From Psococerastis gibbosa (taxonomy: Eukaryota; Arthropoda; Insecta; Psocodea; Psocidae), in assembly GCA_963971405.1 (NCBI GenBank), contig OZ020487.1:9397344-9461343 (forward strand): 64,000 nucleotides of DNA, written 5' to 3'. The notes under the pieces were generated by a model that searched no databases, was not told the origin of the DNA, and saw only the letters and a list, made by a program, of their open reading frames with translations. Numbering within the stretch: the first letter of the stretch is position 1; the number at the start of each line of letters is the position of its first letter. Positions 1 through 64,000 of the stretch are shown here, one piece after another. The translations under genes and the position numbers were made by a program.

Positions 1-93
1 AGCGAAACCGACCGAGGAAATACGTTCTCGCCAGACAGTTGGATAGTCCACCATCACGTGCCAAGCGAGCGAGGCGAAGTCGAACCCCGAAGG
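1..93 (+). CDS. Possible penultimate exon of an unrecognised gene entering from the left
   Basis: The first 93 bases are open in the frame starting at base 1 and much richer in C and G than what follows. The translation includes FSPDSWIVHHHVPSERGE. A usable donor (AGG then GTATGG) follows at 94. This end is phase 0 and matches the phase-0 acceptor at 1535, which opens a short terminal reading frame. I do not recognise the protein. Another frame is also open here and very basic (Arg/Lys/Ser-rich), so the frame is uncertain. The alternative is a fragment of a retroelement ORF. Confidence 0.22.
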
Positions 94-1535
94 GTATGGT
101 ATTTATTAGGGTTGTTTCGAATCAGGTCCGGTGTAAAATGTTTCTTTTTATGTTGTTCTTCCGCTGCAAAGTCTGCTTCTCTGCCAACAGGACTCTTTTG
201 GCTTTTTTAACGTGCATGTGCCAAATTAACCGTCAATGACGCCATAACCTCTTGGTTATACATTACTCTTGGTCTACCATTTTTATCTAAGTTAAAACTG
301 CTAACAGCACAAAATTTTCTACTGAACTCCGAGGTTTCCTTATTTTCTTTATAATCGTAAACTTTTTAACACCACACCGGCACGTTCTTAAAATAAAGAC
401 CTCATGAAATTTTATGGAGCCACGTTATATTTAATGCCAGACTTAGCCTACATAACAAGGTTTACGACCATCTCGTAGACTATTATATCTCAGGCGTAGG
501 CTATGTTAACTACGCAGACTACGCTACGGTACGTTATATTTAGGCTTTATTATCATTGTTAATGGGCGATGAATGATATCGTACTTTATCTGAAAACCGT
601 GGTGTTTTATCATTATTACGTTTGAATAATGTAAAGAACCGATCCAAGTTTACTCGAATATGACTTCGTATATAGCCTATATTAATTAGTAGATTGAGAG
701 TTTTTTTTATGGTGAAACCCCCAAAACTAAGTTAGCCCGAAGTATATTTAAAAAAGTCCCAATGTATGATTTTTGTAAACCTACAGTATTGGACAAATGC
801 CAAATTTCATCAAAATCCACCATAGAATAATATTTACTATAGAATGCTAGTCGGTATAGGGCCGTCTGTGATTCCAAATAGGAAAATCACATGAGCCGAG
901 TCACAAAATATTTGCGTCCCAGTTTTAACCAATCAAATTAATTTATTAAGAAACAATTGTGAGTGTATTCGAACGTTCTATAAAACTTGGCCTACTATTG
1001 GCTGCCTGTTTTGAAGTCAACATTCATTTTCAAAACAATAACAACGCAGCAGAAATGAGTGGGTTTTTGATAAACAAAAATGATAAAAAAATTATTTATT
1101 GATTCAATCTCTACAGCAATACCTACCTTACTAATAAAATAAGTTCGGTTGTTGGATTGAAAACTGCAAACTATGCTACACATTATGCAAAGTACAGTAG
1201 GCCTACAATAATACATCTAAAAGGTAAGTGAGTAATTTATATTAAGCCCACAATAGCTTTAATTCTTCTTAAGGTGTTGCATGTGTTGCATTGCTGCCGT
1301 CTTGTAGCCAAGTTAAGTCACTTAGCACACTCCCAAACACACCGAGTGCAACAAGTTACTGTACAACCTACGAGAAGCATTTTTTAGCCTTTGCATGCAT
1401 GGGGCTTGCGATGTAATAATTTGTGACAGTGACTTCCCTCTATGGGTCCACTGCAGCATACATTAACTAAAACAAAATATGTTGTCCTATTTTAATTGGT
1501 ATGTATCGGTAGGCTAATATTATTGACATTTTTAG
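94..1535. other. AT-rich interval with a fragment of the 0.85-kb dispersed repeat
   Basis: No supported gene. Bases 626-660 (a rearranged form of the repeat's CCGAGTTTACTCGAA head) and 700-830 (the part carrying AATTTCATCAAAATC) match pieces of the 0.85-kb dispersed repeat found complete elsewhere in the window. If the two flanking candidate exons are real, this is a 1.44-kb intron. Confidence 0.5.
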
Positions 1536-1625
1536 GGCAACAGATTTCGAGGAACAGGAGCAGAAGAGGCGTCTCGTCCCACCAGAGAAAATGTTGAAGC
1601 AAGGAAATTCGAGTGGAAACTTTAA
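1536..1625 (+). CDS. Possible terminal coding exon, unrecognised protein
   Basis: A TTTTTAG acceptor at 1529-1535 is followed by 29 codons (starting GNRFRGTGAEEASRP, ending EARKFEWKL) and TAA at 1623-1625. A second frame through the same bases stays open for 45 codons to a TAG at 1672, so the frame choice rests only on phase agreement with the donor at 93/94. AATAAA occurs at about 1870, which would fit a 3' UTR of about 250 bases. The composition is less AT-rich than its surroundings. No family was recognised; this is a weak prediction from splice signals and phase alone. Confidence 0.22.
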   Translation, partial: GNRFRGTGAEEASRPTRENVEARKFEWKL

Positions 1626-2796
1626 GTTAATGCAAGACAATTTCTACCAGAAGGAAAAAAGTCAAAAATATTAGTTGTGTTCCGCCCTCTTCACTGTAAA
1701 TTACTGTATATTTGTTATTACATTAATGTTATTGCATTTTGCTGTATTTTAAAAGCCTTTTCCATGGAACTCACCTTGAGTTTTCACTTGTCACCCATGG
1801 CTTACAGAGTCAAAAGGAAGGGAACATGGTGGGTGTCACCGTATTGCGTTAGTGAGGAACTACCTGTCTGAATAAATAGGGGTTGTGAAAATGTCCAATA
1901 CATGGTCTACTGTGACAGTATGCTAACACGACGCAAAGACTTTTTTTGCCACTTTCCCCATACAGGGTTTTGGTTTAAAATGCCAAACCCCCAGTGACCT
2001 GTACGAAAAGGCCCTAATGAATGCTTGCCGTAACGTAAAGTACGGTAGGTACTCTTTCTAAACTCATGTTGGAACATTATTTGAAGTATTGTATGTGATA
2101 CTTCCATACATTAATACATACTGCGTAGGATACCACGGGCATTTTTTTTAAATATTCATTGCATTGACCATTGTTAGATATATATAGATATTAGATTTAG
2201 ATAGGCCTAGGGGTGCGAATGATACAATAAACTAGTTGGTTTCATTAAATTTGGGTAATTATAGATTTATTAATATGAAATTACTCATTAAATTGATATT
2301 GACTCATACATTTCAATTTTTAAATTTGTGCGGGAAACACCCAAGCGCTACCAAGTGGCCAAAATCCGAAAGTGGGACGCAAATATTTTGTAACTTCAAT
2401 CCTGTGATTTTATGAAAAAAATCACAAAGCCATGAAATACTGCATCCTATGTATAAGCATAGGAATGCCAGTCTGCTTATTTCGATTGGCAGGCTATGAA
2501 ATCCACCGAGTAGTTTGCCCAAAACTCGATGGACAGACCGACAGACAGACATTTCATAGAAAACACTTTTTTAAGTTCCTGGGAATCCTTTGAAAACTCT
2601 GTATCAAAAATCGAAATCACAAAGCTTTCCTTATATTACGCATAAATAGGAAAGAAATAATATAAATAATATCCAAGCAGATACTGATCAACTCACACTT
2701 ACACAGTTACACCAGGACACCCTATAGTAGATTCATGGCTGTTGAGGAACCAATACCATACCGCCGACCCCCGTCGGAGATAAGGGGCGGGAAAAA
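1626..2796. other. Non-coding interval with a repeat-A end fragment
   Basis: Mostly unique AT-rich sequence. A partial copy of the 0.85-kb dispersed repeat occupies about 2500-2655: the GAGTAGTTTGCCC segment, a GACA microsatellite and the CAAAGCTTTCCTTAT terminal segment are recognisable. No gene is supported. Confidence 0.5.
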
Positions 2797-3512
2797 GGAA
2801 CATGCTTTCCAATTTATCAAAATTAGTAGATAGAGAAACTGAGTAATTTCATGGTAACTAATTTTCCCATGGTTAAACTTCCGATATCTCGGGGGGGGGG
2901 GGGGGGGGGGTTGTCCATCTAACGTCACTGGAGGTGAGGTAAACTCTAGATAGGTCAGACCAACACATAACCACACAGCAATACTGGCAGAGCACGCAAT
3001 GCATTTGAGCGTGAATTTTCTTCCATTTTTTTTGCACAAAACTAAATAGTTTTTTGCGAAAGTAACCTGTCCGGTTTCGTTACTCAATTAAACACCTAAA
3101 ACATTCCTGAAGGTAGAAATCATCGATAGAAAGGTTTCGCAGAAAAATTATTTTTTAGTCATTTTTCGTTCAAATTTAGTTATTTTTATTTTTTTACCCC
3201 CAGAAGCAAACTATCAAGGGGCAAGCGACCCCCCGCATTTTGTCAACATTAATAACGACTACAATATATGTGAATTTAAAAGAAATCGTTGGAGCCGTTT
3301 TTGGGTAATAAGTGTTTTAGACGTTTTTTTGGAGTTTTTTGAGAATCAAACCCCCCCAAATTGATTTAGCCCAAAATAAAAAAAACGGTCTCGTGGTATG
3401 ATTTTTGTGAACCTACATGATAAATTTCATCAAAATCAACTGAGTAGTTTGCCCGGAAATCGACGAACAGACAGACAGACAGAGCGACAGACAGACAGAA
3501 ATTTCGTAAAAA
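2797..3512 (+). repeat. Dispersed repeat A, copy 1 (lacks its extreme 3' end)
   Basis: First of at least seven copies of a non-coding repeat about 850 bp long when complete. Landmarks in order: GCTTTCCAATTTAT, a long G tract (here over 20 G), a segment containing GACGTCACTGGAGGT, CATTGCGTG-type sequence, CCCCCAGAAGCAAACT, AATTTCATCAAAATC and a GACA microsatellite. The complete family ends in ATAAATTGGAAAGC, the exact inverse of the first landmark, so it has a 14-bp terminal inverted repeat. No open frame is shared between copies. This copy stops where copy 2 begins in opposite orientation. Probably a non-autonomous DNA element; the superfamily is unknown. Confidence 0.85.
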
Positions 3513-4370
3513 CCAATTTATACGAAGTATAAGGAAAGCTTTGTGATGGTCGAAATTTCCGATTCCGAGATTTCAACGGATTTACACGTTTGGAGGTCCC
3601 AGGAACCCAAAAAAGGTTTTTACGAAATGTCTTTCTGTCGCTCGCTCTGTCTGTCTGAATGTATGTCTGTCTGCCCGGGTAAACTACTGAGTCGATTTTG
3701 ATGAAATTTTGCATGTAGATTTAGAAAAATCATACCTCGGGACCATTTTAATAATTTGGGGCTAACCCCCCAAAAAACGTCTAAAAAAATTATTTCTAAA
3801 AAACGGCTGCAACGATTTCTTTTAAATTCACATACTGTATATTGTAGTTTTGTAGTTGTTATTACTGTTAATAAAATGCGGGGAGTCGCTTGCCCATTGA
3901 TAGTTTACTTCTGGGGGTAAAAAAATAAAAATAAATAAATTTTAATGAAAAATGAATAAAAAATAATTTTTCTGCGAAACCTTTCTATTGATAATTTCTA
4001 CTTTCAAGTTTCAGTTATGTTTTATGTGTTAAATTGAGTAACGAAACCGGACAGGTTGCGTTCCCAGAACAGTATTTGGTTTTGTACAAAAAACAAAAAA
4101 AATGCTTTTTTTTTAAAAAAAAATGATAGAAAATTCACGCTCAAATGCATTGCGTGCCCTGCCAGTATTGCTGTGTGGTTATGTGTTGGTCTGACCTATC
4201 TAGAATTTACCTCACCTCCAGTGACGTCAGGTGGACAACCCCCCCCCCCCCCCCCCCGAGTTATCGGATATTTAACCATAGGAAAATTATTTACCATGAA
4301 ATTACTCATTTTCTCTATCTACTAATTTTGATAAATTGGAAAGTATGTTGGAGTAAACTCGGACCGGCTT
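3513..4370 (-). repeat. Dispersed repeat A, copy 2 (inverted, abuts copy 1)
   Basis: Nearly full-length reverse copy of repeat A, running from the ATACGAAGTATAAGG end to the reverse of the CCGGTCCGAGTTTACTCG head at about 4350-4370. With copy 1 it makes a tail-to-tail palindrome of about 1.57 kb. Proline-rich frames that seem to run through it are only the reading of its G/C homopolymer. Confidence 0.85.
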
Positions 4371-4880
4371 TTTTTAAATTGGGGTGTATGAGTTCTATAT
4401 TTGCACTTCAACTTCCTATTCCATTTTCAGCGGCTAAAGGTTTTTCCATTTCAGTTTTTTCTCCCTGTTGAATTATTACGATACAATGGCAGTTGGATTT
4501 GAAGCTCAATCCTGTAAAGATTAATCTATTTATCGAACTGCATTTAATCGGGATAGATGCAGACAGTCGGTTTTCAGTCAATGCAGTCATTTGATAATCG
4601 AATTAATCGAACAAGGGCAATTCGCTCAGACCAGCACCGCCCCCCCCCCCCTCCATTAAACCGCATACTTCCCCATAATTGGCTCACTGATTCCCTCATG
4701 GCCGCACAATTTGTCAAGGACTAAATGCACCGTTCGCCCTTAATTCCACGGTTTGTTAATGGCGCTTTATAAAGTGACTTAGTGTAATAAATGACCCATC
4801 CTAAAATTAGCTGCCTTAAGGTTGCCTGCTCCAGTTCTGTGCTCCATTCTTGCGCCAAATTTTAATAAGTAACAAATTCG
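4371..4880. other. Interval with no recognised feature
   Basis: About 500 bases of unique-looking sequence with a C-rich run at 4639-4650. No gene, repeat or RNA recognised. Confidence 0.5.
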
Positions 4881-5340
4881 GTCAGCCGATGGGTCTTCTA
4901 CCTATACCTTGATGCAAGGCCATCATCGGTAGACCTGCCAACGGCCATACCACGTTGAACCCACCAGAACAGAGCCTGTTCCTAACTGCGGCAAACTTGG
5001 TAGGCCTAGTGTGAACAGCTTTGGCAGAGGAACATGGTGGGACATGATAACGTCCTGAGACTATACCAGTCAGTCCACGTGTGTCGAGTCCTGGTCACCT
5101 CCGAATTAATCGTGAGACTTTACAAAGTTCCCCAGTGTCCTATGGGCCCTCATCGTGGCCTGGGACTTTGCCAAAATCTACTGCTACTACTACTATAAAG
5201 TTCCCCAAGCGGTTCGGAATCCACTATAATCAGGAGATCCACCCTGTCAGTCAACTACCGTTCTCCCCGAGGTGAAGGAGTCTGTCCTTAGGGTGCCTCA
5301 AGTTAATAAACCGACTCAGTCCCTCCGCCAGGCTGACAGG
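4880..5340 (+). repeat. Dispersed repeat, probably 5' part of the adjoining LINE fragment
   Basis: The stretch from about 4980 (GCGGCAAACTTGGTAGGC) through GGAACATGGTGGGA and CAGGAGATCCACCCTGTCA to 5315 recurs in reverse at 11236-11510. It runs into a LINE-type C-terminal frame at 5385, so it may belong to that element. It holds a short CTACTACTACTACT run. Confidence 0.6.
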
Positions 5341-5384
5341 GTTGTTTAAAGCAGCTATGCTGAAAGCAGCCGTTGGAAAAAAAC

Positions 5385-5560
5385 ATCGGCAAACCGAGGA
5401 CAAACCTCGAGGAAAGAGTTGTACAACTCGCCAGAGTAAGAGGAAAAACAATGACTGAGCTTAAGATGCTGGCGACGGAGAATAAGAAATGGGTCCGGGG
5501 CAACCCCCTCACGCTACGCACGCGGCGCTAAGAGGCAAGAGGAAGAAGAAGAAGAGGATA
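5385..5560 (+). mobile_element. 5'-truncated LINE 3' end (family with K-T-L-E-E-R tail)
   Basis: One frame reads KPRTNLEERVVQLARVRGKT followed by TELKMLATENKKWV, then a stop region and a GAAGAAGAAG microsatellite. The same tail recurs at 48330-48575 (RPKTTLEKRIEQLAGAREKT). This layout, a basic C-terminal tail and then a simple repeat, is usual for RTE-like non-LTR retrotransposons. Only the 3' end is present; there are no reverse-transcriptase motifs. Confidence 0.65.
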
Positions 5561-5873
5561 AATTTGGTCCGGATTTTTGGATGGACCGAACCGACCAAAA
5601 TTTCTTGTGTAACCACGTCACGTTATTGAAGATCCAAAATTTCAAAATGAAATGTCATATTTGAACAAGATCGAACTGTCAATGCATGAAGTTGATAATG
5701 TAATTCAGCGGCGGGCAAATTCGAAATGCCAACATAAAAATGCTAAACTCATCTCAGAAGATGAACCTTGTATTCCCTGGAGGCGCAGGAACGTCGGCAA
5801 TTCCATTTCACCACAGAAAATAATTTGAGAAGAGGGTTAGAAGGGGGTAGGCAGAGGATCGATCTTGAAGATT

Positions 5874-7652
5874 CTTGAAAGTAATGAAGATATTGCAGGA
5901 AATTAGCTAATCCAGCTGGATTTCGTTCTAACCGTTATTTTATGTCTCTTCTTTTCTGTCTTGTATTATTCTTGTTAATTTTTCTCAGAAATTTATTATA
6001 ACGTAATTCAAATATGCAGCGATATATTGTATCGTAAGTATCACCTCATCGTCAAGGTTCTTGAAAGCAATGAAGCAGGAAATTAGCTAATCCAGCTGGA
6101 TTTAGTTTTAACCGCTATTTTATATCTCTTCTTTTCTGCCCTGTATTAATCTTCTTAATTTTTCTCGGAAATTTATTATAACGTAATTCAAATATGCTGC
6201 GATGTATATTGTATCGTATGTATCACCTCCTCTTCAAGGTTCTTGAAAGTAATGAAGCAGGAAATTAGCTAATCTAGCTGGATTTCGATCTAACCGCTAT
6301 TTTATATCTCTTCTTTTCTGCCTTGTATTATTCTTGTTAATTTTTCTCAGAAATTTATTATAACGTAATTCAAATATGCTGCGATATATTGTATCGTAAG
6401 TATCACCTCCTCTTCAAGGTTCTGGAATGTAATGAAGCAGGAAATTAGCTAATCTAGCTGGATTTCGATCTAACCGCTATTTCATATCTCTTCTTTTCTG
6501 CCTTGTATCATTCTTGTTAATTTTTCTCAGAAATTTATTATAACGTAATTCAAATATGCTGCGATATATTGTATCGTAAGTATCACCTCCTCTTCAAGGT
6601 TCTTGAAAGTAATGAAGCAGGAAATTAGCTAATCTAGCTGGATTTCGATCTAACCGCTATTTTATATCTCTTCTTTTCTGCCTTGTATTATTCTTGTTAA
6701 TTTTTCTCAGAAATTTATTATAACGTAATTCAAATATGCTGCGATATATTGTATCGTAAGTATCACCTCCTCTTCAAGGTTCTTGAAAGTAATGAAGCAG
6801 GAAATTAGCTAATCCAGCTGGATTTAGTTTTAACCGCTATTTTATATCTCTTCTTTTCTGCCTTGTATCATTCTTGTAATTTTTCTCAGAAATTTATTAT
6901 AACGTAATTCAAATATGCTGCGATATATTGTATCGTAAGTATCACCTCCTCTTCAAGGTTCTTGAAAGTAATGAAGCAGGAAATTAGCTAATCTAGCTGG
7001 ATTTCGATCTAACCGCTATTTTATATCTCTTCTTTTCTGCCTTGTATTATTCTTGTTAATTTTTCTCAGAAATTTATTATAACGTAATTCAAATATGCTG
7101 CGATATATTGTATCGTAAGTATCACCTCCTCTTCAAGGTTCTGGAATGTAATGAAGCAGGAAATTAGCTAATCTAGCTGGATTTCGATCTAACCGCTATT
7201 TTATATCTCTTCTTTTCTGCCTTGTATCATTCTTGTAATTTTTCTCAGAAATTTATTATAACGTAATTCAAATATGCTGCGATATATTGTATCGTAAGTA
7301 TCACCTCCTCTTCAAGGTTCTTGAAAGTAATGAAGCAGGAAATTAGCTAATCTAGCTGGATTTCGATCTAACCGCTATTTTATATCTCTTCTTTTCTGCC
7401 TTGTATTATTCTTGTTAATTTTTCTCAGAAATTTATTATAACGTAATTCAAATATGCTGCGATATATTGTATCGTAAGTATCACCTCCTCTTCAAGGTTC
7501 TTGAAAGTAATGAAGCAGGAAATTAGCTAATCTAGCTGGATTTCGTTCTAACCGCTATTTTATATCTCTTCTTTTCTGCCTTGTATTACTCTTCTTAATT
7601 TTTCTCAGAAATTTATTATAACGTAATTCAAATATGCTGCGATATATTCTAT
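5874..7652. repeat. Satellite array: ten copies of a ~180-bp unit
   Basis: Using the anchor CTTGAAAG (or CTGGAATG) the units start at 5874, 6060, 6242, 6422, 6602, 6782, 6961, 7141, 7320 and 7500, a spacing of 179-186 bp. Shared blocks include GAAATTAGCTAATC, CTCTTCTTTTCTGCC, TTATAACGTAATTCAAATAT and TATTGTATCGTAAGTATCAC. Units 2 and 6 share the variant GGATTTAGTTTTAACC, and units 4 and 8 share CTGGAATG. This indicates a four-unit higher-order period of about 720 bp. The last unit is truncated. Non-coding. Confidence 0.95.
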
Positions 7653-7810
7653 TGTAGTACAGCTTACGGTACGTTACGGTTACGGTATCTCACGGTTACG
7701 GGTATACTTAACGGTACGGTAGTAGCTTACTATTGTAACACCACCCGTCCAAACCTCTTATTACAGTTATTGTGTGAAATATTAAATATATGTATGTACC
7801 TATATACTAC
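7653..7810. other. Degenerate TTACGG-rich junction
   Basis: The satellite ends in a patch (about 7664-7730) of irregular TTACGG/TACGG repeats, then unique sequence leading into the transposase fragment. No gene. Confidence 0.5.
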
Positions 7811-7957
7811 ATGCCGAAGACCGATGATGAGCTGCAGGGTGCTTTGTTGGATGCCTGGTGCGGCATGACCGCTAATCGATGCAGACAGCTCGTAGACACG
7901 ATGACTAATCGAATAAAAGCCATGCTTGCAAATAAGGGTGGAATCAGCAAGTACTAA
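7811..7957 (+). mobile_element. Tc1/mariner transposase, intact C-terminal 48 codons
   Basis: From ATG 7811 to TAA 7955-7957 one frame reads MPKTDDELQGALLDAWCGMT, then RCRQLVDTMTNRIKAML and NKGGISKY before the stop. This is the standard end of Tc1-like transposases (pattern ELQ-ALLDAW, R-LVDTM--RI-A-L---GG--KY). The DDE catalytic residues lie upstream in such proteins and are not here; the 180-bp satellite stands in that place. The preserved tail, with no interruption, suggests a fairly young insertion cut by the satellite or by deletion. Confidence 0.8.
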
Positions 7958-9004
7958 TAAAATTGTGATAGTTCAATTTCCAGTTTTTGCAATGGTAAAA
8001 TTAAATAATTACACTGAAGTAATATATTACGGTTTTTGGCTAATTTTATTAGTAAGTTGTAGCTTAAGGACTATATTTTAACGTTTCAATGTGAAAAGTT
8101 CCAAACCAAAAAAAAAAATATTTTGTGAAATAAGTATCTAGGCTTATGTAAAGAATTTAAGTGTCTGAACTTGAGCTGGTAAGGAGTAGTGCAGCCAATG
8201 AAAAGTCATTGAAAAAGCTTTCATTATTGTCATGGGACTTAATCATGATTACTTTCGAAATTTCCGAGATAGCGCCTAAGACTCCCCTAAACACGCCAAT
8301 ACATTCAGCGTGTACGTAGTTGACGTCGGAATAGTTTTCTAACGACCTATATTCATATAGAAGCAATGCAAATAATTACGTTTTTAAGTGAGTGATTATT
8401 AGTCTGAGTATGCTGGGAATACTCCTAAGGGTGCTTCTCTGATTCACCATTTTATTGAATGATTGAAAGAATAAATGAATTAATTATATTGGATACAGTA
8501 ATACAATACAATTATAACTAAACTAAAAACACTTAACATGTAACATTTAACTTAGATAACTAACATCAACAATATAAAAAATAAAAATTCACAAAACAAA
8601 TGTAATGTGCATGGCCGTGCCCAGCGGGGTGGTCCACGGGACTCCCCCCCCCCCCGAAATAATATTTTTAAATGTAAACCTGTATTGTTTGAAGAATTGG
8701 AATAAATTTATTTGAGTTTAAACAGTGGATGTAATGGACTTTCATTTATAAATTGTAGTAAAATTAAAACCTGGGTAATGTGCATATGTACTGTATATTG
8801 TCTTGGAAAATACATTCATTCATTCATTCATTCATTCATTCACCAGTGAGAACAAGTATTGTAACATAAACCTATAGAAAAGATTTCTCATTAAATGTAC
8901 AAAAAAATCATTGCAATTTGCAAATTGCAAGTTTCAAAAATAATGATGCACAACTCATTCAAAGAGACAAATTATTTACGTAAATGAATCAGTAGGGAAT
9001 ACGA
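7958..9004. other. Non-coding interval with a CATT microsatellite
   Basis: AT-rich sequence without a supported gene. A run of about eight CATT units lies at 8811-8843 and a C tract at 8643-8655. Confidence 0.6.
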
Positions 9005-10412
9005 ATCGTTTTTATCTCAAATTACCACCGCAATTAGGAGGCACCTTGCTGAATCTGTTTTAAAAGTATACGTCAAAAAAGAAAACAGAAACATTAGACC
9101 TGTGCAAAAACATCTGTTTTTCATAGATAAAAAATCCCTCATTTCTTTTTCCGATATATACGTAGTTCAGGAATTCCTGTAAAGCTGTAACATGAAGAAC
9201 TCAAATTCAAAATACAAATTATATACTATATGGATTGGTGGGGAACATGATCTCTTTTTCTCTCAAATAACTCAGGAGACACCGCAATTAGCTGGCAGCA
9301 ATAAATTGCTGATACTGTTTCAAAAGTCAGAAACGAAAACAGAAGTATTAAAAATTTGGCAAAAACAGTTTTTCATAGATAAAAATCCCTCATTTCTTTT
9401 TTACGATACATATGTAGTTCAGGATGTCCTGTAACATGTAGAACTCAAATTCAAAATACAATGTATACAATATATATATATATATACATATGGATTGGTG
9501 GGGAACATGATCTGTTTTTCTCTCAAATAACTTGGGAGACATCGCAATTAGGAGGCTTCTATAATTTGCTGATACTGTCTGTTCAAAAAGTCAAAGCAGA
9601 AAACAGAAATATTAAAAATTTGGCAGAAAAATCAGTTTTTCATAGAAAAAATCCCTCATTTCTTTTTCCTATATTTATACGTAGTTCAGGATGTCCTGTA
9701 ACATGTAGAACTCAAATTCAAAATACAAATTATGTGTATGGATTGGTGGGGAACATGATTTGTTTTTCTCTCAAATAACGCAGGAGGCACCGCAATTAGG
9801 AGGTATCTATAAGTTGCTGATACTTTTCCAAAAGTCAAAGTAGGAAACAGAAATATTAAAAATTTGATAGAAACATCAGTTTTTCAAAGATAAAAATCCC
9901 GCACTTCCTTTTCCGAAACATACGTAGTTCAGGAAGCCTTGTAACATGAAGAATGGTCGGGAACATGATCTATTTTTCTCTCAAATAACTTAGGAGACAC
10001 AGCAATTAGGAGGTATCTATAAGTTGCTGATACTGTTCCAAAAGTCAAAGTAGAAAACAGAAATATTTAAAATTCGGCAGGAACATCAGTTTTTTATAGA
10101 TAAAAATCCCTCACTTCCTTTTCCGATACATACGTAGTTAAGGAAGTCTTGTAACATGAAGAATTCAAGTAGAAATTATATATATATAGCCTATATGTGG
10201 ATTGGTGGGGAACATGATCTATTTTTCTCTCAAATAACTTAAGAGACACAACAATTATAGGAGGTACCTATCTATAAGTTGCTGATACTGTTCCAAAACT
10301 CAAAGTAGAAAACAGAAATATTGAAAATTTGGCAGAAACATCAGTTTTTCATAGATAAAAATCCCTCATTTCTTTTTCCGATTTATACGTAGTTCAGGAT
10401 GTCTTGTAACAT
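9005..10412. repeat. Degenerate tandem array, ~210-260-bp unit, about six copies
   Basis: The anchor GGGGAACATGAT recurs at about 9241, 9501, 9749, 9959 (as TCGGGAACATGATC) and 10208, spaced 210-260 bp. Each is followed by TTTTCTCTCAAATAAC, CGCAATTAGGAGG, GCTGATACTGTT, ATAGATAAAAATCCCTCA and a TACGTAGTTCAGGA block. A partial first unit begins near 9005. Short open frames inside are by-products of the repeat. Dinucleotide TA runs separate some units. Confidence 0.9.
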
Positions 10413-10492
10413 TTTTAGATAACGTCAGCATTTTTGAAAGCTTTGCCATTCCGCTAGCGGGAGCGCTAACGTCATCGGGGAAGGATGCGGAT

Positions 10493-10628
10493 GGTATATA
10501 AGGCCCCAAATGTTCCGCACTGGTTCCCCCCCCCCTCCCTTCCCGAACTATTTTCTCGGCCCATTGCCCACTTCAACAACATTAAGTCTTCTTCTCTCTC
10601 CCCGACATTCCGAGAATTTTCACACAAA
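10493..10628 (+). promoter_or_regulatory. Candidate TATA promoter and short untranslated exon
   Basis: GGTATATAAGGCC at 10491-10503 is a good TATA box in a locally C/G-rich patch. About 30-100 bases downstream lies a pyrimidine-rich stretch ending in ACACAAAG then GTGATTTG at 10629, a passable donor. It faces the same way as NMDAR2, whose first coding exon has a plausible acceptor at 23339-23340, so it could be a distant 5' exon. This link is inference; an element-borne promoter is as likely. Confidence 0.25.
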
Positions 10629-10639
10629 GGTGATTTGAT

Positions 10640-11235
10640 GTGAGGGGAGCTGCAGCCTGATCATGGCGGTTTGGTATTATTATCATACCGGGGTTTATTC
10701 AATTGTTTTAAACTAATGAGTGCAAAATGCGCGGGAAATTCAAATCGATAAAATAATATTTTTTTATTCACTTTTTATATTAGAAGCCTATTTCCTTCAA
10801 TTATAATAATAATAGTGTAATTCCCAAAATAAATTCAGTTACATAAATTTAGATAATACATGTTTCTTCTTTGGGTCCCTTGCCATTGTGCAGCCAATTT
10901 GCACGTGGAGGCAAGGTGCCGATAACAATATAAGAACTAAAAATTTAAAGTAGTAATATGTATAAGTACAGATCCATTTGGTATAGGCCTACAGATGGTA
11001 TGAGGTATGTTGAGAGGCATGTTATTAGAAGTTCCAAAGTGCTGGGTCTTTTTGTAGTATTGCATGTTTCACCTTGTTTTGAAATATTTTGCGTGTAGGT
11101 GCGCCACGAAGTTCTAGAGAAAGTTTATTGTATTCAAGTGGCCCTATATATAAAAACGTTTTTTTGAAAAATTCCATTTTGGGCCTAGGTGGCACAAACG
11201 ACTCTACACGTCATTATTAAACAATGTAACCATTC
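10640..11235. other. Interval with no recognised feature
   Basis: Unique-looking AT-rich sequence. It includes one TAGGCCTA palindrome (10984-10991). No gene supported. Confidence 0.5.
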
Positions 11236-11510
11236 TCTTGTATTATAATAATAATTTATTAATTTGAGGCACCCTAAGGGCAGACTCTTTCACCTCCGGG
11301 AAAGGGGAGTTGACTGAAAGGGTGGACCTCCTGATTATAGTGGATTCCGAACCACTTGGGGAACATGGTAAAGTTACACTATTGAATCGGATGTGACCAG
11401 GACTAGACACGCACGTAGACGTGACGTGTGCGTTATCATATCCCACCATGTTCCCCTGGCAACGCTGTCCACACTACCAAGTTTGCCGCAGTTTGAAACA
11501 GAGATAAGAG
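11236..11510 (-). repeat. Reverse copy of the 4.9-5.3 kb dispersed repeat
   Basis: Reading the minus strand gives, in order, GCGGCAAACTTGGTAGTG, GGGAACATGGTGGGAT, CAGGAGGTCCACCCTTTCA and GGGTGCCTCAAATTAAT, matching 4980-5315. Probably part of a LINE body. Confidence 0.7.
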
Positions 11511-12344
11511 ACAAAATACTTGTTATGTTTTAATCAGGAACAAAAAAATGACCCAGCATGAAAACATCTTGCTGAATAAGCTGACGGCTCTAATATTACC
11601 GGTAAAATTCATATGTTTGGAAGTAAGGGTAATGTTAGGCCTATCTAACCTGACAAAATTTGATTCTGTGTGTCAGCTGCGGATTGCGAGCATTTCAACA
11701 AACGGCTGAGCTCAGCCCACCTCAAATTTGATTTTCTTCTCCCTTCACCCCATATTTTCTTTTCCTTTTCCCTGTCGGTAATCTTTGGAATTTTAAACTA
11801 GACTGATTATAAGGCAGCCTGATTTACATATATTTCATTATATCTGGTTCCTAGGAATATCTAATGAGCAGAGAAGTATTTCATAAATAAATAATGACTA
11901 TTTAGTTACGACTACTCAGCAATCAACTACAAAAGCGGATTTACGACACAACCAACTGGAATAAACCACCTATTTTTTTCGTCCTTCGTGTTTAATACCA
12001 TTCTTAATGCAATAATTTCATAATTTATATTGTTACTAGACAATCGGATAGGTACCCCCAAAGTCAGTTTTTGACCAAAATTCAATTTCACGAGAAATAT
12101 TGATGATAATAAAAAACTATAAAAAATTTCTCATTGCTTACAAAAAGGTTCCTCTCCATTTTGAATTAGGTACGTTATACTTACAACAATATTGGTGAGA
12201 TTCGGAATTTCAGTGACCTGACATCATCAATGTCCATTTCTTTTTACTAATGAATTTTAAAAACTGTGGCAAATTACTTAAATTAATTCAAAAAATACTC
12301 AACGTATTGGAAATCAAGATATAGGCGAACATAGGAAGGACACT
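11511..12344. other. Interval with no recognised feature
   Basis: AT-rich unique sequence with no supported coding frame. It borders the microsatellite-like end of the LINE tail at 12345. Confidence 0.5.
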
Positions 12345-12650
12345 ATGTTATTCTTTTTCTTTGTTCTGAGGTCGCAATCCCAAAGATAGGTTGGCAGCAA
12401 CTCCATACATACAATTCTCCAGCTCTCTCCTCTTCAGCTCCTGGTAGCACGTTCGAGCTCCTGCTTCCTCCTTCAGTTGATCCATAAATTCCTTCTTCGG
12501 CCGTTCTATTGGTTCCTTCCATTGTGCCCTCAATGATGGTGTGTACCAGATGTTCGTATCTTAACAAATGTCCTACCCATTTCGCTCTTCTATTATTATT
12601 ATGTTTTCCTATAATATTTTGCCATGACTTACTGTTTGGCATATTATTTG
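12345..12650 (-). mobile_element. 5'-truncated LINE 3' end (RPKKEFMDQL family)
   Basis: On the minus strand a frame reads RRAKWVGHLLRYEHLVHTII then EGTMEGTNR, then (shifted) PKKEFMDQLKEEAGARTC. This tail recurs at 34540-34950, 41080-41350 and 52195-52395. The WVGHLLR and GRP-KEF-DQ motifs are typical of the C-terminal end of RTE-like LINE polyproteins. No reverse-transcriptase core is present. Confidence 0.75.
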
Positions 12651-14251
12651 ACGTAACTGCACGAAACGTGAAAACAGTAGCCTCAGCCCTATTGTGATTT
12701 TCTCAGATTACTAAATAGAATGCACCTTTCCATACGTTAAACAAGGTAAAAACTGAAAACATGTGACCGCATAGGGCAGAATTACGGGAAATACCGATTA
12801 TAAGTAAAATGCTTTTACAGGAGAAATGTGGTTTCCTTTCCCTTCAAAATTGGATGGCCAGGTCACAAAGCTTTTGCCGCTTGTGTGAATCATACTCAGC
12901 CTTTTGGTGCCTTAAATGGAAATTAGGCGCCTTTATTGAGCTTGTAGTGCTGGTGTGGCATGACGTGAAGGCAACATTGCTTCCACAGCTAAACTTATTA
13001 CCGTATGTGGTTGTGCCGTCATTTTTGTCATTGGTATTGAATATTTTTTGGGGGTTTCGTGGTAAAATATGGTGTGTAGCCTATGCCTCTTATTATAAAT
13101 AACAGGTCGGTAACCAGGATTTTATTTCGGGGAGGGCTACGATCCTATAGTATGTCACACGTCTGGAAAGTCGAAAGTTCAAATTCTGTCCAGTATAAAG
13201 TCAATTTTTTTTGGAGGGGGCTGCAGCACCCTAGCCCCGCCCCTCTGATGTACAGTATATCGGTGCAATACAATACAGTACAATACAATACAATATATAT
13301 TTCCTTTAAATTATACAATACATGCAAAGTATAAGATAAAATCGTCAGAGTATCGTCAAAATCAGGTATTTCATCACGTGTAATATTTGTTTGAAGTAGG
13401 TACATTATGCACCTCATGTCCTCCATATTCCCTTTATAGAAGTCCCCATTGTAGGGATATTTGCGAATGTTGCGCCTCTGTTTGCCATATATTGATCGAA
13501 TCCCCCCCCCCCCCTCCATCCCCAGCTCTTTCGAGTTCCATGTCAAACAAATGTTCTATTATGTAAGGTTAATTAATATTTAGTGTCAGTATCGTATATG
13601 TTGTCAGAACAGCAATTACAGGTGCAAAGTACCTATTTCACTGTGTAGAAGTCATCCCGACTCGTATTAGTACTTGGTTAAGTCATGTTTTCGCCTATTT
13701 CATTGCGTCAATGTTAAGCTTGTCTCAGTTTGTCCATTACCGCTTGTAGTCGGTGTAGGTTGACATCTAGGACGTATACCAGTTTGCCAATGGCCAAAAA
13801 TGCATACGGAAACAATACAAATATTGTCTGAAATCTATGGGAACGTTGGCATATGACAAGGGACCAATGAGCCATTATAAGTAGTTTAAAAAAGATTTCT
13901 TCCATGGTATGAAACAGATTTGAAATTATAACTAAGTTATTTGCTAACACAGACGTGAAATAGAAAACATGTTGCATCATCTATATTCCATAGGGTTTAC
14001 AGTGGGAACCCCCGACAAGTTTATTAAGTTTATTAAGTTTTTTTGTATTAGAAGGGTATAATTACATTTATAAATAGGCCTATATTCCTTCGGCGCAGGG
14101 GAGTACCGGGTCAAGAAGATGAAAAAGAAATTATTATTATTATTGTATAAATCCTCTACAATTTGCGAATTAGTAAAGGGGAGAAAAAAAATTGACGTTT
14201 GTAGTATTATATGGTATATAACACTGCAATATAGTGAAGCATTGACTTTAT
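12651..14251. other. Non-coding interval with simple repeats and a transposon-like fragment
   Basis: CAATA-type simple repeats lie at about 13263-13300 and a C tract at 13503-13515. The segment 13675-13780 resembles 20706-20790 (see separate entry). No host gene is supported. Confidence 0.5.
13675..13780 (-). repeat. Dispersed fragment coding for D-NLHRLQ-VMDKLR
   Basis: This segment and 20706-20790 share TTCATTGCGTCAATGTTAAG and a following coding-like stretch. On the minus strand both can be read as a C-terminus VLDVNLHRLQAVMDKLRQ (here, then stop) and a close variant ending MDKLR (there). The shared frame suggests a remnant of a transposon-coded protein. Upstream on the same strand the frame runs on to about 13980 through hydrophobic sequence. 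Family not recognised. Confidence 0.4.
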
Positions 14252-14345
14252 GCAAAACAATTAAGAAAGAAAGAAAAGAAAGAAAATTGACTTTATTTTC
14301 CATATGGGCGAATTTGGGGCCTTTCGGCCAACTCTTATAATTATC
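14252..14345 (+). repeat. Dispersed repeat D (GAAAATTGACTTTATTTTCC)
   Basis: An AAGAAAGAAAGAA run followed by AAAATTGACTTTATTTTCCA, TGGGCGAATTTGGGG and CTTTCGG, ending in TTAACCC. Related copies are at 47335-47430 (same strand) and, more divergent and reversed, at about 45925-46010. Possibly a LINE or SINE 3' end. Confidence 0.55.
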
Positions 14346-14765
14346 CCATTAACCCATTAAAGGCCAACCGGAGCAGCCCATATTCCATTTTCTGTTCAAA
14401 CTTCAATTTCTCATGAAATGTGGAACGCAGAACAATGAAAAAATGCCGAGTCGCAAGAAGATTTTTTTTTCCTAATTTTGATATATAGTATGTGGCCTAA
14501 CTAACCCCAATTCGCCACAGTTGATGAACTCCTACAACTTGAGTGACCGTTATTTTTTGCGTATCAAGTTCACTAACTATATAGCCGATCGGTATATTGA
14601 TGATTGCAACATACTATATATCAAATTAGGAGAAAAAATTCATCTTGCGATTCAGCATTTTTTCATTGTTCTGCGTTCCATATTTCATGAGAAATTGAGG
14701 TTTGCACTGAAATGGAATATCGGCGACTCCGGTTTGCCCTTAAGATCACAGACCTACATGTTCGT

Positions 14766-14990
14766 CTAGATAGTTGTTTAGCTGTTCTAACCTATGAATA
14801 CGAATCTTGTCAATAAGAGCATAAGTAGAGGATTTAGAGAACACTGCAATTGTTGGGACGACGCCCCGAATAGGCGTAGATCGTGGGCTCGAATCCCGCT
14901 TAGTCCGGTTTTTTCCATGTCATCTAGTTTCGGGCTCAATCACTCCAAATCTGAGGTTCATAAAATAAATAAATGACTAATAAAATTGAA
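14766..14990 (+). mobile_element. SINE A (tRNA-derived), diverged copy
   Basis: The leader TAGATAGTTGTTTAGCTGTT to AGCATAAGTAGAGGATTT matches 53812-53884. It is followed by a tRNA-like head with GACGACGCCCCGAATAGGCG and the B-box GGCTCGAATCCCGC. The A-box half is damaged. An A-rich tail follows near 14960-15000. Four other copies are in the window. Confidence 0.7.
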
Positions 14991-16267
14991 AAAAAAACAT
15001 TGTGTGAATGTGTGATTAAAAAGAATAAGAATAAGACCTAGCCTACAGTAACAAATGAAGATTCATGTTCAATTTTCAAAGCAGTAAAAGCCTTCATCTC
15101 GCTCTATAATATCACCATACAGTACCGTATGTCAATGTACGAGCTATGTCGTATGTCGTAGCTATGGTAACAGAGATACAGCACTTGAAATTCAGTATAC
15201 CTTTGTATCAGCATATTAATTACGTCTGAATTCTCTGAACCATCTAATAGCCTCTGTGTACTTAATTATTACTAATTAATTTTAAAACTAATTAAGCTGC
15301 TCGCTGTTGCTCATCATCTTTTAAATAACGTATTTCAAAATAACTCTACAATAGGCAAATTACTAATTTCCTTCGTGAGATATTTTGTAATGTGCTTATG
15401 TTGCAATTACAGGCAGGCTCGGATTTACACAATTTTTTTGAATTGGTCAAAAAACTGAATTGCGCCCCCTCCCATAGTCCCGCAGAATTTTCTCAATTTA
15501 CTACACAATTAGACAATTTTAGCTTAAATTAGCAAGCAAAGTTAAAATATTCAGTGGCTTGCAGCAAATGCAAAAATTTTAATAAGCTAATGGACGATAA
15601 ATAGTCAAAATTATACATTTGTAACATTGTAAATGAAACTAACTTTTCTATTATATAGGTACAGTATGTGATGGTGTTGGAAATTTCGATTTAACCTAGG
15701 TTGTCCATAGGGAAAATCCGCATCTGCCGACAGTAGTACTCGTATATAACCAGTAAATCAAATACATTGTTTAAAATAATCAAAGCAGTGGTGAATCAGT
15801 GGAGCAACTTATTCTGAGCCTTTTAAAATATAACAGAGCAAACAAGACATAGGCTAATAATTGTAACTTTATTTAAGCGCAAAATTGAGGGTGCTTTTGT
15901 GCTGTGTTATTAAGCATACTTCATACCATAAGTTCGATGAAGGCTCTTCAACTTAATTAATTTAATTTAAATTTTTTTCAGTTAATTATTGTAACACACG
16001 TATGTAACATTTATATTACAATACTAACTAATAGTTTGTGGTGTCAGCTTGAACTCGACGAATTGAGCATCTTTCACTGATCCATTGGATATGGATAACG
16101 TTCCTATAGAAAATGTCCACCTTACTGTAAAGTCATAGTTATATCTTATGAAGATGCGCCGCGCAAAGCACACAGGCTGTCCATGTTGAATTTTCTATAG
16201 GAGATTCTAGAGCAATTGTCGTAATTATAAACATAATTAGCTCGCCGATTTAAAATGTCTCTATTAA
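14991..16267. other. AT-rich intergenic interval
   Basis: No gene or recognised repeat. It contains the 3' flank of the minus-strand protease gene; the presumed polyadenylation signal is at its right edge. Confidence 0.5.
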
Positions 16268-16273
16268 TTTATT
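16268..16273 (-). promoter_or_regulatory. Polyadenylation signal of the serine protease gene
   Basis: AATAAA on the minus strand, 12 bases after the TGA stop at 16288-16286. No other strong signal is seen just downstream, so the 3' UTR is predicted to be very short. Confidence 0.6.
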
Positions 16274-16285
16274 GGTTATAGTGCT

Positions 16286-18370
16286 TCACTCAATGTCATC
16301 GTCAATATCGTCTTCAAAATCGTCCCCCACATCATCGACAACGGGTAGTCTATTTCTAGTCGCCATGGAAACTTCTATCTTTCTCTTAATCCACTTGATG
16401 TATTCAGACACTTTGGTGTAAACACCAGGATACTTCTCATCTCCACAGCCTATGCCCCAAGAAGTAACGCCATAGAGTTTAGGTCTTCCTTCGCCATCTT
16501 TGTCGTACTCGTAGCAAGCCAAAGGGCCCCCAGAGTCTCCCTTGCAAGTGTCTGCCCCACCTTCGTTATTAGCGCACACCATTCCAACTCCGATTGCTGC
16601 AAACCTGCTATTAAACCTTGTACAATCATCTTTTGAATTTATTCTTACATAAGCTGACCTTAGTAATGTTTCAGTAAATTTTAAAGCGTCCGCTTTTTTA
16701 CCCCAGCCAGAGATTAGACAGTCCTGTCCTGGACTAACTGATTCCTTGTAAGAAGGCAAACATATAGGAAAAATTGTGGAGCCAAACACAAATTCACTTT
16801 TAATGATAATAAGAGCAATATCATTCCTTTTAGTGTTTAAATTGTAATTTTTATGTAAATAGAGCTCAGAAATTTCATACTCATTCAACATTGTCAAGTC
16901 AGAGTGACCAGCGGTCAGTAAGCGATCATCTTTACTCACATTTACAGTATTGCCCGGTGCCTTATATAGAAAACAATGTGCAGCGGTAAGAACGTGCCAG
17001 TTTGAAATAATACTTCCTCCGCAAGTCAACTGCTTTGTATCTTTTCGAATCAACGCTACTTGCCACGGAGTTACTGCAATATCTGACTGCCAACCACTAG
17101 TAACATACGTATGTACATTCCCACTCCCATATCCTTTTACACATTTTTCAGGTAACAAACAATCTGCAGACGTGCAAGTATCAACCATGGAAGTATTAAT
17201 TTCCGTTGTATTGTTTGAGTGATTTATAATTTTTGATAATGGAGAAGGTGTGCCGAAGGCCGCTGGGGTTGGTATAAAGATATCTGCTTTGCTCTTTATG
17301 GGCGTTAGTTTGTAATAATGACTGTTAAGTTCAATCCATTTAATCATTTCATCTTTTAGAGCAGGTCGATACCCATTAAAAGAGAACTTATAGTTGGTAC
17401 CGTTTGCATTGTAATACCAGATATGAGTGACCCAGTACCCATTAATAGACACCGTTTGTGAATCAAATGATTTGCCTGATGCATTGTAGTCTTGAGGAAG
17501 ACCTGCAGATTGGTTGAGCTTTGAAGTAATATTGGGTACTGTTAAGGTGGAACCCTTTAAATCTACAAATATTTCAGTAGTTGTAGGGGCAGTACCAGTG
17601 GAAGTAGGAGTGGCAGTAGTAGTAGTAGTAGTGATGGCACCAGCATAAGCAGAAGTAGCATTAGTAGTAGATGTGGGTACTGTGGATGTACTGGTAATAG
17701 CAGTTGTAATGGTTGCGGTTTTTTTATTTTCTGCCCATTTGACGGGAACTAATTTGTAATGATGACTATTGCGTTCAAGCCATTCAACCATTTTTTCTCT
17801 TGGGGCAGGCAGATTGCCATATATAGAGAATCGGTAGTTAGTGCCGTTAGAATTATAATACCATAGAGTAGTTACGTTTCGCCCGTTTTTTACTGTCGTT
17901 TTCTCTTTGAAATATTTATGACTTATGCCATTACTATTAGTGGAATCGAGTTCTTGGATAGTTTGTGAATTCGGTGAGGAACGATAATTCACAAAAATTT
18001 GAGCTTCTTTAAACATGTTGCTCGTATATGTTTCTTCATGCTCTTCTTTTTTTGTTTTGTCTATTTTGTGTGCCGATCCCCATGATTTGCCATTTGTCTG
18101 ATTGTTTTCAATAATTTGTAGGGTACGTAGAAGTGGCTTCGGCTCTATTTCACACGGTGCATTACTACATGTTTCCCCGTCAAAAGTAGTATTTGACGGG
18201 CAATCCAATATTTCCCAAACACCCCCTAAACACTCTTGATAACGCGTACAGGACAGATGATCCTTTATCCGTTGCGTTGTGTTTCCACATAATTCACAAG
18301 ATTTTATAACTGCACAAAAAAATGTTAAAACGCGAAAATACCTGAACATTTTCGCGAGATCTAGAGTCAT
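16286..18370 (-). CDS. Secreted trypsin-like serine protease with chitin-binding domain and duplicated unknown module
   Basis: An uninterrupted 694-codon frame. The second Met (codon 8, base 18349) gives a compact signal peptide, FRYFRVLTFFCAVIKS, and is the likelier start. Residues 28-73 hold six cysteines spaced 12, 5, 9, 10 and 4, as in peritrophin-A/CBM14 chitin-binding domains. Two related ~95-residue modules follow (about 117-211 and 266-359; shared WYYN-NGTNY-FS, EM--W-E-NSH-YKL-P). A Thr/Ser-rich mucin-like linker (216-266) lies between them. The S1 domain spans about 423-663: His465 (TAAHC), Asp517 (NDIAL), Ser613 (GDSGGP). Asp607, six before the serine, with Gly639 and Gly649, predicts cutting after Arg/Lys. 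Cys410 may tie the pro-region to Cys537. The tail is acidic. The expected Arg-IVGG activation site is replaced by Tyr422-VTSG. No intron is seen, so it may be an old retrocopy. Likely extracellular, on a chitinous matrix or in hemolymph. Confidence 0.9.
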   Translation of the reverse strand: MTLDLAKMFRYFRVLTFFCAVIKSCELCGNTTQRIKDHLSCTRYQECLGGVWEILDCPSNTTFDGETCSNAPCEIEPKPLLRTLQIIENNQTNGKSWGSAHKIDKTKKEEHEETYTSNMFKEAQIFVNYRSSPNSQTIQELDSTNSNGISHKYFKEKTTVKNGRNVTTLWYYNSNGTNYRFSIYGNLPAPREKMVEWLERNSHHYKLVPVKWAENKKTATITTAITSTSTVPTSTTNATSAYAGAITTTTTTATPTSTGTAPTTTEIFVDLKGSTLTVPNITSKLNQSAGLPQDYNASGKSFDSQTVSINGYWVTHIWYYNANGTNYKFSFNGYRPALKDEMIKWIELNSHYYKLTPIKSKADIFIPTPAAFGTPSPLSKIINHSNNTTEINTSMVDTCTSADCLLPEKCVKGYGSGNVHTYVTSGWQSDIAVTPWQVALIRKDTKQLTCGGSIISNWHVLTAAHCFLYKAPGNTVNVSKDDRLLTAGHSDLTMLNEYEISELYLHKNYNLNTKRNDIALIIIKSEFVFGSTIFPICLPSYKESVSPGQDCLISGWGKKADALKFTETLLRSAYVRINSKDDCTRFNSRFAAIGVGMVCANNEGGADTCKGDSGGPLACYEYDKDGEGRPKLYGVTSWGIGCGDEKYPGVYTKVSEYIKWIKRKIEVSMATRNRLPVVDDVGDDFEDDIDDDIE

Positions 18371-18399
18371 AGGTTGTTCGCGATCAAATGTAGAGTGCG

Positions 18400-18834
18400 A
18401 ATACTACTGGGCGGCCTTCAGTCTGCAAGGTGTGACGATCTACTGTACAGGGTGTACCTACTCTGATGGATCATGCCTAACCTTACAAACCTGTTCTAAT
18501 ACAGATCCGCTTAAACTGAAAATGACCATTACCTGGACAATAATAGGTTGGTATTGTACTCTAGCAGAGCCCAATCGAGTTAACTCCAATCAAGTGGATT
18601 ATCCTCGATGGGGCAGATGATATAGTGGGTATGGATATCGTTCAAAGGGCTATCGCCATTTTATTAATTTAGTTTTATTTTATTGAAATGAAGAAGAATG
18701 TTTATCACTTCCACTAATGATTTATTTGATGAACTATTTCGGATATTATAAATGGCTGCATCTCCAGCTAACATCAAACTTTAAAAAATACTCCATATGT
18801 GTGGAGGGGGCGACTTTTCTTACAATTGCTAATT
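18400..18834. other. 5' flank of the protease gene
   Basis: No TATA box is obvious within 100 bases upstream of the protease start. On the minus strand, CACACCTTGCAG at about 18437-18426 could be a 3' splice site, which would allow an untranslated first exon farther right. No other gene is supported. Confidence 0.4.
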
Positions 18835-19040
18835 CTTCTTGTTATTCTTCTTCTACTTCTTGTTCTTCTTCTGGCGTTGCAGCCCTTGATGAGCTTTGGC
18901 CTGCTCGAAAACACTCCTCCAGTCATCTCGGAGCCACCCTCCCTCCCTCCCTCCCTCCACAATTTACCTATTCCCAACTCACGGAGGTCAGTTTACCACT
19001 CATTCTTCCAGCGTTTTCGAGGACGTCCCGCCAGTCGTGT
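18835..19040 (-). mobile_element. LINE 3' end (GQAKAHQGL family), 5'-truncated
   Basis: The CTTCTTCTT-type microsatellite and the block CCTTGATGAGCTTTGGCCTG match the better copy at 42165-42330. There the minus strand reads ENRDDWRSVVGQAKAHQGL and then a stop. A CCCT run (18940-18957) is an internal expansion. Only the 3' end remains. Confidence 0.65.
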
Positions 19041-19390
19041 TCCTGTCATGCTAATTTAATAATCATAATTTAATAATTTCAATCAGGTGCAACTTTATTA
19101 GCTTGACTAAATGCTCATTAATACACAACTCACCTTTTTAGATTTTATCGCAACTTTATTGTCGAGAAAACCACCGGCCTGGATTTGGAACACTCTGTAT
19201 GTGGTAACAAGGAAAATGCAAGCCTCTTATGAGGAAGTTGCCTGGTTTTATAATATATGCATGTTAATAATAGGTCGTCGTTTAAAATATAAGCTTGTGA
19301 AAGCTTATGCGGCGCCTCAACTTTTCTTGAATGGCAACTCACAAGTTTTATATTTTTATTGCAATAAAATATTGTTATTCATTAATCTTA

Positions 19391-19431
<41 letters not shown>

Positions 19432-19733
19432 ATATAATATAATATTAATATAATCCCCTAGCTGGTGGAGTAACCAGTTAGGAAAAAAAAAAATTGTTAA
19501 TATTAGGCTCTATATGTGAAAGTGGATCAGATTTCTATTGGTAGGCTAATTCTTCCAAACCAAATTTTTTACGGTTTCTCCATGCATATTTATCCCGTCT
19601 CGTTCTGTGCCCCTTTACTTAACAACATCGTTCCGCGGGGCATCCACCGCTAGTAAATTTCAGTTACAAAGAGCAGGCCCCACAATCGTTTGAAAAATCT
19701 CGCTGAATCTCGATGCCGTGCTCCATTCCCTAC
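19041..19733. other. Interval with an ATT microsatellite
   Basis: A (TTA)n tract at 19388-19430 runs into a TAATA stretch. Otherwise unique sequence with no supported gene. Confidence 0.6.
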
Positions 19734-20110
19734 GGCGTCCATTCCATCGACCGGCTAGGGCTATTTACAAAAACGGTGACGTGGTAGCAGACATTCAAGA
19801 CTTAGGTGGCGTTTCCACCGACCTCGCATTGCACAATGCAAATGTCATTGACGGAAATTTGAATTTTTCTTTTTATAGAAATCTATTAAAATATTTGTTC
19901 TTAACATATCCCATGACGCCATTTTTTAATTTTAGTTTGTTTGTTTGTGATTTTACTGTATGATCATTGATCAATTTTAACTATGCCATAGAGGAAAATA
20001 AACATTTCCGTCAATTCTGCAATGCGAGGTCGGTGGAAGCCCGGCTAAGTCTTGAATGTCTGCTACCACGTATTTGTAAATAGCCCTAGCCGGTCGGTGG
20101 AATGGGCGCC
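19734..20110. mobile_element. PIF/Harbinger-like MITE with ~110-bp inverted ends
   Basis: Begins GGCGTCCATTCCATCGACCG and ends with its near-inverse GTCGGTGGAATGGGCGCC. The arms continue inward through GTGGTAGCAGACATTCAAGA for about 110 bp. It is flanked by TAC on both sides, a 3-bp target duplication. The interior carries ATGACGCCATTTTTTAATTT and GTATGATCATTGATCAATTT. No coding capacity. A 3-bp target site and GGCG ends suggest PIF/Harbinger (inference). Confidence 0.8.
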
Positions 20111-20288
20111 TACCGAGAATATATACATAGTTCTATATAGGAGAGATGGATCATTCGCTTCCCGCCAAAAATATATTTCTAAATTTTTCATCATTTTTAC
20201 CCTTTCTTCCAATCGCCATTGACCAGCTATTACAGCCCAAATACGAGTAGATCTCTAGCCGAGACTTTATATGAACGAGCGTGGGATC

Positions 20289-20478
20289 CAGGGACGGATC
20301 CAGGGGATCCAGCCCATTCTGGGGGGGGGGGGGGTAGCTGAGGGTAAATAGGAAAAACATATGTAGGATCGACTAAATTAGAGCGTAATAACTTAATTTA
20401 CAATAGATTTACCAAATTTTGGGGGGGGGGGGACACAGCTACCCCCCCTACCCCCCCCCCCCTGTATCCGTCCTTGGT
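20289..20478. repeat. Inverted-repeat element with G/C homopolymer ends
   Basis: AGGGACGGATCCAGGGG and GGGGTAGCTG at the left are mirrored by CAGCTACCCCCC and CTGTATCCGTCCTT at the right. Both arms hold G or C runs over ten long. Consistent with a short non-autonomous DNA element; superfamily unknown. Confidence 0.5.
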
Positions 20479-20564
20479 GGGACCTACGATTGGGTACAGT
20501 TAATCGAAAACTATGGCACTAGCCACTATAGTCTTCTCCATGACTCGTATCTGTGCTTGGTTAA

Positions 20565-20704
20565 GGCGCTTATTCCACCAACGTCAATAGTGATAGTAAA
20601 TGTAGTATTGACGTGGTAGCAGACATTAAAGACAGTTTAAAAATGTCTGCTACCACGTTAATACTACATTTACTATCACTATTGACGTTGGTGGAACAAG
20701 CGCC
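20565..20704. mobile_element. 140-bp near-perfect foldback MITE
   Basis: GGCGCTTATTCCACCAACGT at the left is answered by ACGTTGGTGGAACAAGCGCC at the right. The arms continue inward almost to the centre (ACAGTTTAA), giving a hairpin of about 64-bp arms. It is flanked by TAA on both sides. It shares the GGCGC-ATTCCAC end and the GTGGTAGCAGACATT block with the elements at 19734 and 60363, so it is an internally deleted member of that family. Confidence 0.85.
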
Positions 20705-20705
20705 T

Positions 20706-20790
20706 AAGTCATACTTTTGCCTTTTTCATTGCGTCAATGTTAAGCTTATCTCAGCTTGTCCATTATCGATTGTAGCCGATTTAGGTTGAA
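20706..20790 (-). repeat. Second copy of the MDKLR-coding dispersed fragment
   Basis: Shares TTCATTGCGTCAATGTTAAG and the adjoining coding-like stretch with 13675-13780. It lies directly against the foldback MITE. Remnant of an unidentified transposon protein. Confidence 0.4.
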
Positions 20791-20796
20791 ATCGAG

Positions 20797-20845
20797 AACT
20801 TAATAAAATATTATTTTAAAAAAATGTGTAATATTTTATTAAGTT
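20797..20845. repeat. Short AT-rich perfect inverted repeat
   Basis: AACTTAATAAAATATTA and its exact inverse TAATATTTTATTAAGTT flank a 15-base loop. Could be the end pair of a tiny foldback. Confidence 0.7.
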
Positions 20846-22380
20846 AACTTTAATCATAATGGATTCCACACAATTAATTCTGTGTCGACTTCTCCATAGA
20901 TTTTTTTTATTTATTTTTTATTTTTTAATGGAGCCCCACCCTCCTTCCGGAAATGGTGATGATTTCGAGTACCAGCGTCACCTACCGAAAATCAGAACGG
21001 ATGGAGAAAGAGTTTGCCCGAAGGCATTAGACCCTTGTCTGGATAGAATAGCTTAACTGTGGTGTATAGAATAAGCAGAAGGAATAGGCCCTCTTCTCCA
21101 TAGAATTTAAAGACACTATTATATATTTCTCAAAGAAATCCTGCAAAAGAGATAATAAAATTGCTCGTGATGGAAATAATTCCATTGTATTAAACTTAAT
21201 TGCTGCAAACATGTTGCTGCTCTTTATGGATGCCTCTCATTCATTACTTCTTTCTTTTCATCTTCCATTACAATGGGAATGATGGCAAAAAATATATTTT
21301 TGCTATTGACGCCGACACGTTTTAGCACACCAATTTCGGGCCTACTTTGTCACATAGTACCCAGTCACAAGTACTATAGTAGTCACTATAGTAGTACCTA
21401 TGTCACTAAGGAACATGACTTTTAAGTCCGTTCTCTTTTCATTATAAGCAGTAATTTGTGTGCTAGATTTCTGCCATACTCTCTATTTAAACGAAATACC
21501 AAGTATATTTCAAGTTATCTAACTTGCTGTGTCATACAATACATACGCAGCAAAAACTAGGGTGGCGACATCTATTGTATTAAAACTAATTGCGGTAGGG
21601 ATCCTTAAGCCTGAGGGACGTGCCATTCTTTACTTCCCTCATTACACGCGCTGACCTCATTCGCTCTTTGTCCTGCTGACAGCTGAATAACTGCTCATTC
21701 CCAGAAGTTGAGGAGTGTCTCATCGCTTAGTTCCCGTAGCGAGCCATTGTTGCTCATTTCTTTGGATAGTACACTTTCTGCCGTGAAAAACTATTTTCCC
21801 ATGAGAACTTTTGACTTGTGTCTGCACGTTGTTTGTTGATTCAAGATGGGCTCCTAATTAAGTAATTATAGACACAAAATACTGAAGGTACCAACTTTGA
21901 TCGCTATACCTACCTAGGTACATGATTAACACTCGCAAATAAATAAATAAATAAATATGTATTGAGGAGCTGACAATACTAGAATGCACAAACGGTATCT
22001 GTAATTGTGGAAAAGTACAAAAAGCTAATGAAACCACCTATTTCATATTCGATCCCTACCTTAAATGGACGGAACACATTAGAACCTAATCACACAGACT
22101 AAGAAAAACAGTTTGTAAAGTATTGAATGCAATATAACATAATTTATAGGTTAGCGTATTTAAAGTTACCTGATTATAATTTTGTCATTTTATGTAGACT
22201 TGTGTTGTAGAAAAAATTGGAATAAATATATATTTGATTTGATTTGATTTGACAAGAGTAAATATACATGTTATAGGTTTTGGTAAACCAATAATAGTTA
22301 TTATTAGTAATTATTACTCGAAAGTACTAGATCACGTTACGGACCCCCACCTATAATACAAGGAAAGCAATAATGTAACA
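20846..22380. other. Interval with no recognised gene
   Basis: AT-rich sequence with an AAAT run near 21936-21955 and a GATTT run near 22233-22250. No supported coding region or repeat family shared with the rest of the window. Confidence 0.5.
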
Positions 22381-22403
22381 GCAAAGGCTTTCACGGCCGG
22401 AGT

Positions 22404-22612
22404 CGATTGAAGAACCAGTAGAATCCGGGCTGATGGGCCGTGGTTGAAATGAAAGCGAACATACAAACGTCCAGACTTCTAAGATACAATCTTAGAAGTC
22501 AATGCAGTTCCACTGAAGATGTCGACCGCAGATGTTGTCGAAACGTTTGGAAGATCGCTTTCATTTCGAACACGGCCCATCAGTCCGGATTCTACTGGTT
22601 CTTCAATGGAAG
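22404..22612. mobile_element. Foldback element with nested hairpin and hammerhead-like core
   Basis: Outer arms of about 57 bp: GATTGAAGAACCAGTAGAAT and GGGCTGATGGGCCGTGGT at the left are mirrored by ACGGCCCATCAGTCCGG and CTACTGGTTCTTCAATGG at the right. Inside is a perfect 12-bp hairpin (GACTTCTAAGAT, ACA, ATCTTAGAAGTC) at about 22473-22499. Then comes CTGAAGA at 22513-22519 and GAAAC at 22540-22544, the two conserved boxes of a hammerhead ribozyme with a pairable stem between. The outer arm recurs at 40287-40325. The arrangement resembles terminal parts of Penelope-like elements (inference). Confidence 0.6.
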
Positions 22613-22619
22613 CAATAGT

Positions 22620-23338
22620 TTGAATTTTTATTCTCACCAACAATTGTCGTTTACTCGTTGCCTTACTCAGGAATTCAGAGAATGAGGGGGCGGGGGTCTT
22701 CGATATTACACTAGGGTACTTGGATTAAGTTATATGACATTTAGTGAAAATCTATTGTAGTCAATGTATTCAATGTCCAATATACATATCAATAAACTGT
22801 ACATGTATGTTGAATATAGATTGTACAATAGATAGTGGGGTTTTTCGATTTCAAATAGATTATTTTACAAACGGAAAAACTGCAAACGGGAGAGGGGTTA
22901 AATAGACGCAAAACAGTGGTGTTTTACAACAGAATGGCTAGGTTTCACAGACAGGTTCGTATAACTGCAAACAGAGGGGCCCTGGGAACATGTGTGAAGA
23001 AATTGCTCCAAAATCGGGGTTTTACACTCCAAGTCTTATTGAAATGACTGAAATGACTCCAGACAGGAAGATTTGGGATTTTTTTAAATATAGGTACAAA
23101 ATTGTGGCCTTATGAGCATTTTGGGGGGAAAATATTTTTTCGATTGGGCGTTAAAACTGGCTGACCCCCCTCATTGGCTACAGCTTTTGCCGATTCTATG
23201 GCAGCAGAATTGCTGAGAAGTAGTGCTCAACAGAGAATAATCTGCTACAGGAGAATCTGCACCAACCCATTTGCTCAAATGTATCCCAACAGATCTCCTT
23301 CGTATTTATTGTCTAAACCTCTAACGTTTTTCTACTAT
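22620..23338. other. Upstream flank of NMDAR2 exon 1
   Basis: No repeat family recognised. A CTAACGTTTTTCTACTATAG tract ending at 23340 is a plausible 3' splice site just 83 bases before the NMDAR2 start codon, suggesting a 5' UTR intron. Confidence 0.4.
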
Positions 23339-23410
23339 AGGTACCTTATTGTCGTAAGCATAGACTTATAAACTATAGAATGCAATAACCCATAGCAACC
23401 AAACGGCGCT

Positions 23411-23671
23411 ATGCCTGGGAGCAATGCATTACCCCAGTGCTATAGCTGTGTGCGCGTGCGTATTTACAATCCTGTGCTATACAGCATGCGCGGCGACGCG
23501 GGATGGAATCGCAGGCGGCGTGCGACGTCGCACCGGCCTGCAGATTATGAACATTGGGAACCATACGTGGCGTCGACGCAGCGGCGCGACGACGCAAATT
23601 GTGCCGGCGACCGGCGGCCCCACTGTAGCCACCAAAAGCGATGTTATTCAGTATGTACGGCACGGACCTAA
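23411..23671 (+). other. Overlapping upstream ORF at the NMDAR2 start
   Basis: An ATG 13 bases before the predicted NMDAR2 start opens a different frame that stays open for 86 codons, deep into exon 1. Both ATGs have G at -3 and C at +4, so neither context is clearly better. If the transcript includes 23411, ribosomes must leak past it. The product is Arg/His-rich and looks like no protein, so a regulatory role is the only one proposed. Confidence 0.4.
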
Positions 23672-23856
23672 CCTCACGTTGGCTATTTTGCTGCCCCATA
23701 CGAATTTCGGTGTGCGCGAGTACTACAAGACGATCAATGACGCGGTGAAATCGCTGCATAAGGGACGACCTCAGCGGTTTTCATTTTTACAGAAGTATAA
23801 TTTTGGCACCGAGCATGCCAAGATGAAATTGATGACGCTTACGCCTAGTCCAACAG
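23424..23856 (+). CDS. Nmdar2: NMDA receptor GluN2-type subunit (NMDAR2), exon 1: signal peptide and start of amino-terminal domain
   Basis: GluN2 subunits pair with GluN1 to form glutamate-gated, voltage-dependent Ca2+ channels at synapses; the extracellular amino-terminal domain (ATD) has a bilobed periplasmic-binding fold and tunes gating. This exon gives 144 codons plus one base. Residues 1-23 (MHYPSAIAVCACVFTILCYT then ACA) are a signal peptide. NHT (46) and NLT (83) are glycosylation sequons. LTLAILLPHTNFGVREYY starts the first strand and helix of the ATD. The donor is ACAG then GTAGGT at 23857, phase 1, matching exon 2. Assignment rests on exons 2-5, which read in order as a GluN2 ATD. 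The exon is much richer in C+G and CpG than its flanks. An overlapping upstream ATG lies at 23411. Confidence 0.88.
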
Positions 23857-24862
23857 GTAGGTTTTTTCGATGCACTTTAGTATACAGTACCTGGGTATGT
23901 AGAATACAGAGTTTGATAGTGTCTATGGTAGGACAGAATAGATGTTACATTAATTTTACATATGTTAAAGCCTGAAGTATGGGGTACATTTAAACAAAAC
24001 GGGGACACCCACCCGACACAACGGGGAGACCTTGTAAGGCCAGCACCACGCACAGCCAAGTGTGAGCGACTGGATCCTACACTACAAGGTTTCCCCTTAG
24101 GAAGCTCCCGATTGAACTGAGAGCGGCGAGTAATGCTAATAACTTCCCTAAATTGCTTAGAGACAATTTCTTAGGGAAGGCTTTCTACACTGTCACTGAA
24201 GCACTAGCACAATGACAGAATTCTACCTGATTTTGACGATATTTTGACGATTTTACTTTATACTTCTTGACAATTACTTGTTGTTTACTTGTATTGTGTA
24301 ATTTAACAGAAACATACTAACTTACTATATATATATATATATATATTTATTTATTTATGGGTTTCATACAGAAGAGACAGGATGTTCGCTTTCCGCCAAT
24401 AAATATGTGTTGGAATATCTGCCACGTCACATTGAAAAAACGTGGCAGGTGGCCCCAGGATTAAAAAAAAAAGGTTTTAGGCGCTCAAATGTCCAATCTA
24501 TCTCTCCTAATATACAGAACCTTATGGCAGTGTAGAAAATTATAGAAACCTTCTTCGAGGAACCCTTTGCGACATTTTTGGAATCGAATTCTAATACAAA
24601 GCATAGACATACATAGGGTTGAAAAATGTGTAACGTGGTGGGAGAATCTAAGCCTACAGTTCTATGTGGGAGAGATGAAACATTTGTTCCTCCATTTTGT
24701 TTTTTTAATCTCGAACGCCACTTGTAACGTTTTCTATGACCCTTAATTGAAAAGTCGTGATTGGTGGCTCCTGATATTCCAAAAATATTTTTTCCCTTCC
24801 TTTCCAACGTAGAACTCTGCTTCGGCTCATAAGCTCTATATCTACAAGTATAAGCTGTATAT

Positions 24863-24991
24863 GGCGAGTATTACACTTGTCAATATTCCGCCATTTGTGC
24901 AGCAATCATTGATGAGATAACATAGAGTAAAGGAAAAATCTCATCAATTATTGATGCACAAATGACGGAATATTGACTAGTGGAATATGCC
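24863..24991. mobile_element. Foldback MITE related to the GGCG-ATTCCAC family
   Basis: TTGTCAATATTCCGCCATTT and GTGCAGCAATCATTGATGAG are mirrored by CTCATCAATTATTGATGCAC and AAATGACGGAATATTGACTA, with a loop of about 20 bases containing CATAGAGTAAA. The ends GGCGAGTATTAC and GGAATATGCC resemble those of the Harbinger-like family, but no clear target duplication is seen. Confidence 0.7.
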
Positions 24992-25686
24992 AACTGACTG
25001 ATGCACAAAAGCAGGGAACACAAGGGATGCCAAAAAAAGGTTCGGCCCGACACTCCTGGCTCTGGGTATCATGACAGGGGCTGAAAAGGGTTATGAATAG
25101 AAATTACAAGTAAGAACTATTAAATCGAAGTTTATCTACCCGTCGTATCTACAATAACAAGATTATACCAAAAATGATTCAATTAAGTGTATTTACCTTC
25201 AAAGAAACTTATAGTGGAAGCTTAATATGATCACAAATTATTGATGGTAATACGGGAAGGGGCCATTTGTATCGGAAACAAGTAATTTATGATAAATTAA
25301 GTTACACATTTTCAATTTATTTCGTCCCATTATTTCCTTCGTTTCCCTTCCATTAATTTAAATTTCGCTCTTCCATAATTAAATGCAGAAATGTTGTTTC
25401 GTCAAATTAATTGAGTTTCAGTATAAATATTTTAGTTTTTGTAGGTTTTACGGAGTTTACGGTTTCTTAATTTTCTACTTTTCATACTGCCAATGGCGGA
25501 GGGGGGTCATGACCCCTGACAATGAGTAAATACCTATGATAGTAAATTGTTTTTTAGAATAATTGAATAAAACTCGAATTTTCAACAACAACAAAAATAC
25601 ATTTTCAACTTACATACAACTTGTGACCCCCCCCCTTAAATTTTTCGCTGGATCCGCTCTTGCATACTGCAATATATTCACTGTAC

Positions 25687-25740
25687 CTACCGTAATAAAA
25701 TATTAGGGGCTGTGACCAGCTTCACATTTTATTACAGTAG
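25687..25740. repeat. Short inverted repeat
   Basis: CTACCGTAATAAAAT and ATTTTATTACAGTAG face each other over a 24-base loop. Possibly the ends of a small foldback. Confidence 0.5.
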
Positions 25741-26074
25741 GTCAGTAGCATGCGACGATAGCATCGCATCTCAAATGCTTCGAGTTTCTTTCTGTTGTTT
25801 CTCACTTCCTCCTCCTCGCCACTACGATACCAATAGTTCTTGTACAAATTAAATTCAACAGTTGCGGCCAATCTACGTTATAAATATATTATTATAAATT
25901 ATATTATATTATTAAATTTCTTGATATTTTTATATTTTTGACAGCTCTCCGATTGATATTTCATTACATATTTGATGTTTACACTTATAAGGCTAGTCCC
26001 CCTCTAATTATCTCTTATAAACAGCTCCACTATAATTAAAGCCTATCAAACCTTTGCTATAATAATAAGCAGTT

Positions 26075-26166
26075 GCATGGCCAGAAAATGTAGCCAGTGT
26101 GGGACTCGAACCAGCAACCTTTCGGGTGAAAGGCAGAGTCCGTACCACTACGCTACATGTCGTGAC
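26075..26166 (-). mobile_element. SINE B head, truncated copy
   Basis: On the minus strand it begins GTCACGACATGTAGCGTAGT and holds the A-box TAGCGTAGTGG, the loop CTTTCACCCGAAAGG and the B-box GGTTCGAGTCC, ending in TTTTCTGGCCATG. The loop carries TTC in anticodon position, so the head probably derives from tRNA-Glu. The body present in the 59156 copy is missing. Confidence 0.8.
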
Positions 26167-26364
26167 AATAGTCCAGCCTTAGATTAAATGAAATCGTTTA
26201 TTTATTCAAGTGCACAATTAATACTGCAGTTTTACATTTGTAAAGGGGGGATCCCAAAGGATTGGTTCCCGTGCTGGGCCCCCTTTCAAATTCGACAAAC
26301 TTAACCTAAAAGAAAACCTAACCAAAGAAAAGAAATTGAAAAAAACCCCTGCATTATTCTAGTA

Positions 26365-27268
26365 GGGGAAGGCGGGGCAAAGTGAGCCGGTGAGGCAAAG
26401 TGAGACATCGTTATAAAATTTAGATAGAAAGTCTGGAAATGTTTTTGACCGCAGCAAAAGTTATAAAAAACCTGCCAACTCGTAGCAGGAGCAAATTCAC
26501 TGGAATCAAATTGGTTGTGTTTTCATAATTTTTAAACTGTTTTGGCTTGTCCTGTTATAACTTTAGGTATGTTGACATTAATTTATGTAAATTTTATGCT
26601 CATGTTTAAAAATTCGATAACTATTCCTTAGTTTTTATTACCCGTTTGCCCATATTTTGTGCCATAAATTTTGACTTCATGTGCAGTTATTTCACGTAGA
26701 CAATATTTTACACTTAACAGTGACCGGGTGGGGCAAAGCGAGACAGCTTGGTGGCTGGCTCACTCCGCCCCGTGGTCCAAACTATGATGCCTTTTTTTAG
26801 GGTGGTTAGAACATACAAGAGAAAAACCGATCAGCAAAGTTGGTCTGCTGAAAGCATGGCTATAGCCATACGTGATGGCACACCGATATTTTCGTTTTCC
26901 CGGCTATTTTAGATGAGTGTCGTGTTTCCCCGCGAAATCATTGGAAAACTAACCAGGGTGTTTAAAATGAGGCGTGGCCAGGATATATTTTCCAAAATTG
27001 AGATATTTAAATTTGTGAATTGTGTTTTAGATTTGTTTTAACATGTAAGTTAACAAAGATAATTCCGCGGGGCAAAGTGAGCCATTTACAATACTTTCTT
27101 CGAAGTTTAATAAATCATTAATTATTTGAATGAAACGAGTAATATTGCTATATATTTAGTAGAAATGTTATACCATGACTACAAAACTGAAAAAGGGTAG
27201 CTAAGTTCATATTTGTCGGAATGACCAGTGGTCAAAGGTTACTATGCTCACGTTGCCCCGCTCTCCCC
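26365..27268. mobile_element. Non-autonomous DNA element with GGGGCAAAGTGAG ends
   Basis: Left end GGGGAAGGCGGGGCAAAGTG and right end TCACGTTGCCCCGCTCTCCC are inverse, with TA on each outer side, as in Tc1/mariner-type insertions. Copies of GGGGCAAAG-GAG also occur internally at about 26731 and 27069. No frame over 60 codons crosses it, so it cannot encode a transposase. Confidence 0.7.
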
Positions 27269-28054
27269 TATGTTTGTATTAGGGATGAGATAATTATGTT
27301 TTAATTCGTTTTAAGAAATGATAAAGTTGGTGAACAACATGTACAGTATAAATTCCTTTTCAAAAATGAACTCCTCAGTCCTCTTGTATTGTAGTAGGCC
27401 ACTCAAATACCTTTGCTGGCAAGATTTATCGAGGTATTGGTAATGGACTGTCGAATCGATTACCAATAAAAAATGGCTTGTAAAAAACCTACCTCGCATT
27501 CCGAAAATCCAAATCCTCGAATATAGCTGAGGGATTGCAGATCAGCCGCATGAAAACAGCAGGTTTATCAAGATTTTACTGCTATACATTCCAAGTTTTA
27601 AAAATATGGCGCATAACGTATTCGAAAACTTTTGCTTTTAGTGCTTCAAATGCATAATGGATTTTCTATCAAAACATGCAGGTACATTAAGGTCTAATCT
27701 TTGTGTGAGGCCATGCATACAGGCTATGCATTTGTATTTATTTATTTTATTTATTTGGCAATAACGAGGTTACTTACTGTTATAATACTCAATATATTTC
27801 GTCTTGTTAAAATATATAAATATAAAAAATAAAAACTTGTAGAGTAGCCTAAGTCCTATTTATACGCCGTCTGCTTCTTCCATTTAGATTAATTTATTGT
27901 GTATAGAATAGCAATAGGTTATGTAAGCAAACGCATTGCCTTTTCCTTCTTCGTCTGGTGAACAACGACTAGGGGCTGGTTTGAAGCAACACGCTCCGGA
28001 TCCTCCATTGGTCTGTCCTCGTACAGCTTCCTAGCTCAGACCCCGGAACGTGGC

Positions 28055-28098
28055 CATTGAATATATAACACTATAACACTAGGGTTATATATTCAATG
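28055..28098. repeat. Perfect 15-bp inverted repeat
   Basis: CATTGAATATATAAC and GTTATATATTCAATG flank a 14-base loop. It lies immediately upstream of SINE C. Confidence 0.75.
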
Positions 28099-28290
28099 AC
28101 ATCGTGCAGTTGAAGTCTCGGAGCATCGACTTCGATTTTCCAGGTGGTAACGTGCTTGCACTAGTGCGAGGCTTTACACGCCATGCAATCGGAGACGTGT
28201 CGTACTCAACACGGGTAATAACCTACAGAGGCGACTGAAAAGGTCAATCGGATACATTCATTTATCTTTTTTTTTTTTTAACAAAAAAAA
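28095..28290 (+). mobile_element. SINE C, copy 1
   Basis: Shares with 39250-39460 and 62487-62676 the blocks GTGGTAACGTGCTTG, TCGGAGACGTGTCGTACTC, GAGGCGACTGAA and CAATCGGATACATTCATT. It ends in an A/T-rich tail. The GTGGTAACGTG start is A-box-like, so a tRNA origin is possible but the B-box is poor. Confidence 0.65.
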
Positions 28291-28876
28291 AAGCTGGTCA
28301 AAATACTCCGCACGCGGGTGTCCTGTCCTGACATAGCCATACATATTATATTATATTATATATTACATTATATCGTTCCAATATCGTATGAAGTAGTCCT
28401 TCATGACGTAACTTGTGACCAATTGGCTCTCCGCTTGACAATAGTTGTGCCCAATTTTTTTCCTTCCCCTATATATTTTTCCTCTATTATTAAAGCTTAT
28501 ATACTGTATGTCAAGAGGTTTTCATAGAGCGAATAGGCCAACATATTAGTAGTGCGAGAATTTAATTAATCAGCTCTGAGTCTCTGATGCAATGCTGTTT
28601 TCCAAAAATTATGAGAGATTCCTCTTAAATAAATCCGTTGAAAGCTCGAAATGGAACTTTTCTAAAACCACAAAGCTTTACAATTTGCAATGATGAAATA
28701 TTCAGTTTGCCAAAAGTCGAAAAGAACGGCAACAACACAATAAAAAAAGGTTCAAATAACATTTAGACTTCAGGTTTGCCCGCCGACAACAACCATTATA
28801 TTTGAATTTTAGAATCATTCACCAATTTCCGTCAGTTTCAGTGTCAATGAAGCCATCATTGAATGTAAAAAAATAA

Positions 28877-29725
28877 AGAACCGGTCCGAGTCTACTCGAA
28901 CATGCTGTCCAATTTATCAAAATTAGTAGATAGAGAAAATGAGTAATTAATGGTAAATAATTTTCCTATGGCTACATTTCCGATATCTGGGGGGGGGGGG
29001 GATTGCCCACCTGACGTCACTAGAGGTGAGGTAAATTCACACATTACCACTCAGCAATACTGGCAGGGCACGCAATGCATTTGAGCGTGAATTTTCTATC
29101 ATTTTTTCAAAAAAACATTTTTTTGTACAAATCCAAATACCTTTCTGGGAAAGCAACCGGTCCGGTTTCGTTAGTCAATTTAACACCTAAAACATGCCTG
29201 AAGGTAGAAATCATCGATAGAAAGGTTTCGCAGAAAAATTATTTTTAATTAATTTTTCATTAAATTTAGTTATTTTTTTTTTTACCCCCAGAAGCAAACT
29301 ATCAAGGGGCAAGCGACCCCCCACATTTTATCAACATTAATAACAACTACAATATATGTGAATTTAAAAGAAATCGTTGGAGCCGTTTATGGGAAATAAT
29401 TTTTTTTAGACGTTTTTTTGGAATTCTTTGAGAATAAAAAGAATAAAAAATTGAGTTGGCCCCAAATAAAAAAAATCGTCCCGAGGTATGATTTTTGTGA
29501 ACCTACATGCCGAATTTCATCAAAATTGGCCGACTAGTTTGCCCGGAAATCGACGCACACACAGACAGACAGACATACAGACAGACAGAGCGACAGACAG
29601 ACATTTCGTAAAAAGCACTTTTTTGGGTTCCTGGGACCTCAAAACGTGTAAGTCCGTTGAAATCTCGGAATCGAAAATTTCGACCATCACAAAGCTTTCC
29701 TTATACTACGTATAAATTGGAAAGC
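28877..29725 (+). repeat. Dispersed repeat A, copy 3 (complete)
   Basis: Full copy from AGAACCGGTCCGAGTCTACT to TATAAATTGGAAAGC. The internal G tract is 13 long and the GACA/GACAGAGC microsatellite is present. Divergence from copy 5 at 37903 looks modest. Confidence 0.9.
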
Positions 29726-29846
29726 AAAAAGGGGAAAATCGTGGAAACGCGGAAATGGATTATTGACAATAATGGAAAACTTCGGCAGCGGAATTGTCAG
29801 CATTACCACTCGTCAGATTCAACTTGTTTGCATAATTTCAGCAAAT

Positions 29847-30655
29847 TTCCGGAACACAATTTTCTTTTGGAAAGATTTCTTTACTGATAGGATTGTGAAA
29901 GACATCAGTTGCCGCTGAGTGGTACTCTTGAATAAATATTTCGACTACGGTATCGGGAAAATGGGAAAATGTCTTGAAAGTGTTGGTGATGGTGCGATAT
30001 CCTATAAAGGAAAAAGTTTTTCCCTTTTCAAGGTTAAGATTGAAAAAATGGGCTGAGAGATTTGTTAATTTCTTGTTACTGTCATACGATTTTACAGCCA
30101 ACTTGATTGTTGAGGGATTTACCTATGTTTCCGGAGCACTATTTTCTTTTGGAAAGATTTCCTTACAGATAGTATTGTGAAAGACATCAGTTGATTAAAT
30201 ATTTCGGCTGCGGTAACGGGAAAATGTCTCGAAAGTGTTGGTGATGATGCGATATCCTATATAGGAATAACCTTTTTCACTTTTCAAGGTTAATATTGAA
30301 AGGAAATGGGTTGTGAAAAAATGCTAATTTATTATTATTGTCATATGATTATACAGCTAACTTCATTGGTGAGGGTTTTACCTTATATTTCCGGAACACA
30401 ATTTTCTTTTGGAAAGATTTCCTTACAGATAGCATTGTGAAAGACATCATCAGTTGCTGCTGAGTGGTACTCTTGAATAAATATTTTGGCTGCGGTACCG
30501 GGAAAGTGTCTTGAAAGTGATGATGCAAAATCCTATAATGGAATTTTTTTCTTTTTTCAAGTTTATTAAAACATGGGCTGTGAGAAAATGCTAAATTATT
30601 ATTATCATACTATAAGATTCTACAGTCAACTTCATTGCTGAGCGTTTTACCAATA
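29847..30655. repeat. Tandem array, ~260-282-bp unit, three copies
   Basis: The anchor TTCCGGAACACAATTTTCTT (variant GGAGCACTATT in copy 2) starts units at 29847, 30129 and 30389. Each continues with TTTGGAAAGATTTC, ATTGTGAAAGACATCA, CTTGAAAGTG and CTTTTCAAGGTTA. The short frames within are not conserved between units. Confidence 0.85.
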
Positions 30656-32084
30656 TATTTACTCCCGATTTTGGTACCTACGGATGCTATCAAGAATGCA
30701 CTGGGCAACGAGGTTGAGCTGCTGAAAATAGTTTGTCTACAATCTACATAATTACCAGGAGCTGTTAACCCTTCTTTGTCCAGTTCCTGGAGTGGTATGT
30801 CCATGTGGAAACACAGTGCTTTCTGTGGGAATCTCTGACTTCCAGCAACTTGCCAAATTGGACAATCTGAACACTCGGCATCCTACTGCTGTTATGTTTG
30901 ATGGTCTGAATGACCGTGTAGATGCTAGAGTCTAACCTGATAGGACTTTGCATGTTCGTGAAGTGGTAGCTGATTCAGTGCCGGGTTTGGCCTTGTGGGG
31001 ACCGTGGGGCCAGAATTGTGTGGTGGCCCTTCCTCAGGCAGAGCAGTCTTATGTACTCTTTTGGCTGAAACGAATATTCCACTATCAATAATAAAATGGA
31101 GACCCTGAATTTATTTGCTTTGGTTAGATTAATCTATTAATCTATTGTCATTTTGTGACTTTTTGTAGAGGCCCCTTTTTTGTGGGGGCCCTTCTGGTCC
31201 CATATTCAAATCCGGCTCTGAGTTATTTGGCCATGTTTCAGAGACGAATAACACAATAGCGGAGCAACAACAAAACTTAGTACATTGGGGCTGACACAGC
31301 TATCGTACATGGAAGGTATAACCAGACGAGTGACAATTTATGAAACGACAGGTTACAAACAGGAGGCCAGAGGCAGCAGTATAAGGGCCACCAAACCCGA
31401 CCAGTTTCAACTTAGAAAAAACTTTTATTCTTCAAACATTTCTTCCAAATTTGAGAACTGAGAAGTAGCAGGTTTTACTTCTTTTGAATTGAACTCGGCG
31501 TGTCAACCTTTTATTGAGCCTTGAAGTAATAGTCAGTATATGCTATTATACACTGTCGTATTAGGAGGAAGGGAAGCAAGTCGCATTGGAACATACTGTA
31601 TTATACGCTGAGAGTTATAGAGCATATAACTGTTCTCAATAGTCCACAAACTTGCGGGAACTTGCGAAATTGGATACACTGTTTCCCATGAGAGAAAGAG
31701 GGGGGGGGGCAGGGGGCCGGGAAAGAGCAAAGAGCAAAGGGCAAAGGGAGTGGGAGATTTGAGGCTATATAGACCTATTCTTGCGTTGCCTCAAATAGCC
31801 TAATTGGGCCCATTTTGCTGGAATACAAGTTAACTGGTTTATGGAAAGTGTAATTAATGTCAAAGTGGCTAATAGGGGAGAGAGTTTGTGTGTGGAAATG
31901 GCGCATATTCTATAAGGACGTAAATGATTACAAGCTTCAACAAATTATTATAGTTAGGCCTACTGTATCTTAATGCCAGAATTTTCTTATGTAATCTTAT
32001 TTATTGTATATACATTATATACAGTATAATATATTATATATTGATTAAGCCGACTGTCGGCTTGCAATTTGTTTATTTACTTAG

Positions 32085-32400
32085 CCTATATTTGAGTTCA
32101 AGTGAGTACCAGATAGACTGCTGCAGCTGTGATTGCCTTTATGTGGGCCAGACCTGAAGGTATTTTCAGGATAGAATTAAAGAACATAAAAGGGGAGTAG
32201 GCAAGATTGAAACTATGGTACTTCTGCTCTGGCCCAACATACAAACATGACAGACCATCCTTAAAAATGAATTATCTTACATTCCGGTTAGTAAGGGAAA
32301 ATTGCTGGACTCCCAATAGGTGATAGAAATTTAAAAAGCTATGAACTCATGGAAAGCCTTTAACTCCCGTTAACCATTCAGCTATCTTTCCCATTAATAT
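32085..32400 (+). mobile_element. Penelope-like element relic (GIY-YIG endonuclease region)
   Basis: One frame shows EYQIDCCSCDCLYVGQT followed shortly by FQDRIKEHKRGVGK, matching the Cys-x-x-Cys-YVGQT and R--EH pattern of the GIY-YIG endonuclease domain in Penelope-like retroelements. The copy is degraded and only this region is recognisable. It is old, with several breaks. Confidence 0.65.
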
Positions 32401-32747
32401 AGGCTACTTGTTTATAGCCCTAGAATTTCCCCATTGGGCACACCCTTTACAGCCACAATTACCCCATCTTGCGGTTTCCTTGTTTGTCCAGGTCGGCCAG
32501 AGGTCGAATGTCGATTTGTTTAGTGTACGAAGGTCGAGCAATATTGTAAGGGACTGTTTGGAGTCAAAGTTGCTCACTCTCTCCTCCCAAAGTCACCCCC
32601 TGGGCTGTGGTCTTGTATAGCCGCGGCACTTTGACAAACTTTCTCAATTTTCATTGATTTCACAAAGGTTTATTATTGGGAAATTGGAATATTGTCAAGT
32701 TGTCTATGTTTACTGCAATGAGCATCGACGAAATAATAATTGTAGAA

Positions 32748-32800
32748 CTTCTTCTTCTTCTTCTTTTGCCCCCTAGTGCCGCGTGCGCGGCGTGGTGAAT
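32748..32800 (-). mobile_element. LINE 3' terminus with GAA microsatellite
   Basis: On the minus strand CGCGGCACTAGGGGGCAAAA then a GAAGAAGAA run, the same terminus as the LINE tails at 5385 and 48330. Extremely 5'-truncated. Confidence 0.55.
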
Positions 32801-33395
32801 AATTGTAGAACGCCAATACTAATTTAACAGGTCCAAGACTAAGGCTTGAAAATAAAGGCGAGTGAGTAGTTCAAGGCTCAGCAAAGAATGATTGTATTTG
32901 TAAATTATATATTTTTTGTTGTTGTTGTGAAATAGAGGCCCCAACCTGGCCTGTCAAAAATTATGATGGGCGGCCTGGTTTCAAGCACCAAGAGTAATCT
33001 GTCGAAACCGGTTTCAAAATTTGGGTTATTTATGAATTTATTTATTTATGAATATTTTACCCAGAAGGCTATTTTACTCGTTTGCCAAGGGCCGGGGAAA
33101 TTAAAGACAATAATTATAGACAACCTACGTACTATTTTTTAGTTACTTTCTGTTTTCTATGCAAAAGTCACTGAAGAAAAAGTAATTTCCTAATTTTTCA
33201 TTATTACTTAATATAGCCTAAGTAATGCAATTAATTTTTTTACCGTTTATATGAGCCAAATTCTACCAAACTCTCTATGAACCAAAGTCTACTGATTTGT
33301 TTATGTACCTACTGAACAATAACTTATCTTTTTTAAATAGGTATCTCATGTAAAATAATATCAAATTTTAAGTGGTAATGAGGGAAGCTCAGTAA

Positions 33396-33834
33396 GGCGG
33401 GTATTCCACATACGTACATCGTCAATGAAAATTATGAAATTGAAGGACATTTCAATTTTACTCTATGCCATTGTTAAAATTGATCAATGATCAATTGATC
33501 ATAGAGTAAAATCACAAACAATGAAAGAAACAAACTAAAATTAAAAAATGGCGTCATGGGATATGATAAGTACAACTATTTTAATTGATTTCTTTAAAAA
33601 GAACGCATTTCTGTATAAAAATTATAGTAAGGTTTAAATAATAAGGCGACAAAGAAAACAAATACAATTTCAAGAAACAAATGCAAACAAATTTCAAAAA
33701 TTTGGCGCATACGCTTCAATTGAAAATTGTTAATTTGTGAAAAAACATATGGAATGGCCCCCATCAATGAGAAATTGAAATGTCCTTCAATTTCATAATT
33801 TTCATTGACGATTGACGTATGTGGAATGGGCGCC
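33396..33834. mobile_element. PIF/Harbinger-like MITE, 439 bp
   Basis: Ends GGCGGGTATTCCACATACGT and ACGTATGTGGAATGGGCGCC. The arms extend about 62 bp inward through GTCAATGAAAATTATGAAAT. It is flanked by TAA at the left and TTA at the right. The interior shares ATGGCGTCATGGGATATG and TTGATCAATGATCA with the 60363 element. Confidence 0.8.
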
Positions 33835-34539
33835 TTAAGTCGTGAAATAATAATAACGTAAATAAATAAACAGAAATACTATGCAAATTAGTTTATGTAT
33901 TTACTTTTTGTATAGAAATAAGACGTATTATCACTGAGTTTGTCACCTGTGTGGAATTTTGGCACCTAATATCAATTGAAACCAGCTGGGTTAGAATCAC
34001 CTTCACTATAGTCACAAACTAAAGTTGAGGTGCTTTTTATTGCGTAAATTTTCAATTGGAGTAGCATTTTCATTAGCGTCCGAGTCAATTTAATTCCGTG
34101 TTACAAGAAGGGAGAGCAATTCAGGTGTAGAACTTTCTGGAAACTTGGAGACCATTGCAAATGACGTTCTTGTCCGGGCAACTACTGGAAGTTGGAGCAA
34201 ATTGGACGCATTCTTCCTTATTTCTCGAAAATTCTCTCCCTTAATATCGTCAGAAACTCCAAGGATTTCAGAAACTTTTTATGTTGCTCTTTATGTGAAT
34301 GGGCAATAGGTAAGTGAAAAGGATGCCTTAGTTAGACACCTATTTGTATTCATGAAATTGCGTTTTGGCTGTAAATAAAATATAATTGTGTCACTATGGC
34401 GCCCATGGGGACTACTGAACGCTTCTTTCTATAGCTCTACTTACAGGTTATCTCAGACTGAAATAGAAATCATGGAATCGAATATATAAAGGCTAATACA
34501 ATAAAGGGAGTAGTAGTTCCTTAAAACCTTATGGAGTCT

Positions 34540-34950
34540 TTTATTATAAGGATGTGAAACCTGGACTGTAGCTGATAAGGAAGAGGCTTCAAATGTGGCG
34601 TTACAAAAGGATGCTTCGGATCAGCTGACGAATGAAAGAGTGCTAGAGGCTATTGGAGAAAAGAGACAGCTGTTGCCACATATAAAAAGTAGAAGAGTGA
34701 AATGGGTAGGGGTTTTATTAAGACACGAAAATCTGGTACACACCATCATTGAGGGCACAGTGGAAGGAACCAATAGAAGAGGGCGGCCGAAGAAGGAATT
34801 TATGGATCAACTGAACGAGGACGCAGGAGCTCGAACGTGCCAATAGGTGAAGAGGAAGGCGCAGGACCGAGAGGGCTGGAGGATGGTATGGAGGGGGTTT
34901 CTGCCGAATTGTCGTTGAGATGGTGACCTCAGAAGAACCTGAAAATACCC
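34540..34950 (+). mobile_element. LINE 3' end (RPKKEFMDQL family), longest copy
   Basis: Reads GCETWTVADKEEASNVALQK, then VLEAIGEKRQLLPHIKSRRV, KWVGVLLRHENLVHTIIEGT and GRPKKEFMDQLNEDAGART. The YGCETWT and WVG-LLR motifs follow the reverse transcriptase in RTE-like LINEs. The remaining tail (RAQDREGWRMV-type) is frame-shifted. No catalytic core is present. Confidence 0.8.
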
Positions 34951-35206
34951 CAAAACGGCTACATTAACTACTGGCATATGGATGTAGTGACCTTGGAGCC
35001 TGGTGCCCTGAAATGGGAAGTCGTGCTCTTGTCCAACCACTGCCTCAGGTTTTTTAACCAGCATCTTCTTCTTCTGCCGGGAGTCCTCTGTCCTTTCATT
35101 TGCTTCTGTATTATTACATGTAGAAGGCAACTCGGCTTCTGCATCCATTTGCCTCAAGACCTCAGCATTAGGGACACGATCTCTCCATGCCAGATAAATG
35201 TTCAAT
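34951..35206 (-). mobile_element. LINE fragment (WRDRVPNAEVL family), opposite strand
   Basis: Minus strand reads NIYLAWRDRVPNAEVLRQMD, then ERTEDSRQKKKMLVKKPEAV and GQEHDFPFQGTRLQGHYIHM. WRDRVPNAEVL resembles the WQDRVPDTEVL motif common near the C-terminus of arthropod LINE proteins. A related copy is at 50285-50555. Directly apposed to the plus-strand LINE, so one landed next to or in the other. Confidence 0.65.
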
Positions 35207-35517
35207 CGGAGTTAGAGATGGTCTCATGCTTGAAGCTACACAATCATATCAAAATGGAGAGGTGCATTCCTCCTAAGGGATGTTACAGCTTTACAATCGA
35301 TATTTTCATGACAATTTGTATGCAACTATTAGGGCGTCTCTCAGTGATATGTAAAAAAAAATCGCCTAATATAAAGACGTTTTTATTCATTTCATTTCAT
35401 TCCAAAATATTTTTAGCTTAAACTATTAAATACTTTCTGACTCTTTTCTTCCTTCCCACTATATTGTGAGCATTTGCTACCAACCATTCCTAACGGGGGT
35501 TTCTCTTGTTGTTTCAG

Positions 35518-35696
35518 CGATTCTGAATTCCTTGTGCCAAGAGTTCCTTACGGTAAACGTGTCCGCCATCTTGTACCTTATGAACTACGAAAGTTACGGT
35601 AGAAGTACGGCTTCCGCTCAATATTTCCTTCAGCTTGCCGGGTACCTGGGGATACCTGTTATAGCGTGGAATGCAGACAACTCCGGGCTGGAGCGG
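35518..35696 (+). CDS. Nmdar2: NMDAR2 exon 2 (amino-terminal domain)
   Basis: Acceptor TTGTTGTTTCAG, donor GAGCGG then GTAAGT. Two bases complete a split Ala codon from exon 1, then 59 codons: [59 protein letters not shown]. This corresponds to the stretch in GluN2 ATDs between the first lobe core and the I-G-I--G (here [10 protein letters not shown]) strand. It ends in phase 0. Confidence 0.92.
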
Positions 35697-35963
35697 GTAA
35701 GTCAAAAAATGTGTACTCAGCTTGCTCGCTAGGCTAGAATGAAAATATTCTGGGGTTATGGTACTTATTGCTGCTTGTACTGGGGAGGCTTGTACTCCCG
35801 ATGTTGGGGAGAAGAAACCATAGAGGTTGGATACTTGGATGTTAAAATTGGTTTGGTTCTATATGAAAAAGTATAGAAGTTTGGGCAGACGATGGGCAGC
35901 AGCCCTAATAACAACTTACTACTGTGAGCCGATTGGCCCCCTATTCCAGTGCCACCACAATCA

Positions 35964-36403
35964 CTGCTTCTGGGGGTAGGAAAAATAAAAATAACTAAAT
36001 TTTAATGAAAAATTAATAAAAAATAATTTTTCTGCGAAAACTTTCTATCGACGCTTTCTACCTTCAGGCATGCTTTAGGTGTTAAATTGTGATTTGTGTA
36101 ACAAAACCGGACAGGTTGCTTTCCAAACAAACTATTTGGTTTTGTGCAAAAAAAATGTTTTTTTGGAAGAATATAGAAAATTCCCGCTCAAATGCATTGC
36201 GTGCCCTGCCATTATTACTGTGAGGTAATGTGTTGGTCTGACCTATCTAGAATTTACCAAACCTCCAGTCACGTCAGGTGGACACCAGGGCCCCGAGATA
36301 TCCGAAATTTAACCATAGGAAAATTATTTACCATGAAATTACTCATTTTCTCCATCTACTAATTGATAAATTGGAAAGCATGTTCGAGTAAACTCGGACC
36401 GGT
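35964..36403 (-). repeat. Dispersed repeat A, copy 4 (truncated)
   Basis: Reverse copy from the CTTCTGGGGGTA segment to CGAGTAAACTCGGACCGG. The half carrying the GACA microsatellite is missing, and the G tract is reduced to a few bases. Confidence 0.8.
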
Positions 36404-37319
36404 TATATGAGCAACCTATATAATATTGTATGCGTATAAATAAATATGTTTGCATGTAATTTCTACTGGAAGTTAGCTTTACCATCACTGCTGTTTCCAA
36501 ACTATACGTTTAAGACATCCAATTTTCAGGCGAAGAATAGGCCTACATTTTAAAATATATGTACTAACTTGACAAAAATAGACTACCTCCACTTGTATTT
36601 TTCTTTTGCTTCTATCTATTTTTTTAAAATAATATATGTCCAACCTAATCTCTCGCAAAATATATGTTAAAATAATAAACAGGCCGGAAGTTCCGACATT
36701 TTTAAAGCTCACAGTATGTGCTGCTTAAAGTGGTAATTATAGAGTGCTATTTACTGGCGAAATGGCCAGGTGGTGCGTCCCCCCCCCCCCAGAACTCTGT
36801 CAAACTCTGTCAAAAGGGACGCCTCCTATTGTTTGTTGTCACGTTGGGGTCCGTAATAAGTGACCCAACCCTTTTGCTGCCTCACAACATTACCTCTCTC
36901 AACATTAATTGGCCACATTCCGTGAATTAACCTGTGGAAATCCAACCATATTCCTGTCATGAACAACTCTACATGAATGCGAATGTGTTGTTCCTTTTTG
37001 CGCTCTGGTGAACTTCATAATAGGACAGTCGAAAAGTTGAATAGCATTCTGAATATGCTGAGTGTCTGAACAATGTAGAACCCATGGGCGCTTATGTATT
37101 CACAAGTTTAGTTATTTACATAAATGTACTTCTTTTATTTTTTCATATACCTACTTCCTTTACATGACAATAATTTCCACCAGTTTGTGCTAGGTCCTAA
37201 GAAGGCTAATAGCCTGGCATTGGTGAGGAAAGGCCATCAGAAGAAGGAGTGAATGTCTTTCTCCTTCTACTTTAGTAGTACTAGTGGTTATTAAGGGCTA
37301 GGGACTCAGGCCGCTATTT

Positions 37320-37635
37320 GGGCCCATAAGTCCGCCCTGCTCTTCTACTGCAATTTTATCACATTGCTGAACTTCAGAAGCTCCCGTGGCCTGAGGTTCA
37401 TTTGACACTCTGCATCGGCCACCCCAAACTCCAAGTGTTTCAAACGTGAACGCCAGATTGCTGGACAGTCTGCCAGTATATGCCACCCTGTTTCGTTTTC
37501 TTTCTCACAATGGCGACACTCCGGATTGATCGGCGTTCCGATTCGTGATAGGTGTTGCTGAAAAGGTCCGTGCCCTGTGAAGAGGGCAATTACTCTCTGC
37601 GCGCCAATACGCCCGAGTCCCAGGTCCATCTACTT
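37320..37635 (-). mobile_element. LINE with RNase H end (Jockey/R1/I-like), C-terminal fragment
   Basis: Minus strand reads GLGRIGAQRVIALFTGHGPF, then QQHLSRIGTPINPECRHCEK and GWHILADCPAIW. TGHGPF--HL-RIG followed by C--C---E---H-L-DCP is the RNase H/zinc-knuckle end of Jockey/R1/I-group LINEs. This is a different clade from the RTE-like tails elsewhere in the window. Confidence 0.75.
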
Positions 37636-37902
37636 TAGTCAGGCCGCAGAATGTTGGGATCAAGGGGTCAAGGGGTCAATCCACCCCCCCCCCCCGAAAT
37701 TGTCTACATATTCATTCCAAGGTGAATTCTTGTATATAGGTACGAGTATAATCCTTATGCTTGTGGGCGAAGCTGCCTCTCCCGCGCCCAAAAATTTTCC
37801 GTCCTGCGGGCGTTTACTTTAGGGTAAAGTCTTGAACAAATATATTACATATTATATTATATTGAACAATAATAATAATATCTTTATTGAAAAATAATAA
37901 TA

Positions 37903-38748
37903 AGAACCGGTCCGAGTTTACTCGAACATGCTTTCCAATTTATCAAAATTAGTAGATAGAGAAAATGAGTAATTTCATGGTAAATAATTTTCCTATGGTT
38001 AAATTTACGATATCACGGGGGGGGGGGGGGGGGGTTGTCCACCTGACGTCACTCGTCACTGGTGGTGAGGTAAATTCTAGATAGGTCAGACCAACACATT
38101 ACCACCACACAGCAATACTGGCAGGGCACGCAATGCATTTGACCGTGAATTTTCTATCATTTAAAAAGCAAAAAACATTTTTTTGTACAAAACCAAATAC
38201 TTTTTTGGGAAAGCAACCTGTCCGGTTTCGTTACTCAATTTAACACCTAAAACATACCTGAAGGTAGAAATCATCGATGGAAAGGTGTCGCAGAAAAATT
38301 ATTTTTTAGTCATTTTTCATTAAAATTTAGTCATTTTTATTTTTTTACCCCCAGAAGCAAACTATCAAGGGGCAAGCGACCCCCCGCATTTTATCAACAT
38401 TAACAACAACTACAATATATGTGAATTTAAAAGAAATCGTTGGAGCCGTTTTGGGGAAATAATTTTTTAGACGTTTTTTTGAAGTTTTTTGAAAATAAAA
38501 ACCCCCGAATTGAGTTAGCCCAAAATAAAAAAAATGGTTCCGAGGTATGATTTTTGTGAACCTACATGCCGAATTTCATCAAAATCGACCGAGTAGTTTG
38601 CCCGGAAATCGACGCACAGACAGGCATTTCGTAAAAACCACTTTTTTTTGTTCCTGGGACCTTAAAACGTGTAAATCCGTTGAAATCTCGGAATCGAAAA
38701 TTTCGACCGTCACAAAGCTTTCCTTATACTTCGTATAAATTGGAAAGC
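37903..38748 (+). repeat. Dispersed repeat A, copy 5 (complete)
   Basis: Full copy with an 18-base G tract at about 38016-38034 and a reduced GACA microsatellite. Both ends (AGAACCGGTCCGAGTTTACT and TATAAATTGGAAAGC) are clear, making this one of the best copies for a consensus. Confidence 0.92.
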
Positions 38749-39022
38749 AGTAAGATGCAGTGAGGTTAGGACCTAAAGCCTATCTATCTTACACCTAACT
38801 GTACATACAAGTAACATAATGACAAGCAAAAATATTGAATTTTCCCAACAATAAAGGTTAAAAGTAGACTGCATTTATTGATCCATGCTCTGGCACCCAG
38901 ATGCATCTCCCCCCCTTTGGCAGCGCTTTGGTTACTCCGGCCGTCAATTCATGAACCCATGTGAAATTTTAATTTTCTCCAATATGTATATAAATTTTTT
39001 TTAAATAATCATAACGCATATA

Positions 39023-39225
39023 TGTCAGGGCATGTAGAGTACTGGTACAGACTCCAACTTTCACCCGAAAGGTTTTTGGTTCGAGTCCCATACTTGCTAC
39101 ATTTTCTGGCCACTCTTCGGAGTGTCCCGAGTCTTCCCTGTTGAGTGTAAGAGAGGGCTTTACGGCCCTAACTCCTCTAGGTTGGCTTAGTAACAAAACA
39201 AAAAAGTCAATATTTATTTATTTTT
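39023..39225 (+). mobile_element. SINE B, copy with internal deletion
   Basis: Head: CATGTAGAGTACTGGTACAG, CTTTCACCCGAAAGG, GGTTCGAGTCCC. Body: GAGTGTAAGAGAGGGCTTTA, CCTAACTCCTCTAGGTTGGC, TTAGTAAC, then an A-rich tail. The AAGCAGGCGGTCCCGGGC part seen at 59156 is absent. Confidence 0.8.
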
Positions 39226-39249
39226 TATGAAATCATATAAAGGTGTATT

Positions 39250-39460
39250 TACATATTTTTTTTTTTTATTTTTTTTATTTTTTTTAATGAAAGATTAATC
39301 GCATACAAACAATTTAATGAATGTATCCGATTGACCTATTCAGTCGCCTCTGTAGGTTATTACCCGTGATGAGTACGACACGTCTCCGATGGCATGGCGT
39401 GCAAAGACTCGCACAAGCGCAAGCACGTTGCCACCTGGCCATCGAAGTCATATTTTCTAT
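39250..39460 (-). mobile_element. SINE C, copy 2
   Basis: Reverse copy: a poly(T) end (39250-39285) is the tail, followed by GATTAATCGCATACAAACAA, TCCGATTGACCTATTCAGTC and GACACGTCTCCGATGGCATG. It includes the GTTTGTATGCGATT block that is also next to the exon 5 array. Confidence 0.7.
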
Positions 39461-40286
39461 CGGGTGAGTTGTTATGACATTGAATACAACTAAAAAAGGC
39501 TGTTAGGTCTGCTCCACCATGTGAATTTCCCTGGATACGGTCAGGTATTAAAATCTTTCTTTTACCGCCCCCCCCCCCTCCTCCTATAATGCAATCATAA
39601 TATGTGTCGAGATGGCCCAAACGTTTCTCAGGCCCGATGCGGCGATACCCTCAGATTCTCTCCATGGTCCTGTATGTTTCAATAACTGGTGTCAGAGTAA
39701 GACAAATAGGATCTGACAATTTTTCTATCTAAACTTCCAGAAGTTTGACGAGGCCATCATGCCAACAGCCTCTGCATTTGTAATATTGACAAATTTGAAG
39801 AATTTGATGGATGACGCGTCTGAAGATGGGGTGAGTGAAATGTTTCAACAGAGTCCCCTCGGAATATTCCAGAATTCCAAACTCATATGTCTCTTTCCCT
39901 TCAACTTTGTCTTTAACAGAGTTAATGGAATTTCTCTTGAGAGACACTTCCAAGATTAAAGCCCGGATTAGAGCCATCACACGGAACCTTTCGTCCCATT
40001 GTGTCCGGAAGGTAGCTCTAGTGCTATAGCACTACGAGTGAATAAACTTTGAAAATGTCTTTATGGAATTAGTGAATGAACGACGAAAGCTCAAGTGGAT
40101 GGAGACAGCAGTCAGGACGAAGTACCCGCTTGAGCTACAGTGTAGCTATTTCAGAAGCTTATTTCATTTCCAGAAACTCACCAAAGAAGGAAGGAACCAG
40201 AGCAGACTATATAAGGTTACATTCATGAGACTTCTAATAGTAAAGTCTTGAAAATAGACATACTGCCTGATTTCGACGACATTTTG

Positions 40287-40325
40287 ACCAATCAGTAGAA
40301 TCCGGGATGATAGGCTGTGGCCGTT
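40287..40325. repeat. Fragment of the hammerhead foldback element arm
   Basis: CAGTAGAATCCGGGATGATAG followed by GCTGTGG matches the left arm of the foldback at 22404. Confidence 0.5.
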
Positions 40326-40409
40326 CTGAAAGAAATTTTATGATGAAAATTACGAAATAATTCGTTTGTTCTCATGAAATTAATTTAAATTATTTATCAT
40401 CTCTAGACG

Positions 40410-40576
40410 ACGCCATTGTTTCATTTTAGTTTGTTATTGTTTGCAGCGTGTGATTTTACTCTATGATCATTGATCAATTTTAACATTTTAACATGAGGAA
40501 ATTAAAATGGAGAATGCCATAGAGTAGAACAAAAATCTCAAATCAAATTTGAAGTAAAATTGACCAGTGGAATACC
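40410..40576. mobile_element. Fragment of the Harbinger-like MITE family
   Basis: GATTTTACTCTATGATCATT and GATCAATTTTAAC match the interiors of the 19734 and 33396 elements. It ends at CCAGTGGAATACCCGC, a degenerate right terminus. The left terminus was not found. Confidence 0.5.
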
Positions 40577-41079
40577 CGCATATATTTTAACCTATAAACC
40601 ACCATGTCTAGTATATTTTATTGTTGCAACTGTCAAGTAGCCTATTCAAGCTTTATATATCCGACCCCTTCTGTCTAACAAGTAACTAATGGACGGGAAA
40701 TTTGAGGCACCCGTCAAACAATGTAATGGTGATCCTGTTGGTAGCAAACAGGATTATGAACTGATGGCTCGACATGATGCGAGTATGAAACATTTTCCGC
40801 CTGTCTTGTTCTCGTATAGCATGTTACAATAGTAGTGACAAGCATAAAATAACTTCCCCCATTGCGTGTTACTTGTCGAAATTTGACGTGGCAGGTGGCA
40901 TCTGCCTGCGGCTTGATTTGAATTTAGGCTATCTATCAAATATAGCCAGGCCCGTAATGAGAGGGGGTTGCAGCCCCCTTCTTGGCTTTCACTGAACTTT
41001 CCAAGCGTGTGACCATCACGTACTACTTACTGTAGCATACGCTATAGGATCACCTAGAGACACCTAGAGATACTACGTG

Positions 41080-41350
41080 ACGAATGAAAGAGTGTTAGAG
41101 GCTATTGGAGAAAAGAGACAGCTGTTACCTTACATAAAAAGTAGGAGAGCGAAATGGGTTTTATTTAGGGAATTTAAGGAACCAATAGAGGAGGGCGACC
41201 GGAGAGGGAATTCATGGATCAACTGATGAAGGAGGACGCAGGAGCTCGAACGTACCAAGAGCCGAAGAGGAAGGCGCAGGACCGAGAGGGCTGGAGGATG
41301 ATATGCAAAGAGTTGCTGACAACCAATCGTTAAGGTAGTGACTCAGAGGA
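41080..41350 (+). mobile_element. LINE 3' end (RPKKEFMDQL family)
   Basis: Matches 34620-34930: ACGAATGAAAGAGTG, GGAGAAAAGAGACAGCTGTT, GGAGCTCGAACGT, CGCAGGACCGAGAGGGCTGG. It has a deletion after AAATGGG that removes the LLR-HENLVHTII stretch. Confidence 0.75.
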
Positions 41351-41964
41351 ATGATAGGATCCGCAAGATAGAAGCACGCACATCCTGTGCTATTGCTCGT
41401 GCTTCTATCGGCAACGACTTCGGACTTTCGGAAGGGCCTTTCTTAACGTTTGGTACGTGACGGATGTGAAACTTTCGTGGGTGCTAAAGTTTCTGGCCAG
41501 AACTAGACAGAATGAGCGTTTAGATTGATTCAATATTGTATATTTAATGTGAAAGACATCTACGAATGTGTGATAAGACGGCTTACCGCTGCCTTCTGCT
41601 TCCTTACTCCGTTGACTCATCGTTGAGTTCCTCTGCCTTCGGGGTCAGTTTCCCAACCCCAGGACAAAAAAAGTGAACTGCATAGAAAAGATTGTGATTT
41701 TCACTTATCCCGGCTCAAACTCTGTCCCCTATTTGGTCAGTCGTCACTACGCGAGGAGGAACAAATTTCGGATTAGGCGTCATCGCCCCTGAGACCATAA
41801 GACATTACTCAGAAGCTCAGCTAATTACGGTAATACCGGTATATTATATTATAAACAGAGTGAAAATTAATGAAATTAAATAATAATAATAATAATAATA
41901 AATAAAAATTGGCTACTGTTCTCCTCTCTCTCTCCATAAATAATTAAATAAGTAAATAATGATT

Positions 41965-42159
41965 TTTTTGTTCTATTACTAAGCCAACCTGGCGGAGTTA
42001 GGGCTATAAAGTCCCCTCTTTCACTCAACTAGGAAGGCCCGGGACCGCCTGCTTTACATGTCCTCCGAAGCATGGCCAGAAAATGTAGGAAGTGTAGGAC
42101 TCGAACCAACAACCTTTCGGGTGAAAGTCATTGTCCGTACCACTACTCTACATGTCCTG
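41965..42159 (-). mobile_element. SINE B, near full-length copy
   Basis: Minus strand, in order: CATGTAGAGTAGTGGTACGG head, GGTTCGAGTCC B-box, TTTTCTGGCCATGCTTCGGA, CATGTAAAGCAGGCGGTCCC, GAGTTAGGG-type body reversed, TTGGCTTAGTAATAG and an A-rich tail. The head lies directly against the LINE end at 42165. Confidence 0.82.
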
Positions 42160-42164
42160 TTCTT

Positions 42165-42330
42165 CTTCTTCTTCTGGCTCTACAACCCTTGATGAGCTTT
42201 GGCCTGCCCGACAACACTCCTCCAGTCGTCTCTGTTTTCTGCAACGCTCCACAATCTACGGGCTCCCAACTCGTGAAGGTCAGTTTCCAACTCATTCTTT
42301 CAGCGTTTTCGAGTCTCCTCTTTCCATAAG
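42165..42330 (-). mobile_element. LINE 3' end (GQAKAHQGL family)
   Basis: Minus strand reads WSVAENRDDWRSVVGQAKAH, then QGL and a stop, then a GAAGAAGAAGAA microsatellite. The ENRDDWRSVV motif is standard for the last residues of many arthropod and other LINE polyproteins. Related copies at 18835 and 45015. Confidence 0.78.
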
Positions 42331-44681
42331 AGCCGTTATTGGGATGCGCCACGTCAATGTGAGTAGAGAATTTTTCCACATTGTTCGGAGAACTGCCATG
42401 TTGCATTGCAAAGCGAAAGCTATCCATTCGAAATGTGTAAGCGTTGAAAATGGGAAGAAGAAGAGGAAATGGGAATGAACCAACACACCATTTTACCTTA
42501 AAAGCTAAAACTAGAAATTCCTGCCATTTTCAGACAACTGCTAAAGGAATAACAGTATCCTTTTTGTCGCTATCACCCTTCCGAGAATTTCTCAGCTAAA
42601 CAAATTCCCAGCATACCATTGAGTCTGGGAAATTTGGTAAATTGAATAAATGCTTCTTTTTTTTTATATAAAAGCAAAAACTTCCATCAATTGACGAAGT
42701 AGGGGAACCATACGGAGGGAAGGACGGGTGGGAATGGGGGGGGGGGAGTTATAGCTTTCGGGTATTCTGTATTTATTGAACTCCCTTTTGCTTCTCCACA
42801 TTCACATTGAAATTAAAAACATTGGAATTTTAATTCTGCCGGGTTTAAATCTCCATGTATATTAATTTGGTGGGGGTCAATAGCGGATTTTCAAAGTTGA
42901 ATCTTTTTTCTTTACTTTTTTATGCTATTATTTTTGCCTTTCTTTCACAAGAAATGCGAATTTTTATGCTATTTTTTTATCGAGAACTTCTCTTCGTGCC
43001 TGCGGGTAAAATTATGTATGTAAGCTGCTTAGAGCGGGGAAAAATTTGCATATTTATTAAGTTTGGATGGGTAAATGCGCCGCGTTTCAAAACCGGGTCA
43101 TAATGTAGCCTATATTGTATATATATATATAATTAATTTATGCACTCGACCCTTGAGGTATGAGTTCAAAAAAATAATAATGGATCTCGTCTTTTTTGGA
43201 TGGAATTAGGAATTTTGAATAGTATTAGAATGAATTACCCATGTTTGATTGCGATTGCTGATTACGCTCCCTTAATTTTATTGAATAAAGTTTTATAATC
43301 CTGAGATGAAAATCTAAGTCCAGTTTAATTATTCCGCATTAACTATTCTTAAAATGGATCTGCCAGTAGAATATCCAAGTTAATGGATGGAAAAATGCTT
43401 TTAGTGTATATTCTAACAATTAATTCCATTTAAAATTCCTCTTATATCTGCAATAGAAAAGGGATTTATATTTCTCCTTTATAATCTGAAATTTTAATAA
43501 GAGGCTTTTCGCACAAATTGAGGCCGCTGTTTGTTTTATTATATTAAAATATTCAGTGAAAGAATTCACAATAAATGAGCACTGAGACAAAAATGGAAAG
43601 ATTTTGTTCCATAATTCTTTTTTATGGTAGAAGAGTCGGTAAATCCAAATAATTGGAAGGCTTGGAGACGATTCGACTTTTCTTCCTTTTTGCTTACAAA
43701 AAGGTTATTCCAAGAATGCTTACAAAGCCTATGCCTATACCATTTCTCTTTATTTATTTCTTCTCAGCTTTTAGCAATAGTACTTGCATTATGTATATAC
43801 ATACCCTACTTACACATGCTAATTTTATTTTAGCCCCATGTGTCTTTTTTTTTGTGGCCTCCTTTCAGCGAAAGAATCCTCTAACGTCGACCTATCAGGT
43901 CTATGGCTGCCAATTTTTTGGATTACCGATACCGTTCTTCTGGAGTTTCGGGTCGTCCATGAAGGGCCCTTACAAATTTCTTCACTTCAGTTCCAGGGTA
44001 ACTTAGATTCTGGAGTAGGAGCCTCACATTCCAAGCGAATAAGTTTTACTTTTTCGTTCTCCAAGTTACACAATTAGTGTCCATTATAAACACAAATTTT
44101 GTGTAGATGGTACGATTTCTTAATTTTTGACAATGTCCAATTAATAGTTCAACTATTTTCTCTCTCATCCCAGAAAGGTTTTTCCTAGAGGCGAACTCCC
44201 GGGTTTTCTAGACCCCGCTCTTCAGGCATATTTCTCTAGTATTCTGCTTTACCATGCTCTACAAGCACATCCGTTTGAAATGCCGCAAGCTAGTTCTGAA
44301 CCGATAAGTGGTGACTTCGAGCCTGTATTTGGTAATTCGTCAGCATGCTCGTTCCCATATGACCTGGTATCTGTGCTATATTAATACACACATTGACTGA
44401 TATAGGTATTTGGGAGACAACACCGTTCGCGTTGGTTAAAAGCACACAAACAACTTAGTAAATATATGTATGTAGGCACTAATTAAAAGACATCCGGTTT
44501 CGAGTAAAAGTGCTCGCGACTCCCGTTCTGGCTGGATTGTTCGCACTTTCCGTTTTTTTTATACGGCTTCGTTATAAGCTCATCATACAGATAACATAAC
44601 TTTTACAACATTCCACTATTTTGATGACAATTTGCATTGTTCGTACATAATAGTAAATAAATAATATAATGGCGGTTTTTT

Positions 44682-44775
44682 AGTTTTACTGGACCAAATT
44701 AGGGCTATAAAGCTCTCTCTCTCTCACACTGAACTAAGAAGGGCAGGGACCGTTTGTTCTACATGATCAGAAGAT
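44682..44775 (-). mobile_element. SINE B body fragment
   Basis: TTAGGGCTATAAAGCTCTCT and CAGGGACCGTTTGTTCTACA match the body of the 41965 copy with about 15-20% differences by eye. The head is missing. Confidence 0.5.
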
Positions 44776-45014
44776 TTAGCACTTGTGGCACTTTTGGCTG
44801 AACGTCAGAGTCCATTATGGTGTGTACAGATTGAAAGTACAGCTGCTCGCTTTAGGCTGTGCTTATCAAAATCACTCTTCAGCCTGGCCTGCAGCAATGT
44901 AAGGCACTCCTAATCTCAACGATAATCCTCTGGCAGAGGTTGGGCGTGTGTCTAATGCCCCTGAACTGTGTAAAAGAACTATTACTCAAGACATAGCGGG
45001 AATGAATGACGAAA

Positions 45015-45165
45015 CCGGTGGGATGATGAATTAGCTAGAGTTTGAGTCGGACTTCGTAGATTGTTGAGCTTCTTGCATAACCGAGCTGACTGGTGACTGT
45101 AGGAGTGTTGTCGAGGAAGGCAAAGCCAAGTCCATGAAGGGCAGTAAGTCCGGAAGAAGAATCTC
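45015..45165 (+). mobile_element. LINE 3' end just upstream of NMDAR2 exon 3
   Basis: GGGATGATGAATTAG, ACCGAGCTGACTGG, GGAGTGTTGTCGAGGAAGGC and GAAGAAGAATC correspond to the RADW-SVVEEGKAK-type tail and its GAA end. Old and interrupted. It ends about 45 bases before the exon 3 acceptor. Confidence 0.6.
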
Positions 45166-45208
45166 AGCGATTTAGTTTTAAATAATATATACATATTGTT
45201 TTTTGCAG

Positions 45209-45396
45209 AGAGCGTCGGTGTCGAGCCTCCAGCTACAGCTAGCGCCCTCCCTGGAACATCAGATAGCCGCCATGTTGAGTATTCTAGAGAGGTACAAATG
45301 GCACAGTTTTTCGATAGTAACGAGCCAAATTGCCGGTCATGCGGACTTCATACAGGCTGTGAGAGAGAGAATCTCCGAGATGCAAGACAGATTTAA
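45209..45396 (+). CDS. Nmdar2: NMDAR2 exon 3 (amino-terminal domain)
   Basis: Acceptor TATTGTTTTTTGCAG, donor TTTAA then GTAAGT. Reads [62 protein letters not shown]. The PS-E-Q---ML-I---Y-W--FSIVT---G---F pattern is diagnostic for GluN2 ATDs (PSIEQQASVML in vertebrates). Phase 0 in and phase 2 out, both matching the neighbours. Confidence 0.95.
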
Positions 45397-47334
45397 GTAA
45401 GTATAAATATTACGATGCTATTCAGGCTAAGGCCCTTCAAGGCCGCAGCGCCGAGGAGTAAGCAAGTAAGCCTCTGGTTTGTTATAACCCGGTCCGCCTT
45501 CTTTTTTTAACCTGAGCTCTCACCTTTCCTTAGCTCAGTTAGCTGTATCAGCACTGATCTATAGTCCTGCTATGTTAATGGTATTGCCAACTCGCTTCCC
45601 ATCAGACTGCAAGTTAGTGGTTTTGCACATTCTAACCGGGTTTTTGGCCCTCTCTATCAAGCACAATAAGATGATCCAACATAGCAACAGTACGGTTCAC
45701 AGTGTTCCGGTTTTTTTTCACTTTGCCAAGTTTCGAAAAGTCAGAGATTCCAATAAAAACACAGTGTTTCCACAATTTGCGGTAGAATATACGTTGTAAC
45801 AAGGATTTTAATATTTTAATCTGGAAAAATACTTTATACTGATGATAAGATTCACAAAGTTTTGTCCACTTTGACAAGTTGCTGGAATTTAGAAATTCCA
45901 TCAAGAAACATGGAACTGTTAATTGGGTAAATTTAAGAGTGGGCCAAAATGCCCAAAATTTGCCCCAATGGGAAATAAAGAAAATTTTCTTTCCTTTTTT
46001 TTTTTTTTGTATTTCCACAAGCTACTCTGAATCGCCGGTGACCTACACCTTTTCCTTAATACCATATTAAAAATTAAAATAAATTTTAGACTTCCCCAAA
46101 CTTTCCCAGCGATCAAATGAGACAACAAAAAAGAAAGATGTAGACAATTACAACTTCGCTGTACAGTTCGGATCATCGAACTCCATGTAGCGTGCCTGGC
46201 AAGATTTTATGAAGTACTTCAAATGGCGTCCCAACCATAATACAACTCCACATTCATCTCCAACAAAGCCAATAACACAAAATCATGAAAATAAAATAAC
46301 TGAAAAAGCGGGGAATGAGAAGACACAAGTTTACTTTATATATTTTGGATAACGGAGGGGGAGGGGGCTGGGTTGAGTGGCGAGATTGTAGATATTGTAG
46401 ACAGGCCATAAAGTTTGAAGATGTTACATGAAGTTGCTGCTATAAAAGGGGAATGGTGGAGATGTGAAAATATTAGAGGGAACGGAAGCCATGTCCATAA
46501 GCTTACTGAGAAAAAGGTCCTTCACTTTCTTCGAGAATTCAAAGCTTAATTTTTGAAGGAAAAAATCATAAAAAACTTTCTGATCCGGATGGTAAAATTC
46601 GGTGGTCCACACTTTTTTTTTTCTTCTACATATCGCACGGTTGATGCTCTAAAATCGAAGGAAAATGTTATAGTCTTTCTGACCATGACGTAGTCGGAGG
46701 CTGTACTCGATAAAAGAACTTAATTGAAAATATATTATAATATAAAGTATGCACTTACCCTAATCGCATTTTCCAATCCCTCCATGTCTCCGAGACTTAT
46801 CACTTCATGGAGCCTACCCATAAGTAGTCTCAAAGGCATGTAACTAGCGCTTTGATTGGCTAATAATTACGCACTATTGATGGCATTAGGCCATAGGTAC
46901 ACTGGTTATACATACGGTACGTGTATTACCTTTAGACCAAGCTGTCCGGAGTGAATTATTATTATATGCAATAGGGGATAACTGTCAGCACATCGAACAC
47001 CCCTTCTCGAAATGTCACGAAAACATTTTTTGAATAACTAACAATACTATATTTGCAGGAACTACCCCTAAAATATCATTATACGCGGCCATTTACAATG
47101 CTGCCGCCACTTTTTCAAATATCCGCGCCATTTTCCCACCCCCCAGTGAATAGTGATGGATCTTCTCAATTCAATAGCAGAGGGTTCTTTTAACTTATGG
47201 AGAGGAGCCGGACAGTCACGTCGTATGTTCGCCACGTATTCAAAGCACGTCCGTCTTATGCAAGAACGGGCCCCTTCTTTTCTCTAATGAAAATAAGTTG
47301 CTCTTTAAGTGCTTTCTCAATAGACATTCTTAGT

Positions 47335-47430
47335 TTTAGAATTGAAAGAAGAAAGAAAGAAAATTGTCTTTATTTTCCAAATGGGCGAGTTTTGGGTCTT
47401 TCGGATCTTAATCTTACAATTAACCCTTTT
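47335..47430 (+). repeat. Dispersed repeat D, copy 2
   Basis: GAAAGAAGAAAGAAAGAAAA, TGTCTTTATTTTCCAAATGG and GGGTCTTTCGG parallel 14252-14345. Confidence 0.6.
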
Positions 47431-47539
47431 TAAATAGAACTACCGGTACTTCATCTATTTTCCGGACTGTTCCGCCTGAATTATTGCCTCCAACAATGGT
47501 GACGATACACTGCCTACAAGCGCACAATACTATTCCTTA

Positions 47540-47819
47540 TTGTGTTCTATACATCGCTACTTCGGAAGAAAAAAGACACAACTCGAAAATTGTCAATTTC
47601 GACTTAATAACACTTAAATATTTAAAACAAATCTATTTTACGTTAATGTAGTGTGTATATTTCCACGCGAGGGCAGTTGTGTTGTTTTATTTTTGCGGGG
47701 ACCGTCAGGTAGCCTGATTCATTATTAAAAAAATCTTTAACTTCAATTTTTGTAAATTGATAGATTTACAGCTGTGTCCTTTTTCTTCCGAAGTAGCGAT
47801 ATAGTCTATAAGAACACAA
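47540..47819. mobile_element. 280-bp MITE with ~50-bp inverted ends
   Basis: TTGTGTTCTATACATCGCTA and CTTCGGAAGAAAAAAGACAC at the left are mirrored by GTGTCCTTTTTCTTCCGAAG and TAGCGATATAGTCTATAAGA with ACACAA at the right. The interior is AT-rich and non-coding. Superfamily not assigned. Confidence 0.75.
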
Positions 47820-48329
47820 AATGGCGACTTCCAAATGGATACACGTTAGCCGCTATCCACCATGCTAGTGGTGGGATTGATTTAGCCCCCTACCTCCATT
47901 GCAATCAAACCCTAGCGGAAATATCTACTAATGAACTGGTTGGACAGGCCTGTAAAGGAAAGAAATAGACTATAGGGTATCCCGCTGGAGGTGTAATACA
48001 GTTAACAAGGGCTTAATAAATATTCATTGGATGTTCATTGGCCATCGTGGTGGAAACAACCCCCCCCCCCCTCAATCTTCATCCCCATTAACTTAATTTG
48101 CATTTCAAAGTATTAGCACTTATTTTCACCTTTTTGCCTTTTTAACATTGGTAATTTCTAGGTATCTTGCTAATTTGTACTTAAAAAGAGTCTGTCTGAT
48201 GGCTATTCCTTATGATGATTCCTTCCCTTTGCAGTAAATAATTGGTTAAGTAGTTTCCATACAGTAGTCGTCGGACTTTTATCCAAAGTGCGACAGCTCA
48301 TTATGTAGGATAGAGGACTAAAATGCCCG

Positions 48330-48575
48330 GTACATAGGGGCCGGTTTGAATGCCGGCGATTAGGAGAGACATTTGTCATGGGAGCACCCGGAGGTTGGCA
48401 AAAGCAAGACCACAAGGTAGAAGACCCATCGGCAGACCGAAGACAACCCTCGAGAAAAGAATTGAACAACTCGCCGGTGCAAGAGAAAAAACCATGGCCG
48501 AACTCAAGGCGTTAGCGTCCGACAAGGAATGGGTCCTGACTCCGTGACGCGGCACTAAGAGGGAGGAAGAAAAAG
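48330..48575 (+). mobile_element. LINE 3' end (RPKTTLEKRIEQL family)
   Basis: Reads KARPQGRRPIGRPKTTLEKR, then IEQLAGAREKTMAELKALAS, DKEWVLTP and a stop, then AAGAGGGAGGAAGAAAAAGA. Same family as 5385-5560 and better preserved. Only the C-terminal part. Confidence 0.72.
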
Positions 48576-48774
48576 AAGGAGCAAATAGATTGATTCAAAA
48601 CCCCAGAGTCTACTTGAGCAGATTTCAGTTGCATATAGTTCCCCACGACATGCCTCAGCGAAAGAAATCTTCTGAAGTACATACTTGTTTTTGCACCAAA
48701 CAATTGCCAACGTATTTGGTCCCAGGAAAGAATTCTTAGCGAATCGCTAGCGTTCAAATTGTGTGTACCTGGCC

Positions 48775-49055
48775 TCTTCTTCTTCAAGTTACAGCCGGAT
48801 GATGGCTGGTTGGCAGCAACATACTGCAGCGATGTCTCCAGTCTCCGCGATTTTGACATCCACATAGGACGTTATCCCCAAATCATGTTTAACTTGTTGG
48901 AGATATTCGTTTTGTGGCCGTCCCCGTCGATTTACGCCTTCCATGGTCCCCTCAATGACGCAGCTGACTATGTTATCATGCCGAAGCAGGTTTCCTATCC
49001 AGCGTGCCCTCCTAGTGGATATGGATGCAATAAGGGTGCAATGTACCTGGCCGAA
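48775..49055 (-). mobile_element. LINE 3' end (RPQNEYLQQV family)
   Basis: Minus strand reads ISTRRARWIGNLLRHDNIVS, CVIEGTMEGVNRRGRPQNEY, LQQVKHDLGITSYVDVK, then a region ending in AACTTGAAGAAGAAGAGG. Closely related to the shorter piece at 54145. Confidence 0.78.
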
Positions 49056-50044
49056 GGCAGCCTTACTCCCACATCGACGTATTAGACACTGATACGTATT
49101 TCAAGAGTTGTAGTCCAGTTACTGAATAAGATCGTGCAAAAGTGGAAGGTAGAATAGGTAGGAAAACAACCAGTTTTAGACGGTACCTGGGTAAACTCGT
49201 TGTCTAGTACTCCCCTGATTGCAGTTTCCCTACCAGAACAGGAATTAAGAAGGGTAAGCTCAAAAATGGAGCATACAACACATACATACATGCATATATA
49301 CAAATATATAATTTTGAACGGGGTGGTTTTAGGCTCGAGGAGTCATGAAATGAAAAGTTACGAAGACATTTTCCAAGAATCAACACATGAAAAATCCTTG
49401 GGGCTCTTCTTTTTTTTAAAGTATCGAAAGCCATAATGAGGACTAACATATAAGGTAATGGACTGCTGCAGTATATGTAAAGAACTGTCCAAATTGATTG
49501 AAAAACATATAATACATATATATAATAATATACCATCCTGTGAAACTTGAAATAGATCCAGGCAATGGCAATGAAAGAGCAACATGATCGAGAAGAAAGG
49601 AACAAAATGTAATAAAGAATGGGAAACATCAAAATATTATCAACAAAGTCGGAACAAATAAATTAAAAAAAAGGAAAATTTATTGGTGCATCACATAATT
49701 TTGGAAACTTTAAAAGCGGGGGAAGTGATTCGAAACGTGCAAGATCATAAAAAGTCGAGGGAAAACTTCGTTAGGTTTTTGTGCTTCGTTTTCGAAAATT
49801 TCCTCCCCTTCCCATTTAGCTTTTACATCCACCCATTATACACTCTCTCTCTATAGCTTCTGCCCCAGGGTTGTAAAAACCATAATTTATCATTATCTCT
49901 GCGTAATGGAATTTTGAGGCTGTCTCTATTCAAACAGGCGTAGCACCAACACAGAAGGATAAGTTATCCCAATTTATCCCTGTGGCTTGTGCCAAATAAA
50001 CCTAACGTACCACTAGTTTCTATATTTTAGTTCATTAAAGCATA

Positions 50045-50185
50045 TTCTGAGACATGCAGGACTCATCAAGAACAGCATTGAGGATATGTCGAAGGCACCG
50101 ACCCAGGAGGACGACGGAGGAAGGAGTCACAAGCACAACTCAAAAACTTCTATCGTCTTTGCAGACTGCGATGACACTGTGAACT
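50045..50185 (+). mobile_element. LINE 3' fragment (HAGLIKNSIEG)
   Basis: A frame reads LRHAGLIKNSIE, and in an adjacent frame GYVEGTDPGGRRRKESQAQL then KNFYRLC. This matches the I-EG-V-GTR-RGRPRK tail of RTE-like LINEs, with one frame change. Confidence 0.55.
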
Positions 50186-50284
50186 TAAAACTTATTTTTT
50201 TTTTTATAATTTAACTATGAAATCTAGTCGTTAATATTTTGGTCACCAAGTAAATGGGGCCCCCAGTTGTTCTCTAGGCTCTTC

Positions 50285-50555
50285 TTCTTCATTTAATGTA
50301 TCTTTTAAACGAAGATTGGGGTTCATCATGGCAATTCGGGCCTTGGAGACTGTTGCTCAGAAAAGGGAAGTAGTGCTCTTGCACTGCCTCGGATTTTTCA
50401 ACCAGGATGTTCTTCTTCTGCCGGGAGCCCTCTGTCTTTCTATCTTCCTTTGGATTATTACATGCAGAAGGTGATACTTTTCGTTCCTCATCACATGGCC
50501 GTTTCTTAACCGTTAGCAGCTTCTGTGTCCATCCCGGATCTCTCCCCACTCACAG
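50285..50555 (-). mobile_element. LINE fragment related to 34951-35206
   Basis: Minus strand reads KVSPSACNNPKEDRKTEGSR, then QKKNILVEKSEAVQEHYFPF. It parallels TCNNTEANERTEDSRQKKKM and LVKKPEAVVGQEHDFPF in the 34951 copy. Ends in a GAAGAAGAG run. Confidence 0.6.
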
Positions 50556-51442
50556 GAAGGCCAATCTAGCAGTGACTTGGGTTATGGTTAGATTGTTGGT
50601 TCATTATTGTAGCCGTTTCATCCATGAACCTTTAAAACTGGCAGGCAACCTACTCAATGAGATAAAGTCGAAATTTTTGCTACTTAATTTTGAGCTATAA
50701 TCTAAGTTCCTCTTCTGTCCACCCTTGTCCACGCGCTTCCGGGTTACTTAAAATTACCTTGCTTTTTTTGTGAAATTAAAAATGCTGCATGTGATCAAAA
50801 AATTCCTTCTTAAATCTATATTCCAAGTTGAAACACAATAATAGACTTCTGGGAAATACGTACCCTATCCTTGTTCATCTTTATTAAAAATTCTTTCCTT
50901 CCCGTTGCTGTATTTTTATTGTTGAAAGTTAACTAAGTTAAAAAAATTAGAAAGGAATTTTAATCATGCACTTGTTTATTACGGTACTGTTTTGCATTTT
51001 TCTGTAATCATTTAGAATACTCGCCTGTATTTAATAAAACAGGGACTGTGGATTATAGACGAAAATGTTCAGGGGAGAGTTTCTCATTTGACTTCGTGCT
51101 AGCAAAACATTATAAAACTATCTTTAACTTTAACAATTTACTTAGCAACAATTCCGCAATTAATGTCGTAGTTAAAAATGGTAGCTGTTTCGGTGGTAAC
51201 ACCATCATCAGACTGACTTAACAGGCCCCTAGATTGCAATTAATAAACAATATACTTTCATTTGGTGGAATTTTTGTTAAATAAATAAACTACAGTTTAA
51301 CTTTAATTTTATGACTAACTAAACACGAATAACGTAATATTATTAATGATGTATATTGGCAGAGCTATAGGTTTTGAGCTCTGAGGTGAAATAGTCTGGC
51401 CTTAACGTGCCTCAAATTAAGAAACATGCTTAGGATCGTATG

Positions 51443-51702
51443 TTACACTGTAGAGATATTTTATAAAAGTTATTTGACAAAGATCTTTGATAGTGTAATA
51501 GGCCATGTTTTATAAAACATTTTTTTATACAATTTCTTTTATAAAATGTAGGCCTAATAGGTTGGCATTACATTTTATAAAAGAATTTGAAGACGATTCC
51601 AAAATGGCGAAGTTCAGTTGGACTGTTGAAACTTTCTTTTCTAAAAGACCCATTCTTCAAATATTTTATAAAATATGTTTTATAAAATGTTTTACAGTGT
51701 AA
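51443..51702. mobile_element. 260-bp MITE with TTACACTGTA ends
   Basis: Left end TTACACTGTAGAGATATTTT and ATAAAA; right end TTTTATAAAATGTTTTACAG and TGTAA. Inverted ends of about 25 bp; TTTTATAAAA motifs repeat inside. Non-coding. Confidence 0.65.
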
Positions 51703-52194
51703 TACGGGCATTAGTCCCCCGCCAGACTTACAGGGTTAAAAGCAGAAATACTAAAAGCCGGCTGACGGCCTTTTGCAAAACAACGGTAGTTAAATGGGCC
51801 TTCGTGTCCTGACAGAGGGACAGGAGTTGTGTCTGCGGCGCTTCTCACAACGTGGGGCATATATTTCTAGAATGCCCCAAGATGACTGCTATATTCACAG
51901 TTGCTGACCTATTTGAAGCTACGGCAAAGCTGTCCTGGTCTTGGACTACAAATTAGCGTGACATGTACACACTAAGCAAGTAAGCTGTACTTCAGACAGA
52001 AAGCATGCAGAAATGTTGGAGTGCGTGGAACACAACCGTATCCCGGATTCAACCCATTGGGAAGAAGGGAGAACGGTTCTATGGCTGCGGGCAGACCCGA
52101 CAGCCGAGTAAGCTACGAGTACCATACTGACAAATCTTAAAACAATGCTTGGGTTGCGCTTGGGTCACACTAGAACATCTTCCCAATTGTATAG

Positions 52195-52395
52195 GCTGAG
52201 GCATTGTAGCACAGCGAAAGAATCAATAGAAGAGGACGGCCGAAGAAGGAACTTATGCATTACCTGTAGTGTAGGAGGACGCAAGAGCTCGAACGTATCA
52301 AAACCTGAAGAGGAAGGCGCAGGTCCGAGAGACCTGGAGAATGGTATGCAAATAGTTGCTGTCAACCAACGTTGAGATTGTGACCTCAGAAGAGG
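52195..52395 (+). mobile_element. LINE 3' end (RPKKEFMDQL family)
   Basis: CAATAGAAGAGGACGGCCGA, AGAAGGAACTTATG, GGACGCAAGAGCTCGAACGT, AGGAAGGCGCAGGTCCGAGA and TGTGACCTCAGAAGAGG match the 34540 and 41080 copies. Confidence 0.72.
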
Positions 52396-52741
52396 AAAAG
52401 GTATTGTAGTGTCCCCTCTCTGCCCTTGTGGGTTGTGCGGCAAAGGGGAGGCCTCAACATCTGGTCCTTGAAAGGTTGCTTACCTACGGACTGAGACGTG
52501 ATATGATTGTGAAATTACAGCGGAGGGTTTGCTGGACTTCTCATTAAGACCGCTGTTTCTTACACTTGGCCGGTTTCTGTGTAATCAGACTCCTGGTCAG
52601 TGCTTTACTAATCTATATTACTATATACCATACAATTGAACAAAGGGTTAGCTGCCTGCTGTATTAATAGTCATTAGAGGCATGTGCCTCACAGACGTCG
52701 AACAATTATGGAGGAGTCCACTGTCAGGGGAAGGGGGCCAC

Positions 52742-52773
52742 GTTTCGGGAGTGGGCGCTACTCCCATCGTCAG
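52742..52773 (-). ncRNA. Hammerhead-ribozyme-like core (minus strand)
   Basis: On the minus strand: CTGACGA (52773-52767), T, GGGAGT, a 7-base loop, ACTCCC, GAAAC (52746-52742). This fits the hammerhead core CUGANGA, stem II, GAAA with a perfect 6-bp stem II. Stems I and III and the cleavage site are not resolved. Penelope-like elements are known to carry such motifs. Confidence 0.5.
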
Positions 52774-52891
52774 GTTAAGTCCTGATCAGGACTGATGGTG
52801 TGGCGATTGGCTAATTGCTCTTGTATTCTACTCTGAACTATTAAGAATAAATCCGATCCCCTTGAAGATTTGAATCGGGAGAGGATTTAGC

Positions 52892-52923
52892 CTGATGATG
52901 GGAGTAGGACCCACTCCAGAAAC
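52892..52923 (+). ncRNA. Hammerhead-ribozyme-like core (plus strand)
   Basis: CTGATGA (52892-52898), then a stem TGGGAGT/ACTCCA with one bulged G around a 7-base loop, then GAAAC (52919-52923). It is an inverted partner of the motif at 52742 with the same stem sequence, so both come from one repeat family. The catalytic core residues match the consensus exactly. Confidence 0.55.
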
Positions 52924-53713
52924 GTCGGGTATGACAACTACCGTTCTCCCGATTGAAATGCAAGCTCTCTTACCACTCGACCATGGCCCTCGCCAGAGTA
53001 TACTAGCTTGAAACTTCTACTTGAACTTCATTTTTTCCCTAACCAATGGCAACCATATCGTGTCTAATGTCAAGCTGGGCAGACTTATGAGATCAGTATT
53101 CTGGGCCATGACTTTTGCTTCCTCTGCTTGAAACCTGATAACCCCTGACGATTCCCCTGACAATGGGCTGTTGAGCCCTTATTTACTATTAAGGCTCGGT
53201 AGTCGGGTTTTAAGATAACATGATAGGAGAACTTAGCCTAAGTAAAATATTACAAATAAACCCCTTTTATACAATATATATAATATAGACTTACCAAATA
53301 AACACTCCACAGGGACACGCAGATAAAAAAGGCTTATTAAAAAAATACTAATTAAGACGATATACATAATATGTATATATTATATACACTGGCTTCTTCT
53401 AGCTGCTCCTGACTCCTTTTGCCTCTTTCTGCCTCTGTTTTCCGAACCTATTTAATACCTCGGTTGCCTATAGGCTGTCTGACGTTGGGCCAGACGGCTA
53501 GGAAGGCCTAGTGTCGCTTATGCAGCACTGAGCTATCCAAATGCAACGGCAGTGGCGTAACCAGGCATCAGAATACTGAATGGTGAAAAATATGAGTAAG
53601 TTGGAGCTGAGGCTCTGACAGGGCACCGCCCTAATTGTTCAATAATTATGAGGCCCATGTTTCTAATGACTATTAACACAGCAGGCAATGTACTGTAAGT
53701 CCAACTAACCGAA

Positions 53714-53815
53714 ATTAGAGGGTATGAGTTAAAAAACTAGGCTTGGCGGGATTCAAACCCACGATCTACGCCTAACCGGGGCGTCGTCATAACCGCTGGA
53801 CCTGTTCGGTTAGAT
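53714..53815 (-). mobile_element. SINE A, reverse member of a head-to-head pair
   Basis: Minus strand: AGCGGTTATGACGACGCCCC, GGTTAGGCGTAGATCGTGGG, TTTGAATCCCGCCAAGCC, then the body. It faces a plus-strand copy 75 bases away, making an inverted repeat of about 100-bp arms. Confidence 0.8.
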
Positions 53816-53889
53816 AGTTGTGTAGTTGTGCTATTCTGTCTAGCAATACGAACCATGTCAATTAGAGCATAAGTAGAGGATTTGACATT

Positions 53890-54030
53890 TACTGGACTTG
53901 TCGCGGCTTGTGGTCCAGCGGTTAAGACGACGCCCCGGTTAGGCGTAGATCGTGGGTTCGAATCCCGCCAAGCCCAGTTTTTTCCATATCCTCTAATTTC
54001 GGTTATAACGAGGAGGTTACCTCATCAACC
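53890..54030 (+). mobile_element. SINE A, best copy
   Basis: tRNA-like head: A-box TGGTCCAGCGGTTAAGAC, an anticodon-type stem ACGCC/GGCGT with a 7-base loop, B-box GGGTTCGAATCCCGCC, and an acceptor stem GGCTTG/CAAGCC. It is followed by CCTCTAATTTCGGTTATAAC body sequence. The loop lacks T at position 33 and no CCA-end gene context is present, so it is read as a SINE head and not a tRNA gene. Confidence 0.8.
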
Positions 54031-54144
54031 AAAGTTAATTTAATGTCAGTGTTATGTATACCATATAATACTGCAATGTAGTAAGTCCAACTAACCCTTT
54101 ATTAAATAGTATAACACCATTGCCATTAACCTTTTACCGATAGA

Positions 54145-54315
54145 TTACATCTTCTTCAAGTTTCAGCCGGCTGGCTGGTAGCAACATGTGGCATCGATGC
54201 CTCCACTCCCCTTGATCCTGGCACGCCCTTTTCATCTCGACGTATGTGGTGGCCCCTACATAGTCCATTACTTGCTGCAGGTATTCTTTTCGCGGGCGCC
54301 CAGGTCGGTTGACGC
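54145..54315 (-). mobile_element. LINE 3' end abutting the NMDAR2 exon 4 acceptor
   Basis: Minus strand reads [20 protein letters not shown], then [20 protein letters not shown] and [13 protein letters not shown]. Same family as 48775-49055. Its 5' limit lies about 40 bases before the exon 4 acceptor, so the insertion reaches the normal branch-point zone. Confidence 0.78.
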
Positions 54316-54354
54316 ATACATACCATACACTTATGTAGTTTCTCTTTTTTTCAG

Positions 54355-54581
54355 GTTCCACTTACTTAACACGGTCCTGGTGACAGGAAAGGACAGTCTT
54401 CGTGAATTAGTCAGTAGTGAAAGCAGAGTAATGCTCCTTTACTCCACCAGAGACGAAGCCAGCCACATTTTATCTGCCGCCCGAGAGTATAAAATCACGG
54501 GGGAAAACTACGTCTGGGTTGTTACGCAGTCTGTCATTGGGGACTTAAACCCGCCACCTCAGTTTCCCGTCGGAATGTTGG
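54355..54581 (+). CDS. Nmdar2: NMDAR2 exon 4 (amino-terminal domain)
   Basis: Acceptor CTCTTTTTTTCAG, donor TTGG then GTGAGT. One base completes the split Lys codon from exon 3, then [75 protein letters not shown]. It parallels the GluN2 pattern ILLYCTKEEA-YIF--A---GLTG-GY-WIV-S-V-GD---P--FP-G. It ends in phase 1, as exon 5 requires. Confidence 0.96.
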
Positions 54582-55098
54582 GTGAGTTTCATTTGATTCC
54601 AAAGTTGTTTTGAAATTTTAATTTGATGAATAACCCCGGTGCTATATATCTGTCGCTTTCGTTTGCAGCGGTGTAGCTTTTTATATTCGCGGTGTTTTGC
54701 GTTGGATTGCTGATGACAGGAGGAGTTCTTCAGTGATATATTGTATTATCGAGCCGACGTCAAGCTGGCTTTATTGGCAAAAATCGCGGTTTTGCGGAAG
54801 TTTTCGATGTTTCGTGTGTTATCTCGCATTTCCATTCAAAGTTTACGAGCAGTATTGAAAAGTATAATGGGTTATATTGTACATAAAAATATATATTTTT
54901 AGGGGTAATAAATAAATAAATATATAATTATTTCGGTTAAATTATACAATCAAGTAATTAACAAGTAATTGACAAGAAAGTATAAAGTAAAATCGTCAAA
55001 ATATCGTCAAATCAGGTATTTGTAAATATATTTACGTTCCTGAAACCGCTGACTAGGCAATCACCGAGTCAGCAACCCAGGCCATGTACTGGGTACCA

Positions 55099-55804
55099 AA
55101 GGACCGTTCCGAGTTCACTCGAACATGATGCTTTCCAATTTATCAATTACTAGATAGATATTATGACTATTTTCATTGTGAATAATAATAATGGTAATGT
55201 ATTGAAGCGTGAATGTTCCACAACTTCTTCTAAAAATAATTTTTTTGCACAAAATGAAATCTTTTTTGAGAATGCAAACTGTTCAGTTTTGTTACTCTAT
55301 TTAACACCTACAACATACCTGAATGTAGAAATCATCGATAGAATGGTTCCGCAGAAAAAATATTGTTTAGTCATTTTTCATAAAAATTTAGTTATTTTTA
55401 TTTTTTTTACCCCTAGAATCGAACAATCAAGAGGCAAGTGACTCACCGCGTTTTGTTAACATTAATAACGACTACAACATATGTGAATTTAAAAGAAATC
55501 GTTGTAGCCATTTTTGAGAAGTAATTTTTTGGGGGTTTTTTGACAATAAAACCCCCAAAATTGAGTTAGCCCAAAATAATAAAAAATGGTCCCGAGGTAT
55601 AATTTTTTTAAACCTACCTACCAAATTTCATCAAAATCGACCGAGTAGTTTGCCCGGAAATCGATGAACAGACTGACAGACATTTCGTAAAAAAAAATTA
55701 TTTTGGGTTCCTGGGACCTCAAAACGTGTAAATCCGTTGAAATCTCGGAACCGAAAATTTTGACCATCACAAAGCTTTCCTTATACCACGTATAAATTGG
55801 AAAA
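55099..55804 (+). repeat. Dispersed repeat A, copy 6 (internal deletion)
   Basis: Both ends are present (CCGTTCCGAGTTCACTCGAA; TATAAATTGGAAAAC). The G-tract region is missing. It is the most diverged copy by eye. Confidence 0.8.
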
Positions 55805-56339
55805 CAAAAAAGGCAGTTGCTGAGCTGAGCGGTTCGAGAGGTAGGAGTTGGCAAATAATAATCTTTTTTTAAAAACGAGATTTTCACTATCGGGAACATT
55901 ACTATTTATGCAACATATATGCGGAAATTATATGTCTTTCTATATATGTACCTACCCATCTGTCTATCTATGGATATTTCCTATGAAAATCGATGTACAA
56001 TTGTACAAATGAATGCACAGGAGGGGGGGAGGAGGAGGGGGGGGGGTAGTACTACGATTTGCTCTCAACATCTCAGTGATTACAAAGGAGACGCCTAACG
56101 GGTAAGGGGGAGACATCGGAATACATACGTACATACTGCACTGTATTGATGGGGGTTTCTTGTGGTGAACAGTACCTATAATATTAGCATATCATGTTCT
56201 CTCATCAATATTAACATGCTGAGTGCTTCAATTATGTTTTGATTGCATTAAAGGTACGCTCTTAATAACAGTCAACCGCAGAGAATCCACGTGCATTTAG
56301 TATGTACTCGCGTTTCAAAATACGTCTCTACTTGTATAC

Positions 56340-56500
56340 AGACATGTAGAGTAGTGGTACAGACTCCGACTTTCACCCGAAAGGTTTTTGGTTTGAGTTC
56401 CACACTTGTTGAGTTGAGTTGAGCGTACCAGAGGGCTGTATATAGCCCTAACTCCGCTAGGTTGGCTTAGTAATAGAATAAAAAAAGTCAGTATTTATAG
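56340..56500 (+). mobile_element. SINE B, copy with internal deletion
   Basis: GACATGTAGAGTAGTGGTAC, CTTTCACCCGAAAGG, GGTTTGAGTTCC head, then CCTAACTCCGCTAGGTTGGC and TTAGTAATAGAATAAAAAAA. Confidence 0.8.
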
Positions 56501-56783
56501 GTATTATACGGTACATAGCGAGACTAACTTCTATTTTACTAGAATTTCCATGCATTGGTTCCCACTGTTCATTTCTAATAGACCATTTAAAGCACTGTTG
56601 ACAGCTCTGCACACAACATTAACGTACACGGGTCAAAAACGTTTTAAGTATTCCTCATACCAGTGACCAATTTGCTGGTAGGCCCAGTAGCGTAACGAGA
56701 CGGAAGCAGGAGCGGGGCCCCGGGCGCAAAATCACACAGCGCAAAATTGAGCATAAGAAAATAGTCAAATTTTATAACAACAA

Positions 56784-57541
56784 AGAACCGGTCCGAGTTT
56801 ACTCGAACATGCTTTCCAATTTATCAACATTAGTAGATAGAGAATATGAGTAATTTCATCGTAAATAATTTTCCAGTGGTTAAATTTCCGATATCTCGGG
56901 GGGGGGGGGGGCGGGTTGTGCAACTGACGTCACTGGAAGTGTGGTAAATTCTAGATAGGTCAAACCATCACATTAATTACAACACAGCAATAATGGCAGG
57001 GCACGCAATGCAATTGAGCGCGAATTTTCTATCATTTTTTCAAAAAATAATTTTTTGTACAGAACCAAATACTTTTCTGGAAAAGCAACCTGTCCGGTTT
57101 CGTTACTCAATTTAACACCTAAAACATACCTGAAGTTAGAAATCATCGATAGAAAGGTTTCACAGAAAAATTATTTTTTAGTCATTTTTCATTAAAATTT
57201 AGTTATTTTTATTTTTTTACCCCCAGAAGCAAATTTTTTTAGGCGTTTTTTAGGGGTTTTTTGAGAATTAAACCCCCCCCCCCCCAAATTGAGTTAGCCT
57301 CAAATAAAAAAAATGGTCCTGAGGTATGAGTTTTGTGAACCAACATGCCGAATTTCATCAAAATCGACCGAGTAGTTTGCCCGGAAATCGATTCACAGAA
57401 AGACAGACAGACAGACACTTTTTTGGGTTCCTGGGACCTGAAAACGTGTAAATCCGTTGAAATCTCGGAATCGAAAATTTCGACCATCACAAAGCTACTA
57501 CATACAAAGCTTACTAAGAATCTACGTATAAATTGGAAAGC
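56784..57541 (+). repeat. Dispersed repeat A, copy 7 (internal deletion)
   Basis: Both ends recognisable. The G tract at 56898-56911 is retained; the segment between AGAAGCAAA and the TTTTTTAGGCG block is lost, and a C run (57272-57286) is expanded. Confidence 0.85.
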
Positions 57542-57610
57542 AAAAATTAATTGCGTACAGTAGCCTATGCAATAGACTCAATTTTTCCTTCCTACACTTT
57601 TGGTCTAGCC

Positions 57611-58490
57611 CAGTGGTCGGCAACCTTATTGTACAAACGAGGCCAAATTACGGGTTTTTTGAACAAAAAAAATTTCACAGCAAATTGAGATTGCGCGGTA
57701 TGTTGGTGAGTTGTCTCTTGTGGTTTCCATGCAAGAAACAACAGAAATCACAATCTGTATGTTATGCAGGCACGATTAAAAGTACGCAACATAGTTCCTT
57801 CGTAAGCTATCTTGCGATCTATCAATATCTTGCTGAACCCTCTGGCATGGCTTGTGGACCCTTGAGTCCGCGGACCACCTTTTGGAAGCCACTGCTCAAA
57901 TGGATAAGGTGAACAATATAATATTCAGAAACTTGAAAAGTCTACTTCAAACCTAAACAGAATTCGGAATCCAACATTTTAAGTTGTGACTTTGCCGACC
58001 AGCCTGAGCATGACTTGAGGCAGTCAGCAGTACTTAGCCACAGATACTCGATCGACCATTTGGTCTCAGCTTCAGCTGTTCATTTTTCCAGTTTTTCCAA
58101 TTTAGCCACAGAATTCAGCATTTTGAGTTGTCTCTTGTGGTTTCCAAACAAAAAAACAACAGAAATCACAATCTGTGTGTCATGCAGTCACGATAAAAAA
58201 GTAAACAAGATAGTCCCTTCCTAAGCTATCTTGCTGTCTATCAAAATCTTGCTTTGGCATAGCTTGTGGGCCCCTGGGTCCGCAGACCACCTGTTGGAAA
58301 CCACGGCTGAAATGGATAATGTCAAGAATATATTCAGAAATTTGAGAAGTCTACTTCAAACCTAAACAGAATTCGGAATTCAACATTTTAAGTTGTGACT
58401 TTGCTGACCAGCCTGAGCATGACTTGAGGCAGTCAGCAGTATTTAGCCACAGATGCTCCATCGATCATTTTGTCTCAGTCTCAGCTGTTC
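57611..58490. repeat. Two-copy tandem duplication, 417-bp unit, in a possible hAT-like element
   Basis: GTTGTCTCTTGTGGTTTCCA begins units at 57710 and 58127. Shared blocks include AACAACAGAAATCACAATCT, AACCTAAACAGAATTCGGAA and CAGCCTGAGCATGACTTGAG. The start CAGTGGTCGGCAACCTT and the internal CGGACCACCTTTTGGAAGCC then ACTG resemble hAT-type ends, but no 8-bp target duplication is visible. Confidence 0.7.
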
Positions 58491-59155
58491 ACGGGGGGAA
58501 ACCACCCGTGAATTTCAGCTTTTCCAAATCTTTCCAACCATGAATTTTAGAAGACAGTACCATTGAATTGAATATTATTAATACAGAGGTTACCATTTTC
58601 AGATATTGGTAATGCTTTTTTCCCCCTGAATCTGATACTTTTCATATTAAGTATATTTTATTCAATGCGTAACTAATGAAAAATATAGTTTATAAATTTT
58701 GGCTGTGTGACTATTTATATGCATAGTCTTATATTGTCAAGTTCTGGCGCACCATATTATCAAAAAAACACACAGTTGTCGTTTTTCAATGCAAGAATTT
58801 ATGGAAAAGCCTATGCATTTTCAGTTGAGTTAAAAATTTTAGCCTCAATCATCTCGAATGTTTATTTTTGTCATCTGCACCCCATGGCCTCTAGGCACCT
58901 AAATTGATCTCACACAGTCAATTTGTGCATCGAACCTAGGGCAAATTTACAGCGCCAGGAGACTCAGCATAAACCTCGGCTGTTGTAGTGAAAATGTGTT
59001 ATTTAGGCAATAAATTAAATTACTATTTTCTCAGTTAATCTGCATCAGATTTTTGTAAAGCTATACAATATGATTTCTGTATTTTTTTTTCTGTTTAGTA
59101 TCTATTGGTAATAATGCGTTAACTCATTAGGGGGAATTAAAAGAGGAACCATTGT
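58491..59155. other. Interval with no recognised feature
   Basis: AT-rich unique sequence, no supported gene or repeat. Confidence 0.5.
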
Positions 59156-59372
59156 CAGGACATGTAGCGTAGTGGTACGGACTCTGACTTTCACCCGAAA
59201 GGTTGTTGGTTCGAGTCCCACACTGGCTAAATTTTCTGGCCATGCTTCGGAGGGCATGTAAAGCAGGCGGTCCCGGGCTTTCCTTGTTGAGTGTAAGAGA
59301 GGGCTTTTAGCCCTAACTCCGCTAGGTTGGCTTAGTAATAGAAACAATAAAAAGTCCTTATTTATTTATTTA
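59156..59372 (+). mobile_element. SINE B, full-length copy
   Basis: Head: GGACATGTAGCGTAGTGGTA, CTTTCACCCGAAAGG, GGTTCGAGTCCCACACTGGC. Body: CTGGCCATGCTTCGGAGGGC, AAGCAGGCGGTCCCGGGC, GAGTGTAAGAGAGGGC, CCTAACTCCGCTAGGTTGGC. Then AATAAAAAG and a TTTATTT tail. Best copy for a family consensus of about 215 bp. Confidence 0.85.
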
Positions 59373-59949
59373 ACCAAATGAAATTAAGGAGTAGTATTCG
59401 CAGCTTAATTGACTAACCCCCTAAGCTGACTTCTTGCCAAACATTTACTGTTTATAGATGAGCAGTAATCAACGGAAATAGCTGTGGGATTGAGCTTTGA
59501 ATAATTAATCGGGGAGGGGGGGGGGGGTGGTAATTACAGTACATTAGCTAGTCACCAATACTGGCACAAACACCGTTTTCTCATTAGCTTGCCAGCTTCC
59601 TTCCTGCTTCAGCAATCATTTGTTTTCTCTTGTTAATTTGAAACCAAATCGGATACCATTAACGCGATTTTTGTGCAAAGTCACGTTTTACAGGAAATAT
59701 CTACTTTAGAGCTTTTAAAAATGAAGCATCCCTTAGAAGAAATGCTCCCCTACATTTTGATATGATTATGATTTGTGGCCGTCACTAACAACGTGATTGC
59801 CACAATTATTGAATTTATTTTCTAAAAAACATTGGGTTGTCAATGTAAATGTTTTGCCCCAAAACTTTTGAAATCAACAATTATTATATATTGAAGTCTT
59901 GGCATATATTGTATAACACTGATATTAAATTAATTGTTCATTAAATTTT

Positions 59950-60075
59950 TTTGGTTGATAACCAAAATTAAAGGATATAAAAAAACTGGACTTGGGATTC
60001 GAACTCACGATCTACGCCTATCCGGGACGTCGCCTTAACTGCTGGACCACACGCCCCGACAAGTGCAAATGCTTT
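59950..60075 (-). mobile_element. SINE A, reverse copy
   Basis: Minus strand: CGGGGCGTGTGGTCCAGCAG, GACGTCCCGGATAGGCGTAG, GTGAGTTCGAATCCC, with the TTAATTTTGGTTATCAACCA body. Ends at a C/G-rich CACTTGTCGGGGCG edge. Confidence 0.78.
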
Positions 60076-60362
60076 AAATCCTCTACTCAATTAGAACATA
60101 TAAGTAGAGAAATTCGAGGGAATGCACTTAATAATAAATATATAATAAATAATCTATTTATTTCCTTAATCCATACATAACAAATAATACTACAATAGTA
60201 GTAGTAGTAGTACACAGCTTATAGTATATGAGAGAGTACAGAGGAAGGTGGGGACCCTGTAGATAAATCTGTGATGGGGCCCCTGTTTAATACTGTTTCA
60301 TACATGGTGCGAATAATGCTAGTTTTTATTTAATCGTTTATCTACAGTACTGCATGTAATAA

Positions 60363-60746
60363 GGTGCCCATTCCATTGACCGGCTAGGGCTATTTCCAAC
60401 AACGGTGACGTGGTAGCAGACATTCAAGACTTAGGTGGCGTTTCCACCGACCTCGGATTGCAGAATTGACGGAAATGTTTATTTTCCTCTATGCCATAGT
60501 TAAAATTTATCAATGATCATACAGTAAAATCACAAACAAATAAACTAATATTAGAAAATGGCGTCATGGGATATGTTAAGTACAAACATTTTAATAGATT
60601 TCTATAAAAAGAAAAATTCTAATTTCCGTCAATGTCATTTGCATTCTGCAATGCGAGGTCGGTGGAAACGCCACCTAAGTCTTGAATGTCTGCTACCACG
60701 TCACCGTTGTTGGAAATAGCCCTAGCCGGTCAATGGAATGGGCGCC
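60363..60746. mobile_element. PIF/Harbinger-like MITE with ~110-bp inverted ends
   Basis: Begins GGTGCCCATTCCATTGACCG and ends CGGTCAATGGAATGGGCGCC. The arms share AGACTTAGGTGGCGTTTCCA and its inverse. TAA flanks both sides. Same family as 19734-20110, interior in the opposite direction (ATGGCGTCATGGGATATGTT here). Confidence 0.85.
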
Positions 60747-60899
60747 TAAAGTGAAATAACATAAAATAACATAAACGGACTACAGTTAACAAAAAATATA
60801 AATAACAAAACCTATTGTACGCTAATGATTTTATGTTCTTAGCATACTGGTTAAGATGGTGTTTAATGAGAAGATGGCGAAATTTTTAGTGACAAAATT

Positions 60900-60950
60900 A
60901 CTTGTCGGGGCTTGTGGTCAAGCTGTTAATCAACAATGCCCCTCAATGCG
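60900..60950 (+). mobile_element. SINE A, short head fragment
   Basis: ACTTGTCGGGGCTTGTGGTC then AAGCTGTTAATCAACAATGC matches only the A-box half of the SINE A head. Confidence 0.45.
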
Positions 60951-61073
60951 GTTCTGTAGGGACAGTTTTGGTCACTAGGTTCGCTGACGACAAACCGATA
61001 TCCATATTATTCAAAATGGCCACCGTTTGCATGTGAAAACTAAGCTCTTAGCATCTAATTAATTCTTTTAAGC

Positions 61074-61455
61074 CTGAGTGTTCAAAATGTTTTGTAAACA
61101 AGAAATTATCGTAATTTTTGGACGAAATTAATTAATTGCTCGTTCCACAGCCACAAAGATATAAAAGGGAACAGATGAAAAAATCTTAAAAAATACGAGC
61201 TTTCTGTGAAAGCTGTCTATTTCCCTTACAGATATTTACAACTGTGCTACAAAATGGGTTTAAGGCTCTATATCCATTTTTTTAAGGTAATGATATTTCA
61301 GTTCAGAAAATATGAACTTCCTGCGATAACTTGAATTTTTTATGGGTTTTTTATCTGTTCACTTTGTTACCTTTGTATCTGTGGAATGAGCAATAAATTA
61401 TTTTCGTCAAAAAATCAGCAAAATTTCTTGTTTACAAAACATTTTGAACACTCAG
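61074..61455. mobile_element. Foldback element with ~110-bp arms
   Basis: GAGTGTTCAAAATGTTTTGT and AAACAAGAAATT at the left are mirrored exactly by AATTTCTTGTTTACAAAACA and TTTTGAACACTC at the right. Farther in, TTGCTCGTTCCACAGCCACA pairs with TGTATCTGTGGAATGAGCAA. Non-coding. Confidence 0.8.
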
Positions 61456-62486
61456 CCTTTATATTTTTATAATATTTTTACTATGCCTGGACCTTATTTC
61501 GCTGCATATAATTTAATACATTTATTCTCCATGATTTATAGAAAAATATCACTTTAAAATAATAAGTAATTAAAAATCATTTTAAAATAGTATTGAGGCT
61601 TATGGAAAAATCAACGCTTTGATATCATTGCAACTGGTACTGCCATCTACAAAATGACGTCACAAATGAACCTCATTAGATACTAGGGGTACTTTTACCG
61701 ATTTTTATTAGAACTTCGCGGTAGAAACATTTGCCGACAATTGGCTGCTATCGGCACGTTTGAGCTAGAGTCCAAGAATACGTGTGGGATAGATAAATAT
61801 TTAATCACACACATCCCTACGTGTCTAACACGTAACGCCTTTACAACTTTACTAGAGCGTGTTAACCACTTTCTCTCTCTTTCCTTCATTTTTAACTTTC
61901 TTTGCCCCTGGCCGTATAGTGTTTTGCTAGAATAACTGGCGAGATTAGGGTCAATACAAATCAACTATACAATAAGAGTGTACTTCCCATAAGTAATAGG
62001 TACCCCCAAATCCTTTGTGTTTACTAAATTATAATTTAATTAACAAAGTAAGATATTAAAGATTTGGCTCATTTAAGGTGTAAAAAACAACTTCATTCAC
62101 CATACAATGGGGTACCGTAGATTTTTCATAAAAAATATTGAGGGCTAAAATCTCACGTAAAACAGATACCCTGAAAAAATTAAAAAAAAAAAAAATTAAT
62201 AATGCATTTTAATAACTTGCTCTGATAATTAAATAAAAAATAAGAAGTATTAAATTTCGGGCAGCCGATTTCCTTAGGGACGTAGCCTACACTCTTAAGA
62301 CTAACTGACTCTGACACCTCCCATGACACCAAACAGCGATGAATAAGGTTAAAAAAGGATGTCTGGCATGAGAGCGCTTATATCATTCGCCCTCTTTGTG
62401 TACCTATACATAAAAAATTTCTAACGTGAAAAAAGTAAGTGATTAAGTGCCTACGCACGGTTTATAACACTTGGTAAACGTATAGC

Positions 62487-62676
62487 GACTTCGGTGGCAA
62501 TGTGGTAGCGTGCTTGTACTTGTACGAGTATCTACTCACCTTGCGGTCGGAGACGTGTCGTAACTCGACACAAGTACCTATTAGGTGACCAAGTGAGGCG
62601 ACTGAAGAGGTTAATCGGATACATTCATTAAATTGTTTGTATGCGATTTAATCTTTTCTATTAAAAAAAAAAAAAA
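62487..62676 (+). mobile_element. SINE C, copy 3, next to the exon 5 array
   Basis: GCGACTTCGGTGGCAATGTG, GTGGTAGCGTGCTTGTAC, GTCGGAGACGTGTCG, GAGGCGACTGAAGAGGTTAA, ATCGGATACATTCATTAAAT, then GTTTGTATGCGATTTAATCT and a 14-base poly(A) at 62663-62676. The poly(A) stops 20 bases before the acceptor AG of the first partial exon 5 copy. Confidence 0.72.
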
Positions 62677-62697
62677 TGTATATTTTATCCATTACAG

Positions 62698-63717
62698 GTG
62701 CCCATCCCATTTCGATACGTCCAGCCAGGCGTTGGTGAACGAAGTATACACCGCCGTCAAGGTTAATGCTTACGGTGTAGAAGACTTCGTGAACGGCCTT
62801 TATAAATATGTCATATGTACTTATGTATATATTTTCTTCCATTACAGGTGTCCATTTCGATACGTCCAGTCAGGCATTGGTGAACGAAGTATACACCGCC
62901 GTCAAGGTTAATGCTTACGGTGTAGAAGACTTCGTGAACGGCCTTTATAAATATTTCATATGTACTTATGTATATATTTTCTTCCATTACAGGTTTCCAT
63001 TTCGATACGTCCAGTCAGGCGTTGGTGAACGAAGTATACACCGCCGTCAAGATTAATGCTTACGGTGTAGAAGACTTCGTGAACGGCCTTTATAAATATT
63101 TCATATGTACTTATGTATATATTTTCTTCCATTACAGGTTTCCATTTCGATACGTCCAGTCAGGCGTTGGTGAACGAAGTATACACCGCCGTCAAGATTA
63201 ATGCTTACGGTGTAGAAGACTTCGTGAACGGCCTTTATAAATATTTCATATGTACTTATGTATATATTTTCTTCCATTACAGGTGTCCATTTCGATACGT
63301 CCAGTCAGGCGTTGGTGAACGAAGTATACACCGCCGTCAAGGTTAATGCTTACGGTGTAGAAGACTGCGTGAACGGCCTTTATAAATATTTCACATGTAC
63401 TTATGTATATATTTTCTTCCATTACAGGTTTCCATTTCGATACGTCCAGTCAGGCGTTGGTGAACGAAGTATACACCGCCGTCAAGGTTAATGCTTACGG
63501 TGTAGAAGACTTCGTGAACGGCCTTTATAAATATTTCATATGTACTTATGTATATATTTTCTTCCATTACAGGTGTCCATTTCGATACGTCCAGTCAGGC
63601 GTTGGTGAACGAAGTATACACCGCCGTCAAGGTTAATGCTTACGGTGTAGAAGACTGCGTGAACGGCCTTTATAAATATTTCACATGTACTTATGTATAT
63701 ATTTTCTTCCATTACAG
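62698..63717 (+). repeat. Tandem array of seven partial NMDAR2 exon 5 copies with their 3' splice sites
   Basis: Copies start right after CTTCCATTACAG (copy 1: TATCCATTACAG) at 62698, 62848, 62993, 63138, 63283, 63428 and 63573. The spacing is 145 bp, but copy 1 is 150 because of five extra bases near its start. A unit is 93 bp of exon ([20 protein letters not shown] to the first base of the codon after VN) plus 52 bp of intron tail with branch-like and pyrimidine tract sequence. The second half of the exon and its donor are absent. The unit length is not a multiple of three, so reading on from any copy hits a stop in the next (the TAA inside AAGGTTAATG or AAGATTAATG, read in the shifted frame). 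Copy 1 is also out of frame with exon 4. Copies 5 and 7 are identical, as are 3 and 4. Confidence 0.95.
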
Positions 63718-63901
63718 GTGTCCATTTCGATACGTCTAGTCAGGCGTTAGTGAACGAAGTATACACCGCAGTCAAGGTTTATGCTTATGGTGTAGAAGAC
63801 TTCGTCAACGACCCCCGTAATGCTAACCTCAGCCTAAATACTCAGCTGGCATGTGAAAGAGTTGGCGAATCTCGGTGGAATACGGGTGATAGATTTTACA
63901 A
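63718..63901 (+). CDS. Nmdar2: NMDAR2 exon 5 (amino-terminal domain), the complete copy
   Basis: Acceptor TTTTCTTCCATTACAG, donor TTTTACAA then GTAAGT. Two bases complete the split Gly codon from exon 4, then [60 protein letters not shown]. It follows FP-GML as in other GluN2 ATDs (where SVSYD--DY is equivalent to GVHFDTSS). It ends in phase 2 and the gene continues past the window. This is the only one of eight copies with a second half and donor. NLS is a glycosylation sequon. Confidence 0.93.
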
Positions 63902-64000
63902 GTAAGTTAAGCATATTTCCACAATAAAATTTGTCCTGAACGTGTTAAATTCACTACTTCCACAAAAATCGAATTAGAAGACAATATTTTAATTGAAGAA
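63902..64000 (+). other. Start of NMDAR2 intron 5
   Basis: Begins GTAAGTTAAG; AT-rich, cut by the window edge. Confidence 0.8.

Follow-up and report, generated by a model that had tools for sequence, protein, structure and literature searches.

Seven tandem partial copies carrying a 3′ splice site precede exon 5 of an NMDA-receptor-2-type gene in Psococerastis gibbosa

Our analysis shows that exon 5 of an NMDA-receptor-2-type gene is directly preceded, on its 5′ side, by seven decoy units arranged head-to-tail, each made up of the first part of the exon (93 nt in the regular unit) and, behind it, 52 nt of intron tail whose last bases form the following acceptor. Since the unit holds a branch region, a pyrimidine tract, an AG and 93 exonic nucleotides, a seemingly functional 3′ splice site has been multiplied without the donor of the exon. 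We regard this structure as probably a minisatellite-type array lying across the boundary of intron 4 and exon 5, which grew and was homogenised by unequal exchange or slippage and which is mostly passive in splicing. Throughout, the window means the whole 64,000-nt stretch of DNA that was analysed, and positions are counted from its first letter.

Results

The host gene was modelled as five exons on the plus strand, which together encode 403 residues free of stops. The first coding exon was placed at 23424..23856, with a start codon of our choosing, and exon 2 at 35518..35696, with ends set by inspection. Exon 3 (45209..45396) shares 45% identity (E 5e-12) with a stretch of GluN2B, and its ends were set at the one AG/GT pair, among the pairs tried, that leaves an open frame. 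Exon 4 (54355..54581) shares 35% identity (E 2.6e-9) with a GluN2B stretch, and its final base is the first base of a Gly codon that is completed by exon 5. Intron 4 measures about 9.1 kb (54581 to 63718), and exon 6 onward lies outside the window. The joint peptide of exons 4 and 5 matches Pfam ANF_receptor (E 4.2e-9), and GluN2B heads the best 60 of its 141 matches among PDB sequences (E 2.5e-11). This homology to the amino-terminal domain places the gene with the GluN2 type and supports the assignment to NMDAR2 made in an earlier note on this DNA. The peptides of exon 1 and exon 2, each searched alone, gave no Pfam match. Elsewhere in the window, the minus strand at 16289-18403 holds a 705-residue open frame, the last third of which contains a Trypsin domain (Pfam E 2e-52).

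The array was recovered by two routes. Tandem Repeats Finder reported a 145-nt array at 62707-63810 (7.6 copies, 97% matches, score 2082), and a separate repeat search of the window returned the same spacing of 145 nt. Occurrences of the acceptor motif CCATTACAG have their last base at 62697, 62847, 62992, 63137, 63282, 63427, 63572 and 63717, which gives one interval of 150 nt followed by six of 145 nt; these positions bear out the earlier claim of seven tandem partial copies before exon 5. Searched against the window, one unit gave E-values between 6e-71 and 2e-80 for the other decoy copies and 6e-31 for the true exon 5, whereas elsewhere in these 64 kb it gave 12-13-mers only. The array is thus not due to chance. 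Near-identical head-to-tail units and the presence in them of the adjoining exon's splice site are two traits of a splice-site-bearing tandem repeat, and both are present here. By contrast, no decoy copy comprises a whole exon with both acceptor and donor, as the copies of a tandem exon array would. Within the window, the 91 nt that close exon 5 matched only themselves, tblastn with the second half of the exon found no other match below E 1.8 there, and a search of the rest of the window for a diverged second exon 5 yielded none (next best E 7.6). The layout of an acceptor plus half an exon is therefore supported, as the window contains the second half and the donor only once.

Copy 1 (62698..62847, 150 nt) has an exon-half of 98 nt, in which a net insertion of 5 nt breaks the frame, and its 52-nt tail ends in the acceptor of copy 2. 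Upstream of it, a partial intron tail with an acceptor (62675..62697) was placed by alignment of the left edge. Copy 2 (62848..62992, 145 nt) is regular, with its exon-half at 62848-62940 and its tail and next acceptor at 62941-62992. Copies 3 (62993..63137) and 4 (63138..63282), each of 145 nt, have the same sequence, as do copies 5 (63283..63427) and 7 (63573..63717), also of 145 nt. Copy 6 (63428..63572) has the same length, and the block of copies 6-7 differs from the block of copies 4-5 at one of 290 nt. The tail of copy 7 holds the acceptor of the true exon. The complete exon 5 follows as the eighth copy (63718..63901, 184 nt); the repeat takes in its first 93 nt and leaves out its last 91 nt. 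The 52-nt tail, which the earlier note had described as repeated seven times together with the exon-half, is indeed present seven times, before copies 2-8, but only about 25 nt before copy 1 resemble it. A run of 14 A (62663-62676) adjoins this left edge and may be the trace of an old insertion or slippage by which the tail of copy 1 was replaced. The partial tail, the units and exon 5 all lie on the plus strand.

Splice sites were scored with approximate donor and acceptor matrices, which were not trained on this DNA, so that the ranks given here are rough and the order among tied identical acceptors is arbitrary. The acceptors of copies 2-8 tie at ranks 10-16 of the 3489 AGs on the plus strand, and that of copy 1 ranks 78th. 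The earlier note had described the acceptors from copy 2 onward as the same over about 20 bases; the identity holds and extends to 33 nt (-33 to -1). The closest upstream AG to the acceptors of copies 2-8 is 64 nt away, leaving a clean branch-to-AG interval. The true donor of exon 5, GTAAGT (63902..63907, plus strand), scores 8.62 (rank 23 of 3485 GTs on the plus strand of the window) and is both the best and the sole strong donor in 62600-63990. The five true donors of the gene score 6.29-11.06. As all eight copies start with GT and are preceded by AG, the unit boundaries double as weak donor-like CAG|GT sequences. These boundaries are the runners-up in the region, with scores of 5.5-5.7 at copies 1, 2, 5, 7 and 8, and fall to 0.89 at copies 3, 4 and 6. 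The observation that the decoys do not carry the exon's own donor is upheld, since GTAAGT is absent from them, even though their boundaries do read CAG|GT. The seven upstream acceptors sit 329-1204 nt from the first strong donor at 63902. We also considered RNA structure as a means of sequestering or selecting acceptors. Folding of copy 7 together with exon 5 (63573-63901) was ordinary, with a z of -0.19 and 37 of 100 shuffles equal to it, and this candidate was set aside for lack of a fold signal over that segment.

Joining any of the seven decoy acceptors to the donor at 63902 leads into a stop, 162-1163 nt before that donor. The reading frames obtained in this way leave 355, 397 or 411 residues, and none of the seven combinations gives an in-frame product. 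A premature stop on use, one trait of a poison exon, was found for every decoy, and the same stops rule out in-frame exons made of several units. Since every decoy gives an early stop, mRNA decay is likelier than a stable short protein, and degradation of decoy-spliced mRNA is to be expected. This goes against the proposal in the earlier note that decoy use would give a truncated amino-terminal domain.

The pattern of differences among the copies carries signs of how the repeat evolved. Any two of copies 2-7 are separated by 0-4 differences over 145 positions, and the interior copies lie 1-2 of 145 away from their consensus. The true exon differs from the decoy consensus at 6 of 93 positions, and the left edge is misaligned and carries indels. 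A uniform interior with divergent edges is what unequal exchange leaves. Uniformity is equal throughout the unit and extends to the 52-nt tail, which is of no use to an exon: two of 52 sites vary in the tails of copies 2-8 and four of 93 in the exonic part of copies 2-7. The tail immediately 5′ of the true exon departs from the consensus at one of 52 positions, from which it appears that homogenisation extended up to the true acceptor and that this is why the true and the decoy acceptors are the same. Besides this array, the window holds three others, whose periods range from 180 to 465 nt. They are an array at 5895-7656, upstream of the receptor gene (about 9.8 copies of 180 nt, or 4.9 of 359 nt, with 96% matches); a compound tandem array at 9076-10412 with nested periods of 210, 255, 260 and 465 nt; and, inside intron 1 of the receptor gene, about two copies of a 260-nt unit at 29963-30449, flanked by incomplete copies at 29845-29911 and 30478-30651. 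All four arrays amount to 4690 bases (7.3% of the window). Long-period tandem growth is therefore common here, and the array at exon 5 is one of several.

The middle 28 nt of the tail are common to all seven tails (62796-63717; 5′ of copies 2-8). A source for them was sought beside copy 1, in exon 5 and intron 5, and among other intron tails, and none was recognisable, the scores being equalled by 1250, 1274 and 661 of 2000 random windows, respectively. We accordingly rejected both a linker derived from neighbouring sequence and the idea that the decoys are whole exon copies shorn of their second half by deletion, so that our account of the first duplication is incomplete. A pattern search for relatives in prokaryote and virus contigs returned 72 and 4 matches, respectively, none of which was confirmed, and the exact DNA pattern had no match in viral contigs; as these collections cover prokaryotes and viruses, the result bears little on animals.

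Evidence of selection on the decoys was looked for in the same differences, and we found no clear sign of it. Six sites vary (four exonic in copies 2-7 and two in the tails of copies 2-8), and all of them avoid the 33-nt acceptor zone; the probability of this is P = 0.21. The invariance of that zone is hence explained by the general uniformity of the array, and selection is not needed, although it could also yield invariant acceptors in copies 2-8. Among decoys 2-7, three of the four variable exonic sites alter the amino acid (V/F, V/I and F/C), as expected where coding constraint is absent. These two results speak against the suggestion that a switch for receptor dose has been selected for, while leaving room for a receptor-dosage switch as such. 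Comparison of the decoy consensus with the true exon gave a different picture, as five of the six differences affect the third base of a codon, where one third would be expected (P 0.018). This excess hints that some of the divergence built up under coding constraint. By our own estimate, however, a drifting decoy compared with a constrained exon would show about one half of its differences at third positions, so that five of six is a weak signal, with which it would be compatible that the founder copy was coding at first.

Discussion

Based on these observations, we propose that a stretch spanning the intron 4/exon 5 boundary of the receptor gene was duplicated, and that the resulting array was enlarged and kept uniform via unequal exchange or replication slippage. 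Exon definition is an established principle of splice-site choice. If it operates here, the donor at 63902 would be joined to the nearest acceptor, at 63718, to give the normal 184-nt exon, and pairings that yield exons of 329-1204 nt would be disfavoured. Occasional use of an upstream acceptor would produce an early-stop mRNA that is degraded, and the array would then amount to at most a small, copy-number-dependent leak in receptor expression. That exon definition could account for tolerance of the array had been suggested before; the combination of equal acceptors with a sole strong donor argues for this explanation. We consider it most likely that the array is tolerated, with slight leakage to decay.

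Several other readings of the array were weighed against this one. The decoys might be used deliberately in some cells or stages, giving early stops and decay, with copy number and splicing factors setting the dose of receptor. Seven acceptors look intact, six of them score as the true one does, and every decoy leads to a stop well 5′ of the donor. There is also a precedent in the human ABCA7 VNTR, a splice-site-bearing repeat that can alter splicing (PMC5954066). Such regulated use nevertheless seems unlikely to us, because the invariance of the acceptor zone (P = 0.21) gives no sign of selection, the uniformity spans the entire unit, and a strong donor is missing from the decoys themselves. 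We give an equally low standing to the more specific proposal that the ladder is tuned by copy number, in which seven acceptors that match or nearly match the true one compete for one donor. If it were true, copy number would set the share of transcripts lost to early stops and decay, and would provide a heritable and expandable control of NMDA receptor dose. A comparably small chance attaches to an artefact of assembly, in which the genome holds one copy or some other number and the assembler multiplied the unit. The units are short and 97-100% alike, and the copy number of such arrays is easily misassembled. Against this, the copies carry distinct, patterned variants and the two at the edges diverge more than those inside the array, neither of which would result from simple duplication of reads. 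The assembler could still have dropped or added an exact number of whole units.

Two further readings turn on the CAG|GT boundaries. Each 145-nt unit, from an acceptor to the next CAG|GT, could replace exon 5 in the manner of a mutually exclusive exon. Division by 3 leaves a remainder of 1 for 145 as for 184, so that exon phase would be kept, six of the seven units (copies 2-7) are open in frame and end in a hydrophobic tail, and the boundaries at copies 1, 2, 5, 7 and 8 score 5.5-5.7, as compared with 6.29 for the weakest true donor. However, the boundaries at copies 3, 4 and 6 score only 0.89. Open tails are also frequent by chance, being found in 0.39 of random 17-codon stretches and in 0.42, 0.50 and 0.67 of 115 pyrimidine-rich tails in the three frames. 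In addition, intron-derived sequence would have to stand in for half of the exon, the second half of which has no second copy in the window. We hold this cassette reading to be very improbable. Least probable of all, in our judgement, is a ladder for recursive splicing, in which each AG|GT serves as an acceptor and then as a regenerated donor, and decoys joined by mistake are removed stepwise. The AG|GT juxtaposition that characterises a ratchet point is present at all eight copies, and intron 4 is long, at about 9.1 kb. The regenerated donors are nonetheless far from strong, scoring 1.56-1.75 at copies 1, 2, 5, 7 and 8 and -3.05 at copies 3, 4 and 6, as compared with 6.29-11.06 for the true donors. 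Taken together, these comparisons lead us to retain a largely passive minisatellite-type array as the preferred explanation.

How one of several identical, competing acceptors is chosen is a question for which artificial minigenes are the usual tool. The array described here is a natural counterpart, with acceptors 2-8 identical over 33 nt, set at a spacing of 145 nt and facing one strong donor. Because the acceptors are identical, equally spaced and followed by a shared exon half, distance to the donor is nearly the sole variable. It is as a natural experiment in acceptor competition, placed within a receptor gene, that the array is worth following. If its copy number differs among individuals, it would show how a repeat at a coding boundary can grow while the gene survives, and also whether such a repeat tunes receptor expression. 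An array without leak would be clean evidence for exon definition, and one with leak would supply a series of dosage alleles.

The closest precedent is the VNTR in intron 18 of human ABCA7 (PMC5954066). That repeat is reported to consist of a 25-bp intronic unit present in 12 to about 427 copies, the first two bases of which form the donor of exon 18. Use of a repeated donor retains one unit, shifts the frame and leads to decay, and accounts for about 2% of isoforms. In both cases a repeat abuts an exon and its unit carries the splice site of that exon. In ABCA7 the repeated element is a donor, whereas here it is an acceptor together with a coding half-exon; the unit measures 145 nt and has seven extra copies. 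The minisatellite of the interferon-induced gene 6-16 (IFI6), with multiple splice donors (Turri et al. 1995, NAR 23:1854), is similar, to judge by its title, in that a single transcript receives a splice site several times over from a minisatellite. It too multiplies donors, unlike the array studied here, which multiplies acceptors.

Other systems resemble the array in single features. Mutually exclusive tandem exons (PMC9741552) are likewise head-to-tail exon copies within one ion-channel gene. Those exons are whole, with both splice sites and in-frame products, whereas the decoys lack the second half and the donor. The decoy exons reported to cause intron retention (PMC9723627, PMC8706089) also involve noncoding intronic sites that could engage splicing unproductively. 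They are cryptic exons for which nonproductive pairing with the intron's own sites has been proposed; here, the decoys are acceptors without a strong donor. The AG|GT juxtaposition marks the ratchet points of recursive splicing (PMC8605326), and in both settings it lies within a long intron, but the donor half is weak in the present array. Among the open-access papers listed, judged by title, none concerned an array of acceptors with half-exons, which is not proof that one is absent from print. In relation to the known systems, the array at exon 5 is the acceptor-side version of a splice-site-bearing repeat, and one that also copies coding sequence.
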